From assembly GCF_016698645.1 (NCBI RefSeq), contig NZ_CP068047.1, positions 2,019,001 to 2,083,000 on the forward strand: a DNA stretch of 64,000 nt, written 5' to 3'. Under the pieces are notes generated by a model. It was not told the origin of the DNA and ran no database searches. It saw only the letters and a list, made by a program, of their open reading frames with translations. The position numbers and the translations under genes were made by a program. Source of the stretch: Devosia oryziradicis (GTDB lineage: Bacteria > Pseudomonadota > Alphaproteobacteria > Rhizobiales > Devosiaceae). Numbering within the stretch: the first letter of the stretch is position 1; the number at the start of each line of letters is the position of its first letter. Shown in pieces: positions 1-64,000 of the stretch.

Positions 1-667
1 AGCCCGGCGAGAAGACAAGGGCTGCGTTCAGGATGGCCCAGACGGCAAGGCCCAGCAGCGCCAGCGCGGCATGTCCGGCCGCCCAATCGGCCAGCCGGAA
101 CAGGGCCGGCGCCAGCACGTAACCGGCATAGAAGAAGACGAAGTAGTGGGCAAACTGGTCGATAAGGTAGCTGCCCGTATGGATGGACAGCATCTGCAGC
201 ACGGCGGCCACCCCGAACACGGCCCATCGCGGAGCGTTCAGGCCATGCAGCAGCTTGGTGACCGCGCCGACGACCGCCAGCATGTAGATGAACCAGAGCA
301 CGCCATAGGGCTGGATCACCGCCAGGCCGATCTGCTCGACCGCGCCGCCCGGATCGGCGGCCAGCAGGCCGACCTTGAAGATGATGTGGATCAGCGCCCA
401 CAACACGTAGAAATAGAGGTAGTGCACGACGCGGCGGTCGGCGAATGCCCGCCAGGGACGGTCGATCACCTGCGACAGGAACAGCCCGGAGATCAGGAAG
501 AATTCGGGCATGCGGAAGGGGGTGGCGAAGGCGATTGCCCAATGCAGCACGCCCACGCCGCCGGTATCCTCGCCGACGCTGGAGGCCGCATACATCATCA
601 CCACCAGGAAGATGGATAGCCCCTTGGCCATATCCACCCATTCGAGGCGCCTGTTCATCGCAACCAT
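1..667 (-). CDS. Acyltransferase 3 family membrane protein (3' end cut off by the window edge)
   Basis: Reading the minus strand from ATG at 667 gives 222 open codons running off position 1 without a stop, so the gene continues to the left. A second in-frame ATG lies at 658. The N-terminus (RLEWVDMAKGLSIFLVV) is the typical start of acyltransferase 3 / OpgC-like integral membrane proteins, followed by FATPFRMPEFFLISGLFL and further hydrophobic helices. Such proteins transfer acyl groups to extracytoplasmic sugars or glycans; the substrate cannot be told. It is divergent from the GT-C-like membrane protein at 854, which would fit a surface-glycan context (inference). Confidence 0.8.
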   Translation of the reverse strand, partial: MVAMNRRLEWVDMAKGLSIFLVVMMYAASSVGEDTGGVGVLHWAIAFATPFRMPEFFLISGLFLSQVIDRPWRAFADRRVVHYLYFYVLWALIHIIFKVGLLAADPGGAVEQIGLAVIQPYGVLWFIYMLAVVGAVTKLLHGLNAPRWAVFGVAAVLQMLSIHTGSYLIDQFAHYFVFFYAGYVLAPALFRLADWAAGHAALALLGLAVWAILNAALVFSPG

Positions 668-853
668 GTCCTGCACTCCGCTTTGCAGCGCAATCTAGTT
701 GGTGGTGGTTGCCGCATGGTGACCTTCCCGTCAGTCGCGCCCGGAAAGCATTCGCCTTGGTTACTACGGCTCTAACGGTCAACCGGATTTTGTCGCTGCT
801 TTAGCCGGCCTTAACGGGGCTGGCCTACAAACGGCGCGGACAGGGGGGCAAGC

Positions 854-2635
854 ATGGGCAAGCAAGAGAGGTCGGCCATCTGGCTGTGGGCGGCGGTGCT
901 GCTGCTGACCACGGCTCTGCTGCTGTTGCGGATGGCCTATAGCGGTTTCGACCAGGTGCTGTTTGGCGACAATGACGACGCCATGCGCATGGTCGTGGTG
1001 CGCGACTTCCTGGCGGGCCAGGGCTGGTTCGATCACGCACAGTATCGCATGAACACACCCTGGGGCGGCGAGATGCACTGGTCTCGCCTGGTCGACCTGC
1101 CCATAGCTGCTCTGGTGCTGATGGCGCGGCCTTTTGCCGGCGCCTCGGCGGAGATCGTTGCGGGCTTTGTCTGGCCCACGATCCTGCTGGGCCTGCTCAT
1201 CTGGCTCAGCGGCAGGTTGACGCTGCGGTTGGTGGGGCGCGAGGGCCTGCTCCCCGGCATGCTCATCCTTGCCTGTTCCGTCATTACCTTTGGTGAGTTC
1301 GATTTCGGCCGCGTGGACCATCACTCGGTGCAGATCATCCTCACCCAGCTGGTGGTGCTGTTCTCGATCGATGCGCTGACCCGGCCGCGGGCGGCGCTGT
1401 GGGCTGGGCTGGCAATGGCGACGGCCCTGGCCATAGGCACCGAGGCGCTGCCGGTGGTGGTAGCCGGGATGGTCGTCTTCGGCATGATGTATGTCGTGGC
1501 ACCCTCACTCCATGCGGCCGTGCGTTGGTTCGGGCTTGCCTTCGGGTTGGGTACAGTCGCCCACCTCGTCGCGGCACTGCCGCCGCAGCTGTGGTTCTCG
1601 CCGGCCTGCGACGCCATTTCCATTGTGTATGCGACCGCGGCCCTCGGGGCCGGGGCAGGGCTGGTCGGCTTGACGCTGCTGCCCCTCCGCGGTGAAAGCT
1701 GGCTCCCGCGGCTGCTTGCTGCAACAGTTGTCGGCGGCGCCTTGCTGGCGTTGCTTGCCGCGCTGTTTCCGGGCTGTCTCGCCGGTCCCTATGCCATTGT
1801 CGACCCCTGGCTTGTCGAGTACTGGCTCAAGGATATCGGCGAAGCCAAGCCGGTCTTTCAGGTGATTGCCGAGCAGCCGATCTACGTCTTGTCGACGACC
1901 GTACCCGCCCTCCTGTCGCTGGCTGCCGCGCTGCATGCCGTCATGCGGACCGAGGGGACCCGTCGAGCCGCCTGGCTGATCGTCCTGGCGGTACTGGCGA
2001 TCCTGGTTGCCGTTGCCTTTGTGCAGTTGCGCAGCATCCGCATCACCCTGGCGCTGACAGGCCCGGCCTGCGCATTCTGGGTCGTGCTGGCGCGCCATCG
2101 CTACCTTCAGCGTGTGAGCTTGGCCAGCGTATTGGCGCTGGTGGGCAGCTGGGTCGGCTTTGCCGGGTTTATCTGGGCGATGGTCGCATATCCGGTTGCC
2201 ATGGCGCAGGCTGCTGCCGCCGTGGAAACCGGGCCCGAGACGGAGCTGTCACATAAGGATTGCCTGGCCCCGGGCGCCTATGCGGAACTCGCCGCCATGC
2301 CCAGGGCGCGGATCATGACGCCGCTCGACCTTGGCGCCTTCATCCTGCTCTATACCGACCACGAAGTCGTCGGGACGCCCTACCACCGCAACAACCAGCA
2401 GATCCTGGACACCTACCACTTCCTCAATCATCCGATCGGGGAGGCAAAGGATATCCTGGACACGCGCGGCGTAACGCTGGTCGTGACCTGCGCGCCGCTC
2501 GCGTCCATGCGCGGGCTACCCGATGCGGCGGAAGACTCGTTCGTGCGCCTGAACAAGCGCGGTGAATTGCCTGATTGGCTGGAGCCGATCAGCGCGCCCG
2601 ATAGCGTGCTGACCATCTACTCCGTTCGCAGGTAG
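854..2635 (+). CDS. Polytopic membrane protein resembling GT-C glycosyltransferases
   Basis: 593 aa with about a dozen hydrophobic segments. After the first transmembrane helix comes a periplasmic loop with an acidic motif GDNDDAMRMVVVRDFL (about residues 37-52), then a WFDHAQYRMNTPWG stretch. This layout recalls STT3/PMT-type GT-C enzymes, which hold acidic residues in the first external loop. The C-terminal part (from about residue 470) is soluble and ends in a compact periplasmic-looking domain. GT-C membership is inferred from architecture; donor and acceptor are unknown. It is divergent from an acyltransferase 3 gene. Confidence 0.6.
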   Translation: MGKQERSAIWLWAAVLLLTTALLLLRMAYSGFDQVLFGDNDDAMRMVVVRDFLAGQGWFDHAQYRMNTPWGGEMHWSRLVDLPIAALVLMARPFAGASAEIVAGFVWPTILLGLLIWLSGRLTLRLVGREGLLPGMLILACSVITFGEFDFGRVDHHSVQIILTQLVVLFSIDALTRPRAALWAGLAMATALAIGTEALPVVVAGMVVFGMMYVVAPSLHAAVRWFGLAFGLGTVAHLVAALPPQLWFSPACDAISIVYATAALGAGAGLVGLTLLPLRGESWLPRLLAATVVGGALLALLAALFPGCLAGPYAIVDPWLVEYWLKDIGEAKPVFQVIAEQPIYVLSTTVPALLSLAAALHAVMRTEGTRRAAWLIVLAVLAILVAVAFVQLRSIRITLALTGPACAFWVVLARHRYLQRVSLASVLALVGSWVGFAGFIWAMVAYPVAMAQAAAAVETGPETELSHKDCLAPGAYAELAAMPRARIMTPLDLGAFILLYTDHEVVGTPYHRNNQQILDTYHFLNHPIGEAKDILDTRGVTLVVTCAPLASMRGLPDAAEDSFVRLNKRGELPDWLEPISAPDSVLTIYSVRR

Positions 2636-2695
2636 CGCTGCCGGATCAACTCCCGCAGCCGACGAGGCAGCCAAGGGCTCCCACAGGTCGCCGGC

Positions 2696-2779
2696 TCAGA
2701 CCGGAACAGAAGCGTAGGCCGCGAAAAGCAGGCCGAGGGTGGCGAAGAACATGACCGAGAGCGAGATTGTTTTGAGCAT
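2696..2779 (-). CDS. Possible 27-aa single-span membrane peptide
   Basis: On the minus strand an ATG at 2779 opens a 27-codon frame reading MLKTISLSVMFFATLGLL, then FAAYASVPV and a TGA stop. It is almost wholly one hydrophobic helix with a basic N-terminus. AGGA lies about 10 nt upstream of the ATG. It sits between the GT-C-like gene and purS. Such short frames arise by chance; only the plausible start signal and membrane-peptide composition support it. Confidence 0.3.
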   Translation of the reverse strand: MLKTISLSVMFFATLGLLFAAYASVPV

Positions 2780-2834
2780 AGCAAAATGGTCCTGAGCCAC
2801 GACACGGCGCGACTTCGGTTATCGCCTAAAGGCG

Positions 2835-3077
2835 TTAATTTGAGATTTCGACCGCGTAGTTTTCGATCACGGTGTTGGCCAGCAACTTCTCACACATGCT
2901 GTTGAGGGCTGAACGTGCGGCAGCCTCGTCAGTTCCGTCCAGTACCAGGTCAAAGACCTTACCCTGTCGCACAGATGCAACACCTGCAAATCCCAGGCTT
3001 TTGAGCGAGCCTTCGATGGCCTGGCCCTGCGGATCGAGAACGCCGGCCTTGAGGGTGACGGTGACGCGCGCCTTCAT
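2835..3077 (-). CDS. purS: Phosphoribosylformylglycinamidine synthase subunit PurS
   Basis: 80 aa, the normal PurS length. The start MKARVTVTLKAGVLDPQGQ and the later KSLGF...VRQGK pattern are the family signature. PurS is the small bridging subunit of the three-part FGAM synthase (PurS-PurQ-PurL), fourth step of de novo purine synthesis in the cytosol. It follows purC by 20 nt on the same strand, so the two are almost certainly co-transcribed. purQ, often next, is not found downstream here. Confidence 0.95.
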   Translation of the reverse strand: MKARVTVTLKAGVLDPQGQAIEGSLKSLGFAGVASVRQGKVFDLVLDGTDEAAARSALNSMCEKLLANTVIENYAVEISN

Positions 3078-3097
3078 TGTGTCGCTCCAGACTATGC

Positions 3098-3862
3098 TTA
3101 CTGAACCAGGCGCGGACCGGTGGTCAGCGCGTTGTCGGTTTCGACCAGGATGCCCAGGCGCTGGGCGACTTCACGATAGTTTTCGATCAGCCCGCCAAGG
3201 TTCTCGCGGAAGCGATCCTTGTCCATCTTGTTGCGGGTCTTGATGTCCCAGAGGCGGCAGCTGTCGGGGCTGATCTCGTCGGCCAGCACGATGCGCATGA
3301 GATCGCCTTCATAGAGACGACCGCATTCGATCTTGAAGTCGACCAGCTGGATGCCGACACCCATGAAGAGGCCGGTCAGGAAGTCGTTGACGCGGATGGC
3401 GAGGCTCATGATGTCGTCGAGTTCGGCGGGGGTAGCCCAGCCGAACGCGGTGATGTGCTCTTCGCTGACCATGGGGTCATGCAGCGCATCGTCCTTGTAG
3501 CAGAATTCGATGATCGAGCGGGGCAGCTGCGTGCCGGGTTCGAGACCCAGACGCTTGACCAGCGAACCGGCCGCATAGTTGCGCACGATGATCTCGAGCG
3601 GGATGATCTCGACTTCCTTGATCAGCTGCTCGCGCATGTTGATGCGGCGAATGAAGTGAGTCGGAATGCCCAGGCCATTGAGCTTGGTGAACACGAACTC
3701 GGAAATCCGGTTGTTCAGCACGCCCTTGCCATCGATGATTTCGTGGCGCGCGCCGTCGCCGGCAGTCGTATCGTCCTTGAAATACTGAACCAGCGTGCCC
3801 GGCTCAGGACCTTCAAAAAGGATCTTGGCCTTGCCCTCGTAGATTTTGCGACGACGGTTCAT
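3098..3862 (-). CDS. purC: Phosphoribosylaminoimidazole-succinocarboxamide synthase (SAICAR synthase)
   Basis: 254 aa, full family length. [31 protein letters not shown] and [17 protein letters not shown] match PurC of alphaproteobacteria. It joins aspartate to CAIR with ATP to give SAICAR in de novo purine synthesis. It heads a purC-purS pair on the minus strand. The nearby purB gene encodes the next enzyme but lies in a separate transcription unit. Confidence 0.96.
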
Positions 3863-4083
3863 TGGGAATCCGGGACCGTTGAAAGGAGGGTGAATTTGGC
3901 CGCTTCATGCGCCAGAAAGCAGCAAAAAGGCAAGCTCTTTTGCACTTGCGCCTCCGATGGCCGCCCTCCGCGCCACGCATAAGGTCGCAGCGTCAGGCAA
4001 GCCGTTGATTTGGCCTGCTGAACCGCCTATGTCGATTGGCAAGCGCCGAACAGGCGGATGACAGAGCCAAGCGGGAGAGTTGC

Positions 4084-4407
4084 ATGAGCCAGTTCGAGGA
4101 TCGGCAGAAGGGCCAGGAAGCCAAGTTCGCCTTCGACGCGGAAAAGAAGTTCAAGGCCGAGGCGCGCCGCAACAAGCTGGTGGGCATCTGGGCCGCCGAG
4201 CTGATGAGCCTGACGGGCGACGATGCCAAGGCGTATGCTGCCGAAGTTGTTGCCGCCGATTTCGAGGAAGCCGGCGACGAGGACGTGTTCCGCAAGGTCT
4301 CAGCCGACCTCAAGGCCAAGGGCATCAGCATCGGCGATGACGTGATTCGCCAGAAGATGACGCAGCTGGTGCAGGTCGCCAACGAACAGATCGCCGCCGA
4401 AGGCTGA
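4084..4407 (+). CDS. ATP synthase F1 inhibitor subunit zeta (DUF1476)
   Basis: 107 aa beginning MSQFEDRQKGQEAKFAFD, the hallmark of the alphaproteobacterial zeta subunit, which blocks reverse rotation of F1-ATPase through its N-terminal segment. The start at 4084 is preferred over a longer frame from 4036 because conserved residues begin here and GGGAGAG lies just upstream. The remainder is helical and charged (EARRNKLVGIWAAELMSLTGDDAKAYA). Divergent from purC. The family supports the alphaproteobacterial assignment. Confidence 0.92.
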   Translation: MSQFEDRQKGQEAKFAFDAEKKFKAEARRNKLVGIWAAELMSLTGDDAKAYAAEVVAADFEEAGDEDVFRKVSADLKAKGISIGDDVIRQKMTQLVQVANEQIAAEG

Positions 4408-4413
4408 TCGCGC

Positions 4414-5271
4414 ATGGCCAGCCCGGAAGCACAGCGCATTCGGGCCGGCCTGTTTCGCTTTCCCCCCGCCGCCGACATAGCTGCCGACCGGGCAGGCTGG
4501 GAGGGATGGGCTGCGACCCAACCGTTACCCGCCGATGTCACCGAGACGACGCCCGCCTATGGCGGCGTAGCCGGGCGGCTGATTTCTCCGCCAGATCTTG
4601 AAAAAGACCGACTTGTCGTCGCCTTCCATGGAGGCGGGCTGGTGTCGGGCGCCAGCGTCACCCATCGTGGCCTGGCGGCAATGCTCGCCAAGGCGACGGC
4701 GCGCCCGGTATTCGTGCCGGACTATCGGCGCCTGCCGGAGACGGCCCCCGAAGATGTGCGCGCCGACGGCATTGCCGTTTTGGCGGCGGCCCGCAGCGCA
4801 GGACACCTGACGGTCTTTGCCGATTCCAGCGGCGCGGCGCTGGCGCTGGCGGCTATGCAGGACATGGCGAGGCGCGGGGAGGCGCTGCCGGATCGTGTCG
4901 TGTTCCTGTCGCCCGCCATCGATGCCACCCTGGCCGGTGACAGTTTTGAGGCCAATGCCGAGAAGGACCCGACGCTTTCCCATGTCTCGCTGCGGCATTG
5001 GCAGAGCGTGGTTGAGAAGGTGGCGCCCCTTGATGGCCCCATCCTGTCGCCGTTGTTTCAACCCATCGGCGGATTGCCGCCCATGCTGCTGCTGGCGGGT
5101 TCGGATGAGCTCTGGCGCGATGATGCGGTACGGCTGGCCGACCGCGTCACTGCGGCCGGCGGCACCGTTCGTCTCAGCATCTACCCCGACATGTGGCACG
5201 TATGGCCGATGAGTGGCGACATGCCCGAGACGGCGCAGGCCATGGCCGAGATCGCCGCCTTCGTTGGATGA
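4414..5271 (+). CDS. Alpha/beta hydrolase, hormone-sensitive-lipase type
   Basis: 285 aa with the HSL-family oxyanion motif HGGG (VVAFHGGGLVSG, about residues 69-80) and a serine nucleophile in ADSSGAAL (about residue 137), a variant of the usual G-D-S-A-G. Likely catalytic Asp and His are in GSDELWRDD and DMWHVWPM near the C-terminus. Such enzymes hydrolyse short-chain carboxyl esters; the substrate is unknown. It starts 6 nt after the zeta inhibitor gene, so the two are probably transcribed together. Confidence 0.85.
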   Translation: MASPEAQRIRAGLFRFPPAADIAADRAGWEGWAATQPLPADVTETTPAYGGVAGRLISPPDLEKDRLVVAFHGGGLVSGASVTHRGLAAMLAKATARPVFVPDYRRLPETAPEDVRADGIAVLAAARSAGHLTVFADSSGAALALAAMQDMARRGEALPDRVVFLSPAIDATLAGDSFEANAEKDPTLSHVSLRHWQSVVEKVAPLDGPILSPLFQPIGGLPPMLLLAGSDELWRDDAVRLADRVTAAGGTVRLSIYPDMWHVWPMSGDMPETAQAMAEIAAFVG

Positions 5272-5274
5272 GAG

Positions 5275-5296
5275 GGGCCGGCGGCGAGGCCGGCCC
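5275..5296. terminator. GC-rich hairpin between convergent genes
   Basis: Arms GGGCCGGC and GCCGGCCC around a 6-nt loop lie between the hydrolase (+) and metY (-), which converge here. Neither side has a real T-run, so termination strength is uncertain. Confidence 0.4.
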
Positions 5297-5304
5297 TAAT
5301 ACTT

Positions 5305-6621
5305 CTACTCGGCTGCCTGCGCCTGTGAGCCGGCGGCATTGAGTGCCTGGTCGAGGTCCGCCAGGATGTCGTCGATATGCTCGATGCCGATCGAGAGCCG
5401 CACATAGCCCGGAGTCACACCGGCCGAAAGCTGCTCGGCTGGTTCGAGCTGGCTATGTGTGGTGGTCGCGGGATGGATGGCCAACGACCGCGCGTCACCG
5501 ATATTGGCCGCGTGGTAGAGCAGCTTGAGCGAGTCAATGAACCGCGCGCCGGCTTCCCGACCGTTGGCGAGTTCGAAGCCGATCAGCGCGCCCTTGCCGC
5601 GGGTGAGATACTTGTCGGCATTGATCCTCTGCTGCCCCGTTTGCAGCGAGGGATGCGTGACCGATGTAATTTCCGGACGCTTGCTCAGCCATTCGGCCAC
5701 CTTGGCCGCGTTCTCGAAATGTCGATCGACGCGAAGCGCCAGGGTTTCGAGCCCCTGGATGGTGAGGAAAGCGTTGAACGGCGACAGCGCGGCGCCGTGG
5801 GTGCGCAACAGGGTCGTGCGCGCCTTTAGGATATAGGCCACAGGACCGAGAGGCTTGGCCGCCTCGACCCAGACCGCTCCGTGATAGGCCTGGTCCGGTG
5901 TGTTGAGCAGCGGCTGGCGTTGCGGATGCGCGGCCCAGTCGAAATTGCCGCCATCGACGATGATGCCGCCGATCGAGGTGCCGTGGCCGCCCAGATACTT
6001 GGTGGAGGAATAGACCACTACCGCGGCCCCATGCTCGAAGGGGCGGGCGGTCAGAGGAGCGGCGGTGTTGTCAACGATCAGCGGAATGCCGAATTCGCGA
6101 CCGATGGCGGCCACTTCGGCAATCGGAAGGACCGCCAGCTTCGGATTTGGCAGGGTCTCGGCATAGTAGGCGCGGGTCTTGTCGTCGGTAGCCCGGCGGA
6201 AGTTTTCCGGATCGGACGGATCGACGAAGCGGACTTCGATACCGGCCTCGCGGAAGGTGTTCTTGAACAGGTTATAGGTGCCGCCATAGAGGTCGGTGGA
6301 AGCCACGATATTGTCGCCGACGACGGCAAGGTTCTGCACGGCATAGGCCGAGGCCGCCTGACCGGAGGCCACCGCCAGCGCCGCGACCCCGCCTTCAAGC
6401 GCGGCGACGCGCTGTTCCAGTACGTCGGTCGTCGGGTTGCCCAGGCGGGTATAGATGTTGCCCAGCTGCTTGAGCGCAAAGAGGTCCGCGGCGTGCTCGC
6501 TGCTTTCGAACTGGAACGAGGTGGTCTGGTAGATGGGAACCGCCACCGAGCCGGTCGCGGGATCGGCGCGCCAGCCAGCGTGCAGACCCTGGGTTTCGGG
6601 ATGCTTGGAATTTACGGTCAT
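5305..6621 (-). CDS. metY: O-acetylhomoserine aminocarboxypropyltransferase (sulfhydrylase)
   Basis: 438 aa, normal for the MetY/Cys-Met PLP enzyme family. The PLP lysine is K208 in VYSSTKYLGGHG; YTRLGNPTTDVLEQR and ETLPNPKLAV are further family motifs. It makes homocysteine from O-acetylhomoserine and sulfide. GGAGG lies 7 nt before the ATG. No SAM-type riboswitch was recognised in the 85 nt leader. Confidence 0.93.
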   Translation of the reverse strand: MTVNSKHPETQGLHAGWRADPATGSVAVPIYQTTSFQFESSEHAADLFALKQLGNIYTRLGNPTTDVLEQRVAALEGGVAALAVASGQAASAYAVQNLAVVGDNIVASTDLYGGTYNLFKNTFREAGIEVRFVDPSDPENFRRATDDKTRAYYAETLPNPKLAVLPIAEVAAIGREFGIPLIVDNTAAPLTARPFEHGAAVVVYSSTKYLGGHGTSIGGIIVDGGNFDWAAHPQRQPLLNTPDQAYHGAVWVEAAKPLGPVAYILKARTTLLRTHGAALSPFNAFLTIQGLETLALRVDRHFENAAKVAEWLSKRPEITSVTHPSLQTGQQRINADKYLTRGKGALIGFELANGREAGARFIDSLKLLYHAANIGDARSLAIHPATTTHSQLEPAEQLSAGVTPGYVRLSIGIEHIDDILADLDQALNAAGSQAQAAE

Positions 6622-6706
6622 TTGCGGCCTCCATGTGCTACTCGCAATGCAAGCCTAGGACGCCTCGGCGCGGTGGGCGAGGGTTTTGCTACCAATTTAA
6701 TAGAGA

Positions 6707-7168
6707 TTACGCGGAAAGCGATTCCGCTCGTTCCCCCTTTGGCGGCAAGCGATGGCTTGTGTCACCTAGCTTGAAGGCCATGGCGATGGAGGCTGGTGCG
6801 ACCGGGGTGAAGCCGTATTTCGCGTAGAGATGCTGCGCGTCGCCGTCGGCGATGAGGCTCACATAGGCGCTGGCCGGGGCGTTGGCGCGGATGTGGTCGA
6901 CGAGCGCGCTCATGATCTGCTTGCCCAGTCCCTTGCCCTGATGTTGGGGCTCCACCGCCATGTCGGTGATCTGGAAGGCCGTGCCGCCATCGCCGATGAC
7001 GCGCCCCATGCCGACGACGCGGCCGGCATGACGAACCGTGACGGCGAACCAGGTATTGGGCAGGCCGCGTTCGGCCGCCTCGCGCGTCTTTTCGCTGAGG
7101 CCGGAGACTTTACGCAGCCGCAGGAAGTCATCGACGCCGGGCGTACCCGGCACCAGTTCGTAGCTCAC
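6707..7168 (-). CDS. GNAT family N-acetyltransferase
   Basis: 153 aa with a GNAT acetyl-CoA loop QHQGKGLGKQIM (about residues 75-86) and a C-terminal LYAKYGF motif. The substrate cannot be inferred. Its start overlaps the stop of the upstream hydrolase by 4 nt (ATGA), so it is the last gene of the rpe-purB-GNAT-hydrolase-GNAT run. Confidence 0.87.
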   Translation of the reverse strand: MSYELVPGTPGVDDFLRLRKVSGLSEKTREAAERGLPNTWFAVTVRHAGRVVGMGRVIGDGGTAFQITDMAVEPQHQGKGLGKQIMSALVDHIRANAPASAYVSLIADGDAQHLYAKYGFTPVAPASIAMAFKLGDTSHRLPPKGERAESLSA

Positions 7169-7716
7169 TTGAGCCTCTGCATCAGCCGGGTGAACATCAG
7201 CAGGCCCTCCGGCCAGGGGCCGTGTCCCGAGGCGACGTTGATGTGGCCGGCTTCACCCGCCTGGTGGAAGTCCGAGCCCCAACAGGTGGCGAACTCCACC
7301 GCGCGATCGATGGTGCACAGCGCATCGTTGGTCGAGGCGACGAGCATGGAGGGGAAGGGCAGCGGGTCGCGCGGGATGGGCCGGAAGCCCAAGGCTTCCT
7401 CCGGCGCTTCCGGGCTCAGTTCGAGATCGGGCACCGAGACCAGGAATGCGCCGCGCACATTCTCCGGCAGACGCGGGGCGGCATGGGCCACCGCCAGGCA
7501 GGACAGGGAGTGGGCGACGAGGACGACCGGCCGTGTGGTCAGGCGGCAAGCCTGGTCGATGGTCTGCACCCAGTCATCCAGGTCGGGCTCGTCCCAGTCA
7601 GCCTGCTCTACGATGGCGGCACTGGACATGCGCTCGGCCCAGCGCAGCTGCCAATGGCCGGGGCCCGAATTGCCAAGGCCGGGCAAGATCAGGATATCAC
7701 ATTCTGAAATCTTCAC
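7165..7716 (-). CDS. RBBP9/YdeN-type small alpha/beta hydrolase
   Basis: 183 aa, typical of the RBBP9/YdeN serine hydrolase family. Signs are ILPGLGNSGPGHWQ near the N-terminus, the nucleophile motif AHSLSC (Ser about 71), Asp in ASTNDALC and His in GHINVASGHGPWPEG, a very characteristic C-terminal motif. It overlaps both neighbours by 4 nt, indicating translational coupling. The natural substrate is unknown. Confidence 0.9.
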   Translation of the reverse strand: MKISECDILILPGLGNSGPGHWQLRWAERMSSAAIVEQADWDEPDLDDWVQTIDQACRLTTRPVVLVAHSLSCLAVAHAAPRLPENVRGAFLVSVPDLELSPEAPEEALGFRPIPRDPLPFPSMLVASTNDALCTIDRAVEFATCWGSDFHQAGEAGHINVASGHGPWPEGLLMFTRLMQRLK

Positions 7717-8126
7717 GTGCGATGTGTCCTGTCCCGATAGAAGGCGGCGCTGGTCTGGGTCAGCCCGATCTTCTGGTAGAAGCCTTCGGCACCGGGCAGG
7801 GCGAGCAGGGTGATGGTGCAGCCCGGTCCGAGGATTTCGCTCGCCTTGTCCATCAGGCGGGCACCGATCCCCTGGCCCTGGCTGGACTCCACCACGGCCA
7901 TATCGGCGCAGTAGCAGATCCAGCTCCAGTCGGTCATGCCGCGGAACAGGCCAACCAGCCGGCCGCCCTGGTCACGCGCGGTGATCACCAGGTTGGAATT
8001 GTCGATATAGGCCTGCACCCGCTCGGTATTGCCGAGCGGACGGGTCGGACCCAGCGCGGACTGGCCGACGCAGGCAATGTATTCCTCGGCGGTGAGGCCG
8101 GTTTCCTGGGCGCAGGTGATGGTCAT
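7713..8126 (-). CDS. GNAT family N-acetyltransferase
   Basis: 137 aa with the acetyl-CoA-binding loop SSQGQGIGARLM (about residues 82-93) and the terminal GFYQKIGL motif. It overlaps purB by 4 nt (ATGA) and the downstream hydrolase by 4 nt. It differs in sequence from the other GNAT in the same run. Substrate unknown. Confidence 0.87.
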   Translation of the reverse strand: MTITCAQETGLTAEEYIACVGQSALGPTRPLGNTERVQAYIDNSNLVITARDQGGRLVGLFRGMTDWSWICYCADMAVVESSQGQGIGARLMDKASEILGPGCTITLLALPGAEGFYQKIGLTQTSAAFYRDRTHRT

Positions 8127-9451
8127 CCGAACACCCGCCGGAAGATCGTATCGACATGCTTGAGGTGATAGGCGTCATCGAACATGTCGTCGATTTGCGC
8201 ATCACTGAGAGTCACTTGCGGGTCGTCCTTGAGGTTTCGGGCGAATTGGCCCGTCCGGTCGCCACGCATTTCCCAGACCTTCATGGCATTGCGCTGCACT
8301 GCGGCATAGCTGTCTTCGCGGGAGTAACCCGCTTGGGTCAGGGCCAGCAGCACGCGCTGGGAATTGTGCAGGCCGCCGAGCAGGTCGAGGTTCTTGCGCA
8401 TGTTCTCGGGATAAACGACGAGCTTGTCGATCACGCCGGTGAGGCGGGCCAGCGCGAAGTCGAGCGTCACCGTGGCGTCGGGGCCGATCATGCGCTCGAC
8501 CGAGGAGTGCGAGATGTCCCGTTCATGCCACAGCGCCACGTTTTCCAGCGCCGGGGTGACCATGCCGCGCACGAGACGGGCGAGACCGGTCAGGTTTTCG
8601 GTCAGCACCGGGTTGCGCTTGTGCGGCATGGCCGACGAGCCCTTCTGGCCGGGGGAGAAGAACTCCTCGGCTTCCAGCACTTCGGTGCGCTGCAGGTGAC
8701 GGATTTCGATGGCGACGCGTTCGATGGAGCTGGCAACGACGCCCAGCGTGGCGAAGAACATCGCGTGGCGATCACGCGGGATGACCTGGGTCGACACCGG
8801 CTCGATGGCAAGGCCGAGCTTTTCGGCGACGTATTCCTCAACCTGCGGGTCGATATTGGCGAAGGAGCCGATGGCGCCGGAAATTGCCGCCGTGGCGATT
8901 TCGGCGCGGGCCGCGACCAGGCGGGCGCGATTGCGCGTGAACTCGGCATAGGCCTCGGCCAGCTTCACGCCGAATGTGGTGGGCTCGGCATGGATGCCGT
9001 GGCTGCGACCGATGGTGATGGTGTCCTTGTGCTCATAGGCACGGCGTTTGAGCGCGGCGAGCAGGGCGTCGACGTCCGATATCAGCAGGTCTGCGGCCCG
9101 GGCGAGCTGCACCGAGAGCGTGGTGTCGAGGATGTCCGAACTGGTCATGCCCTGGTGCACGAAGCGGGCGTCGGGGCCGACGATCTCGCTGAGGTGGGTC
9201 AGGAAGGCGATGACGTCGTGCTTGGTGGTGCGCTCGATCTCGTCGATGCGGGCGACGTCGAAGCCATAGTCGCCGAGCTCCGCCTTGCGGGCGTTCATCA
9301 CGTCCCAGATCTTCTGCGCCGATTCGGTGGGGACAATGCCCAGTTCCGCCAGCTTGGTGGTGGCATGCGCCTCGATCTCGAACCAGATGGCGAAGCGGGT
9401 CTCGGCCGACCAGATGCTGACCATTTCAGGGCGGGAATAGCGCGGAATCAT
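8123..9451 (-). CDS. purB: Adenylosuccinate lyase
   Basis: 442 aa from ATG at 9451 (MIPRYSRPEMVSIWSAETRF); a longer frame to 9637 is rejected because conserved sequence begins at MIPRYS. The fumarase/ASL signature GSSAMPHKRNP is present, with TSSDILDTTLSVQ and GRSHGIHAEPTTFG. It cleaves SAICAR and adenylosuccinate in purine synthesis. rpe lies 31 nt upstream and a GNAT overlaps downstream, so it sits mid-operon. Confidence 0.96.
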   Translation of the reverse strand: MIPRYSRPEMVSIWSAETRFAIWFEIEAHATTKLAELGIVPTESAQKIWDVMNARKAELGDYGFDVARIDEIERTTKHDVIAFLTHLSEIVGPDARFVHQGMTSSDILDTTLSVQLARAADLLISDVDALLAALKRRAYEHKDTITIGRSHGIHAEPTTFGVKLAEAYAEFTRNRARLVAARAEIATAAISGAIGSFANIDPQVEEYVAEKLGLAIEPVSTQVIPRDRHAMFFATLGVVASSIERVAIEIRHLQRTEVLEAEEFFSPGQKGSSAMPHKRNPVLTENLTGLARLVRGMVTPALENVALWHERDISHSSVERMIGPDATVTLDFALARLTGVIDKLVVYPENMRKNLDLLGGLHNSQRVLLALTQAGYSREDSYAAVQRNAMKVWEMRGDRTGQFARNLKDDPQVTLSDAQIDDMFDDAYHLKHVDTIFRRVFG

Positions 9452-9482
9452 GGGCTTAGGGCTTTCAGGTTCAGAAATTGAG

Positions 9483-10163
9483 TCAGGCGACGCGGCCGGT
9501 CGCTGCTTCGCGAATGGCCGCAATGCGACCTGCATAGGTGGATGCATCATTGCCGGCGAAGATCGAAGACCCGGCGACCAGGACATTGGCGCCGGCATCG
9601 GCGATGGCGCGCGCATTGGCGGCGGTAACCCCGCCATCGACTTCGAGGTCGATCGGCCGGGCGCCGATGAGGGCCTTGGCCTGGCGTAGTTTGTTCAGGG
9701 CTTCCGGTATGAAGCTCTGGCCACCAAAGCCGGGATTGACGCTCATCACCAGCACGAGGTCGACATCGTCGATCACATGCTGGATGGCCGAGACCGGCGT
9801 TGCCGGATTGAGCGCCACCCCCGCCTTCTTGCCAAGGGCCCTGATCGCTTGCAGCGAGCGATGCAGGTGCGGGCCGGCTTCGGCATGAATAGTGATGATG
9901 TCGGCGCCGCCGGCGGCGAAATCAGCCAGATAGGCGTCGGCTGGCGAGATCATCAGGTGCACGTCGAATGGCTTCGTCGTCACTGCGCGGATGGCCTTCA
10001 TCACCACGGCGCCGAAGCTGATATTGGGGACGAAGTGACCATCCATGACGTCGACGTGAATATAGTCGGCTCCGCCAGCATCGATCGCCCGCACCTCGTC
10101 GCCGAGCCGAGAGAAGTCGGCCGACAGGATGGATGGGGCGATGCGGATGGGACGGATGGGCAT
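9483..10163 (-). CDS. rpe: Ribulose-phosphate 3-epimerase
   Basis: 226 aa from ATG at 10163 ([20 protein letters not shown]). Motifs [32 protein letters not shown] and LEVDGGV are diagnostic of the TIM-barrel epimerase that interconverts ribulose-5-P and xylulose-5-P. A longer frame to 10223 lacks conserved residues. It is the first gene of the minus-strand run leading into purB. Confidence 0.95.
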
Positions 10164-10285
10164 CGATGGGCACCTCAGGCCGAGCACTGAGGCTGCTATA
10201 GGGCGGCTGCGCGCGAGGGGCAAGGACCACGCGCGTCCAGCTACCGGTGGCCGCGCTCAATCGGTATACGTGCGCGGGCGGCTTC

Positions 10286-10636
10286 CTACCGCGCGCTACA
10301 CCGCCGCAATGCGGTCCAGCCCGGGTTACCGTTGAACCACATGGTGAGCCTTCCATTGTCTTCGCGTGCAACCACCTGGGTTGGCGAACTGGTCGAGCCG
10401 TCGTTGCATGAACCGTTCCAGGTCACCTGCCAGCCGTCACGGCGCACGTCGTCAAAATCGCATACCAGTGCTTCTTCGACATAATGCATCGCCCCGATGT
10501 GAAAGGCGAAAGGTCCGCCGCAATCCTGCGGTCCGGTTTGCTCGGCGTACCATTCGCCAACGATGGTCGGATAGGAAGCGGCCATGGCCGGTGTGGCCAT
10601 GGCGGAAAGAAGCAGGCACGCAGCAAAAGTTCTCAA
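10286..10636 (-). CDS. Secreted/periplasmic protein of unknown function, TTG start
   Basis: A TTG at 10634-10636 opens a 116 aa protein with a clean signal peptide (LRTFAACLLLSAMATPAMA then ASYPTIVGEWY). Four cysteines in the mature part (DCGG, LVCDF, GSCND, RRCSA) suit disulfides. The same frame is open upstream to 10858, with an ATG at 10771, but using that would bury the signal peptide. GEWYAEQTG resembles small bacterial lipocalin-like or stress proteins, but no family is recognised. ccdA lies divergently upstream. Confidence 0.6.
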   Translation of the reverse strand: MRTFAACLLLSAMATPAMAASYPTIVGEWYAEQTGPQDCGGPFAFHIGAMHYVEEALVCDFDDVRRDGWQVTWNGSCNDGSTSSPTQVVAREDNGRLTMWFNGNPGWTALRRCSAR

Positions 10637-10875
10637 TTTGGCCCCCGAAGGCTGAAACAGCCCCACACTGCGGCCCCAGGCGATGACGCCGTCGTAATCC
10701 AATCGGTAAAGTTTGATCGATCCGTCCCGGCAGATGGACTGGTGCCAGTTGCCCGTTCGGCGAGGCGACATGATGCCGCCGATCTCACCATCACATCCGT
10801 GAGATGCGACACCGGGCGCATTGCTTTGCTGCGCGGACGCGGTAGAACCGAGCCGCAACAGGGAGCGTCAACCTC

Positions 10876-11610
10876 GTGGAATTCTCATTGCCCTTGGTGT
10901 TTGGCGCGGGCGTGCTGAGCTTTCTCAGCCCGTGCGTATTGCCGCTGGTCCCACCTTACCTGACTTATATGAGCGGCGCGAGTTTCGAGCAGTTGCGCGC
11001 CGATGATGTCGGGGCCGCGGCGCTGCAGCGGCGAGTGGCGATCACTTCGCTGTTCTTCATCCTCGGCTTTGCCGTCGTCTTCGTGACGCTCGGTGCCACG
11101 GCCACCGCGTTCGGGCAGGCCTTTCGCCAGGCTTTGCCGATCCTGACACCCATTGCAGGGGTTCTGATCATTGCCATGGGGCTGCATTTCCTGGGCATCT
11201 ATCGCATCGGCATCCTGGACAGGCAATTGCGCCACCAGGGTCCCGGCGCCGCCAGCGGTCCGCTGGGAGGGTTCCTGCTTGGATTGGCCTTTGCCATCGG
11301 CTGGACGCCGTGCATCGGGCCCGTGCTCGCGGCGGTGCTGTCGGTGGCAGCCAGTCGCGACACGGCATGGGAAGGGGCGGGGTTGCTGGGGCTCTATTCG
11401 CTCGGGCTGGGTGTGCCGTTCTTTCTTGCCGGTATTGCCATCGGGCCTTTCCTGGCCTTCTTCCAGGGCTTCAAAAAGCATCTCCACACCGTCGAGCGCG
11501 TCATGGGCGGGCTGCTGGTATTGACGGGCGTGCTGTTCCTCACCGGCAATTTCACCCGGCTGTCCTATTGGTTCCTCGAGACGTTCCCGGTTCTGGCGAG
11601 CTTCGGCTAG
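10876..11610 (+). CDS. ccdA: Cytochrome c biogenesis protein CcdA (DsbD-like membrane thiol carrier)
   Basis: 244 aa from a GTG start with AGGGAGC upstream. Six hydrophobic helices carry the two redox cysteines in LSFLSPCVLPLVPPYL (C20) and GWTPCIGPVL (C146). CcdA moves electrons from cytosolic thioredoxin across the membrane for cytochrome c maturation. The stop TAG (11608-11610) is intact; its last G is the first base of the transposon target duplication, so the insertion left the protein unchanged. Confidence 0.94.
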   Translation: MEFSLPLVFGAGVLSFLSPCVLPLVPPYLTYMSGASFEQLRADDVGAAALQRRVAITSLFFILGFAVVFVTLGATATAFGQAFRQALPILTPIAGVLIIAMGLHFLGIYRIGILDRQLRHQGPGAASGPLGGFLLGLAFAIGWTPCIGPVLAAVLSVAASRDTAWEGAGLLGLYSLGLGVPFFLAGIAIGPFLAFFQGFKKHLHTVERVMGGLLVLTGVLFLTGNFTRLSYWFLETFPVLASFG

Positions 11611-11614
11611 CGGC
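11610..11614. repeat. Left copy of the 5-bp target-site duplication (GCGGC)
   Basis: GCGGC immediately before the transposon's first base (11615) matches GCGGC immediately after its last base (38187-38191). A 5 bp duplication is what Tn7-like transposition produces. Confidence 0.88.
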
Positions 11615-11640
11615 TGTAGGCGAGTGAATCCTTTTATCCA
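11615..11640 (+). repeat. Left terminal inverted repeat of the transposon
   Basis: Begins TGTAGGCGAGTGAATCC. Positions 11617-11640 are the exact reverse complement of 38161-38184; the second base differs between ends (TG here, TA at the right). It contains the outer transposase box TGGATAAAAGGATTCA read on the minus strand. Confidence 0.9.
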
Positions 11641-11717
11641 ACAGTCCTTAAAACCGGGGCTCGGAGCTCTAAGAATGCCTAGAAACACTGGGCTTCATGG
11701 GCGTTCCGGCCCCCGGT

Positions 11718-11733
11718 TGATTCCTGTTATCCA
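11718..11733 (-). repeat. Inner transposase-binding-like box, left end
   Basis: On the minus strand this reads TGGATAACAGGAATCA, 14 of 16 matches to the outer box TGGATAAAAGGATTCA. Repeated boxes set back from the tip are what TnsB-type transposases bind. Confidence 0.65.
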
Positions 11734-11809
11734 AATAGGCATTGCTTATTGAGCGGCCGCCGTTTGCTTCTGATCCCAGCCAGACATGGCGACGGCACTG
11801 CAATGAAAC

Positions 11810-13057
11810 TTATGCGATAGGCCCAAGACCATCGGCCTCGGCAGCTGCACGCAGCTCGCTCAAGGTGTACTTTTCGATGCGGTTCTCATTGTAGGCTACG
11901 ATGACGAAGAGCGGCTCCTGCAATTCAGGCACGTTCTCGGGCAGGCTGGCCAGACCGAAGGTTTCGAACGGGCCACCATAAAGTTGGACCATGACTGACA
12001 GCAGCTTACTGTCTTCGGTTTCGGCTTTGGCTGGAGCAATGCAGAAAACATGGACCTCACCGAAATCTGCTGCGCCCGCTAGCTGGTTGGCGGGGTGCTT
12101 CTCGGCGCCGATTTTCAAGATGTTCCCTTCGCCAGTGCGGGCGTAACGTTTCGCTGTCTTGAACTCCGGACGACGCACGAAATCTGCGCCGAACAGGTGG
12201 GCGGCGAGATTAATGCATATCTTGGTCAGCACCCGGTCATGCACTTTAATCGACATCGGGATCTTCAAGTGCACACCCGTATCTTCAACAGTGATTGGGG
12301 TGGCGTCGTCAGGCACAACAATGGCGTCGGGGTTGCGACGCAGAAGCGAGAGAACGCGAGGAGCATCATCCAGTTCGATCACAGCACAGACCAACTGGCC
12401 CTGACTCCGGCGGTAAACGCGCGGCGTCAGCCTAGACGCCGAGTGGGCGGTCTTCGGCATTACCAATTGCTCGACCCACATGATGCCGTCTGTTGTCTTC
12501 GGCGCCTTTGCAGATGTTTGCACCCCAGACGCGACGTATTCCTCCGTCACCGCGTCCCATTTCAGTTCGGTCAGCTCATATGCCGCTTCCAGGCCAGCCT
12601 TGACCTTACGAACAAGAACCAGATCTCTACATAGAACGGCCTTGAAGTCTGAGAGGAAGGATCGGCCGGTCGCGACGTCGGGCAGGTGGGCTGTCAGCGT
12701 GCCTCCATTCTGCAAGATGAGTTGCGGCAGGATCGCGGCCACGAACCCTGGTCCGAGTTCCTGATTCAGGAATACGCCGCTTGCAGGATCGTCCAGAAGG
12801 CTCTGCGCAGCAGTCACGGAGGGGACTCCTGGCTTGCCGCCGCGGCCACGTGTTTTCTCCTGGTGGAACAGGCGGGCAATAGCCACCGGCGAGGAGCGGA
12901 GAAACTTGGCCTCGAGCTTGGAGAAGATCTTGGTGTTACAATCTCCGCAGACGCAGTCCGTGAGCATCCACCTTTTGTCGTCACCGCCTAGCCCAGCGGA
13001 GACCACATGCTCGTCGGTGAAAGGCTTGGCTTCGTCGCAGTAGATGCATTTGTCCAT
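11810..13057 (-). CDS. HNH-type zinc-finger protein, putative nuclease
   Basis: 415 aa from ATG at 13057, with GAGGGAC upstream. The N-terminus has CIYC at residues 4-7, EHVVSAGLGG and CGDCNTKIFSKLEAKF, the Cys4-zinc HNH pattern in which EHVV holds the catalytic His. The remaining 350 residues are not recognised. It is the leftmost cargo gene, pointing towards the left transposon end. HNH proteins of this kind occur in restriction and other defence loci; nuclease activity is inferred. Confidence 0.65.
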   Translation of the reverse strand: MDKCIYCDEAKPFTDEHVVSAGLGGDDKRWMLTDCVCGDCNTKIFSKLEAKFLRSSPVAIARLFHQEKTRGRGGKPGVPSVTAAQSLLDDPASGVFLNQELGPGFVAAILPQLILQNGGTLTAHLPDVATGRSFLSDFKAVLCRDLVLVRKVKAGLEAAYELTELKWDAVTEEYVASGVQTSAKAPKTTDGIMWVEQLVMPKTAHSASRLTPRVYRRSQGQLVCAVIELDDAPRVLSLLRRNPDAIVVPDDATPITVEDTGVHLKIPMSIKVHDRVLTKICINLAAHLFGADFVRRPEFKTAKRYARTGEGNILKIGAEKHPANQLAGAADFGEVHVFCIAPAKAETEDSKLLSVMVQLYGGPFETFGLASLPENVPELQEPLFVIVAYNENRIEKYTLSELRAAAEADGLGPIA

Positions 13058-13422
13058 GGGCGTCCCTCTAAACGGGATAATGGAGGAAGGAGCCTTGCCC
13101 GGCAATCGCCGGAAAATACCCTTCAGTCTTTCGGTCGTTCTTGCCAACGGTGAACCGGAAGTTCTGTAAGCGACTAGGCGACTGAACCCTATGTCTACCC
13201 CTCATGATTTTCTTCGTATCCATTGAACGCGCCCCCGAACTCATCGACCCCTCCTGGAAAGAAGCCATGCCGAAGAACAGTCGTCCGCTGCAGTAGCCAT
13301 AGGGGCCCGCAGATTGAAAGGCTCCGGCCTATTCAGTTTTGCGTCGCAGCAAGCTATGATCTTTCCGTGTTGGGAGCATGTCGTGGGCGATCTAATCCAC
13401 GATGTTGGGGCGGTGACTTATT
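13058..13422. other. Intergenic region between the divergent HNH and methyltransferase genes
   Basis: 365 bp expected to hold promoters for both directions. I see no RNA gene, strong hairpin or recognised operator. Confidence 0.5.
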
Positions 13423-14562
13423 TTGACCGGTGCGAAACTGAAAGTGGCCGACCTGTTCGCCGGCGCCGGCGGTTTTTCGCTCGCTGCAGTGCAGGCGGGA
13501 TGCGATATCGTCTTCGCCGTCGAGTTCGACAAGAACGCTGCCACGACCTACAGGAAAAACATCGGAGCCGAGGCGCGTAGCAGGAACGTGGTCGTCTACA
13601 ACGAGGACATTACGTCGTTGAGCGCCACCAGCTTGGCCAGGAAGCACTTCCCCGATGCCGACTGCGACCTGCTGCTCGGCGGTCCGCCCTGCCAAGGCTT
13701 CTCCACACACAGGATCAATGGCGCTGGCGTAGACGATCCGCGCAACGCCCTGATCCACGAATACTTCGATTTCGTCCGCAGTTTGAAGCCAAAGGCGTTC
13801 CTCATGGAGAACGTCCCCGGCATGTTGTGGCCACGCCACAAGAGCTATCTCGACGAGTTCTATCGCCAGGCGCATGACAGCGGATACACCGTTTACGCGC
13901 CTCAAAAGCTCGACGCCCGGGACTACGGCATTCCCCAGCGGCGCCAGCGGGTCTTCATCCTGGGCGTCCGCGAAGACATCGCGATAGATGAATTCGAATG
14001 GCCGCCCAAGCCGACCCATTCCGCCGTCGAGCTGACCCAGGGAACCGGCTTGAAGCCTTGGGTTTCCTGCGAAAGCGCCTTCGCCGATTTGCCCGAGGAC
14101 GACATCAACGGGGTGCACATGAACCACGGGCCGGAACTCGTCGCTGCATTTGCCCGAACGCCGCCGAACGGAGGCAGCCGCAAGGATTCCGGGCGCGTGC
14201 TCGACTGCCACCTCGAACACGACGGTCACAGCGACGTCTATGGCCGCATCGACCCGAGCAAGCCGGCGCCGACCATGACCACCGCGTGCATCAATCCCTC
14301 CAAGGGGCGCTTCGTTCATCCCGTGCTCAACCATGGAATTACCGCACGGCAGGCCGCGCGGATCCAGACCTTCCCCGACGACTACGTGTTCGATGGCGGC
14401 CTGATGGCGGCAGGAAAGCAAATCGGAAACGCCGTGCCGGTGGCGTTCGGCCAGAGCCTGATCCAGCACATCAAGCAGCTGCTCGACCGGGATGTCGTTA
14501 GAGGTAAGCCTGCCGCCAGCACGGCCTCGTCGGTCAAGTTCGTAGAGCTGGCCGACGCATGA
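13423..14562 (+). CDS. DNA (cytosine-5) methyltransferase
   Basis: 379 aa from a TTG start, the first possible start after an in-frame stop at 13414. All core m5C motifs are in order: VADLFAGAGGFSLA (SAM binding), GGPPCQGFS with catalytic C90, FLMENVPGML, GIPQRRQRVFILG, then a recognition region and QIGNAVPVAFGQ. It methylates cytosine C5 in a specific DNA sequence, unknown here. It overlaps the next gene by 4 nt, so methylase, GHKL ATPase and receiver form one operon. No classical restriction endonuclease follows directly. Confidence 0.92.
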   Translation: MTGAKLKVADLFAGAGGFSLAAVQAGCDIVFAVEFDKNAATTYRKNIGAEARSRNVVVYNEDITSLSATSLARKHFPDADCDLLLGGPPCQGFSTHRINGAGVDDPRNALIHEYFDFVRSLKPKAFLMENVPGMLWPRHKSYLDEFYRQAHDSGYTVYAPQKLDARDYGIPQRRQRVFILGVREDIAIDEFEWPPKPTHSAVELTQGTGLKPWVSCESAFADLPEDDINGVHMNHGPELVAAFARTPPNGGSRKDSGRVLDCHLEHDGHSDVYGRIDPSKPAPTMTTACINPSKGRFVHPVLNHGITARQAARIQTFPDDYVFDGGLMAAGKQIGNAVPVAFGQSLIQHIKQLLDRDVVRGKPAASTASSVKFVELADA

Positions 14563-17534
14563 GGACAGTCAGCTTCAAGACACGGGCGCGCACCGTTGAC
14601 CATCTCGGGCGCGAACAGATCGCGGACGTGCCTACTGCCATTTCCGAACTCTGGAAGAACGCCTACGATGCCTATGCTCGATCGGTGTCGCTAACGATCT
14701 TCGATGGGGCGCCGCTGGTCGTGACCATCGCCGACGACGGCCATGGGATGAATGTCGACGAACTGATTGATCGTTGGCTTGTCGTCGGCACGGAGTCCAA
14801 GCTCTTCGGCGATGCTCGTTCGGACGACGACCGCGATGGATTGGAGCCGAGGACGCGCCAAGGCCAGAAGGGCATCGGGCGCCTGTCGTCGGCGCACCTG
14901 GGCCCCCTGATGCTGCTGGTCACCAAACGTCGCCAGCAAAGGATGGCCGCCGCCCTTATCGATTGGCGGCTCTTCGAGAACCCGTTCCTGATCCTGACCG
15001 ACATAGAGATACCGGTCATCGAGTTCGAAGATCGTTCCGAGATCGCCGATTTCCTGCCGCTGATGGCCGAGGCTCTACTGGAGAATGTTCTGGGCGCGGG
15101 CAGGGAGGACGAGCGATCCTCCCGGATGATCGACGCCTGGGCCAGGTACGATCTCGCTGCGGCGGCCGAACGGGGCAGCGCCGACAAGACCGTTCCGTCG
15201 CAATCCATCGTGTCTGCGTGCCGATCCTTCGTTCTGACCGACGACCACATGGCTCCCTGGGGCGTGTGGTCCGGGGCCAGCGAGAAAGGGACCGTCATGG
15301 TGGTGTCCGGTGCCAGCGACGAGTTCACGGCATTGCTGCCAGCCAATAGTCAGCTGGCCACGGCGAAGGACGACAAGGCCCGGTTCGAGACGACATTGGG
15401 AAGCTTCGTCGATCCGCTCTTCGATGCGGCTCGACCCGAGGTCAACGCGGCCAATCCAGATTTTCAATACGGCGTCTTCGTCTCCTCGAACGGTATATCG
15501 AGCAAAGTAATCGGCTCGGCTGCGGAGTTCAATCGGTCTCTGACGGACCGCATGGAGCACATCGTCGATGGCCGCATCGACGAGAAGGGCGTGTTCCGTG
15601 GCCAGATCAAGTCGTTCGGCAAGTGGCGCAAGGTCGGCAGCGAATACGAGATCAGGCCGCCCAAGGAGTTCACCCTCCCCACGGGGCCGGGTTCCGCTCT
15701 TGGACCTGTCGACGTCTACTTCGCGACCTTCGAGCAGGTCGCGGCCAGTTCCACCCATTCGCCAATGGAGTTCGAATTCCTCAAGACCAATTCGGCCCCT
15801 CATGCCGGCCTAATGATCTATCGCAACGGCCTGCGGGTGCTGCCTTATGGTCGCGAGGACAACGACTTCTTCGAGATTGAGAAGCGCCGCAGCAACCATG
15901 CCGGCCGGGAGTATTGGAATGCCCGAAGGATATTCGGGCGCATCGCGATCAGCAGGGAGAACAATCCCAATCTGAAGGACAAGGCGGGCCGAGAAGGCTT
16001 CATCGTTAACAAGGCCGCCAAGTCGCTCAAGATTCTGATCATCAACATCCTCAAGTCATCGGCCTACGACTACTTCGGAACCAACGCCGATGACCGGAAA
16101 TCGGAACTGGCCGAGGCCGAGCGCAACTTCGCCGAGTTCAAGGCCAAGGAGGCGCAGACCAAGCTGCGACAGAAGCAGCGCACGCAATTCAGGAAGAACC
16201 TGAAAGCCCGGACCGCCAGCATTCCCACCGTAAGGGAACGGCTGCGTGCCGATATCGCGGCAACGCGGATCGAGGTCGCAGACGACATTCCGGTCGCCCA
16301 GGAACGGCTCGAGGCGGCCCAGGCCAGCGTGGCCGATCTGCGCCTGCCCGGTGCGCCATCTCCGCTCGGCACCCTCGAGGAGGACTACCGGTCCTATCGC
16401 CGGTCGATGACCGACCTGAACCAAATGGTCGCGGATTTCTCGACCACCATCGCCGATGCGGTGGAACGGATTCATCCACCGTCGCCCGAAGATATCGTGC
16501 TCAAGCAGATCCAGCGCAACGAGGGGCAGCTCACCTCGCGGGTGACGCGCTGGTCCAAGGAGATCCGCGTGCTGCAGGACGCTGAACGCGTTCGCATCGG
16601 CGACCTCGTGACCGAGCGTAACAAGCTCCTGCGCGAGGAGACCATGCCACTCGTCGAGCAGACCGCCAGTGGTAGGATGTCGTTGACGGCCGCTTCCCGC
16701 GCGGTCGTGGAGGCCAAAAGCAAGATCGATGCTGAGAACGAGCTGCTGTTCCAGAACTACATTCTGGCGCTCGAAAACCTCAAGGACAGCATCGACATTC
16801 AGGCGATCGCCATCTTGGGCGGCGACGAGAACAGCGAGCTCCGCAGCACGGTTGATCGCCTGAACGGTCTCGCCCAGTTGGGTATCACGGTCGAATTCCT
16901 CGACCACGAGCTCCATTCCCACGATGCCGTCATCGACGACGGCATCCAGCGGCTGAAGAAGAAGCTGGGCAAGGACAAGGACCTCGACCAGCTCGCCACC
17001 GGGTATGCAGGCCTTAAGCAGATCCTCGATTTTCTAGGGCCATTGCGGATGGCCGGCCGGCCGCAGCCTCGGGACATCGGCGGCGACTACATCCATCAAT
17101 ACGTGTCGGAATTCTTCGGCCGCACCATGGCGGCCAGCGGCATCGAACTCGTGGCCACGCCAGCATTCAGACGCTTTAGCGTCTTCGACCAGCCATCGCG
17201 CCTGCTCCCGGTCTTCGTGAACCTCGTGAACAACAGCATCTACTGGCTGATCAATGCGCGAGTGGAGGATCCGAAGATCGTGTTCGACGTCCGTGGAGAC
17301 GAGGTCTTCGTGGCCGACAACGGTCCTGGCGTCGAGGAGATGGACTTGAAGCGATTGTTCTCCTTGTTCTTCACCAGGAAAATCGAGGGTGGACGAGGCG
17401 TGGGGCTCTATCTGTCCCAGGCCAATCTGGCCGCTGGCGGCCACACGATCAGTTATGTGCAGGACGACGACAGGAAGATCTTGTCCGGCGCGAACTTCTC
17501 GATGAAGTTCCGGGGGGCGAATATCAATGACTGA
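14559..17534 (+). CDS. Large protein with two GHKL ATPase domains (MORC/MutL-like N-terminal, histidine-kinase-like C-terminal)
   Basis: 991 aa. N-terminal GHKL domain: E30 and N34 in AISELWKNAYDAYA, D60-G61-H62-G63 (IADDGHGM), GTESK and GQKGIGRLSS at about 100-110, as in MORC/Hsp90/MutL-like ATPases. Residues about 510-600 are charged and probably coiled coil. Near residue 784 lies GITVEFLDHELHSHD, resembling a kinase phospho-acceptor His box. A second GHKL domain at about 888-975 has all kinase boxes: NLVNNSIYW, VADNGPGV, LFSLFFTRK and GGRGVGLYLS. It overlaps the methylase by 4 nt and the receiver gene by 8 nt. MORC-like ATPases are known in restriction-modification contexts; kinase activity is inferred. 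Confidence 0.85.
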   Translation: MRTVSFKTRARTVDHLGREQIADVPTAISELWKNAYDAYARSVSLTIFDGAPLVVTIADDGHGMNVDELIDRWLVVGTESKLFGDARSDDDRDGLEPRTRQGQKGIGRLSSAHLGPLMLLVTKRRQQRMAAALIDWRLFENPFLILTDIEIPVIEFEDRSEIADFLPLMAEALLENVLGAGREDERSSRMIDAWARYDLAAAAERGSADKTVPSQSIVSACRSFVLTDDHMAPWGVWSGASEKGTVMVVSGASDEFTALLPANSQLATAKDDKARFETTLGSFVDPLFDAARPEVNAANPDFQYGVFVSSNGISSKVIGSAAEFNRSLTDRMEHIVDGRIDEKGVFRGQIKSFGKWRKVGSEYEIRPPKEFTLPTGPGSALGPVDVYFATFEQVAASSTHSPMEFEFLKTNSAPHAGLMIYRNGLRVLPYGREDNDFFEIEKRRSNHAGREYWNARRIFGRIAISRENNPNLKDKAGREGFIVNKAAKSLKILIINILKSSAYDYFGTNADDRKSELAEAERNFAEFKAKEAQTKLRQKQRTQFRKNLKARTASIPTVRERLRADIAATRIEVADDIPVAQERLEAAQASVADLRLPGAPSPLGTLEEDYRSYRRSMTDLNQMVADFSTTIADAVERIHPPSPEDIVLKQIQRNEGQLTSRVTRWSKEIRVLQDAERVRIGDLVTERNKLLREETMPLVEQTASGRMSLTAASRAVVEAKSKIDAENELLFQNYILALENLKDSIDIQAIAILGGDENSELRSTVDRLNGLAQLGITVEFLDHELHSHDAVIDDGIQRLKKKLGKDKDLDQLATGYAGLKQILDFLGPLRMAGRPQPRDIGGDYIHQYVSEFFGRTMAASGIELVATPAFRRFSVFDQPSRLLPVFVNLVNNSIYWLINARVEDPKIVFDVRGDEVFVADNGPGVEEMDLKRLFSLFFTRKIEGGRGVGLYLSQANLAAGGHTISYVQDDDRKILSGANFSMKFRGANIND

Positions 17535-19338
17535 GCTGGCAGTGGCAGGGGAGCCCAAGCCGACGTTTTCAGATCTGGTCAAGCAGGCCTTCATCGACCC
17601 GATCAGGTCGGTGCTGATCATCGACGACCAGTATCCGACCTGGGAGCAGATCTTTGGCGACGTGGGCTACGATTCCACCGACAAGACGCTTTGGACGCCC
17701 AAGGGCGATATCCTCAAGGTGATAAAGCAGTTCCGGAATATTTCTCCGGCACTGACGGTGGACATCCACGACGGCAAGCACAACGAGGGGATCGGCAGCT
17801 ACCTGCACCAGTCCGACTTGCTGGTGCTCGATTATCAGCTCGAGAAGAACGAAACCAATGGCGCCCGGGCAGCGCAGATCATCGCCGATCTGCTGAACAA
17901 CAACCACTTCAATCTGGTGATGGTCCATACCGCGATCGGCGATCTCGTCGATCCCTTCAACACCATTTTGATGTCGCTTCTGACACCGCTGAACATCGTC
18001 GACGCTCGCGCGGACGCCGGTTTCGCCTTGATCGAAGCCTTGGAGGACACTGGCGACCCGCGCTTCTCCAATGTTTTCAAGAAACTGCAGGACGCTCTCA
18101 GCGCGACGGCCTACGTTGCGCTCCAAGGCTTCGTCCGCAATGGCGGCAAGATGAACGAGTACATGAAGTCCGGGGCCGAGTTCGCCAAATTCCGAGAAAT
18201 CGCGGACGAAGCCGGTTGGGACGTTGGTGAGCGTCTCAAGGTCATGGAATGGGGGATGTCGAAGCACGACAAGAAGGTCGCCTCCTACAAGTCTTCGCCC
18301 AGGGATCTTCGCTGGAACATTCCTGGGAACCGGCGCAAGCCCTGGATCCGCACCAATGGGGGCTTCATCGCCTTCGCTAAGAAGAAGAACACAGATCTGC
18401 TGGACCGCCTGCAAGCCGCGATCGAGGATTGGCGTCCTTCCCCGTCGAGGCTCATGTCCTCCCGCATTCGCGCCGAGATCAGTAAGCAGGGCGCTGGGGC
18501 CGAGGATAATGCCCTCAGCGACAAGCATGCCTACTGGCAATACTATCAGGAGCTGCGCGGCACGCCGTTGGACACCTCGCCCGACGCGCACAGGAATAGG
18601 CGGAAGACCCTGCTGGAGAGCCATGCTGCGCGTCATACCGAGAGGTTGCTCGACCTGATTGGCAAGAAGGCGGTCGCATTCGGCCTCAAGGTGCTGGAAG
18701 CAGACCCCACCGAGTCCAACGCCAAGCTTGCAGGGTTCTCGAAGAACTACGCCCTCGGGTCGATCGCGAAAGCAGAGCGCGACAAGGCGCGGTCCCACTA
18801 CAACGCCCACATATCCACCAAACAGCTCTCGGGTTGGCACCTGCATCCCGGACATGTCATGAAGATCGGTCAAGAGAAGTGGGTGTGCTTGTCGCCGTCT
18901 TGCGACCTAGTGCCGATGCAGAAGACGTCAATCGCGGTCAGGGATTCCAGTTCGGCATCGGTGAAGCCGTTCATGGCGGTCAAGCTTACCAAGGTCGAAA
19001 GCTACACGGCTTCCGAAGTGAACTCGAACACGCTGATCTTCCTCAAGGAGGCCGGGGTTATCAACACGTATACGGTATATCCACGGGGCGGCGAGTTCGG
19101 CTCTCCGATCTGGCGGCTCTTCATGGCCGATGACTACGGCAAGTTCGAGATCGAGGACGACCTGACGGCCAAGCTTCGGTTGAGCTACCTGTCCGGCAAA
19201 GGCAAGCAGATGCAGGTAGAAGAGATCGAGGCTCGATTGATCGGTCAGTTGCGCTACGAGTACGCATTGAACCTGATCCAGAAGCTGGGGGTCGAATTCA
19301 CCAGGATCGGTTTGGATTTTTCAGCACCGGCCGGTTGA
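17527..19338 (+). CDS. Receiver-domain protein with a long unknown C-terminal region
   Basis: 603 aa. Residues about 27-140 look like a response-regulator receiver: acidic pair D33-D34 in VLIIDDQ, probable phospho-acceptor D102 in LLVLDYQL, and a Thr switch in VMVHT (T135). The remaining 460 residues are unrecognised; they include WVCLSPSCDLVP at about 451-462 and no DNA-binding domain I can name. The 8 nt overlap with the GHKL/His-box gene suggests a His-Asp pair in one operon. That would be unusual for a methylase operon and is an inference. Confidence 0.75.
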   Translation: MTELAVAGEPKPTFSDLVKQAFIDPIRSVLIIDDQYPTWEQIFGDVGYDSTDKTLWTPKGDILKVIKQFRNISPALTVDIHDGKHNEGIGSYLHQSDLLVLDYQLEKNETNGARAAQIIADLLNNNHFNLVMVHTAIGDLVDPFNTILMSLLTPLNIVDARADAGFALIEALEDTGDPRFSNVFKKLQDALSATAYVALQGFVRNGGKMNEYMKSGAEFAKFREIADEAGWDVGERLKVMEWGMSKHDKKVASYKSSPRDLRWNIPGNRRKPWIRTNGGFIAFAKKKNTDLLDRLQAAIEDWRPSPSRLMSSRIRAEISKQGAGAEDNALSDKHAYWQYYQELRGTPLDTSPDAHRNRRKTLLESHAARHTERLLDLIGKKAVAFGLKVLEADPTESNAKLAGFSKNYALGSIAKAERDKARSHYNAHISTKQLSGWHLHPGHVMKIGQEKWVCLSPSCDLVPMQKTSIAVRDSSSASVKPFMAVKLTKVESYTASEVNSNTLIFLKEAGVINTYTVYPRGGEFGSPIWRLFMADDYGKFEIEDDLTAKLRLSYLSGKGKQMQVEEIEARLIGQLRYEYALNLIQKLGVEFTRIGLDFSAPAG

Positions 19339-19371
19339 GGCACCGCATCGGGATGCCTGCCAGCGCCGCAA

Positions 19372-20181
19372 TCACTTATCGGTCCGCGCCTTGACGCGGA
19401 TCAGGTAGACGCTGACCGCCGCGGCGGTCGTGACGACTAACTCGGCCTCCTCGAAAGCAGGGTCCCGTCCTTCGAGGATATGGCGGCCTTGCTCGGACGC
19501 GAAGCCCCAGAGCTTTCGGACGGCTTCGTCCATCGGCTTGGGCAGCGGCAGCCGGCTTATGATTGAGCCGAGGGTCCCGCTCGTTCCTTCGTACCCCCGC
19601 GCCACGCATTCGAGAGCGGCCATGGCGTGCTGGATGGCCCCGGTGACATCTGGCTCAGGGCGCCGGGAGATATCGATCAGGGCCTGATGCATCTCGTTGG
19701 ATGCGGTCGGCGCACCTGCGGCCCGCATCATGTCCGGTGCCGTGGCAGTGGCCAGCTCGAACGCCTCGGACCCCCGGACAAGGATCTGGCCTTTCTCCAT
19801 CTTCCAGCCGATACCGTGCTCGCAGAACGCGGCGTTCAACTGCTCCTCATACTGACGCGGCTTGTCGCCATAGCTGTCTCGCTGTTGAAGGGATTGATAC
19901 AGCCGTTCGGCAAGGTCGTAGATGCGGAACCATGGCGCGTCGTCGACCAGGCCATGAACCTCTCGTTCCACCGGTTCTTCCGACCAATTGTTGCTGTCCG
20001 GCCGGCGCAGCATGACGGCGCAGACGATATCTCGCATGCCTTTGGGGCTGAAGCCCAACGAATAGCCCAGCATCAAGATCGCGTCCCGAATTGCAGGCGG
20101 GGCATCTTCACGGACCGTGATCTCGGCATCCGGCGCGCGAAAGCCGAAACGATGGGAGAAGGTCGAATCCGACGTCGTCAT
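19372..20181 (-). CDS. AbiJ-like abortive-infection protein (HEPN-type C-terminus)
   Basis: 269 aa from ATG at 20181 (MTTSDSTFSHRFGF). The N-terminal FSHRFGF...LRNAI-like region resembles AbiJ N-terminal domains. The C-terminus (HAMAALECVARG, KLWGFASEQGRHILEGRDP, EEAELVVTTAAA) matches the AbiJ/STM4504-type HEPN domain of phage-defence proteins, many of which cleave RNA. I cannot point to a secure catalytic R-x4-6-H motif. It converges on the receiver gene and is divergent from the nuclease-like gene. Confidence 0.7.
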   Translation of the reverse strand: MTTSDSTFSHRFGFRAPDAEITVREDAPPAIRDAILMLGYSLGFSPKGMRDIVCAVMLRRPDSNNWSEEPVEREVHGLVDDAPWFRIYDLAERLYQSLQQRDSYGDKPRQYEEQLNAAFCEHGIGWKMEKGQILVRGSEAFELATATAPDMMRAAGAPTASNEMHQALIDISRRPEPDVTGAIQHAMAALECVARGYEGTSGTLGSIISRLPLPKPMDEAVRKLWGFASEQGRHILEGRDPAFEEAELVVTTAAAVSVYLIRVKARTDK

Positions 20182-20391
20182 GGTGCGATAAGTCCAACGT
20201 TGGTGCCGAGATGGCCAAGTTGGAGGATTATGGCCCAGTCCGTGCCTGCCCGAAACCCCGGTCCTGTCGGCAGAGGTAAAGATCACTTGCGATCCAAAAC
20301 AAGATCTCGAAGATTAGCTGCGGCGCAACTTTCTGCACCAGTCCACCCTCAAACATTCTGATAAGCTGCAACCATGGTAGCAGGGCACAGC

Positions 20392-21990
20392 ATGGACCAA
20401 CGGGCAGACCAGCATCAAGCCGTTGAGCGACCAAACGGTATAGCCGAGCATCTCGAGCAGCTGCGCGCGCCCATCATCAAGTCCAATGGCCTGACCGATA
20501 CCGAACGGCACCTTGCCGCGCTGGCCGAGAACACCTTCCTCAACCTCTGGTCCTACCCCAACCCGTATCGCGAACAGCGGATCAATGGCTCCGACAAAGG
20601 CGACGGCAAGGAACTGTGCGACCTGCTTGTGATCTGCGATCCGCACGTCCTGATATTCAGCGAGAAGAACATCAAGTGGCAGGACAAGCCGATAGAGATC
20701 GCATGGCCCCGCTGGTACAGAAGTGCGATCGACGATGCATCCAAGCAACTGCGTGGTGCCGAACGGTGGATAGATAGTTTTCCGGCGAAGATCTTCGTCG
20801 ACAAGGCCTGCACCGTCCCCCTGCCTCTGCCATTTCCGCCCTTGGAACGGCGCCGGGTCCATCGCATCGTTGTCGCCAATGGAGCTGCAGCGGCCTGCAG
20901 ATCCTTCTTCAATGGTGGAACTGGTAGCCTGGTGATCATGCCCGCGCTGAAGGGGCAAGATCACACCGACATGGCCGAAGGCAATATCGGGACAGTGCCG
21001 TTCGCCATTGGCGACATAGATCCGGATCGGGACTTCGTCCATGTTCTCGACGAGGCCACCCTCGGCGTGGTTCTGGGCGAATTGGACACCATCACCGACC
21101 TGACAGGATACCTGGACAGGCGGGCCGACTTCATACGATCGGGCAACCTCGCACTGGCCCATGGCGAAGAGGATCTCCTCGCCTACTACTCCGTCAGAGC
21201 CGACAGCGAGGGCCAACATCATTTTTCTCCACCCGGCAAAGGCACTTGGGCCTTCCATGGACCCCTGCGACTGGACGGATCCCACTACGCGGGCTTGATC
21301 AACGACCCCAGATATCTCGCCAAGAAGAAAGCCGATAAGGTCTCGTATGTCTGGGACGCCTTGATAGAGCAGTTCACAGGGCATCTGCTGGACGGAACGT
21401 CGTTGGTCCCACCTGGTCAGGACTATTCCTTGAGCCGAAGCGAACAGGCGTTCAGGGCGATGGCCCAGGAGCCTCGCGTCGCTCGCAGGAACCTCGGCAA
21501 TGCCTTTCTAGACGCCTGCCGCAGAGGAATGAACCGACAAATCTTCTTTCGCGTGGTCGTTTCTCCAATGGAGCACCCGGTAGGAACTGCCTACTTCTTC
21601 ATGACCATAAAGTTCGAGGAGGGCATGTTTCGAGAGGGTTATGAGCAGTATCGGATCGTACGATCAGGATATCTGGAGCTCTACGCCAAGGCCGTGCTGA
21701 TGCGAAATCCGGGCCTGACCAAGATCATCGGCATCGGTCGCGAACCACCAGGCCAGGGTCGAGGCGTTTCCGAGGACTGCATCTATGCCGAACAGGACGA
21801 ATGGTCCGACGAGGAGAGGGCCGAAATTGAATTCCGTTGCGGCGAGGTCGGCATAATGCAGTCACTGACGGGCCGCACATACCATGTCGACGAGTACCCG
21901 AAGACCGGAAAACGTCCGCAACCGGCCTATTCGGGCTTCAACCGCGCCGAGCGACGGCGCATGGCGGCTGCACTGAAAAAAGGCCGATAG
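20392..21990 (+). CDS. Putative PD-(D/E)xK-type nuclease, function unknown
   Basis: 532 aa from ATG at 20392, chosen for AGCAGGG upstream; an in-frame ATG at 20374 lacks such a signal. The N-terminus has NGLTDTERHLAALAENTFLN and then GDGKELCDLLVICDPHVLI with FSEKNIKW, resembling the Asp/Glu-Lys core of PD-(D/E)xK nucleases in proteins with ELCDLLV...FSDK patterns. The rest is unrecognised and ends in a basic tail (NRAERRRMAAALKKGR). It lies between the AbiJ-like gene and the SOS umuDC operon. Confidence 0.55.
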   Translation: MDQRADQHQAVERPNGIAEHLEQLRAPIIKSNGLTDTERHLAALAENTFLNLWSYPNPYREQRINGSDKGDGKELCDLLVICDPHVLIFSEKNIKWQDKPIEIAWPRWYRSAIDDASKQLRGAERWIDSFPAKIFVDKACTVPLPLPFPPLERRRVHRIVVANGAAAACRSFFNGGTGSLVIMPALKGQDHTDMAEGNIGTVPFAIGDIDPDRDFVHVLDEATLGVVLGELDTITDLTGYLDRRADFIRSGNLALAHGEEDLLAYYSVRADSEGQHHFSPPGKGTWAFHGPLRLDGSHYAGLINDPRYLAKKKADKVSYVWDALIEQFTGHLLDGTSLVPPGQDYSLSRSEQAFRAMAQEPRVARRNLGNAFLDACRRGMNRQIFFRVVVSPMEHPVGTAYFFMTIKFEEGMFREGYEQYRIVRSGYLELYAKAVLMRNPGLTKIIGIGREPPGQGRGVSEDCIYAEQDEWSDEERAEIEFRCGEVGIMQSLTGRTYHVDEYPKTGKRPQPAYSGFNRAERRRMAAALKKGR

Positions 21991-22032
21991 GGCAGGTCTG
22001 TAAGAGGGATTTCTTTCAAGAATACGAACATC

Positions 22033-22047
22033 GTTCTTGTTTTGTTC
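22033..22047 (+). promoter_or_regulatory. LexA (SOS) box upstream of umuDC
   Basis: GTTCTTGTTTTGTTC is a perfect GTTC-N7-GTTC, the LexA operator of alphaproteobacteria. It lies 44 nt before the umuD start, where it would overlap the promoter, and predicts damage-inducible umuDC. Confidence 0.85.
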
Positions 22048-22091
22048 AGTCCGATCCGGGATGCTTTCAGCGAGAGCACTCAGGAGACGGA

Positions 22092-22547
22092 ATGCTGGTC
22101 GACCAAATTGCCATGGAGCCCGGCGGCATGCCGGTGCCAATCACCTCCCTGGTCGAGTTTCAGATCCGATTCGTCGGGCAGCAGGTGCATGCTGGTTTCC
22201 CGTCCCCGGCCGACGACTTCATCGAGACGTCTGTCGACCTCAACCAGGTCCTGATCCAGAACTCGACCGCGACCTTCCTGTGGCGCGTGGCCGGCGACTG
22301 CATGATCGACTGCAAGATCTTCCCAGGCGATGTGGTGATCGTCGATCGCTCCCTGGTTCCGCGCCATCGCTCGATCGTGCTGGCCATCATCGACAATGCG
22401 CCAACCCTGAAGCGGGTGAAGCGCATGGGCAGCCGCATGGTGCTCCATAACGAGAATGCCACGCTGCCGGCCTTCACGGTGACCGAAGGGACGGACGTGT
22501 CGATCTGGGGCGTGGTCACGGCGACCATCCGCGACCTGAGCAAATGA
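22092..22547 (+). CDS. umuD: UmuD-like S24 protein with Cys in place of the catalytic Ser
   Basis: 151 aa from ATG at 22092, with AGGAGACGG upstream. The self-cleavage region [11 protein letters not shown] (A34-G35) matches UmuD. The usual nucleophile motif GDSM is here GDCMID, with C70 (TGC) in place of Ser; the general-base Lys is probably K107 in TLKRVKR. UmuD is cleaved on RecA filaments to UmuD', which activates UmuC for translesion synthesis. Whether Cys70 supports cleavage is open. It overlaps umuC by 4 nt and is preceded by a LexA box. Confidence 0.88.
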
Positions 22548-23809
22548 CCGCGTTCGCCCTGAGCGACGGCAACAGCTTCTATTGCTCCTGCGAACGCGTG
22601 TTCGATCCCAAGCTCGAGAAGCGACCTGTCATCGTGCTGAGCAACAACGACGGCTGCGCCGTTGCGCGCACCAGCGAAGCCAAGGCCCTTGGCATCAAGA
22701 TGGGCCAGCCCTACTTCCAGATCAAAGACCTGTGCCGGCAGGAGGGCGTCGTCGCCCTGTCGAGCAACTATGCTCTTTATGGCGACATGAGCCGGCGCAT
22801 GAACGTGGTCTACAACCGGTTCTCGCCCGAAACCGAGGTCTATTCGATCGACGAGACCTTCCTCGACGTCGAGCATGTGCCGCGCAAGGACAGGACCGCC
22901 TGGGCGAGCGAGCTGCGGGCCACCACGTGCCAGTGGACCGGCATCCCGACCTGCGTGGGCATCGGCCCCACCAAGACCCTCGCCAAGCTGGCCAACAAGG
23001 CCGCAAAGACCCTGGCCACTGGTGTTCTGGACCTGACCGATCCAGACGAGCAGGCTCGGGTGATGGCCGACTTCCCGATCGGCGACGTCTGGGGCATCGG
23101 GCGTGCCAACCAGGCCAAACTCCTGGCCCTGGACATCCAGTTCGCCGGCCAGCTGCGCGACATGGAGCCCAAGAAGGCGCGTGGCATCATGACAGTGGTG
23201 GGGGAGAAGATCGTCCACGAGCTCAATGGCAGGTCCTGCATGGACCTCGAGTCGGTGGCGCCGCAGCGCCAGGGCTGCGCCGTGACCCGATCGTTCGGCC
23301 AGCGCGTGACCTCACGCATCGAGATGGAGCAGGCGGTTGCCGGTTATGCCACTCGACTGGGCGAGAAGCTCCGGCGTCATGGCCTGGCCACGGACTACGT
23401 CACCGTGTTCATGCACACCAGCCCGTTCAACGACGACGAGCCGCAGCGCAATGTCAGCATGACCGTCGATATCCCCGAGGCCACCAACGACACGATGCAG
23501 CTGATCAAGGCGGCCCGGCGCGCCGTCGAGGGGCTCTGGAAATCCGGCTACCGGTACTCCAAGGCCGGCATCGTCACCCAGGACCTGGTCCCGCCCGGAT
23601 TGGCGCAGCGGTCGCTGTTCGATGGTCTCGACCACGACCGGGCCGCCAAGGTCATGGCCGCCATGGATGAAGCCAACCGGCGCTGGGGACGGGCCACCGT
23701 GGTGCCTGCGGCAGTTGGCATTGCCAGCCGGTCGCCGTTCACCACCAAGTTCGAGATGCGGTCGCCGCGGTACACGACACGGTGGGACGAACTGCCGGTG
23801 TGTCGGTGA
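22544..23809 (+). CDS. umuC: UmuC-like Y-family DNA polymerase (Pol V catalytic subunit)
   Basis: 421 aa, full UmuC length. Catalytic motifs are [20 protein letters not shown] (metal-binding D8) and [11 protein letters not shown] (D-E pair). The helix-hairpin-helix region [15 protein letters not shown] and the UmuC-type C-terminus ([20 protein letters not shown]) are present. It copies past DNA lesions, with mutation, during SOS. It is translationally coupled to umuD on the transposon. Confidence 0.93.
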
Positions 23810-23816
23810 AAACAGA

Positions 23817-23837
23817 AAGGGCCCCGATGGGGCCCTT
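23817..23837. terminator. Hairpin terminator between convergent umuC and csbD
   Basis: Arms AAGGGCCCC and GGGGCCCTT around GAT. The minus-strand side is followed by a T-rich run (TTTCTGTTTT), so it probably ends csbD transcripts and may also stop umuC. Confidence 0.7.
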
Positions 23838-23842
23838 CGCAT

Positions 23843-24046
23843 TTACCAGTTCTGACGACCGTACCAGTCGTCGACGTCCTTCTTCACTTCATCCTTGGCC
23901 TTGCCGTAGCGCTCCTGGATCTTGCCCTCGAGCTGCTCGCGGTTGCCATTGATCTCGGTGATGTCGTCGTCGGTGAGCTTGCCCCACTGCTCCTTCACCT
24001 TGCCGGTCATCTGCTTCCAGCTGCCTTCAACGCGGTTCCAGTCCAT
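23843..24046 (-). CDS. CsbD family stress protein
   Basis: 67 aa beginning MDWNRVEGSWKQMTGKVKEQ, the signature of CsbD proteins, small soluble stress-induced proteins of unknown molecular role. An EcfG-type promoter lies 33 bp upstream, so it would belong to the general stress response. A second csbD (47245) is outside the transposon. Confidence 0.92.
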   Translation of the reverse strand: MDWNRVEGSWKQMTGKVKEQWGKLTDDDITEINGNREQLEGKIQERYGKAKDEVKKDVDDWYGRQNW

Positions 24047-24078
24047 GATGGATCTCCTTCCATTAATCGTGAAACCAC

Positions 24079-24103
24079 AACGGCCAGGAATCGGCGACGT
24101 TCC
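24079..24103 (-). promoter_or_regulatory. EcfG-type promoter of the transposon csbD
   Basis: On the minus strand GGAAC, 16 nt, then CGTT. This matches the -35/-10 pattern of the alphaproteobacterial general-stress sigma factor and is correctly placed for csbD. Confidence 0.7.
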
Positions 24104-24172
24104 ACTTGGGTGCAGATCCAGTAACTGCTCAGGCCACGCACCATTGGCATGGAAGGAAGGTGCTGATCGCAG

Positions 24173-24721
24173 TCAGCACCAGAACTCCTCCCCATCGGGC
24201 CAGCGACGTGCCAGGCCTTCTTCGATGAGGATATCGCCGACATCCCGGCCCCCGATCAAGATGGTCGCCAATGTGCGATCGTAGCGATCCTTCCCCGAGC
24301 TTTGGACCACGAATGAGTTTGCGTTCAGCAGTTGCAGCAACCGGGAGCTGGCACGTTTCGCCAACGCCACCTCAGCGGCGCCCCCGCATATGTCGTCGTA
24401 TGGTTCCGGGGTGTCATAGCTCTGCAGACGCAGATTCACGCCATCGAGCCAGACCGTGTCGCCGTCGACCACACAGGTGTAGCGATCCTGACCGCACATG
24501 CCGATGTTCACGCGCCGTCCCTCGTCCGCTCTCTGGGTCGTGACGATTGCACCTGCGCTGTCGGTCCCATGCAGGAACTGATCGGATGCCACCCAGCCCA
24601 AGACGCCCACGGCGATTACGGCTGCGGCGGCCAATAACGGCGTGACGATGTCTCGCTGCGCTCTCGCCGAAGAACTGTGTCTGCTGGGACGTCGTTTGGG
24701 ATTGAAACGGTGAACTGCCAT
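24173..24721 (-). CDS. Membrane-anchored thermonuclease-like (SNase) protein
   Basis: 182 aa. A basic N-terminus precedes one transmembrane helix (LLAAAAVIAVGVLGWVA, about 29-45), placing the rest outside the cytoplasm. The SNase core follows: CVVDGDTVWLDGVNLRLQSYDTPEP and DRYDRTLATILIGGRDVGDILIEEGLAR, typical of the thermonuclease family that degrades DNA/RNA with calcium. The C-terminus (WPDGEEFWC) is normal. It is divergent from the GmrSD-like gene. Confidence 0.85.
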   Translation of the reverse strand: MAVHRFNPKRRPSRHSSSARAQRDIVTPLLAAAAVIAVGVLGWVASDQFLHGTDSAGAIVTTQRADEGRRVNIGMCGQDRYTCVVDGDTVWLDGVNLRLQSYDTPEPYDDICGGAAEVALAKRASSRLLQLLNANSFVVQSSGKDRYDRTLATILIGGRDVGDILIEEGLARRWPDGEEFWC

Positions 24722-24977
24722 GACCCAAGTCTATGCCATCACGGCGACCTACGGAAAAGGCCCGACCACTGAGATGGCCGGGCAAGAACGACCAACGGGG
24801 CCGCATGCCCGATGTTGCAACTGCAGACCAAGGCATGGAAGTCAGCATTTGGCCAGGATGGGATGGCCAGAGCCTAGATCGCATCAAAGGCGCAAGAGGA
24901 CTCAGCAACGGATACTTCCTTGCTCGTCAGCAGCTTATCGGCGAACATCAGTCTGCTGCTTCGGCACTGGGGGAACA

Positions 24978-27113
24978 ATGAAGCCTTACACTCGCTCCAT
25001 CATCGAGCTATTCGATGGCAAGAAGAGGTTCCTTATCCCTCTCTACCAGCGGCAATACGCTTGGAAGGCCCAGCCTCAGCTAGAACTGCTCTGGGAGGAC
25101 ATCGATCGATCAGTCCAGCGGCTAGAGCAGGATCGCTCGTCGCTGACGCCTCACTTCATGGGCGCCATCGTCATTGCCCAAGTCAAGACTTTCGGCAAGC
25201 AGGTCCAGGCATACGAGATCATCGACGGGCAGCAGCGTCTCACGACATTCCAGCTCCTCCTTGCCGCGATACGTGATGTCGCCAAGGCGAATGGATCAAG
25301 GTACGAGGCCGAGCTGCAGAAGTATCTCCTCAACGACGGCGTAATGGAGAACCAAGAGGTCGAGCGCTTCAAGCTCTGGCCATCACTGAACGACCGACGG
25401 TCCTTCATCAGCATCATCGATCCACATGTTGACCCCCATGTACTGGGACCCAAGCCGGTTGATGAAGAGGGAATCATAAGGCGCTCGGTCGCGGCGCATG
25501 CCTATTTCAAGGAAAAGATCGCTGCCCACGTCGATGATAATGGCAGCTTCGATGAGCACCGGCTCGAGCTCCTCTTTGAAGCGTTGAAGGATGGGCTCGC
25601 AATCGTGTCCATCGAGCTGGAAGGTGGTGACGATCCCCAGACAATCTTTGAGACCCTGAACAGCCGCGGCGTGGATCTGACGCCGGGCGATCTGATGCGC
25701 AATTTCATATTCCAGCGCGCAAAGGGTCTCGGCCAAGCTGACCATTCATTGCTGGTCGACAAGCTATACGAGAAGCACTGGCTGCCGCTTGATCGTGCCT
25801 TCTGGGGCCAGCCCGCATCGCGTGGCCGTCAGTCTCGCCAGAGATTGGACTGGATGTTGACCGATCATCTGTCGATGCATATCGGCAATCTGGTCTCGGT
25901 GGAGAACCTGTTCGACAGTTACCGGCGTTGGATACTCAATTCCCGCCCCTTCCCGCATGTCACCGCCGAGCTGGAGTCTATCTCCGCCACGGCGGCGATT
26001 GAGAAACGGCTGTTCGACCAAGACCCCAAGGATCCTATTGGCAACTTTGGCCGCTTTGCCGATGCATTTGACGTCTCTACAGCTATGCCCCTGGTCCTCT
26101 ATCTTGCGACCGAGGACACCGTGGGTGCCGATATCGACAGAGCGCTTGCTGTGCTCGAGAGCTACATATTGCGACGTGATATTTGTGGCTCACCCACGAA
26201 GAACTACAACCGCTTCTTCATTGGCATCATCGACCGGCTTCGTGCGGCTGAAGGCAACAAGATCGACGCGCTGGTTCTCTATCTGTCGAGCCGGCAGTCC
26301 GATCTTGATCGTTGGCCAGACGACGTTGAATGGCAGCGTTCCTGGCTGGGGCGCAACCAGTACAAGGGCGCCCGGCAACCACGGCTACGCTACATATTCG
26401 AGGCCATCGAACTCGCCAAAAGAACGGCGCTCAACGAAGACATCGAGATCAAGTCGGCGCTTTCGATTGAGCACATCATGCCTCAGAAATGGCGGACGAA
26501 TTGGCCGATTCCCGGCTTCGACCATCTTGATGATGATACCGATCCAGAGCATGTCGCTCGAAAGGTCGAGCGGGACGGCGTGATCGACAACCTGGGTAAC
26601 CTCACCCTGCTCACCGGGCCACTTAATACCTCCGTATCAAACGGACCTTACTCGACGAAAATGCCGGCGGTGCGCGCCCATTCGAGCCTTGCACTGAACC
26701 GTGACCTGATCGAGTACGATCATTGGAACGAGGAGACAATTTCAGCCCGAGGGCTGGATCTCTTCGGGATTGCCAAGAAGATATGGGTTGCTCCGACCAG
26801 GGGAGTGGACCAGTCCGCGCTCAACGATCTTGCCGGCGACGGCGTCAAACTCCCTCCAGACGGAACGGAGTGCAAGTTCACCTATGCGGGTGTGGACTAC
26901 GCTGGGACCATCGAGGAAGGTCATTTGGTGGTGGACGGGGTAGATCGACCGTTCGCGACGTTCTCTGGCGCTTCGAAAACGATCACCCGAACGAACCGCA
27001 ACGGCTGGAACGACTGGTATCTCCGCGACCAGATGGGTGGCTGGATACTGGCAGATGACTGGCGCCAGCAAGCGGCTGATGTGCCCGTTTTGGAGAGCCT
27101 GGATGAAGATTGA
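24978..27113 (+). CDS. GmrSD-like restriction protein (DUF262 + DUF1524 HNH) with a RAMA-like C-terminal domain
   Basis: 711 aa from ATG at 24978, with GGGGGAAC upstream; a longer frame to 24720 lacks conserved sequence. The DUF262 NTP-using domain is shown by IPLYQRQYAWK and IIDGQQRLTTFQLL (D83). DUF1524 carries the HNH motif SIEHIMPQKW (H499). These are the GmrS and GmrD halves of modification-dependent (type IV) restriction, fused here. At about residues 620-690, GTECKFTYAGVDYAGTI then TRTNRNGWNDWYLRD resembles a RAMA domain, thought to read DNA modification. It overlaps the next gene by 11 nt. Confidence 0.85.
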   Translation: MKPYTRSIIELFDGKKRFLIPLYQRQYAWKAQPQLELLWEDIDRSVQRLEQDRSSLTPHFMGAIVIAQVKTFGKQVQAYEIIDGQQRLTTFQLLLAAIRDVAKANGSRYEAELQKYLLNDGVMENQEVERFKLWPSLNDRRSFISIIDPHVDPHVLGPKPVDEEGIIRRSVAAHAYFKEKIAAHVDDNGSFDEHRLELLFEALKDGLAIVSIELEGGDDPQTIFETLNSRGVDLTPGDLMRNFIFQRAKGLGQADHSLLVDKLYEKHWLPLDRAFWGQPASRGRQSRQRLDWMLTDHLSMHIGNLVSVENLFDSYRRWILNSRPFPHVTAELESISATAAIEKRLFDQDPKDPIGNFGRFADAFDVSTAMPLVLYLATEDTVGADIDRALAVLESYILRRDICGSPTKNYNRFFIGIIDRLRAAEGNKIDALVLYLSSRQSDLDRWPDDVEWQRSWLGRNQYKGARQPRLRYIFEAIELAKRTALNEDIEIKSALSIEHIMPQKWRTNWPIPGFDHLDDDTDPEHVARKVERDGVIDNLGNLTLLTGPLNTSVSNGPYSTKMPAVRAHSSLALNRDLIEYDHWNEETISARGLDLFGIAKKIWVAPTRGVDQSALNDLAGDGVKLPPDGTECKFTYAGVDYAGTIEEGHLVVDGVDRPFATFSGASKTITRTNRNGWNDWYLRDQMGGWILADDWRQQAADVPVLESLDED

Positions 27114-27492
27114 GATGCGGATGGCAGACGCCAGGCGTTTGGCAAAGGGTCTCTACGCTGGTGACAGCCTCCCGATCTCCCAGGTCAAAGCAGGAGATGA
27201 GCCGTTAAATGTGGATTGGTGGCGCATGAATGTTCAGCCGGAGAGCTCAGAGAGCGAGCGACATAGGGCGGCTCTCACCCTCTATCTCCATATGGCTGGA
27301 TCATCCAAAATTCCGCTTCCCTCGGAAACATTCCCTGCCGTATTCGATCTGGACGATGGCCAAATGCGCCCGGACAAGGCCGTGATCAAGGTCTTCTTGG
27401 ATGAGGGACTTATCCAGCCGCGCATGATGGTAGCTCAACTGGTGTTCGATCTAACGCAGGCGGGCCGAAACTATGCCGATCGCGCCGAATAA
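27103..27492 (+). CDS. Unknown 129-aa protein coupled to the GmrSD-like gene
   Basis: The ATG at 27103 overlaps the end of the GmrSD-like gene; other in-frame ATGs at 27115 and 27121 are possible. I recognise no family. It is soluble and mixed alpha/beta looking, with no signal peptide or metal motif. The overlap suggests a partner or regulator of the GmrSD-like protein. Confidence 0.55.
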   Translation: MKIEMRMADARRLAKGLYAGDSLPISQVKAGDEPLNVDWWRMNVQPESSESERHRAALTLYLHMAGSSKIPLPSETFPAVFDLDDGQMRPDKAVIKVFLDEGLIQPRMMVAQLVFDLTQAGRNYADRAE

Positions 27493-27522
27493 GAAAAAGC
27501 CCGGCTACCAAGGCAGCCGGGC
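27493..27522 (-). terminator. Rho-independent terminator for the minus-strand genes 27602-28933
   Basis: Read on the minus strand: GCCCGGCT, 8-nt loop, AGCCGGGC, then TTTTTC. It lies 80 nt beyond the stop of the 27602 gene. From the plus strand the hairpin could also end the 27103 gene but has no T-run there. Confidence 0.8.
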
Positions 27523-27601
27523 AAGTGGGGTCATTGACCTGTGCAACAAACAGAAAGATGCGGTCTTCCCCGCCGCCAGCCTTCACCCCGGCCAGGGATG
27601 A

Positions 27602-27952
27602 CTAGAGCTCGGCGAAGTGGTCCATAAGCTGGCGGGCCTCGCTCAGAGATGTCGGGAACAGGCGCATCAGTGCCTTCCCTTTGAGCTGAGAGACGTTCAG
27701 GTTCGAATTCCGTGGTTTGTCGGCTGGGTAGAGCTCACGGTCAATGGCCGGCGCCAATGCACCTGGTGCCAGGTGTGCCGCGATCCAGATGGCGTTCTTG
27801 CCGCCAGAACCCAGATCCAGGGCAATCGCGTCGCCGCGCCGGTTGAGGAAGGTGGCGATGTACTTGGTCCCGCCTGCTGCGCGCTCGGGGTGCGGCGTCC
27901 AGCGCGGATCCCGAAGCATGCTGGCATTGATGGTGTCGTTGATCGAAGGCAT
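27602..27952 (-). CDS. Unknown 116-aa protein
   Basis: MPSINDTINASMLRDPRW is followed by a basic, alanine/leucine-rich sequence ending QLMDHFAEL. No family is recognised. It lies 15 nt after the HTH-like gene on the same strand, so they are probably co-transcribed and share the terminator at 27493-27522. Confidence 0.55.
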   Translation of the reverse strand: MPSINDTINASMLRDPRWTPHPERAAGGTKYIATFLNRRGDAIALDLGSGGKNAIWIAAHLAPGALAPAIDRELYPADKPRNSNLNVSQLKGKALMRLFPTSLSEARQLMDHFAEL

Positions 27953-27967
27953 GGCTGGAATTCCTGT

Positions 27968-28933
27968 TCAGATACGGGTTAGAGCGCCGGCGTGATGGGC
28001 GACCAAGTCGGAGTAGAGGTCGGGGTCGATACCGGCGGCGCCGGCCAGAGCAATGGCATCATCCGTCGAGACGATCTCCCCACGGGTCCAGTCCCTGACG
28101 GTCTCGTTCGGCAGGCCGGTTCGATCCGCCAGGGCATCGGTGGTGATGCGGTTGGTCCACGCATAGATCCCCAGCAGGGCGCCGACGTCCTCAATGGTTT
28201 TGGCGCGATCCGCTGCCCAGGCGGGCCAATCGGCACTGAGGGTGCCAGCGTTGAAGTTGCGGCGTCCGGCAAGCCACTCCAGGGTGTCGAGCGGGTCGCC
28301 ATAGACGCCGAACTTGCGCTCGGATGGCATCGACCGAATCGGTTTGGTCCCGCCGGGACCGACGAAGTTGCGGACGGATGAGATGTTCATCCCGGCCAGC
28401 GCAGCGATTTCGAATGGAGCGAACCCCAGGTCCATCTCCCGGTTTCCCGGAAAGCTCTGGAGATAGTCGGCAAGGTTCGCCTTGGCGGCGGCCGCCAGCT
28501 GCAGGCCCGGCAATGGTGACTCGTCCCCACGGTCTCGGCGCTCCTGGAACCGGTCTGCGTGCACGCCCATCGACGTGGCGTAGGAGTCGCGTGGAATCGC
28601 CGACAGGAAATAGGTCATCATGTTGAGCGTGTCGGATTGGAAGTCGCCAGTATCGAGCTTGTCCAATGGCGTCTCCCCGTGGACGAAGTCGAAGCAGGCG
28701 CGCGCCACCTTCCAGAAGAGGGTGCCGCTCACGTCGAAGGCTTGGAGATCCTCAAGGTAGTCGACCTGTTCGGCCGCAGAGTGCTTCGGATCATAGGCAT
28801 GGCCCAACGCCGCCTTGCCCAGATTGCCCGATGTCGGCGACCGGTCGCCCACCAGGCTTTGAGCCGCAACGGTGATCAGGAAGACCCCCAGTTTCAGGTC
28901 GCTCTCTATGTCGTTCCAAGTTGCGGTCTGCAT
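27968..28933 (-). CDS. Unknown 321-aa protein with a C-terminal helix-turn-helix-like segment
   Basis: The N-terminal two thirds (MQTATWNDIESDLKLGVFLI...) is not recognised. Around residues 262-300, ITTDALADRTGLPNETVRDW with TDDAIALAGAAG resembles a helix-turn-helix, and FEIAALAGMNISSVRNFVG (about 168-186) is a second HTH-like stretch. The gene faces two copies of a palindromic operator starting 17 nt upstream, so it may regulate itself and the divergent protease gene (inference). Confidence 0.5.
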   Translation of the reverse strand: MQTATWNDIESDLKLGVFLITVAAQSLVGDRSPTSGNLGKAALGHAYDPKHSAAEQVDYLEDLQAFDVSGTLFWKVARACFDFVHGETPLDKLDTGDFQSDTLNMMTYFLSAIPRDSYATSMGVHADRFQERRDRGDESPLPGLQLAAAAKANLADYLQSFPGNREMDLGFAPFEIAALAGMNISSVRNFVGPGGTKPIRSMPSERKFGVYGDPLDTLEWLAGRRNFNAGTLSADWPAWAADRAKTIEDVGALLGIYAWTNRITTDALADRTGLPNETVRDWTRGEIVSTDDAIALAGAAGIDPDLYSDLVAHHAGALTRI

Positions 28934-28949
28934 CGAACCCTCGCTTTCG

Positions 28950-28966
28950 TGATATGAGTGATATCA
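28950..28966. promoter_or_regulatory. Operator copy 1, TGATA-N7-TATCA
   Basis: TGATATGAGTGATATCA, a 17 bp inverted repeat 17 bp upstream of the HTH-like gene. The same half-sites recur at 28995. Confidence 0.55.
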
Positions 28967-28994
28967 TATTTCGAGATGGGCACAAGCTAGAAAG

Positions 28995-29011
28995 TGATAT
29001 GCAGCGTATCA
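28995..29011. promoter_or_regulatory. Operator copy 2, TGATA-N7-TATCA
   Basis: TGATATGCAGCGTATCA. Its half-sites are identical to copy 1 and its start is 45 bp away, close to four helical turns, as expected for two dimers on one DNA face. Confidence 0.55.
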
Positions 29012-29302
29012 TTTATTTTTCGAAGGAGGGTCGATTCTGGCTTGACCGCAGTTTTGACGTTCACTATCTGTTCAGCATCACGACGAGAAACCGCCATGTC
29101 GCAGCTCTTGCACATCGCTAACCGGAACACCCACCGCCCGACCGCGGCCGGTCTCGCTCGTGCATCTCTCCACCTCATATCGATATCGGGCAAACGCGCT
29201 TCCTGAGCGCCTGCACCATTCCCGACATCGCGCCCGCAGTGGGCATTGAGGACCGGCCTGCCGGGCGCACTTCTGCGTCTCGTCGCCGGCAAAGAGAGCA
29301 TC

Positions 29303-31270
29303 ATGGACAGCATCGACGAAGACGAATTCCCGGACCTGGAACTTGACCAGGACGAAGAGCCCACGCCTGCCAAGAGGCCTGCCAAGATCGGCGGGCCGAG
29401 AACCGCAAGCGAGTTGCTGCCACAGGCATTGATCGAGAACGCCATCGGCATGGAAGGCATCGCCCGCATCCAGGAGACCAGGGCATTCTGCCTGGTCGTG
29501 CAGGCACCTTCCCCCGACTGGGTTGCACCGCTCCACCGATACCTGAAGTCCACGGGCAAGTACTGGGACTTCCATCACAGCAAGTCCGCTGCCCCAAAGT
29601 ACCGCTCCCCGCAGGACGACCTTGCCATCGAACAGGCCACGCGGGCGCTGACCTCCGGAGGCCGATGCCTCGGCGTCTCACATCAGCTGAACTATTTGCC
29701 GCCTGCCATGGTGTCGGCGGCCGATATGCACCTGGTGCTGCCGCCGCCCAACGCCAAGGTGGTGGCCGCCGTCATCAGGGCCGTCACCGGTCGCTTGCCC
29801 AGAAAGCTCGAAGATCAGACCATTGCGGCGCTGGACTTCGATGAGATCGCGTCGGCGATCCGCTCCGGCTCGTCGGCAAAGGCGTGCGTCGACCGGCTGC
29901 GTGCCGCAGCCGCCAAGAAGGTCCATCACGACAAGTCGATCATCGATGCGCCTCGGCTCGAGGACTTGCACGGCTATGGCAAGGCCAAGGAATGGTGCGA
30001 GGACCTTGTGGCCGACCTCGAAGCATGGCGGCGCGGGGAGATCCCGTTCACCGCCATCTCGGCCAACGTGGTGCTGGCCGGCGTTCCGGGCGTGGGCAAG
30101 ACCACGTTGATGAAGAGCCTGGCCAGATCGGCAGGCGTGCCGCTGATCTCCACGTCGGTCAGTGCGTGGTTCGCCAACTCACCCGGTTATCTCGACAGCA
30201 TCATCAAGCAGATCGATTCCGTTTTCGCGGAAGCCCGGGATGCGGCGCCAGCCATCCTGTTCCTCGATGAAATCGACGCCGTTCCGAACCGGGCCACCCT
30301 CTCCTCGAGAGGCGCCGATTGGTGGCTGCCGGTGATCACGCATCTGCTCACGACGCTGGACGGCGCCATTTCGGGGGCCACCGAGAACGTCATGGTCATC
30401 GCAGCGACCAACCACCCCGAACGCCTTGATAGTGCGCTGACAAGGAGTGGTCGCCTTTCTCGGATCATCAACATTCCCCGGCCTGATGCCGATGCACTGG
30501 CCGGCATCTTCCGACAGCACCTTGGAGCCGATCTGCCGGGCGAGGATCTCAGCCAGGCCGCAGCGATGGCAATGGGCGCCACGGGCGCCGATGTGGTCGA
30601 GCTCGTCAAGAATGCCCGGCGACGGGCACGGGCAGCCCAGCGGCCGATGGTGCTTGCCGATCTCATGGCCGCAGTTGCGCCAGATGAAACCCGGTCAACG
30701 GATCTGCTGCGCCGCATCGCGGTCCATGAGGCAGGGCATGCCGTGATCGCCCATGCCAATGGCATGGGCCGCATCCTCGGCATCTCCATCGTGCAGAGCG
30801 GGGATACCGGTGGGTTCGCACACATCGACAACGATGGCCGCCTGCCGACCAAGCAGGATGTCGAGAAGCTGGTCATGCAAAGGCTGGGAGGCCGCGCGGC
30901 CGAAGAGGTCCTCCTTGGTCTGGTGGGGACGGGTTCCGGCGGGTCCAAGGACAGCGATCTTGCTGTTGCCACGCGCCAGGTTGCCCTGATGCATCTTGGG
31001 CTCGGAATGGGCGACAGCCTCGTCTACCGAGCGGACGAGTCGGGCGTCGACAGTATCCTGTCGTTCGACGCCCGCATGACCGCGCTGGTCGAGGAGGACC
31101 TGCAGCGCCTCTACGCCGATGCCATGGCCCTGGCCAGGCGGCACGTCGATCTGATCGAGGCGGTTGCCGATGACCTGCAGGTGCGTCGCCACATCGGGCC
31201 CGGCCGGTTCCTCGAACTGGTCGACCGTGTCCATGGTGCCCGCCAGATGAAGGAGATCGGTAATGGATGA
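29303..31270 (+). CDS. Soluble FtsH-like AAA+ protease (AAA + M41 peptidase)
   Basis: 655 aa from ATG at 29303, with AGAGAG upstream. The N-terminus is acidic (MDSIDEDEFPDLELDQDEEP) and has no transmembrane helix, unlike true FtsH. Walker A is GVPGVGKT (about 260-267), Walker B ILFLDEID (about 316-323), followed by ATNHPERLDSAL and an arginine-rich second half. The zinc motif HEAGH is at 475-479, with a likely third ligand Asp in SGGSKDSDLAVAT. It should unfold and degrade proteins with ATP in the cytosol. Its stop overlaps the start of a 74-aa gene. Confidence 0.85.
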   Translation: MDSIDEDEFPDLELDQDEEPTPAKRPAKIGGPRTASELLPQALIENAIGMEGIARIQETRAFCLVVQAPSPDWVAPLHRYLKSTGKYWDFHHSKSAAPKYRSPQDDLAIEQATRALTSGGRCLGVSHQLNYLPPAMVSAADMHLVLPPPNAKVVAAVIRAVTGRLPRKLEDQTIAALDFDEIASAIRSGSSAKACVDRLRAAAAKKVHHDKSIIDAPRLEDLHGYGKAKEWCEDLVADLEAWRRGEIPFTAISANVVLAGVPGVGKTTLMKSLARSAGVPLISTSVSAWFANSPGYLDSIIKQIDSVFAEARDAAPAILFLDEIDAVPNRATLSSRGADWWLPVITHLLTTLDGAISGATENVMVIAATNHPERLDSALTRSGRLSRIINIPRPDADALAGIFRQHLGADLPGEDLSQAAAMAMGATGADVVELVKNARRRARAAQRPMVLADLMAAVAPDETRSTDLLRRIAVHEAGHAVIAHANGMGRILGISIVQSGDTGGFAHIDNDGRLPTKQDVEKLVMQRLGGRAAEEVLLGLVGTGSGGSKDSDLAVATRQVALMHLGLGMGDSLVYRADESGVDSILSFDARMTALVEEDLQRLYADAMALARRHVDLIEAVADDLQVRRHIGPGRFLELVDRVHGARQMKEIGNG

Positions 31271-31487
31271 GCTCCTCATCAGGATCATGACCCGCCTGGT
31301 CCGTGTCCACGACGAAATGGGCGAGCGCTGCTTCGAGGAGGCAGCGCACCGCGCCCTGGTCACGATCGCCCAGACGGTGCAGGTCGAGGCATCCAGGAAA
31401 GTCGGGATCGAACAGCCCAAGCTCGGGGACGGTGTGCTGCCGTTCCCGACCATCCCTTCCAGGCCGTCGCGCGATGGCGTTGCCTGA
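31263..31487 (+). CDS. Small 74-aa protein coupled to the FtsH-like protease
   Basis: The ATG at 31263 lies within the last codons of the protease gene (8 nt overlap). MDELLIRIMTRLVRVHDEMG is amphipathic and helical; the C-terminus is proline-rich (PFPTIPSRPSRDG). No family is recognised. Overlap suggests an adaptor or substrate of the protease. Confidence 0.5.
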   Translation: MDELLIRIMTRLVRVHDEMGERCFEEAAHRALVTIAQTVQVEASRKVGIEQPKLGDGVLPFPTIPSRPSRDGVA

Positions 31488-31975
31488 CCATTCGATTCAA
31501 ATCGTCGGCATTGCCTTCTCGATGGGGAAGGATCCGGCAGCTATGGGAAGCACCATGAGCAACCTCCGACACATATCGCCCCTCGGCGCGCGGCTGGACC
31601 GCGGTGCAGCAATGCACGCCGAACGGGCGTATTCCCGCACGGCGTAGCTCCACCCCTCTCCATCCCGCATCCGCACAAGACCTGCCCTTGGCCACTAGGC
31701 CTGCGGGCCGCCGGCACGACCGTCGTCGTGTCCGGCACCACCGGATGGAGACCACTCATGATTATCAAGGAAAACGTTAGATCGCATCGGCTCGGAACTG
31801 ATCGAGGACAGGAAGCTCGGGGATCCGCAGGCACAAAGCGGGTTCGGAGGTCCTCGATACGGTTTCGCACACAGCTGCCTCTGAGCCGCCGCAGCAGCGG
31901 TCCTGCACGCACCTCATCCGTCCCCAGCAGCCAGATCGAAGCGAACTCGCCATCGTTCCGCTCAGGAATACCGAG
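31488..31975. other. Gene-poor junction before the transposition operon
   Basis: 488 bp. A 58-codon frame from 31474 to 31647 and a short coding-like stretch ending near 31894 (DRIGSELIEDRKLGDPQAQ) have no good starts. They may be remnants of a lost cargo gene. The promoter of the tns operon should lie here, but I cannot locate it. Confidence 0.4.
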
Positions 31976-32722
31976 GTGGTCCGCTCTCCTGCGTTCGGCA
32001 CCAACGGGAGTCAGACGGGCGCCATCGTCGAGCCGGTGAGCAATGTCGTCATCCTGACGGAAAGCTCGATCGAGAAGAAGCTCGTCCGTTCCCTTCTGGC
32101 GGACAATAACGTAGTGAGCGTTCGCCACCAGGCCCTCTTGGTAACATACGTCGACCAAGACGGGGTTACGCGAGACCATACTGTCGACATCGTCGCGACC
32201 ATGCGCGACGGATCTAAGGTGGGCTATGTGGTCAAGCCAGAAGCATCGGCCAGCAAGCGGGATACTCGAGGGTTCGTCGAACGGCTTGCTCCGTTCGTAC
32301 CCCAGAGCAAGCTCGACCGCATCCAGTTGGTGACCAGTCGGCAGTTGCCCGAGTGGGGCAATCAGAATGCCCGAAAGGTGCTCAATGCTCGCCGCGACCG
32401 TCGCGGATACGTGGACGATCTTCTCCGCGAGATCGCCCCCGAACTCGAGAAGCCGGTCCGCATTGGGGATCTGACCGCGAGGCTGGGTGGCGGCGACGTT
32501 GCATTTCGCCCGGTTCTGCGCGCCATCCATTATGGCACGCTCATCTACTTGGGCTTCGGTACCATCGACGAGAAGGGATTGGTCAAGTTTTCGGGTGCTA
32601 TCATGCCCGACACCGATCGGCTTGGTCCGGTCCCGGATTTAAGCAACCCGGAGCCACCGGTGATCCTGCTGAGGAAGACGAAGCCCAAGTCGTATCGCCG
32701 TGCCAGCTTCAGGAAGCACTAA
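31976..32722 (+). CDS. tnsA: TnsA-like transposase endonuclease subunit
   Basis: 248 aa from GTG at 31976, with AGGA 8 nt upstream; GTG at 32036 is an alternative. The N-terminal region matches the TnsA fold: E33 (SSIEKKLVRSLL), D71 (DHTVDIVATMRDG) and K87 (VGYVVKP). TnsA cuts the 5' strands at transposon ends, giving cut-and-paste movement with TnsB. At the position two before the Lys, where Gln or Glu is usual, there is Val. A helical C-terminal half fits the TnsC-contact domain. It is first of four coupled genes; tnsB starts 1 nt after its stop. Confidence 0.78.
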   Translation: MVRSPAFGTNGSQTGAIVEPVSNVVILTESSIEKKLVRSLLADNNVVSVRHQALLVTYVDQDGVTRDHTVDIVATMRDGSKVGYVVKPEASASKRDTRGFVERLAPFVPQSKLDRIQLVTSRQLPEWGNQNARKVLNARRDRRGYVDDLLREIAPELEKPVRIGDLTARLGGGDVAFRPVLRAIHYGTLIYLGFGTIDEKGLVKFSGAIMPDTDRLGPVPDLSNPEPPVILLRKTKPKSYRRASFRKH

Positions 32723-32723
32723 C

Positions 32724-35102
32724 ATGTCGGAAGAAGATCCAGACGATATTCCGCCGACTGCGCGGCTGTTCTGGATGGCCCACCATTTCCGAATCTCGGA
32801 AACGTATACCGACCGATACGCGCTCGAGTGCCTCGACGGCTATGAGTACCCTCGAACCTTGTACAGGAACAAGGTTCGTAACCTCAAGCTGTCGGGGGAC
32901 CTTGTGGTCGAACCGCATTACTTCGACGTGGACGGAACGCCAGCGAGACCGGGCGGTCATGTCCATCTTCTGGCGGGCAAGTCGCCTACAGACCTGCGTC
33001 GCACCATGATCGCGTTCACCAAGGCCTCGCTGTTCAACCGCGATTACAAGGCTGGCAAGGTGGTGCTGTATCGGTCTCCGGGGTTGGAAAAGAAGACACC
33101 TCGCCATCGCAACTACAAGGCGGTCACCGCCGATGTGTGGTTGGCCGAAAACGCTGCGAGAATCCATGAAGCCTGCAGACCCTTCTACGTATTGGATCCC
33201 AAGACGGTCCAAGGGCACAGCAAGCCGCGTCTGGGTCAGTTCCCCCTCAGATCATTGGGATCTGACGCCACCTTGAAGAAGGACCGGCAGAAGTTGGCCC
33301 GTAAGGATTTCAAGATCACCGACCTCTGCCCCAGGACCGACGATATGCGTCGAGGCGGCAGGAAGATGGCCCCAGATATGGCCGCCTTCATCGACCTCCA
33401 GATTCGCAAGTTGCTGCTTCGCCCCGAGCGCCCGACCCTTGCCCTCCTCAGACGCCAACTCCGCGCGGAGATGAGGATCATCCCCTCGCTGGCAGGCAGA
33501 ACCACACCAAGTGTCGATGCGATCGAGCGCCTCATCGGAACCCTGCATGATGGGCAGGCCATTGCTGCTCGCTTTGGCGAGAAGGTGGCGATCGAGAGCC
33601 GAACCATTTTCACCGAGGGGCCACAATACAACTATCCCGGTGAACTCGTCCTAATGGACTGCTGGAAGATGGACCTGGTCGCGAAGATTACCGATCAGGG
33701 CGGCTGGATCTTCGTCAGAGATTCCCAGATCGAAGAGTTCGGTGTTCGCCGACGCCTCTGGGTGGCCTGGGTCATCGATGCCTGCTCGCGCGCCATTCTC
33801 GGGCTGGCACTCGGGCTGTCGGAGTCCTCAGACCTGACCACACGCGCCCTGCGGATGGCTGTCACGGAAAAGACGCTGCAATCGATGGATGCTGGTTGCG
33901 AAGCTGACCCCATCCCACCTATCGGCCTCGATGGTCTGCTCACTGACATTGGCGGCGCCTTCACGCACCCCTACTTCATGGTTCCAGCATTGTCCCTGGT
34001 TGATGATGCGGATGTCGGCCCTGGCGACAGCGCTCATTTGCGCGGCCTTCTCGAGCGCTTCAATCGCACGGTGAAGGATCAACTCCTGTCCTATTTCACC
34101 GGCACCACATTCGGGAATGTCATCGCCAAGGGGGACTACGACGCATTGGATCGTGCATCGGCCGATGTCGAAACCCTAGGCAGGGCGCTCTGGTTGTACA
34201 TCAACGACGTCTACAATCTGAGCCCTCATCGCGGCAATGATGGTCAACCGCCTATCGACCGTTTCCAGGAAAGGTTCCTCAGCCAGGGAGCGGCGGACGT
34301 CTATACCGAAGAAAGTGTCCGGCTTGCCTTCGGCCTGGAATTTCTGCTCCCCCTTACGGGGCAGGGTGTCTGCTTCGCAAGCAACCACTACGTATCTGGT
34401 CGCCTGCAGACCTATTTCTCAGAGATGGGAAGGCTCAAGAAGGGGAGGCCACGTAAGCTGAGGGCTAAGGTGGACCTCTCCAATCTTGGGCGCATCAGCG
34501 TCTATTTTGAAGATGACTGGCACACTCTGGCCGGGCCGGCACGAGTGCGAGGAGTCGGCTTCACCGACTGGATCAACGAACGCCGCCGTCTGAGCAAGCT
34601 GTACGGCAGTCAGGCTGCGGCCAATGCACATATCGTTGACAGTGCACTGCGCAAGCTCGAGCGCATGGGCACGAACGCCCGTCTTCGATCCCAGGTCAAG
34701 GACATGAGCTACAACGCCGAAGAAGTGATGCAGATCGTCAACAGGACCAAGCTCCACATCAAGGAGGACGAGGTCGCCACGAACCAGGGCCAGATCCTGG
34801 CCTTCGACTCATCAACCCGCGAAGCGGCCTTCCAAACCTCAGGCACCGACCCCGATGACGACGACATCGAGATGGTCGACGACCCCTATGTCGATGCAGG
34901 CGACGACCAGCGTGCAGAAACAGATTTAGGTCTCGACGACGCTGATATCGACAAGGATGGCGACCTGCTCGAAGAGCCGGAAGAGGACATCGTTGACCCC
35001 GGTGAAACCGATGACGAACCGAAGGCAACTCCGCCATCCAAGACCGGAGCGGTCAAGGCTTTCGCCTTCCTGCCACAGCCTACCAGAAAGAGCGGCTCAT
35101 GA
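32724..35102 (+). CDS. tnsB: TnsB/Mu-type DDE transposase
   Basis: 792 aa from ATG at 32724. The rve-type catalytic triad is D312 (LVLMDCWKMDL), D408 (LLTDIGGAFT) and E444 (LLERFNRTVKD), spaced DD(35)E as in TnsB/TniA/MuA. The N-terminal 300 residues should hold the end-binding domains. The C-terminus (about 708-772) is strikingly acidic (DPDDDDIEMVDD, LEEPEEDIVD). TnsB binds the repeated boxes at the ends and joins 3' ends to target DNA. It overlaps tnsC by 4 nt. Confidence 0.9.
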   Translation: MSEEDPDDIPPTARLFWMAHHFRISETYTDRYALECLDGYEYPRTLYRNKVRNLKLSGDLVVEPHYFDVDGTPARPGGHVHLLAGKSPTDLRRTMIAFTKASLFNRDYKAGKVVLYRSPGLEKKTPRHRNYKAVTADVWLAENAARIHEACRPFYVLDPKTVQGHSKPRLGQFPLRSLGSDATLKKDRQKLARKDFKITDLCPRTDDMRRGGRKMAPDMAAFIDLQIRKLLLRPERPTLALLRRQLRAEMRIIPSLAGRTTPSVDAIERLIGTLHDGQAIAARFGEKVAIESRTIFTEGPQYNYPGELVLMDCWKMDLVAKITDQGGWIFVRDSQIEEFGVRRRLWVAWVIDACSRAILGLALGLSESSDLTTRALRMAVTEKTLQSMDAGCEADPIPPIGLDGLLTDIGGAFTHPYFMVPALSLVDDADVGPGDSAHLRGLLERFNRTVKDQLLSYFTGTTFGNVIAKGDYDALDRASADVETLGRALWLYINDVYNLSPHRGNDGQPPIDRFQERFLSQGAADVYTEESVRLAFGLEFLLPLTGQGVCFASNHYVSGRLQTYFSEMGRLKKGRPRKLRAKVDLSNLGRISVYFEDDWHTLAGPARVRGVGFTDWINERRRLSKLYGSQAAANAHIVDSALRKLERMGTNARLRSQVKDMSYNAEEVMQIVNRTKLHIKEDEVATNQGQILAFDSSTREAAFQTSGTDPDDDDIEMVDDPYVDAGDDQRAETDLGLDDADIDKDGDLLEEPEEDIVDPGETDDEPKATPPSKTGAVKAFAFLPQPTRKSGS

Positions 35103-36169
35103 CCGATAAGAACAAGACCGATTACGCGGAGATGCTCAAGAAGCCGGAATACGAAAACCTGCGCACGTTGTTGCGGGACAAAATCGTCCCGACCCGCCAG
35201 CTCAATCTCATCACCTCACAAGTTGCGCGTGCCCAGCAGCAGATCGCAGCCCGGTTCAATGAGGGTGCCTTCTGGAGCGCGGACAACAGCCTCCCTATCG
35301 ATGGCGTGCTGATCGTCGGCGAATCCGGCTCTGGAAAGAGCTTCGGCCTCAGATACGCGATGCAGACATTGCCTGCCATTGCCTTGCTGGATGGCGGGGT
35401 CATGGAGAGCTCACCTTTTTATGTCGACACGCCAACGCACGGCACCTTCTCGATGCTGGCCAAGGAGATCGTGCGCCGCGCCGATGGTGTCGATGTCCGC
35501 GAACCCAAGGACCAGGACGCACCAGGAAAGGCGATCTCCGCAATCGGCAGGCATGGCTTTACCATGGTGGCCGTCGACGAGATTTCCCGCATCATCAACC
35601 CCCAACGCCACAATACCAAGGGACTGGCGGTGCAGTCGCATCTGGTGTGGACGATGGCGATCGAGTTGCTCAACTTGAGCACCTCTCCAACACCCATCGC
35701 GTTGAGCGGCCTACCGCACGTACTCGACAGCTTCATGATTACTGACAAGAAGGAAGATGCTCAGAAGGTTCGGCGGGAAGCGCATCGCCGGATGAGGATC
35801 GTGAGATTGCCAGAACTGGACCCTGGACTGGATCGGGACATGCTTCTAGGGGCCATCCATAAGTACTGCGAGGTCGCCAAAGTCGAGACCAAACTGACAG
35901 AGGCCGACCATATCGTTCCGCGTCTCGTCCACGCCTCGTTCAATCAGGCAGGATCGGCGTTGGAATGGATCCAGAAGGCGGTCGCACTTGCGAAGGTACG
36001 TCCACGGGGCAAGCTGGACCGCGAAGACTTTGCCTATGTGTATGGCGACATGACCTCGGCTGCACGTAGCGCCAATCCATTTCTGGCGAGCGGCTGGGAT
36101 CGCATCGACATCGGCAAGATCGCCCCACGCAGTTTCTCTGAGGCCATCGCGAAGCCGGAAGCGGCCTGA
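35099..36169 (+). CDS. tnsC: TnsC/TniB-like AAA+ transposition regulator
   Basis: 356 aa with Walker A GESGSGKS (74-81) and Walker B MVAVDEI (D160, E161). TnsC-type ATPases polymerise on target DNA, receive the TniQ/TnsD signal and activate TnsAB. The N-terminal LRTLLRDKIVPTRQL resembles TniB-type proteins. It overlaps tnsB by 4 nt, and its stop shares one base with the tniQ start. Confidence 0.9.
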   Translation: MTDKNKTDYAEMLKKPEYENLRTLLRDKIVPTRQLNLITSQVARAQQQIAARFNEGAFWSADNSLPIDGVLIVGESGSGKSFGLRYAMQTLPAIALLDGGVMESSPFYVDTPTHGTFSMLAKEIVRRADGVDVREPKDQDAPGKAISAIGRHGFTMVAVDEISRIINPQRHNTKGLAVQSHLVWTMAIELLNLSTSPTPIALSGLPHVLDSFMITDKKEDAQKVRREAHRRMRIVRLPELDPGLDRDMLLGAIHKYCEVAKVETKLTEADHIVPRLVHASFNQAGSALEWIQKAVALAKVRPRGKLDREDFAYVYGDMTSAARSANPFLASGWDRIDIGKIAPRSFSEAIAKPEAA

Positions 36170-38022
36170 TGCATGCACCTCACACACTGGGCAGCTTCAG
36201 GAAGTGCCCCGCTGTTATGCCGCGTGAAACTGCGCAGAGCTACCTTGGTCGGCTGACTGCTTTTTTCGGCGCACCCAGTCCGCGGGCCTTCTGCAAGGAC
36301 TACTACCTCGATCTGCGAGGCATCCAGCATGGCCTTCCTGAAGCCCTGGGGGCCTTGGCTGCCCTGACTAACTGCGACGCCAACGAGTTGATCAAATGGA
36401 CACCTCGCAATCTGAGCAAGCTATACTTAGAGCTGAATGGTCAGATCCTGCACACTCGGTCAAATCCCCGACGTAGGGTCAGCATTTGTCCATGCTGTGC
36501 CCTCGAGGATATTCGAGCCAATCCGGGAATGCCCTTGGATCAGGCCGTCTACATCAGGGCAGAATGGGTGGCTGGGGCGGTCGATTGCTGCGCCCGGCAC
36601 AAAGTGAAGCTCATCTCGCGCGATATTCATGGTGTGGGCATCCAGCTGATCGACACGGGCTACGAGACCGCCAATCTCATCGAACGCCTTGGGGAGGAGA
36701 CCCAACCGGCGGTGCCGGACGGCTTCCAGCTCTATGTGTTGTCACGGATCGGCGTAGACACGAGTCCTGCACCATCCCTCCTGGAACCCTTGTCACTGTC
36801 GATGGCGACGCGACTGTGCCACGCGCTGGGCACCGACATGTGGCGGCTGCAAAATGGTTCGAGGGCGCTGACGTCCGTGGAAAGGCGTGCGGTCGGGTTC
36901 AACGTCTTCGCTGGTGGTGTGGAGAAGCTGGAGGCGGTGGTGATTGAACACCGAGCTGATCTGCGCATGATTGAACGGGGAGCGCATAAACTGTTCCCCA
37001 GTCTCGTCAACGTCCTGTTCGAGTGCCAGTCCGAGCAGGGCGTGCCCGCCATCGCCGATGCGCTCACCGGGATTCTGTTCCGGTGCCTTCCATATGCGAA
37101 AGGGGATACCGTTCTCGGGCGCCAATGCGGGAAACGATGGCTCCACGACTACAGCAGCGCGCTCCACCACCTCGGTCTCGACCAGCACCAGCTGATGTCG
37201 ATTTTGACCTCTCACCCAGAAATGGTCGCGATGCCTGCCAAGCGCCGACAGGAGATGTTGCTGCATGCAGATCCGTTGGAGAGGTTCGTAGCGCAGAAGG
37301 CGCCATTCCTCACATCTGCAGCCACGGCAACCAGACTTGGTTTCGACAACAACCACAAGAAACGATCCAACCTGAAGAACCTGGCGGACGCAGGTATCCT
37401 TCAGCCGGCCGGCGATGCTGGTCTGAAAAGTCATCCCCCGATCTATTCGGAGCCGGATGTGACCCGTGCCACCGAAGCCTTGCTCGACCGGTTCGAGAAG
37501 GTCGATCCGGCGACGCCTGGAATGCTCTCCATGTCGGACCTGGCGAGCGATTTCCGTCTACCGCTCTCGAAGATTTGGCCCCTATTGCAGGATGGAGCCA
37601 TCAAGCGTGTCGCTCTTGTTCCAGGGCTCCCCGTGTTCAAAAGCATCCGCTTGCATCCGATGGACGTGTTGAAGGCGATGTCGGGGGGCAACGAGATCGT
37701 TGGCGCGGCCGAGGTGTGTCGGATGCTCGGAGTGCACCCGGCAGATCTTCGAGCACTGATGGCAGAGGAACTGCTGACACCAGAACGCTTCCAGGCGAGT
37801 GAAGGGAAGGGAAGAACGCTCTTCTTCCAGAAGATGAAGGTCGAGCGTTTCGCAAACGAGTTCGTAGGCAGGTTCCACGTGAAAGGATCCCTGTCAGGAA
37901 GCCCGAGCGTGCAGCAGCTCAGAAAGATGGGGCTCATCCCCGCGATCAACCTCAAGTCGCCCCTTACGGATGTGCGAACGATCCTTTACCGCAGGGATGA
38001 TGTGCGACGGCTGGTTGCCTGA
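36169..38022 (+). CDS. tniQ: TniQ/TnsD-like target-selection protein
   Basis: 617 aa. The TniQ domain is recognised by AVMPRETAQSYLGRLTAFFG and a zinc motif CPCC (107-110) with CCARH (140-144). The long C-terminal region suits a TnsD-like sequence-specific DNA binder with HTH-like parts (GAAEVCRMLGVHPADLRALM; ATRLGFDNNHKKRSNLKNL). TnsD binds a fixed chromosomal site and recruits TnsC; insertion at ccdA here suggests this site. It is the last gene of the operon. Confidence 0.87.
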   Translation: MHAPHTLGSFRKCPAVMPRETAQSYLGRLTAFFGAPSPRAFCKDYYLDLRGIQHGLPEALGALAALTNCDANELIKWTPRNLSKLYLELNGQILHTRSNPRRRVSICPCCALEDIRANPGMPLDQAVYIRAEWVAGAVDCCARHKVKLISRDIHGVGIQLIDTGYETANLIERLGEETQPAVPDGFQLYVLSRIGVDTSPAPSLLEPLSLSMATRLCHALGTDMWRLQNGSRALTSVERRAVGFNVFAGGVEKLEAVVIEHRADLRMIERGAHKLFPSLVNVLFECQSEQGVPAIADALTGILFRCLPYAKGDTVLGRQCGKRWLHDYSSALHHLGLDQHQLMSILTSHPEMVAMPAKRRQEMLLHADPLERFVAQKAPFLTSAATATRLGFDNNHKKRSNLKNLADAGILQPAGDAGLKSHPPIYSEPDVTRATEALLDRFEKVDPATPGMLSMSDLASDFRLPLSKIWPLLQDGAIKRVALVPGLPVFKSIRLHPMDVLKAMSGGNEIVGAAEVCRMLGVHPADLRALMAEELLTPERFQASEGKGRTLFFQKMKVERFANEFVGRFHVKGSLSGSPSVQQLRKMGLIPAINLKSPLTDVRTILYRRDDVRRLVA

Positions 38023-38041
38023 GCGAAACCACTCGACCTAA

Positions 38042-38068
38042 AGACCGCGCCAGGCGCGGTCTATTTTT
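38042..38068 (+). terminator. Rho-independent terminator of the tns operon
   Basis: Arms AGACCGCGCC and GGCGCGGTCT separated by one A, then ATTTTT. It lies 20 nt after the tniQ stop and would also keep transposon transcripts out of the flank. Confidence 0.88.
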
Positions 38069-38114
38069 GTTTGCGTTAGTTTCAATCGGGATTGGTCGAT
38101 GCCTCTTAGATATA

Positions 38115-38152
38115 TGGATTAAAGCTAAGTGGCTGAAAAATAACAGTCTTGC
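38115..38152 (+). repeat. Inner transposase-binding-like boxes, right end
   Basis: TGGATTAAAG (38115-38124) resembles the start of the outer box TGGATAAAAG (38161), 46 bp away. Positions 38131-38152 (GGCTGAAAAATAACAGTCTT) may be a further weak copy. Confidence 0.45.
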
Positions 38153-38160
38153 GCTGCAAA

Positions 38161-38186
38161 TGGATAAAAGGATTCACTCGCCTATA
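38161..38186 (-). repeat. Right terminal inverted repeat of the transposon
   Basis: Read on the minus strand it begins TATAGGCGAGTGAATCC. 24 bases are identical to the left end. It includes the box TGGATAAAAGGATTCA at 38161-38176. Confidence 0.9.
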
Positions 38187-38191
38187 GCGGC
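38187..38191. repeat. Right copy of the 5-bp target-site duplication (GCGGC)
   Basis: GCGGC directly after the last transposon base, matching 11610-11614. Confidence 0.88.
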
Positions 38192-38307
38192 GGTAAGTCC
38201 GGCTTAACCGTCTGCCAAGTTTCCGGCCTCCGGTGGCTTTGCACCGTCAAAGTTCAGCACTGGTTTACCCCGGCGGGGCAGAGTGCGTGCCGACATGAGT
38301 GGGGCCC

Positions 38308-39546
38308 ATGCTGATATCCAACACCGCCGATGCCGTTCTCGATCCGGGTAGTCGCAGCGCCATGGCGCCAGCCGCGGTGCGCGGCCAAATCAGCGTTGAA
38401 GTCGCCGACCGCATCGACGACGTCGAGAAGGTTTGGCGCGATCTGACTTCCGCCAGCATCGAATCCCCCGGCCAGAGCTATGATTTCATTCGCCTCTGGG
38501 TGGCCGACCGCCAGGTGAAGCAGGCGGACCAGCGCTATGTCGTCGGCCGGATCGATGGCCACCCGGTTGCCCTGTTGCCCCTGCATCGCAAGCGCGTGCA
38601 CGGCCTGCCGGTTTTCACCTGGTTTCCCGGCGCCAATGCCGGCTGCTACGCACCGATCGCCGACTATGATCGGCTTGCCGCCATGAGCGCTGAAGGGCGG
38701 CGCCAGCTGTGGTCCGCCATGACGGGCAAGCTCTCCGGCGCCGATGTGGTCTATCTGCGGTCCATCCCGGTCGAGGTGGGTGGACATGCCGGCCTGTTCG
38801 ACGAGCTTGGGTCCACCCTGGCGGTCGAAACGCTTTATCGCTCGCACTATTCCAGCTGGGAAGAATGCGACCGCCTGCAGCGCAGCAAGTCCCGCCGCAA
38901 GCACGATCGCCAACAGGGCGACCGGCTGGCCGCCATGGGCGAGGTGGGTTTCGCGGAAATCCGCAACGGCGACGATACCGTTGCAGCCATCGACACGATG
39001 TTCACGCAACGCTCGGCCCGCTTCAAGGCCATGGGCATCCGCGATACCTTCGTGCATGACCGGCTTATTGCGTTCTACCATTCCATGGCCAAAGCTGGTT
39101 CAGGCGTCGATGTGCGGCTGCATGTGCTGCGGCTCAACGGCGATATCGTCGCCGTGCGCTACAACATCGTCCACGGCGACCGCATGTTTTGCCTCATCTC
39201 CTCGATGAGCGACGATCCGGCCATTCAGGGCGGTTCGCCCGGCAAGCAGTGCCTGCTTCGGGTGATGCAGACCGTGTTCGACCAAGGCATCCACATCTTC
39301 GACATGGGCAGCGGCTTCACCGACGAAAAGCGCCATTGGTGCAACGTGCAAGCGCCGCTGCGACAGCACTATATTGGCTTGACGCCCCAAGGCGCGCTGA
39401 TCGTCCAGGCCCATCGCCGCTTCCAGGTAGCCCGCGCCGCCATCAAGGCCAATCCGCAGCTCAAGTCGGCTATCCGCAGCGTGCGGCAGCTGTTTGATCG
39501 GGTGACCGGCTCTGCGACCCCTGCGCCGGCCGAAAAATCAGAGTAG
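38308..39546 (+). CDS. CelD/BcsL-type acetyltransferase (GNAT fold)
   Basis: 412 aa from ATG at 38308 (GTG at 38299 is an alternative). The sequence VWRDLTSASIESPGQSYDFIRLW, the RSKSRRKHDRQ region and VRYNIVHGDRMFCLISS with FDMGSGFTDEKRHWCN are typical of the CelD-like GNAT_6 family found near cellulose or polysaccharide genes in alphaproteobacteria. It probably acylates a cell-surface polymer precursor; the substrate is unknown. It lies just outside the right transposon end and its 5' end is intact. Confidence 0.83.
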   Translation: MLISNTADAVLDPGSRSAMAPAAVRGQISVEVADRIDDVEKVWRDLTSASIESPGQSYDFIRLWVADRQVKQADQRYVVGRIDGHPVALLPLHRKRVHGLPVFTWFPGANAGCYAPIADYDRLAAMSAEGRRQLWSAMTGKLSGADVVYLRSIPVEVGGHAGLFDELGSTLAVETLYRSHYSSWEECDRLQRSKSRRKHDRQQGDRLAAMGEVGFAEIRNGDDTVAAIDTMFTQRSARFKAMGIRDTFVHDRLIAFYHSMAKAGSGVDVRLHVLRLNGDIVAVRYNIVHGDRMFCLISSMSDDPAIQGGSPGKQCLLRVMQTVFDQGIHIFDMGSGFTDEKRHWCNVQAPLRQHYIGLTPQGALIVQAHRRFQVARAAIKANPQLKSAIRSVRQLFDRVTGSATPAPAEKSE

Positions 39547-40272
39547 CTTCAGGCCACGCAGCGATGCGTGGCCCGATTTGCCGATGATGAGGTGGTCGTG
39601 CAGGGTGATGCCCAGCGGCTTGGCTATGTCGCTGATCTCCCGCGTCATCCGCACGTCGGCGGACGAGGGGGCAGGGTCGCCCGACGGGTGGTTGTGCACC
39701 AGGATCAGCGCCGTGGCCGATAGTTCCAGCGAACGCTTGATCACCTCGCGTGGATAGACAGGCGTGTGGTCCACCGTGCCTGTCTGCTGCACCTCGTCGG
39801 CAATCAGCCGGTTCTTCTTGTCGAGAAACAGGATGCGGAACTGCTCGATGGACTGGAACGCCATCTGGCTGCGGCAGTAGTCGATCAGTTGCGACCACGA
39901 TGAGAGGATCGGCTGTTCGCTGTCGATGCGGTCGCGGCCGAAGCGCGCGGCGACAGCCTGGATGACCTTGATATGGGCAATGCTGGTTTCGCCCAGGCCC
40001 TTGATCTTGCCGAGGCGTGCCTCACCGGCATTGAAGACTGCCGAGAAGGAGCCGAATTCCCGCAGCAGGGTCTTGGCGAGACCCTTGGTGTCCTTGCGCG
40101 GAATGACGAGCTGCAGGGCCAGCTCGAGCAGCTCATAATCTTCCAGCGCATCACCGCCGACCTTGAGGAAACGCTCGCGCACGCGCTGGCGGTGGCCGGC
40201 ATGGTCGTCGGCTTCAGGCCGCGGGAGCGGAAAGGCGGCCTCGGCGAGTTCGTCGGGCCGGTCGCTCATCAT
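39538..40272 (-). CDS. radC: RadC family JAB-domain protein
   Basis: 244 aa from ATG at 40272, which overlaps the map stop codon (ATGA). The N-terminal helix-hairpin-helix (LGKIKGLGETSIAHIKVIQA) precedes the MPN/JAB zinc motif ILVHNHPSGDPAPSSAD. The family was once called a DNA repair factor; its role is unsettled. Its 3' end overlaps the convergent CelD-type gene by 9 nt. Confidence 0.93.
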   Translation of the reverse strand: MMSDRPDELAEAAFPLPRPEADDHAGHRQRVRERFLKVGGDALEDYELLELALQLVIPRKDTKGLAKTLLREFGSFSAVFNAGEARLGKIKGLGETSIAHIKVIQAVAARFGRDRIDSEQPILSSWSQLIDYCRSQMAFQSIEQFRILFLDKKNRLIADEVQQTGTVDHTPVYPREVIKRSLELSATALILVHNHPSGDPAPSSADVRMTREISDIAKPLGITLHDHLIIGKSGHASLRGLKLL

Positions 40273-41102
40273 GCAGCTTTCGCGGCCATGGGATTGAAGA
40301 TGCCACCGGGTGAGAGAGTGAAGATCTCGCAGCCGGTCTCGGTGATGCCGATGGAGTGCTCGCACTGGGCCGAGAGCGTGCGGTCGCGCGTCACCGCCGT
40401 CCAGCCATCGGAAAGAATCTTCACATGCGGCCGGCCCAGGTTGATCATCGGTTCGATGGTGAAGATCATCCCGGGTTTCAGCGGTACCCCCGTACCGGGC
40501 GTGCCGAAATGCATGATGTTGGGCTCGTCGTGGAAGAGCTTGCCCAGCCCATGGCCGACGAAGTCGCGCACCACGCTCATGCGCTCGGCTTCGGCGACGG
40601 CCTGGATGGCCGCACCGATATCGCCGGTGGTGTTGCCGGGCTTTGCCGCAGCAATGCCGGCTTCGAGCCCGGCATAGGTGATCTCGATCAGCCGCTCCGC
40701 CTTCCGCGAAATCTCACCTACCGGATACATGCGGCTCGAATCGCCGTGCCAGCCGTCGACCACCAGAGTGAGGTCGATGTTGACGATGTCGCCGTCGCGC
40801 AAAGGCCGCTCGTCGGGGATGCCGTGGCAGACCACATGGTTGATCGAGGTGCACAGCGAATGGCGGTAGCCCTTGTAGAAGATCGTCGCCGGCACGGCGC
40901 CATTGTCGCGGGCGAATTCATAGGCGATCTGGTCGATCTTGGCGGTGGGCACGCCGGGCTCGACGAATTCGGTCAGGATATCGAGCGCCTGCGCCGTCAG
41001 CGCGCCTGCCTTGCGCATGCCCTCGAAGCCTTCGCTGCCATGAAGCGGGATGACGCCGGGCGTGCGGCGGGCTTTGGCGGGGGCATCGACGAAGGTGATC
41101 AT
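40269..41102 (-). CDS. map: Methionine aminopeptidase, type I
   Basis: 277 aa. Metal ligands and motifs are visible: CHGIPDERPLRDGDIVNIDLTLVVDGWHGDSSRMYPVG, GHGLGKLFHDEPNIMHFG and MIFTIEPMINLG. It removes the initiator Met from new proteins, an essential cytosolic reaction. It is coupled to radC by overlapping stop and start. Confidence 0.95.
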   Translation of the reverse strand: MITFVDAPAKARRTPGVIPLHGSEGFEGMRKAGALTAQALDILTEFVEPGVPTAKIDQIAYEFARDNGAVPATIFYKGYRHSLCTSINHVVCHGIPDERPLRDGDIVNIDLTLVVDGWHGDSSRMYPVGEISRKAERLIEITYAGLEAGIAAAKPGNTTGDIGAAIQAVAEAERMSVVRDFVGHGLGKLFHDEPNIMHFGTPGTGVPLKPGMIFTIEPMINLGRPHVKILSDGWTAVTRDRTLSAQCEHSIGITETGCEIFTLSPGGIFNPMAAKAA

Positions 41103-41228
41103 GCAGGACTCCGAGGCAATTGGGCTAAATTAGTCCCTAGATCATCCGATTGGAAGGGCGCCAGCCTTGCTTGACGGCGATATCGCGCAGGAGCATGTCT
41201 GACAGACAGCAAGCCACGGAATCCTTTC

Positions 41229-42002
41229 ATGTCTGCAGATACTGTTACAGCCGGCCTCCTGGTCATTGGCGACGAAATCCTCTCGGGCCGCACCAAGGAC
41301 GTCAATATCGGCGCCACGGCCGAATTCTGCACCGACCTTGGCATCGAGCTCAAGGAAGTGCGGGTGGTGAGCGACGAAACCGACGACATCGTCGAGGCCG
41401 TCAATGCCTTGCGCGCCCGCTACACCTATGTCTTCACCACCGGCGGCATCGGGCCGACGCATGACGACATCACCGCCGATGCCATTGCCAAGGCGTTCGG
41501 GGTGGCGCTGCCGATCAATCCGGAAGCCCGGGCCATGCTGGAAGCGCGCTGGAAGCAGACGGGCACCGAGGTGAACGAAGCTCGCCTGCGCATGGCGCGC
41601 ATCCCCGAAGGGGCGTCGCTGATCGTCAACTCCGTCAGCGCCGCGCCCGGGTTCCGCATCGGCAATGTGCATGTGATGGCCGGCGTGCCCATCATCATGC
41701 GCGCCATGCTCGAGGCGATCCTGCCCACGCTCAAGGCCGGCAAGAAGGTCATGTCGGTGACCATCAAGGCGGCCGTGGGGGAGGGGACCATCGGCGGTCC
41801 GCTGGGCGCGCTGCAGGAGCAGTATCCGGACGTCAAGATGGGCTCCTATCCGCAGATGGGGCACGACCGCATCATGACCGAACTGGTGCTGCGCTCGTCC
41901 GATGCCGATCGCCTGGCGGAGGCGGCCGGCAAGGTGCGCGAGATGGTGCGCGAGGCGCATCGCAAGGCCAATCTGGAAATGCCGGACGAGGAAGCCTACT
42001 AG
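41229..42002 (+). CDS. CinA/MoaB-like molybdopterin-binding domain protein
   Basis: 257 aa beginning TAGLLVIGDEILSGRTKDVN and carrying TTGGIGPTHDDITADAIAKAFG, the molybdopterin-binding fold of CinA N-termini. The nicotinamide deamidase domain of full CinA is absent. Such stand-alone proteins are annotated as competence/damage-inducible-like, with no proven function. Divergent from map. Confidence 0.88.
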   Translation: MSADTVTAGLLVIGDEILSGRTKDVNIGATAEFCTDLGIELKEVRVVSDETDDIVEAVNALRARYTYVFTTGGIGPTHDDITADAIAKAFGVALPINPEARAMLEARWKQTGTEVNEARLRMARIPEGASLIVNSVSAAPGFRIGNVHVMAGVPIIMRAMLEAILPTLKAGKKVMSVTIKAAVGEGTIGGPLGALQEQYPDVKMGSYPQMGHDRIMTELVLRSSDADRLAEAAGKVREMVREAHRKANLEMPDEEAY

Positions 42003-42110
42003 CCCTGGGCATAATCGCACGCAGACATTGGCGGGGCCCCGCGGGTTTGCTAAGCACGGGCCTTCCGAATTTCACCGCGGCGCGGGGCAGCGCCGGCGAA
42101 GGAGCCGACC

Positions 42111-42608
42111 TTGAGCAACCAGAACCAGAAATCCTTTCCCGTCACCTGGGATCAGTTCCACCGCGACAGCCGGGCCTTGGCCTGGCGGCTGGCCGGCATG
42201 GGCACGTTCGACGCCGTGGTCGCCATCGCCCGTGGCGGCCTCGTCCCCGCGGCCATCGTGGCGCGCGAACTCAATATCCGCACGGTCGAGACCGTGGCGG
42301 TCAAGAGCTACGATCACCAGAACCAGGGCGGCATCCAGGTGCTCAAGCAGATCAGCCAGCCCGTGCTCGACCTGGCCAAAAACGGCAGCAAGATCCTGAT
42401 CGTCGACGACCTGGTCGATACCGGCTCCACCGCCCGCGTCGTTCGCGAAATGCTGCCCGGCGCGCATTTTGCCACGGTCTATGCCAAGCCCAAGGGGCGC
42501 GACCTGGTGGACACCTTCATCACCGAGGTCAGCCAGGACACCTGGATCTTCTTCCCGTGGGACCTGGACGTAGCCTATGTCGCCCCGATCAGCGGCGGCA
42601 CCGACTGA
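42111..42608 (+). CDS. gpt: Xanthine(-guanine) phosphoribosyltransferase
   Basis: 165 aa beginning with TTG at 42111 ([19 protein letters not shown]), with GGAGCCGACC upstream. The PRPP-binding motif [14 protein letters not shown] and the [20 protein letters not shown] motif match alphaproteobacterial Gpt. It salvages xanthine, guanine and hypoxanthine to nucleotides. Confidence 0.92.
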
Positions 42609-42611
42609 TCA

Positions 42612-43652
42612 CTAGAACGTCGTGATCACCGTCGCGCCGACCGACTGGAACCGGTCCATGCCCATCAGTGCCTCCGGCGCCTGGGCAAGGCTGATCCGGC
42701 TTCCCACGAGGCGCGACGGCGCCAGCCTGCCCGCCGTGATCATGTCCAGCATCGCGCCATAGCGATGCGCCTGCATGCCGTGTGAGCCCAGGATTTCGAG
42801 CTCCTTGCCGATGATCCGGGCCATGGGCACCGGTGGCGCCGTGTGCTCGCCCAGCATCAGCCCCACCTGCACATGCTTGCCGCGTGGGCGCAGGTTGACG
42901 ATCGAGTTGAAGCAGGTGGTCGGATGCCCCAGGGCGTCCAGCGACACATGCGCGCCGCCCCCGCTGAGCGCGATCACCGCCTCCGGCACATCCGTGCCCG
43001 AGGCGCCATTGATCGTATGCGCAGCCCCCAGCTCGCGCGCCAGCGCGAGCTTGGCGTCGTCGATGTCGATGGCGACGACATTGGCCCCCACGGCGCTGGC
43101 GATCATTACCGCCGAAAGCCCCACGCCGCCGCAACCATGCACCGCCACCCACTGGCCCGCCGATACCTTGCCCTGGTCCACCACGGCACGGAAGGCCGTG
43201 GCGAAGCGGCAGCCCAGGCTCGCCGCCGTGGCGAAATCGATGCTTTCGGGCAGCGCCACCAGGTTCAGGTCGGCCCGGTGGATGCCGACATATTCGGCAA
43301 ACGAGCCCCAATGGGTAAAGCCGGGTTGCTCCTGATGCAGGCATACCTGCTGCTGCCCGGCATGGCATTCCGGGCAGGCACCACAGCCGCAGATGAAGGG
43401 CACGGTCACCCGATCGCCCACGCGCCAGTTGCGCACATCCCGGCCCACCGCCTGCACCACGCCGGCCAGTTCGTGCCCGGGCACATGGGGCAGGGCAATA
43501 TCGCTGTCATGCCCCATCCAGCCATGCCAGTCACTGCGGCAAACCCCCGTCGCCTCGACCTTGATCACCACGCCATCGGCCTCAGGCGTCGGATCGGGCA
43601 GGGTGACGACCTTGGGCGGCTGCTGGAATTTTTCGTAGAGCACGGCTTTCAT
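42612..43652 (-). CDS. Zinc-dependent alcohol dehydrogenase
   Basis: 346 aa from ATG at 43652 ([18 protein letters not shown]). Catalytic zinc ligands are C38 ([10 protein letters not shown]) and the GHE motif ([10 protein letters not shown]). The structural-zinc cysteines lie in [17 protein letters not shown]. The NAD(P)-binding GCGGVG motif is present. Medium-chain alcohol dehydrogenase; the substrate is not predictable. It converges on gpt with 3 nt between stops. Confidence 0.92.
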
Positions 43653-43770
43653 GGCGACGGTCTCTCCGGGGGGTGACGCTGTATAGCGCGGGAAAGCGCG
43701 ACCGGTTCGGGGTGGGAAGCAGACGGGCAGGATTTTCTCGGCCGTACACCTATGGTTCACCTGACCGGAA

Positions 43771-43787
43771 AGGGCCGTCTGCTACCC
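43771..43787 (+). repeat. 17-bp direct repeat, copy 1
   Basis: AGGGCCGTCTGCTACCC, matching 44551-44567 except at one base. The pair brackets the two small genes at 43815-44515. Confidence 0.5.
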
Positions 43788-43814
43788 CACAATCGTTGTT
43801 AGGGCGCTGGGCGC

Positions 43815-44048
43815 CTAAAGCTCGATTTCCAGAGCGCTAATGATCTCTTCAATGTCGCCGGCTATGTCCGGCCGTTTCGGCAATTCGGCCTTCAGCGAAG
43901 CAATCATAGGCGCTAGCGTCGGTCTAAATTCGGCCTTGTCGCGCGCGCCGCCGCGTTCGAATACGTTCAGAATGAGCTTCGATTTCGAGCGAGCGTTGTC
44001 CAAGAACTTCGCATCCGAAATGTTCGGCATATCACTACCCCTGCTCAC
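43815..44048 (-). CDS. Unknown 77-aa protein
   Basis: MSRGSDMPNISDAKFLDNARSKS..., charged and soluble, ending in an acidic helix (DIAGDIEEIISALEIEL). The start may instead be the ATG at 44030 (MPNISDAKF). No family is recognised. It follows the membrane-protein gene by 5 nt on the same strand. Confidence 0.55.
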   Translation of the reverse strand: MSRGSDMPNISDAKFLDNARSKSKLILNVFERGGARDKAEFRPTLAPMIASLKAELPKRPDIAGDIEEIISALEIEL

Positions 44049-44053
44049 GCCAC

Positions 44054-44515
44054 CTACAGGCCGGGACTGGTCCTAGGCCGGGATTTTTCCCAAGTCGCTA
44101 TCGCAGCCTCAATGTTTTTAGGCTCGGTAAAGAGGAACCGAACGGTGGCCAGAAATCGAATAAGGTAAATTGCCCCCAGCGCGAAGCATCCGAGTCCCGC
44201 CACATGCAGGCTGCTAGGGTTCCAGATCTGGCCCTGTGAGATGCTGGGCCAGATGGCGACGAGACCTCCGCCAAGCAGCAAGACGGCAAAAGAGAACATT
44301 GTTATCAAGGCGCCGGTAAAGACCGAGCTCCAATCACTCTTTATGATAAAACGAGCGTGAGCGGCCGTGATCTCAACGCCGCCGATCTTGCCCATCATGG
44401 CATTGTCTCGAAGGTCGTTGATGTATTTCCAAGCCGCTATGTTGGCAGATTGGGCAGCCCAAACGACCGCGACGAGAAGGGCGACACCCTGAATAATATC
44501 CGTATTAGCAGTCAT
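44054..44515 (-). CDS. Unknown membrane protein
   Basis: 153 aa from ATG at 44515 (MTANTDIIQGVALLVAVVWA), chosen because AGGAGG lies 5 nt upstream. It has an N-terminal helix and two further hydrophobic helices (VFTGALITMFSFAVLLLGGG and HVAGLGCFALGAIYLIRFLA). No family is recognised. It pairs with the 77-aa gene, and both sit between 17-bp direct repeats. Confidence 0.6.
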   Translation of the reverse strand: MTANTDIIQGVALLVAVVWAAQSANIAAWKYINDLRDNAMMGKIGGVEITAAHARFIIKSDWSSVFTGALITMFSFAVLLLGGGLVAIWPSISQGQIWNPSSLHVAGLGCFALGAIYLIRFLATVRFLFTEPKNIEAAIATWEKSRPRTSPGL

Positions 44516-44550
44516 CCATGCCTCCTGCTGAAATGCCGCAGGCAACATGT

Positions 44551-44567
44551 AGGGACGTCTGCTACCC
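44551..44567 (+). repeat. 17-bp direct repeat, copy 2
   Basis: AGGGACGTCTGCTACCC, one mismatch to 43771-43787. Confidence 0.5.
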
Positions 44568-44955
44568 GGCGCAACTGCAACTACCGGTCATCCGGTGTGG
44601 GACTGGCGATCGCCTGAGGGGACAGGCATTCCACGTGGGCCAGAACATCCCAGCCCCCGACGAACGGGGGTGGGTCCTCTCAATAGAGTGTCCGCTTACG
44701 GGCGATCTGACGATTTAGCTGAATGGCGGAAATGGGGTCGTAAATGGTCGCAGACGTGCGCAGCGGAAGAAAACTTATCCCCTTCCCGAAAACCTCCCGT
44801 ATCCTCCATCCATTCCCGCCGTTCACGCGGTGCCGACGAAGCATCGGGCGGGGAGATGGGTGGATCGGGGTCGCCTGGTCCAGGCAGGGGAAACCCGGCA
44901 GCTGCGCTTGCGACACAGCGTACCTGGCCCGAACCTGCCCAAAACCCCAGTCGTG

Positions 44956-45029
44956 TGAAGCGGCTTTCGTCTCTTCAATAATCAATCAGGCGGCATGAAG
45001 CCGTCCGGGGCGAAAGCCGCTTCATGCCG
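44956..45029. repeat. Two overlapping inverted repeats (mutually exclusive hairpins)
   Basis: TGAAGCGGCTTTCG (44956-44969) is the exact complement of CGAAAGCCGCTTCA (45011-45024). CGGCATGAAGC (44991-45001) is the exact complement of GCTTCATGCCG (45019-45029). The right arms overlap, so only one hairpin can form at a time. Confidence 0.6.
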
Positions 45030-45201
45030 TGATCCCCCGGGGCCGCTCGCGCGCCTCCGGTCGCGCGCTCTTGCGCTCCCCGGGGCGCCCTTGCGCTCCC
45101 GAAACCGCAGGCCTGCCGCCGTCGTCAAGGGACTGGGGGCTCACTTATCCCCGGATGGCGCCGCTGTGAGAGTCTGCAACTGGATTTCATCTGGAGCGGA
45201 C

Positions 45202-45536
45202 ATGGAACGGCTACCACCAGGCCTAGAAGAGAAGCGGCGGCGAAAGGCCGTAAACCCTGCGCTTGCAAACCTGGTCGTAGAAGTCTCCCTTGACCTGGAG
45301 CCGGTGACGGACTCCACAGTAGTCGGTGTAACCTACGGAAAAGAGGAATCTACTCGGTTGGGTGTCATGGAACTGAGGCACAAGATGGCCTCAGGACGCT
45401 CAGCGGGCTGCTGTCGGCGGTGGACGCGCCGGCTATTGCCGCATTGCTGCACGCGTGGGAGGCGAATGCGGTTCGGGTGCACAAGGTCGAGCATCTCTGG
45501 GAGCCGTCACCATTTCCCTTCGAAGTTGGGTCCTGA
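45202..45536 (+). pseudogene. Possible decayed gene with a frame break
   Basis: From ATG at 45202 a plausible frame reads MERLPPGLEEKRRRKAVNPA and on to about 45390. Coding-like sequence then continues in another frame (LRTLSGLLSAVDAPAIAALL, ending WEPSPFPFEVGS and a TGA). The two together could be one broken gene of about 110 codons. No family is recognised; chance is not excluded. Confidence 0.3.
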
Positions 45537-45677
45537 GGTCTCCAGGCCAACGTTCGGTAAGCACGCGCGATCGTTGGCCATCCCGGGCGCCGCTCGGCCG
45601 CGCGACCCGTAAGTCCATTGAACGAACGGCCCAATGCCGTTGGCATCATCGTCACCCCATGCTACCTGCGATCCGGC

Positions 45678-45763
45678 GCGGGCGTGGTGGAATGGTAGAC
45701 ACACCGGACTTAAAATCCGGAGGGGGTAGCCCCGTGCGGGTTCGAGTCCCGCCGCCCGCACCA
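45678..45763 (+). tRNA. tRNA-Leu (anticodon UAA)
   Basis: 86 nt with encoded CCA. Acceptor arms GCGGGCG and CGCCCGC pair fully. The anticodon stem CCGGA/TCCGG holds loop CTTAAAA with TAA. A long class-II variable arm (GGGGGTAGCCCC) and a T-arm with TTCGAGTC follow. Confidence 0.96.
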
Positions 45764-45775
45764 GGAACCGGACCA

Positions 45776-46156
45776 ATGATCGAGAAAATCGAAACGGGTA
45801 TTGCGCCATCGTCGGCGCCCATCAGCGACGCCGTGCGATCGGGCAAGCATGTCTGGCTAGTGGCGATTGCCGAAGATCCAACAACAGGCGAGATCGTCGA
45901 TGGCGGCATCCAGGCCCAGGCACGGCGGTGCATCCAGAACCTGGAAATTGCCGTCAGGGCGGCAGGCGGAACGCTGGCAAACCTGGTGATGGTACAGATA
46001 TTCCTGGTCGACAGCGCCGATGCGGCCGGCATGAACGCGGTTTATCGCGAGTTCTTCACGGTGCAGCCCTATCCGGTGCGCGCGACGGTGGTAGTCAAGG
46101 AACTGCTGGCAAAAGGGCTGCTCATCGAAATGACGGGAACGGCGGTGATCGACTGA
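45776..46156 (+). CDS. RidA family protein
   Basis: 126 aa from ATG at 45776, 12 nt after the tRNA. The RidA/YjgF pattern is seen in GGIQAQARRCIQNLEIAVRA and FFTVQPYPVRATVVVKELLAKG with a terminal IEMTGTAVI. Family members remove reactive enamines/imines; the usual catalytic Arg lies in PVRATV. Its last base is the first base of the next gene's ATG. Confidence 0.85.
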   Translation: MIEKIETGIAPSSAPISDAVRSGKHVWLVAIAEDPTTGEIVDGGIQAQARRCIQNLEIAVRAAGGTLANLVMVQIFLVDSADAAGMNAVYREFFTVQPYPVRATVVVKELLAKGLLIEMTGTAVID

Positions 46157-46437
46157 TGCTGCTCAAGCTCGAACTGCTCGAAGCGATCAAGGCGGGGAAG
46201 GTGGACCTGGTGTTCAGGCGCTGGAGCCGGCCCAGCGTCAAGGCTGGCGGGACGCTCAAGACCAAGCTGGGTGTGATGCAGATCGGCGCTATCGACGACA
46301 TGGACCCGGCCGAGGTGACCGAGGCAGATGCGCGGCGCGCCGGCTTCAGCGACGTTGCGGACTTCCGCAGGTGGCTCGATACGATGAAGCCGGGGCATTT
46401 GTTCCAGCGGATCGAGGTGAGTTTTCCGCCGGACTAG
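46156..46437 (+). CDS. ASCH-domain-like protein
   Basis: 93 aa beginning MLLKLELLEAIKAGKVDLVFRRW, with RPSVKAGGTLKTKLGVMQI and a C-terminal EADARRAGFSD helix, as in small ASCH-domain proteins (putative RNA-binding or nucleoside-hydrolysing). The TGATG overlap with the RidA-like gene indicates translational coupling. Confidence 0.7.
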   Translation: MLLKLELLEAIKAGKVDLVFRRWSRPSVKAGGTLKTKLGVMQIGAIDDMDPAEVTEADARRAGFSDVADFRRWLDTMKPGHLFQRIEVSFPPD

Positions 46438-47105
46438 AACGGCGTGGGAGCCACGAAGGTCATGAACGCGCCCGTTGTCGGGTGGAAGAGGCCCAGCTCG
46501 GCGGCATGGAGCTGCAGCCGGTCGGCTGCGGCGAAGGTTTCGGCGTCGGCATAAAACGCGTCGCCCAGAATCACATGGCCGATGGCCTTCATGTGGACCC
46601 GCAACTGATGGGTACGGCCGGTGAGCGGATGAAGGCGAACGCGGGTGGCGTCGGCTTCGCGCTCGAGCACCGCCCATTCGGTCTGGGCGGGGCGGCCGTT
46701 CTCGTAGTCGACGCGCTGCCGGGGCTTGTTGTCCCAGTCGGTGGCGAGGGGCAGGTCGACCAGGCCTTGGTCTTCCGCGATGATCCCGGCGACGCGGGCG
46801 ATGTAGGCCTTGGTGGTCTTGCGGTGCTCGAACTGGCTGCCGATGCGGCCATGCGCGCGCTTGTTGAGCGCCAGCACCAGAACGCCTGAAGTGTCCTTGT
46901 CGAGGCGGTGGCACATTCCGGCGGTGGGCCAGGTCTGGCGCGCGCGATATTCGACGCAGTCCCAGAGCGATGGATCCTTGCCCGGCACGCTCAGCAGGCC
47001 GCTCTGCTTGTCGACCACCAGCATGTCATCGTCGACATGAAGGATGTTGAGATAGGGGTCAAGCGGGGGATGGTAATCGAGCAGCGTGGGCATGGGTCCG
47101 GGCAT
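46434..47105 (-). CDS. RluA-type pseudouridine synthase
   Basis: 223 aa from ATG at 47105; ATG at 47093 is an alternative. The catalytic motif HRLDKDTSGVLVLA contains the essential Asp, and RVRLHPLTGRTHQLRVHM is the second family signature. No S4 domain is present. The target uridine (rRNA or tRNA) cannot be assigned. It converges on the ASCH gene with a 4 nt overlap. Confidence 0.9.
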   Translation of the reverse strand: MPGPMPTLLDYHPPLDPYLNILHVDDDMLVVDKQSGLLSVPGKDPSLWDCVEYRARQTWPTAGMCHRLDKDTSGVLVLALNKRAHGRIGSQFEHRKTTKAYIARVAGIIAEDQGLVDLPLATDWDNKPRQRVDYENGRPAQTEWAVLEREADATRVRLHPLTGRTHQLRVHMKAIGHVILGDAFYADAETFAAADRLQLHAAELGLFHPTTGAFMTFVAPTPF

Positions 47106-47189
47106 GGCGGCCCGTTTAGCAGACGGGACGCACTTTGACCAATCTCCAGGCGCCGAAGGCAAATTTGCCTCACGTGACGGTGATTTAAC

Positions 47190-47215
47190 GGAACGACCCG
47201 GCGACGATGGCCGTT
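47190..47215 (+). promoter_or_regulatory. EcfG-type promoter of the chromosomal csbD
   Basis: GGAAC, 17 nt, CGTT, ending 30 nt before the csbD ATG. It matches the general-stress sigma consensus of alphaproteobacteria. Confidence 0.75.
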
Positions 47216-47244
47216 GTCTGGTACCTAACATAGAGGAGGCTTTC

Positions 47245-47427
47245 ATGCACAAGGATGAAGTCAAAGGCGCCGGCAAGCAGGTCAAGGGTGCGCTCAAGGA
47301 TGCCGCTGGTGGCCTGACCGGCAATGAACGCCTGCAGGCCGAAGGCAAGCTCGACAAGGCTGAAGGCAAGCTGCAGCAGAAGGTTGGCGAGCTCAAGGAC
47401 GATGCGCGCGACGCGCTCAAGCACTGA
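47245..47427 (+). CDS. CsbD family stress protein
   Basis: 60 aa from ATG at 47245, with AGGAGG upstream (MHKDEVKGAGKQVKGALKDA). Typical CsbD composition: Lys/Asp/Glu-rich, no Cys. An EcfG-type promoter precedes it and a strong terminator follows, so it is a one-gene unit. It is a different subtype from the transposon CsbD at 23843. Confidence 0.93.
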   Translation: MHKDEVKGAGKQVKGALKDAAGGLTGNERLQAEGKLDKAEGKLQQKVGELKDDARDALKH

Positions 47428-47450
47428 CACGTTCAGCTCGATTTCGAAAA

Positions 47451-47476
47451 GGGCCGCCTTTTGGGCGGCCCTTTTT
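47451..47476 (+). terminator. Rho-independent terminator of csbD
   Basis: GGGCCGCC, loop TTTTG, GGCGGCCC, then TTTTT. It ends just before the convergent reductase gene. Confidence 0.92.
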
Positions 47477-47480
47477 GCGT

Positions 47481-48008
47481 TCAGTCAAACCGGTAGTGCA
47501 GGCGGGCGCAGACCGGATGGAGCATCTTGGCTGACACCAGCCTGGGGGAGGCGCGAAGCCCTGTGGCAGGAAAGAGCGGAATACCGCCGCCGATAATCTC
47601 GGACATCACGTAGATCTCGATCTCGTCCAGCGCCCCGCGCTCCATGAAGGCCATCTGCAACTTGCCGCCGCCCAGCATCCAGACATCGCCATCGTCCAGC
47701 GCGCGCAGTTCGACAATCAGGCTTTCGATATCGGCCCGGGTTTCCAGCAGTCCCTTGGGATTGTCGATCGGCCGCGAGGTGACGACGATGACGCGCTTGC
47801 CGTCATACTCCCAGGCGCCTGGATAGCGCGCGATCCACTCATAGGTCGAACGTCCCATGACCACGGTGCGAATGGATTTGATGAAGGTGCGATAATCGTG
47901 CTCGCCCAGGTTGAGATCGGGTTGCTGGGTCAGCCAATCGAGATTTTCATCCGGCGTGGCGATGAAGCCATCAAGACTGGTGGCGATATATCCGACGATC
48001 CTGGCCAT
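47481..48008 (-). CDS. DHFR/RibD-like reductase family protein
   Basis: 175 aa from ATG at 48008 (MARIVGYIATSLDGFIATPD), with TVVMGRSTYEWI, VIVVTSRP and DVWMLGGGKL, the dihydrofolate-reductase-like RibD C-terminal domain. NADPH-dependent; its physiological substrate is unknown. Confidence 0.88.
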   Translation of the reverse strand: MARIVGYIATSLDGFIATPDENLDWLTQQPDLNLGEHDYRTFIKSIRTVVMGRSTYEWIARYPGAWEYDGKRVIVVTSRPIDNPKGLLETRADIESLIVELRALDDGDVWMLGGGKLQMAFMERGALDEIEIYVMSEIIGGGIPLFPATGLRASPRLVSAKMLHPVCARLHYRFD

Positions 48009-48121
48009 GCATGCGCTCCTTGCAGTGAAAATGCCGGTGTCGCCCCGCCTGATGACAGCATCTGTCAGCAGTGCCGCCGCGGCGACTGGCATATGGTGGG
48101 ATCGAGCCTTAAGGTTGGTGC

Positions 48122-48658
48122 ATGGAAACCATGGTGTTCGATACAGCGCTGGGCGAATTCGGGATCGGCTGGACCGAAGCCGGCATTGCGCGGGTGCAAC
48201 TGCCGGGCATGGAACATGCCGCGCTGCTGCAGCGGCTCAATCGCGGCGGCGCGCAGGCCGGCGAGCCGACGCGAGGGGTCGACGCGGCGATCGACCGGAT
48301 CGAGGATTATGCGGCGGGCGAGGCCGTCGACTTCGCCGACATCCCGCTCGATCTGTCTGGTATTTCCGATTTCAACCGCCGGGCCTATGCGCTGCTGCTT
48401 GGTGTCGGCTGGGGCGAGACGACAACCTATGGCGCGCTGGCGCGGGAAATGGGCGACGTGACGCTGTCGCGAGCAGTGGGCGCGGCGATGGGTGCCAACC
48501 CCATTCCGCTGATCATCCCATGCCATCGCGTACTGGCCAGCGATGGCAAACCCGGCGGGTTCTCGGCGCCGGGTGGAGCCGAATCGAAGCTGCGCATGCT
48601 GGAACTCGAAGGCGTGTCGGTGGGCACACCGGCCGGCCAGATGACGTTCGGTTTCTAG
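48122..48658 (+). CDS. ogt: Methylated-DNA--protein-cysteine methyltransferase
   Basis: 178 aa with the active-site motif IPCHRVLASDGKPGGFSAPGG; the Cys accepts the alkyl group irreversibly. GWGETTTYGALAREMG is the upstream family motif. It repairs O6-alkylguanine. The ATG of the CYTH gene follows 2 nt after its stop. Confidence 0.94.
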   Translation: METMVFDTALGEFGIGWTEAGIARVQLPGMEHAALLQRLNRGGAQAGEPTRGVDAAIDRIEDYAAGEAVDFADIPLDLSGISDFNRRAYALLLGVGWGETTTYGALAREMGDVTLSRAVGAAMGANPIPLIIPCHRVLASDGKPGGFSAPGGAESKLRMLELEGVSVGTPAGQMTFGF

Positions 48659-48660
48659 CG

Positions 48661-49164
48661 ATGGGCCGGGAGATCGAGCGCAAGTTTCTCGTCGTTTCAG
48701 ACGGTTGGCGGGCCGAGGCCACAGGCAGTGCGCTGCTGCGACAGGGCTACCTGTCGTCAAACGCCAAGGCGACTGTCAGGGTGCGGACCAAGGATGATGA
48801 GCGGGCTGTGCTGACGCTGAAGGGCGCAACGCAGGGGATATCGCGGGCAGAGTACGAGTATGAGATCCCGATCGTGGATGCCCGCGAACTGCTCGGCATG
48901 GCCGAGCCGCATGTCATCGAGAAGCGGCGCTACCGCGTGCCGCATGCCGGTTTGATCTGGGAAGTCGATGTATTTTCGGGTCGGCATGCCGGCCTGATCC
49001 TTGCCGAGGTCGAATTGATCGACGAGCGGCAGGCTGTCGTGTTGCCTGAATGGGTTGGGACCGAAGTCAGCCACGACGACCGCTACAACAATGCCAGCTT
49101 GTCGCGCGCCGACGGCATTCCGGATGCAATGGCACCGGAGGCTGTTGACCCTGACGTGGCGTGA
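48661..49164 (+). CDS. CYTH domain protein (triphosphate tunnel metalloenzyme)
   Basis: 167 aa beginning MGREIERKFLVV, the ExExK signature, with RVRTKDDERAVLTLKG and YEYEIPI strands of the tunnel fold. Relatives hydrolyse inorganic triphosphate or related substrates. It is directly downstream of ogt; a much longer frame from 47911 is only read-through. Confidence 0.9.
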   Translation: MGREIERKFLVVSDGWRAEATGSALLRQGYLSSNAKATVRVRTKDDERAVLTLKGATQGISRAEYEYEIPIVDARELLGMAEPHVIEKRRYRVPHAGLIWEVDVFSGRHAGLILAEVELIDERQAVVLPEWVGTEVSHDDRYNNASLSRADGIPDAMAPEAVDPDVA

Positions 49165-49199
49165 GGGACTATCCACGTGTCTTGCGGAGACGTGGACGA

Positions 49200-49973
49200 A
49201 TGAAGACCTATACCGTCAATCAACTGGCGCAGCTTGCGGGCATCTCGGTGCGGGCGCTGCACCACTATGACGAAATCGGTCTGCTGAAGCCCGCGTTCAC
49301 CGGCGACAATCGCTATCGCTATTACGGCGAGGAGGAGTTGCTGCGTCTGCAGCAGATCCTCATTCATCGAGAGCTCGATATTCCGCTCGCGGAAATCGGG
49401 GCCATCCTCGATGCGCCTGATTTCGACAAGGTGCAGACGCTGCAGCAGCAGCGCGAGCGGCTTGAGGAGCAGGCACAGCGATATGCCGGCATGGTCAAGA
49501 CGATCGACCGCACGATCGCCAGACTGAAAGGAGATCGCGCCATGAAGGACGCGGATTTATATTCGGGCATCGTATCGCCCGAAAAGCAGGCGGAATACGA
49601 GAAATGGTTGGTCGACCGCTATGGTGGCGACATGGAAGCGTGGATCGAACAGAGCCGCAAGGCCATGGCCGAGATGAGCCCCGACGAGATGGCTGATGCT
49701 ATGAAGGAACTCGAGGCGGTGGAACAGGGATTGGCGGAGGGCCTGCGACGCGGCATTCCGCCCCAAGCGGCGAGCCTTGATCCGCTGATCGAGCGGCACC
49801 GCGCCTGGGTCGGACGATCCTGGGGAAGGGAATGCCCGCCCGAGGCTTATGCGGGTCTTGCCGATATTTACGAGCACCCGGATTTCCAGGCACGCTACGA
49901 GGCAATCCAGCCGGGGTTCGCCAACTACCTGACAACCGCCATGCGAGCATGGGCAAGGCGCCAGGCAGATTGA
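49200..49973 (+). CDS. MerR-family regulator with TipAS-like domain
   Basis: 257 aa from ATG at 49200. The MerR winged helix is YTVNQLAQLAGISVRALHHYDEIGLL and the coupling helix DFDKVQTLQQQRERLEEQA. The C-terminal half (about 120-257) is an all-helical TipAS-like ligand-binding domain, which in relatives senses antibiotics or drugs. Confidence 0.9.
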   Translation: MKTYTVNQLAQLAGISVRALHHYDEIGLLKPAFTGDNRYRYYGEEELLRLQQILIHRELDIPLAEIGAILDAPDFDKVQTLQQQRERLEEQAQRYAGMVKTIDRTIARLKGDRAMKDADLYSGIVSPEKQAEYEKWLVDRYGGDMEAWIEQSRKAMAEMSPDEMADAMKELEAVEQGLAEGLRRGIPPQAASLDPLIERHRAWVGRSWGRECPPEAYAGLADIYEHPDFQARYEAIQPGFANYLTTAMRAWARRQAD

Positions 49974-49979
49974 GCCAGG

Positions 49980-50006
49980 CCTGGGAGCGGTTTCGCCGCT
50001 CCCAGG
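49980..50006. terminator. Hairpin between convergent MerR and gntK genes
   Basis: CCTGGGAGCGG, loop TTTCG, CCGCTCCCAGG: an 11 bp perfect stem directly abutting the gntK stop. There is no long T-run on either strand. Confidence 0.55.
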
Positions 50007-50549
50007 TTACTGCCAGCGCTTGAAGGCCTTGAGGTGCTCGAGCGACCTCGTCACCGTCTGGGTGATCCTGTCCACACTGTCGGTGACCGGCACGACCAGC
50101 ACATTTTCCGTAGCGGGATCGGGCGGCTCGAGTGTGGCAAACTGGCTGTCGAGCAGGCTGGTTGGCATGTATTCATGCTTGCGTTTGGCCATGCGCTCGG
50201 CGATTACCTCCCGGCTGCCGGCGAGATGGACAAAAAGTATGGGTTCCCCGGCCTTGTCAGTCAGGTAGTCGCGATAAACGCGGCGGAGGGCTGAGCACGC
50301 TCCCACGGCGACGCCCTTTGGTTCGGCCGCTTCGTGCAAGGCCTGCGCCAGACGTTCGAGCCAGGGCCAGCGATCTTCATCGGTCAGCGGGATGCCGGCG
50401 CGCATTTTCTCCACGTTGGCTTCCGGGTGATAGCCATCGCCGTCAAGGAATGGCGCATGCAGGCGGCGGGCAATGGCCTGGCCAACCGTGGACTTGCCCG
50501 ACGAGCTGACGCCCATGATAATGATGATGCGGGAAGCAATGAGCGCCAT
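50007..50549 (-). CDS. gntK: Gluconokinase
   Basis: 180 aa from ATG at 50549. The P-loop GVSSSGKST (13-21) is followed by FLDGDGYHPEANVEKM and PLTDEDRWPWL, diagnostic of GntK. It phosphorylates gluconate to 6-phosphogluconate. It starts 2 nt after the dehydrogenase stop and faces gnd across the SDR gene, so the three form a gluconate cluster. Confidence 0.95.
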   Translation of the reverse strand: MALIASRIIIIMGVSSSGKSTVGQAIARRLHAPFLDGDGYHPEANVEKMRAGIPLTDEDRWPWLERLAQALHEAAEPKGVAVGACSALRRVYRDYLTDKAGEPILFVHLAGSREVIAERMAKRKHEYMPTSLLDSQFATLEPPDPATENVLVVPVTDSVDRITQTVTRSLEHLKAFKRWQ

Positions 50550-50551
50550 GG

Positions 50552-51316
50552 CTATACCGTCGCCGTGAAAGCACCATCCACATAGAGGATGTGGCCGTTG
50601 ACGAAACGCGCCGCTTCGGAGGCGAGGAACACGACGGCGCCGCCAAGCTCTTCGGGCTGGCCCCAGCGGCCCATGGGCGTTCGGGTTTCGATCCAGGCGT
50701 TGAACTTTTCGTCCTTGAGCAGGGCTTCGTTGAGTTCGGTGGCGAAATAGCCGGGCGCAATGCCGTTGACGTTGAGGCCGTGCCTGGCCCAGTCCACGGC
50801 CATACCGCGGGTGATATTGGCTACTGCCGCCTTGGTCGCGGCATAAGGCGCTACCGATGGCCGCGACATGCCCGAGAGAAGCGAACAGATGTTGATGATC
50901 TTGCCGCTGCCGCGGGCGATCATGTGACGCGCGACAGGCTGGCTGACATTGAACACCGACGTCAGGTTGGTTGATATGACCTGGTCGAATTTTTCGGGCG
51001 GGAAAGCCTCCAGGCTTGAGCGAAACTGCATGCCGGCATTGTTGACCAGAATGTCGATGGGGCCGATTTGGTCCTCGATATAGGTCACGGCGTCGTTGAT
51101 GCTTTCGCGGCTGGTGACGTCGAATGCTACGGCGCTGACCGTGGCGCCCGAAGCCGAAAGGTCCTGCGCGGCGGCGCCCAACGCTACGCTGTCGCGGGCA
51201 TTGAGAATGACGCTTGCCCCGGCCTCGGCCAAAGCCTTGGCCATGGCGTAGCCAAGGCCTCGGCTGGATCCGGTTACAAGCGCGCGTTTTCCGGACAGAT
51301 CGAAGGGCGAAGGCAT
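50552..51316 (-). CDS. SDR oxidoreductase, probably gluconate 5-dehydrogenase
   Basis: 254 aa from ATG at 51316. The cofactor motif TGSSRGLGYAMA, NNAG, catalytic Ser in NICSLLSG and Tyr/Lys in YAATK are present. DLSGKRALVTGSSRGLG and the downstream gntK suggest IdnO/Gno-type gluconate 5-dehydrogenase (5-ketogluconate reduction). The precise substrate is inferred from context. Confidence 0.83.
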   Translation of the reverse strand: MPSPFDLSGKRALVTGSSRGLGYAMAKALAEAGASVILNARDSVALGAAAQDLSASGATVSAVAFDVTSRESINDAVTYIEDQIGPIDILVNNAGMQFRSSLEAFPPEKFDQVISTNLTSVFNVSQPVARHMIARGSGKIINICSLLSGMSRPSVAPYAATKAAVANITRGMAVDWARHGLNVNGIAPGYFATELNEALLKDEKFNAWIETRTPMGRWGQPEELGGAVVFLASEAARFVNGHILYVDGAFTATV

Positions 51317-51518
51317 TTGCAGGGGTTCTCCGGGAATTGCGCGCGACCCTAGGTGGGCGCAGCCATGGTGGCAAGAAAATCTACCATACAAGGATGGGAT
51401 TTCGCCCAATTATTGCGCGATTACGACTTCCGTCTAGCGCCTGTTTGTGGTCATGTCGCGCCGCGCGGCATGCATTGCGCGCATGGATAAGACGGAAAAT
51501 CCTCGGAAGGACGTTTGT

Positions 51519-52937
51519 ATGTCGACAGCGGATATCGGCCTGATCGGCCTGGCGGTGATGGGAAGCAACCTCGCCCTCAACATCGCCGAAAAAGGCTACA
51601 CCATCGCTGTTCACAATCGCACCGCATCCAAGATCGACGAGTTCGTCGTTACGGCCAAGGAGCAGGGGCTGGACGGCAAGGTCATCCCGAAGGCGGACCT
51701 CAGCGACTTCATCCAGTCCATCAAGCGTCCCCGCTCGATCATCATCATGGTCAAGGCCGGCAAGCCGGTGGACGACATGATCGAGCAGCTGCTGCCGCAC
51801 CTGGAGCAGGGCGACGCCATCATCGAGTGCGGCAATTCGCTATTTACGGACACGCAGCGCCGCTTCGACTACCTCAAGCCCAAGGGCATCGGCTATCTCG
51901 GCGTCGGCGTTTCGGGCGGCGAAGAAGGCGCGCGCCATGGTCCCTCCATCATGGTGGGCGGCTCCAAGGAGCAGTGGCACAATGCCGAGGCCGTGCTGAC
52001 CGCGATCGCCGCCAAATTCAATGGCGAGAGCTGCTGCGCCTACCTTGGCGAAGGCGGCGCCGGCCATTTCGTCAAGACCATCCACAACGGCATCGAATAT
52101 GGCGACATGCAGATGATCGCCGAAGTGTATGGCGTGATGCGTGATGGTCTGGGCATGAATCCAACCGCTTGCGCGGAAGTGTTCAAGGAATGGAACAAGG
52201 GTCCACTCAATTCCTACCTCATCGAAATCACCGGCCATGTGCTCGCCGCGGTCGATAGCCAGACCGGCAAGCCGCTGGTCGAACTGATCCTCGACAAGGC
52301 CGGTCAGAAGGGCACCGGCGTTTGGTCCGCCATCGCTGCCCAGCAGATGGGCGTTCCCGCTACAGCCATCGAAGGCGCGGTGGCGGCCCGCTCGATCTCG
52401 TCCCGCAAGGAAGAGCGCGTCGCGGCCGAAGCCATCTACGGCAAGCCCAATCGTGGCAATACCGATGTGACCCTGGCCGACCTCGAAAAGGCGCTGCTCG
52501 CCGGCAAGATCGTTTCCTACGCCCAGGGCTTTGCGGTGATCGCCAAGGCGTCGGAAGAGAATGGCTGGAGCCTGCCCCTGGCCACGATCGCGAAAATCTG
52601 GCGCGCCGGCTGCATCATTCGCTCGCGCTTCCTCGACCAGATGTCGGCAGCCTATGCCAAGGGCGGCAACGCCAACCTGCTGGTCGTTCCGGACTTTGTT
52701 GCCCTGATGAAGGACAGCCACCCATCACTGCGCAAGGTGGTGGCGGCGGCCGCGCAGGGTGAATTCCCGATGATCTGCCTTTCGGCCGCACTAAGCTATT
52801 TCGATAGTTATCGCCAGGCGCAAGGCACGGCCAACCTGACGCAGGGCCAGCGCGACTTCTTCGGCGCGCACGGCTTCGAGATTGTCGGCCGCGGCAGCGA
52901 CCTGCATGGCACCTGGCCAAGCACACTCGGCAAATAG
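51519..52937 (+). CDS. gnd: 6-phosphogluconate dehydrogenase, decarboxylating
   Basis: 472 aa from ATG at 51519, with GGAAGG upstream. NADP-binding IGLAVMGSNLALNIAEKGY, VSGGEEGARHGPSIMVGG and the C-terminal family block are intact. It converts 6-phosphogluconate to ribulose-5-phosphate. It is divergent from SDR-gntK, whose product is its substrate. Confidence 0.95.
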   Translation: MSTADIGLIGLAVMGSNLALNIAEKGYTIAVHNRTASKIDEFVVTAKEQGLDGKVIPKADLSDFIQSIKRPRSIIIMVKAGKPVDDMIEQLLPHLEQGDAIIECGNSLFTDTQRRFDYLKPKGIGYLGVGVSGGEEGARHGPSIMVGGSKEQWHNAEAVLTAIAAKFNGESCCAYLGEGGAGHFVKTIHNGIEYGDMQMIAEVYGVMRDGLGMNPTACAEVFKEWNKGPLNSYLIEITGHVLAAVDSQTGKPLVELILDKAGQKGTGVWSAIAAQQMGVPATAIEGAVAARSISSRKEERVAAEAIYGKPNRGNTDVTLADLEKALLAGKIVSYAQGFAVIAKASEENGWSLPLATIAKIWRAGCIIRSRFLDQMSAAYAKGGNANLLVVPDFVALMKDSHPSLRKVVAAAAQGEFPMICLSAALSYFDSYRQAQGTANLTQGQRDFFGAHGFEIVGRGSDLHGTWPSTLGK

Positions 52938-52957
52938 CCCTGGCACCTATTTGACAG

Positions 52958-52985
52958 AGGGCCTCGCGCAAGCGGGGCCCTTTGC
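52958..52985 (+). terminator. Terminator of gnd
   Basis: AGGGCCTCGC, tetraloop GCAA, GCGGGGCCCT (one T-G wobble), then TTGCTTT. It lies 20 nt after the gnd stop. Confidence 0.75.
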
Positions 52986-53146
52986 TTTGGTGGTGTCGTG
53001 GATGCAGTGGCGCGGTTTTGCACGTTCAGCGGATCGCGGAAGTGTGGCCGCTAGTATTTCGTTAAGCTTGCCGCTATCGTCCGCTGCAAGAAGCCGAAAG
53101 GCTCGTCGGATGCGGAAGTATTTCCGTGCAGGGAGCGTACTTCCAT

Positions 53147-56026
53147 ATGAGACCATCGGCCGATCGGGGCGCGTCTGGCAGGCGCAGGCTGCGGACCATG
53201 ATGATTGCGGGCGGCCTGGCCCTGCTGGTTGGCGTTGGCCAGGCAAGGGCCGATTGCGCACCGGCGGGCGGAGGGAGCTTTATTTGCAGCGGCCCGACGA
53301 CGCTTCCGCAGTTCATTCTCACGGATGACGCGGCAGTGGTCACGACCGCGGGCTTTGCTGTGGACACCACGGCGAATGGTGCCCCTTCCATGTCCATCGA
53401 GGGCAATGGGTCACTCAGCTACGTGGACACCAACGCATCGGCACTGGTGTCGGACAACATTTCCCTGGGTGTCAACAACCTGGGCGGCGGCGCCGGTGAA
53501 GTCCTGGTGGTGAGCAACGGTGCCATCAGCAGCACCAATGCTGCCGGCGCGGCAGTGGTCGTCGGCAATGCCGGTCTTGGAAATGTCACGGTCGCGCTCT
53601 CCGGGCCGATTACCGGACCGGGCGGTGGCATCATTGCCGGCAATTCCGATATCGGCTCGACGGGCGCCATCAGCATCACGACCGGCACGGTGAACGCCGG
53701 CACCATCGGCATTGCCGCCATCCAGTCGGGGGCCGGGGCGCTGAACATCACTACCGCTGGCCCAGTTACCGGCGGTGTCGTCGGTATCTTGGGCGTCGCC
53801 TCGCCACTCAATGTCGATGGCGTGAGGGTAAATGCTCAGTCGGTCACGGGCGGGACAGGCATCGCCATATCCAATCTGGGCATGGGGACCACCGACATCG
53901 CCGTTGGCGGTACTGTCGCCGGAACCACCGGTGCCGGGCTTCAGGTGGGCGTCGATAATGTAGTCAATCTTGGTGGCCTGGCGCTCGACGTTGCCAATGC
54001 GACTGGGAATCTGGTCGGCATTGCCGTTTCCAATGCAGGCTTGGGAGCAACACGTGTCACGTCGACCGGGAAGGTCGTGGGCCTGAATGGCCCGGCGATC
54101 GGCGTGGTGGTTTCAAACCAGGCCAATGCCAATGACGTGGTTGTCGACGTCAATTCGGTCACGGGCGATGACATCGGCATTCTGACCAGCAATGACGGCC
54201 TGGGGGCCACGTTGATCGCGGCCCGTGGCGTGGTAGAGGCGCAGACCGCCGTTTGGGTCAATTCCGCCAGCGGCGCGGCCGTGGAACTGACCATCGATGG
54301 GGAGGTGCGCAGTACGCTCGGTGTTGGGGGCAGGGCGGTGGACACCGTCTTTGCCGGTGCAACCCAGATCATCAACAACAACAGTCTCAGCGGCACGGTC
54401 GATCTCAGCGCATTCGATGACCTCCTGGTCAATGCGGGCACCTGGAATGTTGTCGGTATCAGCACATTCGGGCAGGGCTTCGACGAGATCAACAACCATG
54501 CTGGCGGGGTTCTGCGCGCGGCGCATATCGCCGGTGTCGCTGAAACGACCAGCCTGCTGGACCTCGATGCCTATTTCGGTGGAGGTACGCTGTCGCTTGC
54601 AGATGGCGGCGGCGACGATCGCCTCGTGATGAGTGGCGATGCCGTGTTCATGCCCGGGGCAGTTCAGGACATCGACCTGGGCGCGACGCCGGACGTGCTG
54701 ACAGTGGGCGGAACAGCCGACCTAGGGGATGCGACGCTGCGCGTTCGGTTGCAATCCGGCTACGTCGTCGGCCAGACGTTTGCAATCCTTGAGACTGGAG
54801 CGGGCCTCACTGGCCGGTATGGCAGGGTGGAAGGCGGCACTGCCTATCTCGGCCTGCTCGACAGTTACGACGCCAACAACGCGTACCTCCAGCTCGTCCT
54901 CAAGCAGGCGCTTTCCGCGCCGGGGCGGACGCGCAACCAGATTGCTACCGGCAAGGGACTGGAAAGCCTGGCTATGACCGATCCCCTGGTGACCGCCTTG
55001 CTGGCCGCGATGACGGACGACGAGGCGAGGGCGATGCTGGACAACCTGTCCGGCGAGATCCACGGCTCGGTGCAGTCATCGCTCCTGCGCGAAAGCCGGC
55101 TCGTCCGCGAGGCCGTGTGGGCGCATTTGCGGTCGAGCCTGGACGTGGCTGGATCGGCACCGGCCCTTGCCTACGCGGCCAGTGGCCAGGCGCTGACATG
55201 GCAGCCAGAACTGACGCAGATCTGGTCGGAGGCCATTGGCAGCTGGGGACGTACGATTGGTGATGGGAACGCCGCCGACATGCAGACCCGCACTGGCGGG
55301 GTGCTGGTTGGCGCCGACAGCATGGTGGGCGACTGGCGCCTCGGGCTGCTGCTGGGCTACGGCTCGACGCGTACCGAAGTCCCGCAAGTGGCGTCCAGCG
55401 CCGAGAGCAAGGCCTATCAGGTCGGCCTATACGGCGGCACCGCCTGGGGCGACGTGGCATTCCGGACCGGCATGGCCTATGCCTGGAACGACATCAGCAC
55501 GACACGCACGGTGATTTCGGGGGGCACGCAGACGCTTACCGCGCAGTATGGCGCCTCAACTGCCCAAGCGTTTGGCGAACTCGCCTATATGGTAGATCTG
55601 GGCACCAGTACGTTGGAGCCATTTGCCAATGCTGCCTTGGTCGGAACGCAGAACGGTGCCTTCAGCGAGAAGGGCGGTTCGGCGGCCCTCAGCACGCAGG
55701 CCAGCACCAATGCCGCAGCTTTCACCACGCTTGGCATGCGCGCCGCAGCCAAGTTCGTCGCGGGGGAAACAGCGCTGGTCACGGTCAGCGCGTCCGCGGG
55801 ATGGCGTCATGGGTGGGGCGGCGTTCCGCAGGTGCAAAACAGCTTTGCGGGCGGCACTGGATTTGCAATCGCCGGTCCATCGGTCAGCGGCAGCGCGCTG
55901 GTGCTGGACGGCACCATCTCGGCGGACCTGTCGGATCAGCTTCGCGTCAGGGCTATCTATAACGGTCTGGTTGGCCCGGCTCAGTTTGATCAGAGCATAG
56001 AGGGCGCCCTGACGGTACGGTTCTGA
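53147..56026 (+). CDS. Autotransporter (type Va) outer-membrane protein
   Basis: 959 aa from ATG at 53147, with GGGAG about 11 nt upstream. A signal peptide ends at VGVGQARA (about residue 35). The passenger (about 36-600) is beta-helix-like with imperfect repeats of the type GIAVSNAGLGATRVTSTG. A helical linker leads into the C-terminal 12-strand barrel (from about residue 690, TGGVLVGADSMVGDWRLGLLLGYG), which ends in the expected aromatic residue (TVRF). The passenger function is unknown. Confidence 0.87.
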   Translation: MRPSADRGASGRRRLRTMMIAGGLALLVGVGQARADCAPAGGGSFICSGPTTLPQFILTDDAAVVTTAGFAVDTTANGAPSMSIEGNGSLSYVDTNASALVSDNISLGVNNLGGGAGEVLVVSNGAISSTNAAGAAVVVGNAGLGNVTVALSGPITGPGGGIIAGNSDIGSTGAISITTGTVNAGTIGIAAIQSGAGALNITTAGPVTGGVVGILGVASPLNVDGVRVNAQSVTGGTGIAISNLGMGTTDIAVGGTVAGTTGAGLQVGVDNVVNLGGLALDVANATGNLVGIAVSNAGLGATRVTSTGKVVGLNGPAIGVVVSNQANANDVVVDVNSVTGDDIGILTSNDGLGATLIAARGVVEAQTAVWVNSASGAAVELTIDGEVRSTLGVGGRAVDTVFAGATQIINNNSLSGTVDLSAFDDLLVNAGTWNVVGISTFGQGFDEINNHAGGVLRAAHIAGVAETTSLLDLDAYFGGGTLSLADGGGDDRLVMSGDAVFMPGAVQDIDLGATPDVLTVGGTADLGDATLRVRLQSGYVVGQTFAILETGAGLTGRYGRVEGGTAYLGLLDSYDANNAYLQLVLKQALSAPGRTRNQIATGKGLESLAMTDPLVTALLAAMTDDEARAMLDNLSGEIHGSVQSSLLRESRLVREAVWAHLRSSLDVAGSAPALAYAASGQALTWQPELTQIWSEAIGSWGRTIGDGNAADMQTRTGGVLVGADSMVGDWRLGLLLGYGSTRTEVPQVASSAESKAYQVGLYGGTAWGDVAFRTGMAYAWNDISTTRTVISGGTQTLTAQYGASTAQAFGELAYMVDLGTSTLEPFANAALVGTQNGAFSEKGGSAALSTQASTNAAAFTTLGMRAAAKFVAGETALVTVSASAGWRHGWGGVPQVQNSFAGGTGFAIAGPSVSGSALVLDGTISADLSDQLRVRAIYNGLVGPAQFDQSIEGALTVRF

Positions 56027-56036
56027 CCCGCCAGCG

Positions 56037-56285
56037 CTAGCCGGCGTCAGACGGGCCCGGCTCTTCCTCGGCGCTGACGCGGTAAGGGACGCGCGCCACC
56101 ACGACGCGCCCCTCGTCTTCGATCTCGATTTCGCCCCGCGTGGGAGCGTCGGCAAGGGCTACCGCGCCCTGCGCGGCGAAGGTCGCCTCATCGAGCGCGC
56201 TGTTCAGCGAGTCCAATGGGAGCCCGTCGATGTCGAGGGCGCGTTGTCCGTCCGGACTAAGATGGTTGAAAAAGAATCTTGGCAT
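56037..56285 (-). CDS. DUF6894 family small protein
   Basis: 82 aa beginning MPRFFFNHLSPDGQRALDIDG, the conserved start of DUF6894 proteins common in Hyphomicrobiales. Function unknown. An EcfG-type promoter directly upstream predicts stress induction. Confidence 0.82.
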   Translation of the reverse strand: MPRFFFNHLSPDGQRALDIDGLPLDSLNSALDEATFAAQGAVALADAPTRGEIEIEDEGRVVVARVPYRVSAEEEPGPSDAG

Positions 56286-56310
56286 GATGGCCTCCGCTAT
56301 CTGTCGAGCG

Positions 56311-56335
56311 AACGGGAAGGCGAGCCGTTCGTTCC
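56311..56335 (-). promoter_or_regulatory. EcfG-type promoter of the DUF6894 gene
   Basis: On the minus strand GGAAC, 16 nt, CGTT, ending 25 nt before the DUF6894 ATG. Confidence 0.65.
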
Positions 56336-56339
56336 ACGG

Positions 56340-56822
56340 TCAGAGCGGTTTGAACATCAGAAGCGCGTCGACCAGCCCAAGTCGGGGATGGTCGAAGGCC
56401 TTGGGCAGGCGGGCGAGAATCTCAAACCCGAAGCTTTGCCAGAGATGAACCGCCGGTTCGTTGGTGGAAACGACGAAATTGAACTGAATGCCCTGGAAGC
56501 CATCTGCGCGGCAGTAGTCGATCGAATGGGCGCAAAGGGCCTTGGCAATGCCGCGCCCCCTTGCGGCCGGCGCGGTCATGTAGCCGCAATTGGCGATATG
56601 GCTGCCGCCGCCCTGCTGGTTGGCGCGGATGTAGCTCGCGCCGAGTATTTCGCCTTGGTCCTCGGCGATGAAGTTGACCTTTTCGGGCGACGCGAAATAG
56701 GCGCGGGCCACCTCTTGGTCGCCGTCACGGGGAAGGGCGAAGGTCTCGCCTTCGCGCATGATGGGTTCGATGATCGTCCAGAGATAGGGCCAGTCGGCGT
56801 CAGTGGCGCGGCGGATTTGCAT
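56340..56822 (-). CDS. GNAT family N-acetyltransferase
   Basis: 160 aa from ATG at 56822 (MQIRRATDADWPYLWTIIEP); ATG at 56843 is an alternative. The acetyl-CoA loop AARGRGIAKALC and the terminal HLWQSFGFE motif are typical. Its start lies inside the end of the MFS gene, so the two are coupled. Confidence 0.87.
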   Translation of the reverse strand: MQIRRATDADWPYLWTIIEPIMREGETFALPRDGDQEVARAYFASPEKVNFIAEDQGEILGASYIRANQQGGGSHIANCGYMTAPAARGRGIAKALCAHSIDYCRADGFQGIQFNFVVSTNEPAVHLWQSFGFEILARLPKAFDHPRLGLVDALLMFKPL

Positions 56823-58143
56823 CGGAATCTTCGGCGTCGTCATCAATAGGAGGAACGCGGATTTGCCCGGGTGGCGGCATGTCTGGCACCTGGGGTCGGT
56901 TGGCGATCGATGGCCGGTGGCCCAATTCGAAGCGAAAGGCTGCGAAGGAGAACAGCAGCAAGGCGGCGATGACGCAGATGGCCGCCGCCAGAAACGGGGC
57001 ACCGGGGAAATAGCCGGGCGAGTCGGCAGCGCTTGTGAAGTAGGAGAAAATCTGCGTGGCTGCCAGAGGGCCGATAATGGTGGCCAGTGAGTTCGCAGCG
57101 TTCACGGCACCCTGCAGTTCACCCTGAGCATTGTCGGGCACCTGGCGCGACAGCACGCCATTGATGGCGGGCGCTGCAAGACCGCTGACCGCTCCGATCA
57201 TGATGAAGACGTAGAGGTAGAAAACATCGTCGCTGAACGCGACACCCGCAAAGGCCGCGATAGCGGCAAGGAGCCCCAGGATAGCCACTGGCGGTTCCCC
57301 GAGCCGCTTGACCAGAGGGCCCACGAGGAAGGCCTGGCAAATGGCAAAGCCAATGCCGAAGGCGCCCAGGGCGCGGCCGATATTGGACGAGGTGAAGCGG
57401 AACACCTCGACGGTGAAGTAGCTGAACACGGTGGGCAAGGCCTGCGCCGCGAGCGAGAAGGCGAAGAGCACGGCCAGCAGCCAGAGCACGACCGGATATT
57501 GCTTGAGCGCCAGGACCGCGCCGAATGGATTGGCCCGGCGGATATCGAACTTGCGGCGCGACGCCTTGGGCAGGCTTTCCGGCAGCACGAGCAGGCCGAA
57601 CAAGAAGTTGGCGAAGGCAAGACCGGCTGCGGCATAGAAGGGCACGCGCGGCCCGAACTCGCCAAGCTCGCCACCGATCACCGGGCCGATGATGAAGCCC
57701 AGGCCGAAGGCCGCGCCGATGAGGCCGAACCGGTGGGTGCGCTTATGCGGCGGCGTGATGTCGGCCATGTAGGCCGTTGCGGTTGCCACCGCCGCTCCGG
57801 CGCAGCCGGCGATAATGCGGCCGATGAACAGATACCAGACCACCGGGGCGATCGACATCATCAGGTAGTCGAAGGTCAGGCCCAGCAGCGATGCCAGCAG
57901 GATTGGCCGGCGGCCGAAACGATCGGAGAGATTGCCGAGCACCGGCGAAAACACGAACTGCATGAAGGCGTAGGTGAACACCAGATAGCCGCCGATCACA
58001 GCGGCGTTGGCGACGCTACCGCCGGTCAGGTCTTCGAGCAGTTCGGGCAGGACCGGCACGATGATGCCGACACCGATCATATCGAGCAGGATCGTCACCA
58101 GGATGCAGGCGAGGGTCAGGCGTGAGCGGGTCGCTGCTTGCAT
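56800..58143 (-). CDS. TetA-type MFS drug efflux transporter
   Basis: 447 aa with 12 hydrophobic helices. MFS motif A is GNLSDRFGRRPILL after helix 2, and the drug:H+ antiporter motif is FIIGPVIGG in helix 5. LLDMIGVGIIVPVLPELL is the TetA/TCR-type first helix. The long acidic, proline-rich tail (about 410-447) is cytosolic. The substrate is not predictable. Confidence 0.88.
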   Translation of the reverse strand: MQAATRSRLTLACILVTILLDMIGVGIIVPVLPELLEDLTGGSVANAAVIGGYLVFTYAFMQFVFSPVLGNLSDRFGRRPILLASLLGLTFDYLMMSIAPVVWYLFIGRIIAGCAGAAVATATAYMADITPPHKRTHRFGLIGAAFGLGFIIGPVIGGELGEFGPRVPFYAAAGLAFANFLFGLLVLPESLPKASRRKFDIRRANPFGAVLALKQYPVVLWLLAVLFAFSLAAQALPTVFSYFTVEVFRFTSSNIGRALGAFGIGFAICQAFLVGPLVKRLGEPPVAILGLLAAIAAFAGVAFSDDVFYLYVFIMIGAVSGLAAPAINGVLSRQVPDNAQGELQGAVNAANSLATIIGPLAATQIFSYFTSAADSPGYFPGAPFLAAAICVIAALLLFSFAAFRFELGHRPSIANRPQVPDMPPPGQIRVPPIDDDAEDSDANPPRH

Positions 58144-58257
58144 GCTTGGGCGCTAACCTCTGGATTCCGGACCGGCCTCTGTCGTGCCGCGCAGTTGACA
58201 CAGGCGGGGCTGCCAAAGCAAGGCCGAAGGGCGCGGCAAAGTTCCACCACCGCGCCG

Positions 58258-59451
58258 TTAATGCGCATCGGAACCGGCGATTTCGTGGCCGTAGAGCCAG
58301 GCGAGGCGGCGCAAGTGCCCTCGGCTCCCTTGCAGGCCAATCACGGTATTGCGCGCCGCGCTCAGGGGCCATGGCAAGTGGAAGATGCGGCCATTGCCAG
58401 CGGACGTTCGAGCCACGCGCGTGACGCGCGCGCGGCGTGCCAGTTCGTACTTCTCGAAGGCAGTTTCGGCATTGGCTTCGGCGATCAGCAGTGGAGCCAG
58501 AGCGGCCGCGTCCTCGATGCCCATGGCGGCACCTTGGGCCTGGAATGGCACCATGGCATGGGCAGCGTCGCCAGCGATGCCGATATTGCCGGCATGCCAT
58601 TGCTTCGTCTCGACAGTCGAAAGCGGCCAAGCGGTCCAGCTATCGCCGGCGGCAGCCAGCAGCACATCGAGCCGCGGATACGGCCGGAGCGCATTGGGCA
58701 AGGCTGGTGTTCCGCCAAACTCGGTCTGGCCCTTGGGAACCTTGGCAAACAGAGCCAGATTGACCTGCTGTCGGTGCGGCAAGGGATAGCAGACCAGGTG
58801 GTAATTCGGAGCGAAGAGCACCGAGACGCGGTCGAGGGCGATCTGGCTGGCTACCGAATCGAAGGGCAGCAGGGTGCGCCATGCGACGCGGTGCTGGTGT
58901 CGTGCCGGCGGGCCGCCGAGAATTTCGGTGCGTGTGCGGGAGTGGACGCCGTCGGCGCCGATAAAGGCATGCCCGCGGACCGTGCGCGACTGTCCACTGG
59001 CCTCATCGATGGAGACGGTGACCCCGCGCGCATGGGAGACGACGTCCCAGCCGCGGACTCCGAACAGGATGTCGATATTGGCGAAGCGCCGGCACGCCAT
59101 ATAGAGCGCGTCCGCGAGGTCGGCGCGGTGCATCACGGCGTAGGGGGCGCCGAAGCGCTGCCGCATGACGGCACCCAATTCGAGCGTCACCAGCGGGTTG
59201 GCGCGGCGCCATGGGTAGAGGTCGATGCCCGCGGGCTCCAGGCTACAGGCAGACAGTGCCTCGTCCAGGCCCAGATTGTTGAGGATTTTTCGTGCGTTAG
59301 GGCTGATCTGCAGGCCCGCGCCAAATTCCGAGATGCCCTCGTTGCGTTCCAGCACCACCACCGTGGCGCCGAACTTGGCAAGCGCCAGAGCCAGCGTCAG
59401 ACCGGTGATTCCCGCGCCGGCGACATAGTAGGTGCGACCGCTGCCGGGCAT
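58258..59451 (-). CDS. FAD-dependent monooxygenase (salicylate hydroxylase-like)
   Basis: 397 aa. The dinucleotide motif GAGITGLTLALALAKFG, the DG motif HAFIGADGVHSRTR and the GD motif IGIAGDAAHAMVPFQAQG are all present. Class A flavin hydroxylases of this type act on aromatic compounds; no catabolic neighbours help name the substrate. Confidence 0.9.
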   Translation of the reverse strand: MPGSGRTYYVAGAGITGLTLALALAKFGATVVVLERNEGISEFGAGLQISPNARKILNNLGLDEALSACSLEPAGIDLYPWRRANPLVTLELGAVMRQRFGAPYAVMHRADLADALYMACRRFANIDILFGVRGWDVVSHARGVTVSIDEASGQSRTVRGHAFIGADGVHSRTRTEILGGPPARHQHRVAWRTLLPFDSVASQIALDRVSVLFAPNYHLVCYPLPHRQQVNLALFAKVPKGQTEFGGTPALPNALRPYPRLDVLLAAAGDSWTAWPLSTVETKQWHAGNIGIAGDAAHAMVPFQAQGAAMGIEDAAALAPLLIAEANAETAFEKYELARRARVTRVARTSAGNGRIFHLPWPLSAARNTVIGLQGSRGHLRRLAWLYGHEIAGSDAH

Positions 59452-59460
59452 GGCCCGCGC

Positions 59461-59706
59461 TTAGGCGGCGTCGGCGTGGAAAATGGCGGAGAGCGGGTTG
59501 GCGGTGCCGGCTGCCAGCTTGGAGTTAAACACGTAATGCGTTGAACAATAAGGGCAAACGATCTCGTTGTCCTTGCCCATGTCGAGGTAGATATGAGGGT
59601 GGTCGAAAGGCGGCAGGGCGCCGACGCACTGGAATTCCTTGGACCCGACTTCGATCTGGCGAAGCCCTTCGGTGTTGTGGAAATGGGGCGTGGTGCCGTG
59701 TGCCAT
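59461..59706 (-). CDS. Zinc-finger domain protein, NDUFS6-like
   Basis: 81 aa from ATG at 59706 (MAHGTTPHFHNTEGLRQIEVG). The signature EFQCVGALPPFDHPHIYLDM and IVCPYCSTHYVF gives Cys/His zinc ligands as in the NDUFS6-like family linked to complex I in alphaproteobacteria. A longer start at 59739 is possible but not conserved. Confidence 0.85.
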   Translation of the reverse strand: MAHGTTPHFHNTEGLRQIEVGSKEFQCVGALPPFDHPHIYLDMGKDNEIVCPYCSTHYVFNSKLAAGTANPLSAIFHADAA

Positions 59707-59853
59707 GAGGAGAAAACCTGTTTGATTTGGCCGGACCATATGCCAAGCACGGGGTGAAGAAAAGGGTTCATGCCCCGGCAGCATGCCGCAGGAAATGCTG
59801 CTGCTCTTCTTGCAGATTTCTTGGCCTTTGCCTGCAAGCAACAGGATCTCGCT

Positions 59854-60612
59854 GTGCCCACATTCCAGTCCGACGGTTTGACCCTCGCTTTCGACGTGGC
59901 GGGGGACGGCAAACCGGTCCTGTGCATCCACGGATTTGCCTCGAGTGGAAAGGTGAACTGGATCGACACCGGTTGGGTCGAGACCCTGGTCGGGGCCGGG
60001 TACCGCGCGATCACACTCGACAACCGCGGGCATGGACGCTCGGACAAGCCTTATGACCCAGACCGGTATTATCCCCAGGACATGGCACGGGATGCCGTGG
60101 CGCTGCTCGATCATCTGGGAATCGAGCGGGCGGCCGTGCTCGGCTATTCGATGGGTGCGCGGATCAGCGCCTTCATGGCCTATGAGTACGAGCAGCGCGT
60201 CGCCTGCGCCATCTTCGGCGGCATGGGGATGAACCTGATCAATGGCCTGAGTGATGGCAATGACATCATTTCAGGCCTCCTGGCGCCCGACCTGGCGGGG
60301 CTGACTCATCCGACTGCGCGGCAGTTCCGGATTTTTGCCGACCACACGGGTGCCGATCGGCAAGCTCTGGCGGCCTGCATGGAAACCTCGCGCCAGCCCA
60401 TGGCCAGGGCCGACGTGCGGCGGATCAATGTCCCGGTACTGGTTGCCGTGGGAGAAGCGGACGAGATGGCCGGTCCGCCGGGACCTTTGGCCGAGCTGCT
60501 GCCAGAAGGTGAAGCCTTTGTCATTCCCAAGCGCGACCATATGCGGGCTACGGGCGACAAGGCGTTCAAAACTGCGGCGCTGGAGTTCCTGAGCAGGACA
60601 TTTCCTGAGTGA
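59854..60612 (+). CDS. Alpha/beta hydrolase
   Basis: 252 aa from GTG at 59854 (PTFQSDGLTLAFDVAGDGKP). LCIHGFASSG holds the oxyanion site, GYSMGA the nucleophile Ser, and PKRDHMRATGD the catalytic His. Substrate unknown. cysE starts 7 to 91 nt downstream, depending on its start. Confidence 0.85.
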   Translation: MPTFQSDGLTLAFDVAGDGKPVLCIHGFASSGKVNWIDTGWVETLVGAGYRAITLDNRGHGRSDKPYDPDRYYPQDMARDAVALLDHLGIERAAVLGYSMGARISAFMAYEYEQRVACAIFGGMGMNLINGLSDGNDIISGLLAPDLAGLTHPTARQFRIFADHTGADRQALAACMETSRQPMARADVRRINVPVLVAVGEADEMAGPPGPLAELLPEGEAFVIPKRDHMRATGDKAFKTAALEFLSRTFPE

Positions 60613-60703
60613 GCCGATTGTGAACCAAATCATGCGTCCGGGCTTTGTGTTGGAGCACGGAACGGCGTATATCGGTATTTCTCGATGGAACGGAGCCGAC
60701 CCC

Positions 60704-61558
60704 ATGCCTACCAGCGTCAGAAAATCGGCGGAGATCAAGTCGATGGACCCGGTATGGGAAGCCGTGCGCGCCGGCGCGCGGCAGATCGTGGCTGCAGAGC
60801 CTTCGCTGTCGAACATGGCTATTTCGGCGATTCTCAACCACGACACTTTTGAACAGGCACTGGCGCACCGCCTCGCCGCGCGCCTGGATCATGACGACGT
60901 TTCGGCGGACCTGATCCGCCAGGCCTTTGCCGAAACCCTGGTCGATGCGCCCGAGATCGGCGAATATGCGCGCGTGGATCTTGCCGCTACGCTGGAGCGC
61001 GATCCCGCCTGCCACCGGGCCGTCGAGCCCTTGTTGTTCTTCAAGGGTTACCAGGCGATCCAGACGCATCGGTTCGCCCATGCGCTGTTCAAGGCAGGAC
61101 GCCGCGATTTCGCACTCTACCTGCAGAGCCGTTCGAGCCAGGTTTTCCAGGTCGACATCAACCCCGCCGTGCCCATGGGCAAGGGCATCATGCTCGACCA
61201 TGGCACGGGCCTGGTCATCGGCGAGACGGCCACGGTGGGCGACAACGTCTCGATGCTGCAGAACGTGACGCTGGGCGGCACCGGCAAGTCTGACCAGGAC
61301 CGCCATCCCAAGATCGGCAATGGCGTGCTGATCGGAGCGGGGGCGAAGGTCCTGGGCAATATCATTATCGGCGACTGCTCGCGCATCGGCGCCGGTTCGG
61401 TCGTGCTCAAGGAAGTTCCACCAAGGGTTACCGTTGCCGGCGTTCCGGCCAAAGTCATCGGGGCGGCCGGATGTGCACAGCCTGCGCTGGTAATGGATCA
61501 GATGGTGCTGGTGTATGACCATTCCGCGCCGGCCGAGGCCATTTCCAGCGCTTCGTGA
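60704..61558 (+). CDS. cysE: Serine O-acetyltransferase
   Basis: 284 aa from ATG at 60704; the frame opens earlier at GTG 60620. The N-terminal helical domain (SMDPVWEAVRAGARQIVAAEP) and the left-handed hexapeptide repeat domain (MLDHGTGLVIGETATVGDNVSML, IGNGVLIGAGAKVLGNI) are intact. It makes O-acetylserine for cysteine synthesis. Confidence 0.94.
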   Translation: MPTSVRKSAEIKSMDPVWEAVRAGARQIVAAEPSLSNMAISAILNHDTFEQALAHRLAARLDHDDVSADLIRQAFAETLVDAPEIGEYARVDLAATLERDPACHRAVEPLLFFKGYQAIQTHRFAHALFKAGRRDFALYLQSRSSQVFQVDINPAVPMGKGIMLDHGTGLVIGETATVGDNVSMLQNVTLGGTGKSDQDRHPKIGNGVLIGAGAKVLGNIIIGDCSRIGAGSVVLKEVPPRVTVAGVPAKVIGAAGCAQPALVMDQMVLVYDHSAPAEAISSAS

Positions 61559-61689
61559 TCCGGCGGATTGTGCCATCCGGCAAGGTCGGAGCAAGGCTTG
61601 TCACCGCTAAAATGCCACCGTTCAGGGGTTGTAAGCGTTGCAACGGTGACTAGATTGCCGCCTCAACGCAAATCAGCAGGACACCGACA

Positions 61690-61908
61690 GTGAACCACCC
61701 TGAAATCATCAAGCTGCAGAAGTTCCTGCAAGTGAAGTTCAACAACAGGAACATCGACGTGCGGCCACGCGCCAAGCTCAACGATTCCGTCGAGGTGTTC
61801 ATCGGCGATGAATCGATCGGGCTTATCCATGTGGATGATGAGGACGGGGACAAGTCCTACATCTTCAACATGTCGATCCTGGATATCGACCTAGACGAAG
61901 TCGGTTGA
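61690..61908 (+). CDS. DUF3126 family protein
   Basis: 72 aa from GTG at 61690 (NHPEIIKLQKFLQVKFNNRN...). Acidic C-terminus (DIDLDEVG). DUF3126 is a short alphaproteobacterial family of unknown function. A terminator follows immediately. Confidence 0.9.
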   Translation: MNHPEIIKLQKFLQVKFNNRNIDVRPRAKLNDSVEVFIGDESIGLIHVDDEDGDKSYIFNMSILDIDLDEVG

Positions 61909-61916
61909 ATGAATTG

Positions 61917-61940
61917 CCCCCGCGAAAGCGGGGGTTATTG
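61917..61940 (+). terminator. Terminator of the DUF3126 gene
   Basis: CCCCCGC, tetraloop GAAA, GCGGGGG, then TTATTGTTT. It sits between convergent genes. Confidence 0.8.
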
Positions 61941-61961
61941 TTTGGAGCCTGCGTTGAGCGA

Positions 61962-62648
61962 TCACCAGGCGCCGATATGGCTCAGCCAGCGTTCCATTTC
62001 GGTGTCGAACTGGCGCCAGGACTGCAGCGCCTCGGCATCGAACGTGTAGATGGCTGCGATGCCGCTTGGCAGATAGACCGTGCGGACGCATTGGGCCTGG
62101 CCGCCGACGGAAACCGGGTCCACACATTTGGCGACGAACGGATCGGGCGACAGCGCGTCGTACCAGACGCTTTCGCCCGCATAGCCATTGGTTGAGAGCA
62201 TCGGCTTGCCAACGAGCCCAGGCACGCCACTCAACGTCTGATCGGCAAACTGATGCAGATAGACGCCGTCGAGCAGCCGAGAACTGGCACGGGCGCGACT
62301 GCGTGGCAGCAGGGTGATGTCCATGGGCAGGGGCGTTTCCACACCCTCGGGCGCATAGAGGATGCGCAGGTCGATCTGGTTGGTGAAGCCATTGCGGATC
62401 TGCTCGCCATAGCGGAACCAGTGGGTGGGAATGGAAAGCTCCCGCCCCGAAATGGTCTGCGTGATCGGCTCGGAATCGTCCAGCGATGGGGCAGGGACCC
62501 GGCTGGTCCGTCCCAACTCGTCGATCAGGTAGGCGGCTCCCACCGCAAGCAACAACACCAGAACGGCAATACCGGCGAGGTTATAGGCCAGCGAGGACTG
62601 GCCGGCCTGGCGGGTGGCCGGAGCCGATTGCGAACTCATCTCCAGCAT
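61962..62648 (-). CDS. Membrane-anchored periplasmic protein of unknown function
   Basis: 228 aa from ATG at 62648 (ATG at 62639 also possible). One transmembrane helix (LAGIAVLVLLLAVGAAYLI, about 20-40) is followed by an external domain with two cysteines (AKCVDPVSVGG, QCVRTVYL). No family is recognised. A longer frame to 62819 lacks support. Confidence 0.65.
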   Translation of the reverse strand: MLEMSSQSAPATRQAGQSSLAYNLAGIAVLVLLLAVGAAYLIDELGRTSRVPAPSLDDSEPITQTISGRELSIPTHWFRYGEQIRNGFTNQIDLRILYAPEGVETPLPMDITLLPRSRARASSRLLDGVYLHQFADQTLSGVPGLVGKPMLSTNGYAGESVWYDALSPDPFVAKCVDPVSVGGQAQCVRTVYLPSGIAAIYTFDAEALQSWRQFDTEMERWLSHIGAW

Positions 62649-62751
62649 TAACCAGTTTACCCATGGGGACGTGACAGCGCATTGGGCCGGCAATATGCTT
62701 AATGAAGGGTTAACATTGACGCCTGGGCGTTGGCGGCGGGGACGGATCTGG

Positions 62752-63072
62752 ATGACCAAGGAATTGCTGACGGCGGCGTTTTGTATTGCCACGGGCCTGT
62801 GCGTCGCCGGGGCCGGCACCCATCTCTACCAGTGGCTCGCCAAGCAGCAGGCCATGCTGCGTTATGACGGCAAGACCTTCGTCAATTCGCTGGGCAATCT
62901 TGCCATGAGTTTCATATGCGGCCCCTACATCATGCTGCAGATGGGCTGGCGGCAGGATGAGGGCGGCGCGCTCTCGACGACGTCAGCGCTGGTTTCAGCG
63001 GTCGTCGCCTTCAGCTGGGCGTTCATCACAGGCCTGCTGTTCCTGGGAATCTATGTGGTGACCCGTTTCTGA
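62752..63072 (+). CDS. Small conserved-looking membrane protein
   Basis: 106 aa (MTKELLTAAFCIATGLCVAG...) with three hydrophobic helices: residues about 6-25, about 45-64 and about 80-103. No enzymatic motif. Function unknown; divergent from the 61962 gene. Confidence 0.7.
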   Translation: MTKELLTAAFCIATGLCVAGAGTHLYQWLAKQQAMLRYDGKTFVNSLGNLAMSFICGPYIMLQMGWRQDEGGALSTTSALVSAVVAFSWAFITGLLFLGIYVVTRF

Positions 63073-63097
63073 GCGACTTTGTCCGCGGTTACAAAAC

Positions 63098-63133
63098 AAT
63101 GAGGCCAGCTTCGGTTGCGAAGCTGGCCTCATT
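63098..63133. terminator. Strong 16-bp hairpin
   Basis: AATGAGGCCAGCTTCG and its exact complement around loop GTTG, 26 nt after the 62752 gene. The minus-strand side is followed by GTTTTG, so it may act in both directions. Confidence 0.65.
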
Positions 63134-63193
63134 CATCAGACCCCTATCAGGGATAGGCTTTGGGCGGGGTCCGGAACTCTCGGAGAAGCGATA

Positions 63194-63308
63194 CTGAGAC
63201 GATGCTGGCCTGTAAACCGCGGGCCTCTGCGCTTCCGGTGCTCACGTACTTAAGTACGCTCCGCTCCGGTTCTCGAGGCCCGCCGTTTTCGGCTCAGCCT
63301 CGTCTCAG
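63194..63308. repeat. Nested palindromic intergenic element
   Basis: A 14-bp perfect palindrome CGTACTTAAGTACG (63245-63258) is centred between GCGGGCCTC (63219-63227) and GAGGCCCGC (63275-63283). Those arms are flanked by CTGAGACGA (63194-63202) and TCGTCTCAG (63300-63308). The whole could fold into one long interrupted stem. It looks like a dispersed REP/RIME-type element. Confidence 0.6.
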
Positions 63309-63337
63309 TCTCACTACTCCGTCGTGTCTCACTGGTG

Positions 63338-63970
63338 CTAGTTGATGGCGGCGGTGGCGGTGACGACGTCGCGCGTATCGATCATGTCGACCCACTGGCC
63401 GGCATTGGCCTGCGACTGGCGCTTGATGAACTTGTAGGGGGTCTGGCTCCACAGATCGACCGAGCCGACCTGGTTGTCGAGGACGAGGTCGCCGCGATCG
63501 GTCCGCACCATCAGGACGGCATGGCCTTCGCCATTGGCTTGCTTGACCACGGCCATCAGCAGCGTCGAGGCGGGCCAGCCGGCATTGATCAGTTCACGGC
63601 GCTTGGCCAGGGCATAGTCCTCGCAGTCGCCGAAACCGTTTGGATAGGTCCAGAATTCGGCGACCTGATAGAGGTCCTGGTCGGTAACCGGGGTCACGGC
63701 CAGGTTCACGCCGGCATTGATCGACAGCAGCTGCTGCCACAGGCCCTCGTTCAGCGACACGAATTCGACGGGGTGAGCATAGGCGCGGCATTCGTCCGGG
63801 CGGCTCTTGCAGAACTCGGCGTGGCCCACCGGGATGCTGGTCGTGCCACCGGCCGTCTGCACGAAGGCGACGTTGGTGGTGTCGAGTGCCTGGGTCGGAC
63901 TGACGGTCGCGGCAAGCGCCATGATGGCGGCCATGAGCGCGGCTCCCAGTCCTTTCTTGTTGGCATGCAT
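63338..63970 (-). CDS. Bacterial transglutaminase-like cysteine peptidase (BTLCP family)
   Basis: 210 aa from ATG at 63970 with GGGAGATC upstream; an earlier ATG at 63997 is possible. A signal peptide (LGAALMAAIMALAATVSPTQA) directs it to the periplasm. The catalytic triad is Cys in GDCEDYALAKR, His in EGHAVLMVRT and Asp in LVLDNQ. Related proteins cleave surface adhesins or act in envelope processes; the autotransporter in this window is a speculative target. Confidence 0.88.
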   Translation of the reverse strand: MHANKKGLGAALMAAIMALAATVSPTQALDTTNVAFVQTAGGTTSIPVGHAEFCKSRPDECRAYAHPVEFVSLNEGLWQQLLSINAGVNLAVTPVTDQDLYQVAEFWTYPNGFGDCEDYALAKRRELINAGWPASTLLMAVVKQANGEGHAVLMVRTDRGDLVLDNQVGSVDLWSQTPYKFIKRQSQANAGQWVDMIDTRDVVTATAAIN

Positions 63971-64000
63971 TTGTGTGATCTCCCTGATGGAGACCACGCT

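Follow-up and report, generated by a model that had tools for sequence, protein, structure and literature searches.

Genes and domains of the trio

The window, that is, the whole stretch of 64,000 nucleotides of Devosia oryziradicis DNA that was analysed, contains three overlapping genes on the plus strand, to which all coordinates of the trio refer. They encode a C5-cytosine DNA methyltransferase of 379 aa (13423..14562; PF00145, 5e-64), a MORC-type ATPase fused to a histidine kinase, of 991 aa (14559..17534), and a receiver-effector protein of 603 aa (17527..19338). The ORF coordinates confirm the trio as an earlier reading, made from the sequence only, had described it, and the overlaps in the ORF list amount to 4 and 8 bases. 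For a promoter upstream of the trio and for terminators, no signal above that of shuffled sequences was obtained.

The context of the trio is that of a defence island. An HNH_5-like protein, just below its Pfam cut-off, is encoded 275 bases upstream on the minus strand (11810-13147), and domain and PADLOC scans have revealed an AbiJ_NTD4/PDC-S32-like protein (19372-20286, minus strand) and a GmrSD-type restriction protein (24720-27113). A staphylococcal-nuclease-like protein is also found within 24173-27113, and near the trio two ORFs (21837-23809) resemble, by eye, a UmuD/UmuC-type error-prone polymerase pair.

In the 991-aa protein, the Pfam matches to HATPase_c_3, HEF_HK and HATPase_c are all above the gathering scores, HEF_HK narrowly so (25.0 vs 24.1 bits). 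The MORC/GHKL plus S5-like ATPase module spans residues 15-514 (14601..16100), and its ATPase motifs are intact, with E30, N34, D59, G61, G63, G102, G105, G107 and K475 invariant. The catalytic ATP-binding domain of the kinase (residues 835-988, 17061..17522) keeps N888, N892, D920, G922, G945, G947 and G949 in 73/73 trios. In a structure search with the AlphaFold2 model (pLDDT 79.9, pTM 0.59), the N-terminus matches the MORC3 fold and the C-terminal kinase part the ThkA/HK853 folds. Together with the Pfam matches and the invariant motif residues, these folds bear out both the MORC-like ATPase and the complete histidine-kinase ATPase domain of the sequence-only reading. Its His acceptor, placed at H784, needs a correction: an invariant histidine is indeed present in all 73 trios, but it is H783 (16905-16907), while residue 784 is E in 65 and D in 8 of them. 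H783 belongs to the HEF_HK dimerisation/phosphoacceptor helices (PF19191; 16875..17045), and its helix is a low-confidence stretch of the model.

Residues 11-135 resemble the BbrUII/HgiDII restriction enzymes, matching NF050001 at 66.2 bits, below the 550-bit cut-off. In PADLOC, the kinase protein matches only one model, that of a type II restriction enzyme, and the receiver protein matches none. Except for this N-terminal ATPase part matching restriction-enzyme models, no nuclease family was found in the kinase and the receiver by Pfam, NCBIfam and PADLOC.

The 603-aa protein matches PF19192 at 55.6 bits, and its whole AlphaFold2 model has a pLDDT of 87.6. Its receiver domain covers residues 25-304 (17599..18438), with a helical insertion at about 159-253. 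Across the 73 trios, D33, D34, D102 and K286 are invariant and T135 is at 99%; D102, already proposed as the phospho-Asp, is encoded at 17830-17832. When the whole model was aligned to structures by VIA-align, receiver folds were ranked, and this ranking and the PF19192 match support the receiver fold claimed before. In Foldseek against the PDB, no match reached E <= 0.001; receiver domains led the list (best E 0.02), interspersed with unrelated chains, and a structure search against viral proteins gave no significant match. That the C-terminus has no fold match does not argue for a new fold, because the whole model was searched, not the C-terminal part alone.

That the C-terminus may be the effector had been suggested before, with a length of 460 aa; a conserved C-terminal part does exist, but it comprises about 300 aa (residues 305-603, 18439..19335). 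Judging from the predicted secondary structure and conservation, this putative effector consists of helices, a beta-rich domain with GH..W.CLSP.CDLVP and a terminal helix LRYEYAL..RIGL, and G442, C459, D460, Y579, R593 and G595 are kept at 99-100% in the 73 trios. When 59 of the 73 C-terminal regions were scanned against Pfam, NCBIfam and PADLOC, just scattered weak matches appeared, most commonly zf_CopZ (6/59 members, best E 0.014). With the C-terminal profile, the best match of a PDB sequence search was not under E 0.9, while a protein search returned 72 matches. Three matches that were inspected (P0246, P0247, P0249) are receiver proteins in shortened form, and a further Pfam domain occurs only in P0300, P0301 and P0304. 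P0301 and P0304 are short DNA_methylase-domain proteins with a weak match to the receiver C-terminus, perhaps fusions of a receiver end with a downstream methylase. In addition, close homologues mostly keep H438, H443, C454 and C459; a metal site at residues 438-460 (18838-18906) is conceivable.

Linkage, distribution and earlier description

Scanning species genomes with the kinase alignment, we have kept 80 of 110 relatives, which together with the window give 81 loci. The receiver gene lies beside the kinase in 80 of them and a C5 methylase is adjacent in 73, standing upstream in 62 loci, downstream in 7 and downstream but convergent in 4, as expected if the trio is kept together elsewhere. 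The other eight comprise one locus cut by a contig end and seven without an adjacent methylase. Among these seven, one (L033) has a methylase with the recognition core described below just upstream, missed since the kinase frame ran stop to stop; another (L082) has such a methylase 926 bases upstream, and a third (L032) starts at the kinase. A second set of 19 further genomes, retrieved through PF19192 only (4 + 10 + 5 new), contains the kinase in 19/19 and a C5 methylase in 18/19 of the fetched stretches, and the one miss starts at a contig edge. In one further locus (L173, genome G348) all three frames of the trio are split, so that the locus is either decayed or poorly sequenced.

The distribution is sparse. 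In random genomes, with the window's own genome counted each time, the receiver family is present in 8/297 of the order, 5/385 of the class and 11/398 of the phylum, and in 0/6 other same-genus genomes listed. Matches to at least 80% of the kinase are found in 3 of 72,556 plasmid records and 0 of 50,697 phage records. A Vsr-like cluster lies at most 6 kb away in 32/80 loci, the window not among them. Of the 156 nearest neighbour genes, 148 were scanned, yielding Vsr 25 times, HNH_2 6, Mrr_cat 4 and MvaI_BcnI 2.

The sequence-only reading had called the system undescribed, which is refuted by a paper of 2021 (Bellieny-Rabelo et al., PMC8011034). PF19191 (HEF_HK) and PF19192 (Response_reg_2) both originate from it, and the part of its text drawn on here reports their linkage as 91.6% in 644 regions, frequent C5 methylases upstream of the pair, and Vsr and type II restriction domains in the vicinity. 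The same text gives the architecture HATPase_c_3+HEF_HK+HATPase_c for 174 of 222 proteins, notes the paraMORC kinship of HEF_HK proteins, and places the receiver domain in proteins without further known domains. Our literature search has found no account closer to the trio and no experiment on its function.

Recognition core of the methylase and exchange of partners

The nearest solved structure to the window methylase by sequence is M.HaeIII. In C5 methylases, the segment between the catalytic motifs picks the DNA site and is usually the least conserved part. In the trios, the target-recognition core is the most conserved segment of the methylase. It spans residues 247-299 (14161..14319) in the window, where it reads GGSR..CH..DVYGR..PTMTTACINPSKGRFVH in the comparison of trio and control methylases. 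All 73 trio methylases, from the window and 72 further loci, contain NPSKGR[FY].HP, and 67 have the full core GGSR..CH..DVYGR..PT.T..C.NPSKGRF.HP; this locus set was drawn by means of two peptide patterns taken from a single kinase clade. By comparison, the core is present in 0/27 control C5 methylases encoded in genomes of the class, which were taken by their top PF00145 scores and not drawn at random (30 loci, 28 past the motif filter, one of them the window's own methylase), and in 0/4 other C5 methylases within the trio loci. NPSKGR is likewise missing from the two loci that the filter removed (L088 and L110).

Five trios (L021, L026, L034, L055, L078) bear a second methylase lineage. Between the two lineages, and with one methylase fragment included, the catalytic part is 34% identical on average and the core 53%, vs 29% and 14%, respectively, between trio methylases and controls. 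On a 74-row kinase tree the second lineage (6 rows) corresponds to 3 changes, L140 included, all forced by well-supported branches; L140 itself has a very long branch and its placement is unsure. If a single DNA site is what the kinase pair relies on, replacement of the methylase with the core kept is to be expected. The core might instead serve the binding of the kinase, not the choice of DNA.

One fixed target for all such systems was considered and rejected, as the PF19192-only loci show three core classes. Their 18 readable methylases divide into NPSK (8), SxSN (6) and DxTR (4), so that 10/18 are not NPSK; five of the contigs equal contigs of the earlier set in length, four of the eight NPSK among them, and L110 and L172 are one locus. 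Mapped on a tree of 44 of the 88 kinases (all 10 of the other classes and a hand-picked 34 of the 78 NPSK), the core class needs 4 changes vs 9.6 for shuffled labels, and 0/200 shufflings are as low. Such clustering would also result if the operon were simply inherited by common descent. The NPSK-bearing L140 adjoins two SxSN kinases on the tree, and two SxSN loci (L200, L202) are near NPSK kinases. The core thus appears mostly fixed within clades and switching now and then, as a co-evolving specificity would, which is not proof. In a window scan of the same 44 kinases, no kinase segment tracks the switches of core class, and pairwise distances between kinase or receiver regions and the recognition domain give weak partial correlations (at most 0.17, for the middle region of the kinase).

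As to the site itself, M.HgiDII is reported to mark GTCGAC, a site that M.BbrUII is said to share (in the parts of PMC5867850 and PMC5005818 drawn on). Among 11 loci of BbrUII-like enzymes we have found 4 C5 methylases, 3 of them with the related core GFGNGRFGH. GTCGAC as the target of the trio is not supported, the core of the GTCGAC-type enzymes being related but different. The recognition domain of the window belongs to the same broad family, probably with a different site, because the GTCGAC-type methylases have a GFGN segment where the window has NPSK.

Furthermore, we have scanned viral contigs for the NPSKGR segment, which gave 44 loci, or 43 without L130, whose recognition region is of another kind. 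As the loci were selected for their core, they show the exchange of partners, not the frequency of the core. The partner is a MORC-restriction-enzyme-like protein (BbrUII/HgiDII-like) in 15/43 (one as a fragment only), an ABC-type ATPase in 12 and a HEF_HK-type kinase in 7, with the receiver seen in 5 of these; the remaining 9 have no assigned partner, 6 of them being at the end of the stored DNA. Against NF050001, five of the MORC-type partners score 249-326 bits, four of them nearly full length and all below the 550-bit cut-off. Two ABC-type partners that were checked resemble the defence ATPases of HEC-04, AriA and PtuA type. One of the nine loci without an assigned partner (L156:7356-11623) encodes an 898-aa GHKL-kinase (MORC-kinase) beside an NPSKGRF methylase; the additional N-terminal region of this kinase resembles two of four HNH-type proteins encoded next to other trios (best E 9e-9).

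The same locus, L156, also codes for a divergent receiver-like protein of 524 aa that has no Pfam match. In phage PhiR44_1 (L127, PV340563.1), an annotated ParaMORC3 adjoins a Dcm-type methylase with the core IGYGNGRFGHP. Helicase-like genes (UvrD-type, by eye) lie beside core-bearing methylases in L128, L132, L139 and L153, two of which also carry an ABC-type ATPase, reminiscent of Gabija-like pairs.

Proposed mechanism and comparison with known systems

Since the recognition core is conserved and partners are exchanged with MORC restriction enzymes, a coupling of DNA methylation and the His-Asp relay, as first suggested from the sequence, gains support. The computations give directly the architecture, the invariant residues, the gene linkage, the core within the clade and the exchange of partners. 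Further to these, we infer the sensing of a site, the phosphotransfer, the act of the effector and a benefit in defence or to the host. A restriction sensor with a signalling output is the simplest reading, because kinase and receiver stand where related GHKL proteins carry a nuclease.

Specifically, we give an even chance to the proposal that the trio performs a methylation-licensed surveillance and is built like a MORC-type restriction enzyme in which a His-Asp relay has taken the place of the nuclease. The methylase would mark one specific site in the cell's own DNA, and the MORC ATPase half would close on DNA with the unmarked site, such as that of an invading phage or plasmid. ATP-driven dimerisation could then join the kinase halves, so that H783 would be phosphorylated and hand the phosphate to D102. 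The last ~300 aa of the receiver protein may then act as an effector on the invading DNA or the host. With somewhat less confidence, we propose that the kinase reports the unmethylated site and that the same methyl mark is a self-password shared by kinase plus receiver, MORC-nuclease and ABC-type ATPase modules, which replace one another on mobile elements.

The surveillance proposal is favoured by the linkage of the trio and the core conserved across methylase lineages, by the MORC3 fold, the BbrUII/HgiDII likeness and the BbrUII-like proteins beside methylases of the same core, and by the phage protection reported for VcSduA (PMC12137116, in the part drawn on), the defence-island context and the rarity. 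On the other hand, it is weakened by the absence of a nuclease or toxin family from the receiver C-terminus in the scans above, and the kinase scan and the weak correlations single out no site reader. The core is not universal, as the other classes among the PF19192-only methylases show, and it may serve kinase binding; the H783 helix is modelled at low confidence. Moreover, Vsr-, HNH- and Mrr-type nucleases are often nearby and could be the real effectors.

The authors of 2021 lean, in the text drawn on, to a regulatory role, and speculate that the pair controls restriction systems or senses NTP (PMC8011034). Accordingly, the trio could be a cytoplasmic two-component regulator, whose receiver controls the transcription of methylase or stress genes by methylation state or nucleotide level. 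Kinase and receiver are both complete, the pair is free of nuclease families in our scans, and Pectobacterium homologues are activated in potato tubers (PMC8011034), all of which agree with it. We nevertheless consider it rather improbable, as Pfam and C-terminal profile scans have found no DNA-binding output family in the receiver protein, MORC restriction-enzyme-like proteins exchange as partners of the same kind of methylase, and the distribution is rare and island-like.

Less plausible still is a plain type II restriction-modification system with the nuclease hidden in the receiver C-terminus, where the relay merely licenses cutting. The adjoining methylase and the six nearly invariant C-terminal residues would suit it, but no ExK, HNH or GIY pattern is seen by eye among the conserved residues, and the Pfam, NCBIfam, PADLOC and PDB sequence searches give no convincing match. 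A role of the trio as alarm or regulator, with restriction left to separate neighbouring nucleases (Vsr, HNH_2, Mrr, HNH_5), is very unlikely: the neighbour counts and the HNH_5-like gene on the other strand of the window speak for it, but no one family is constant in these counts, and Vsr can be explained without restriction because it repairs deaminated 5-methylcytosine (PMC8011034).

If the surveillance proposal is true, a restriction enzyme would have been turned into a signalling switch, in which unmethylated DNA causes a graded, reversible phosphorelay, not an immediate cut. DNA self/non-self recognition would gain a programmable output, and the bacterial MORC ATPases, kin of eukaryotic chromatin proteins, a sensor role. 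The conserved core makes the link of methyl mark, sensor and exchangeable effector testable.

Among known systems, Detocs uses a histidine kinase and receiver proteins in phage defence. By its general description, it shares kinase and receiver with the trio and differs in its ATP-cleaving effector, and it is not known to involve a methylase. The BbrUII/HgiDII enzymes (GTCGAC) have a related N-terminal ATPase (residues 11-135) and, by eye, a related methylase core, whereas the window protein scores 66 bits vs the cut-off of 550, has NPSK instead of GFGN and shows no nuclease part. The MORC/paraMORC proteins of restriction-modification operons, as presented in the part of PMC2292703 drawn on, likewise combine GHKL and S5-type ATPases with cytosine methylases and Vsr, share the MORC3 fold, and have been proposed to loop DNA; unlike them, the window has kinase domains and a receiver, not a nuclease or helicase. 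Shedu with a GHKL N-terminus, represented by the GHKL-nuclease paraMORC3 VcSduA, shares the GHKL ATPase, which is predicted to form a clamp-like dimer and is needed, together with a nuclease residue, for protection against phages (PMC12137116). There the nuclease is in cis, without kinase or receiver, and the part of the paper drawn on mentions no methylase, whereas the trio encodes all three.

The closest relatives are the HEF_HK/Response_reg_2 systems, of which the window locus shares the group 1 architecture, the domains, the upstream C5 methylase and the paraMORC kinship (PMC8011034). The trio is therefore of a known kind. The methylase core, the exchange of partners with restriction enzymes and the receiver C-terminus, which are not analysed in the part of that paper drawn on, are examined here. 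What is new is that H783, D102 and the checked ATPase motif residues are invariant in 73 trios, that the recognition core outdoes the catalytic half in conservation even after replacement of the methylase, that methylases with the NPSK core stand beside different partners in viral contigs, and that other kinase clades bear related yet different methylase cores.
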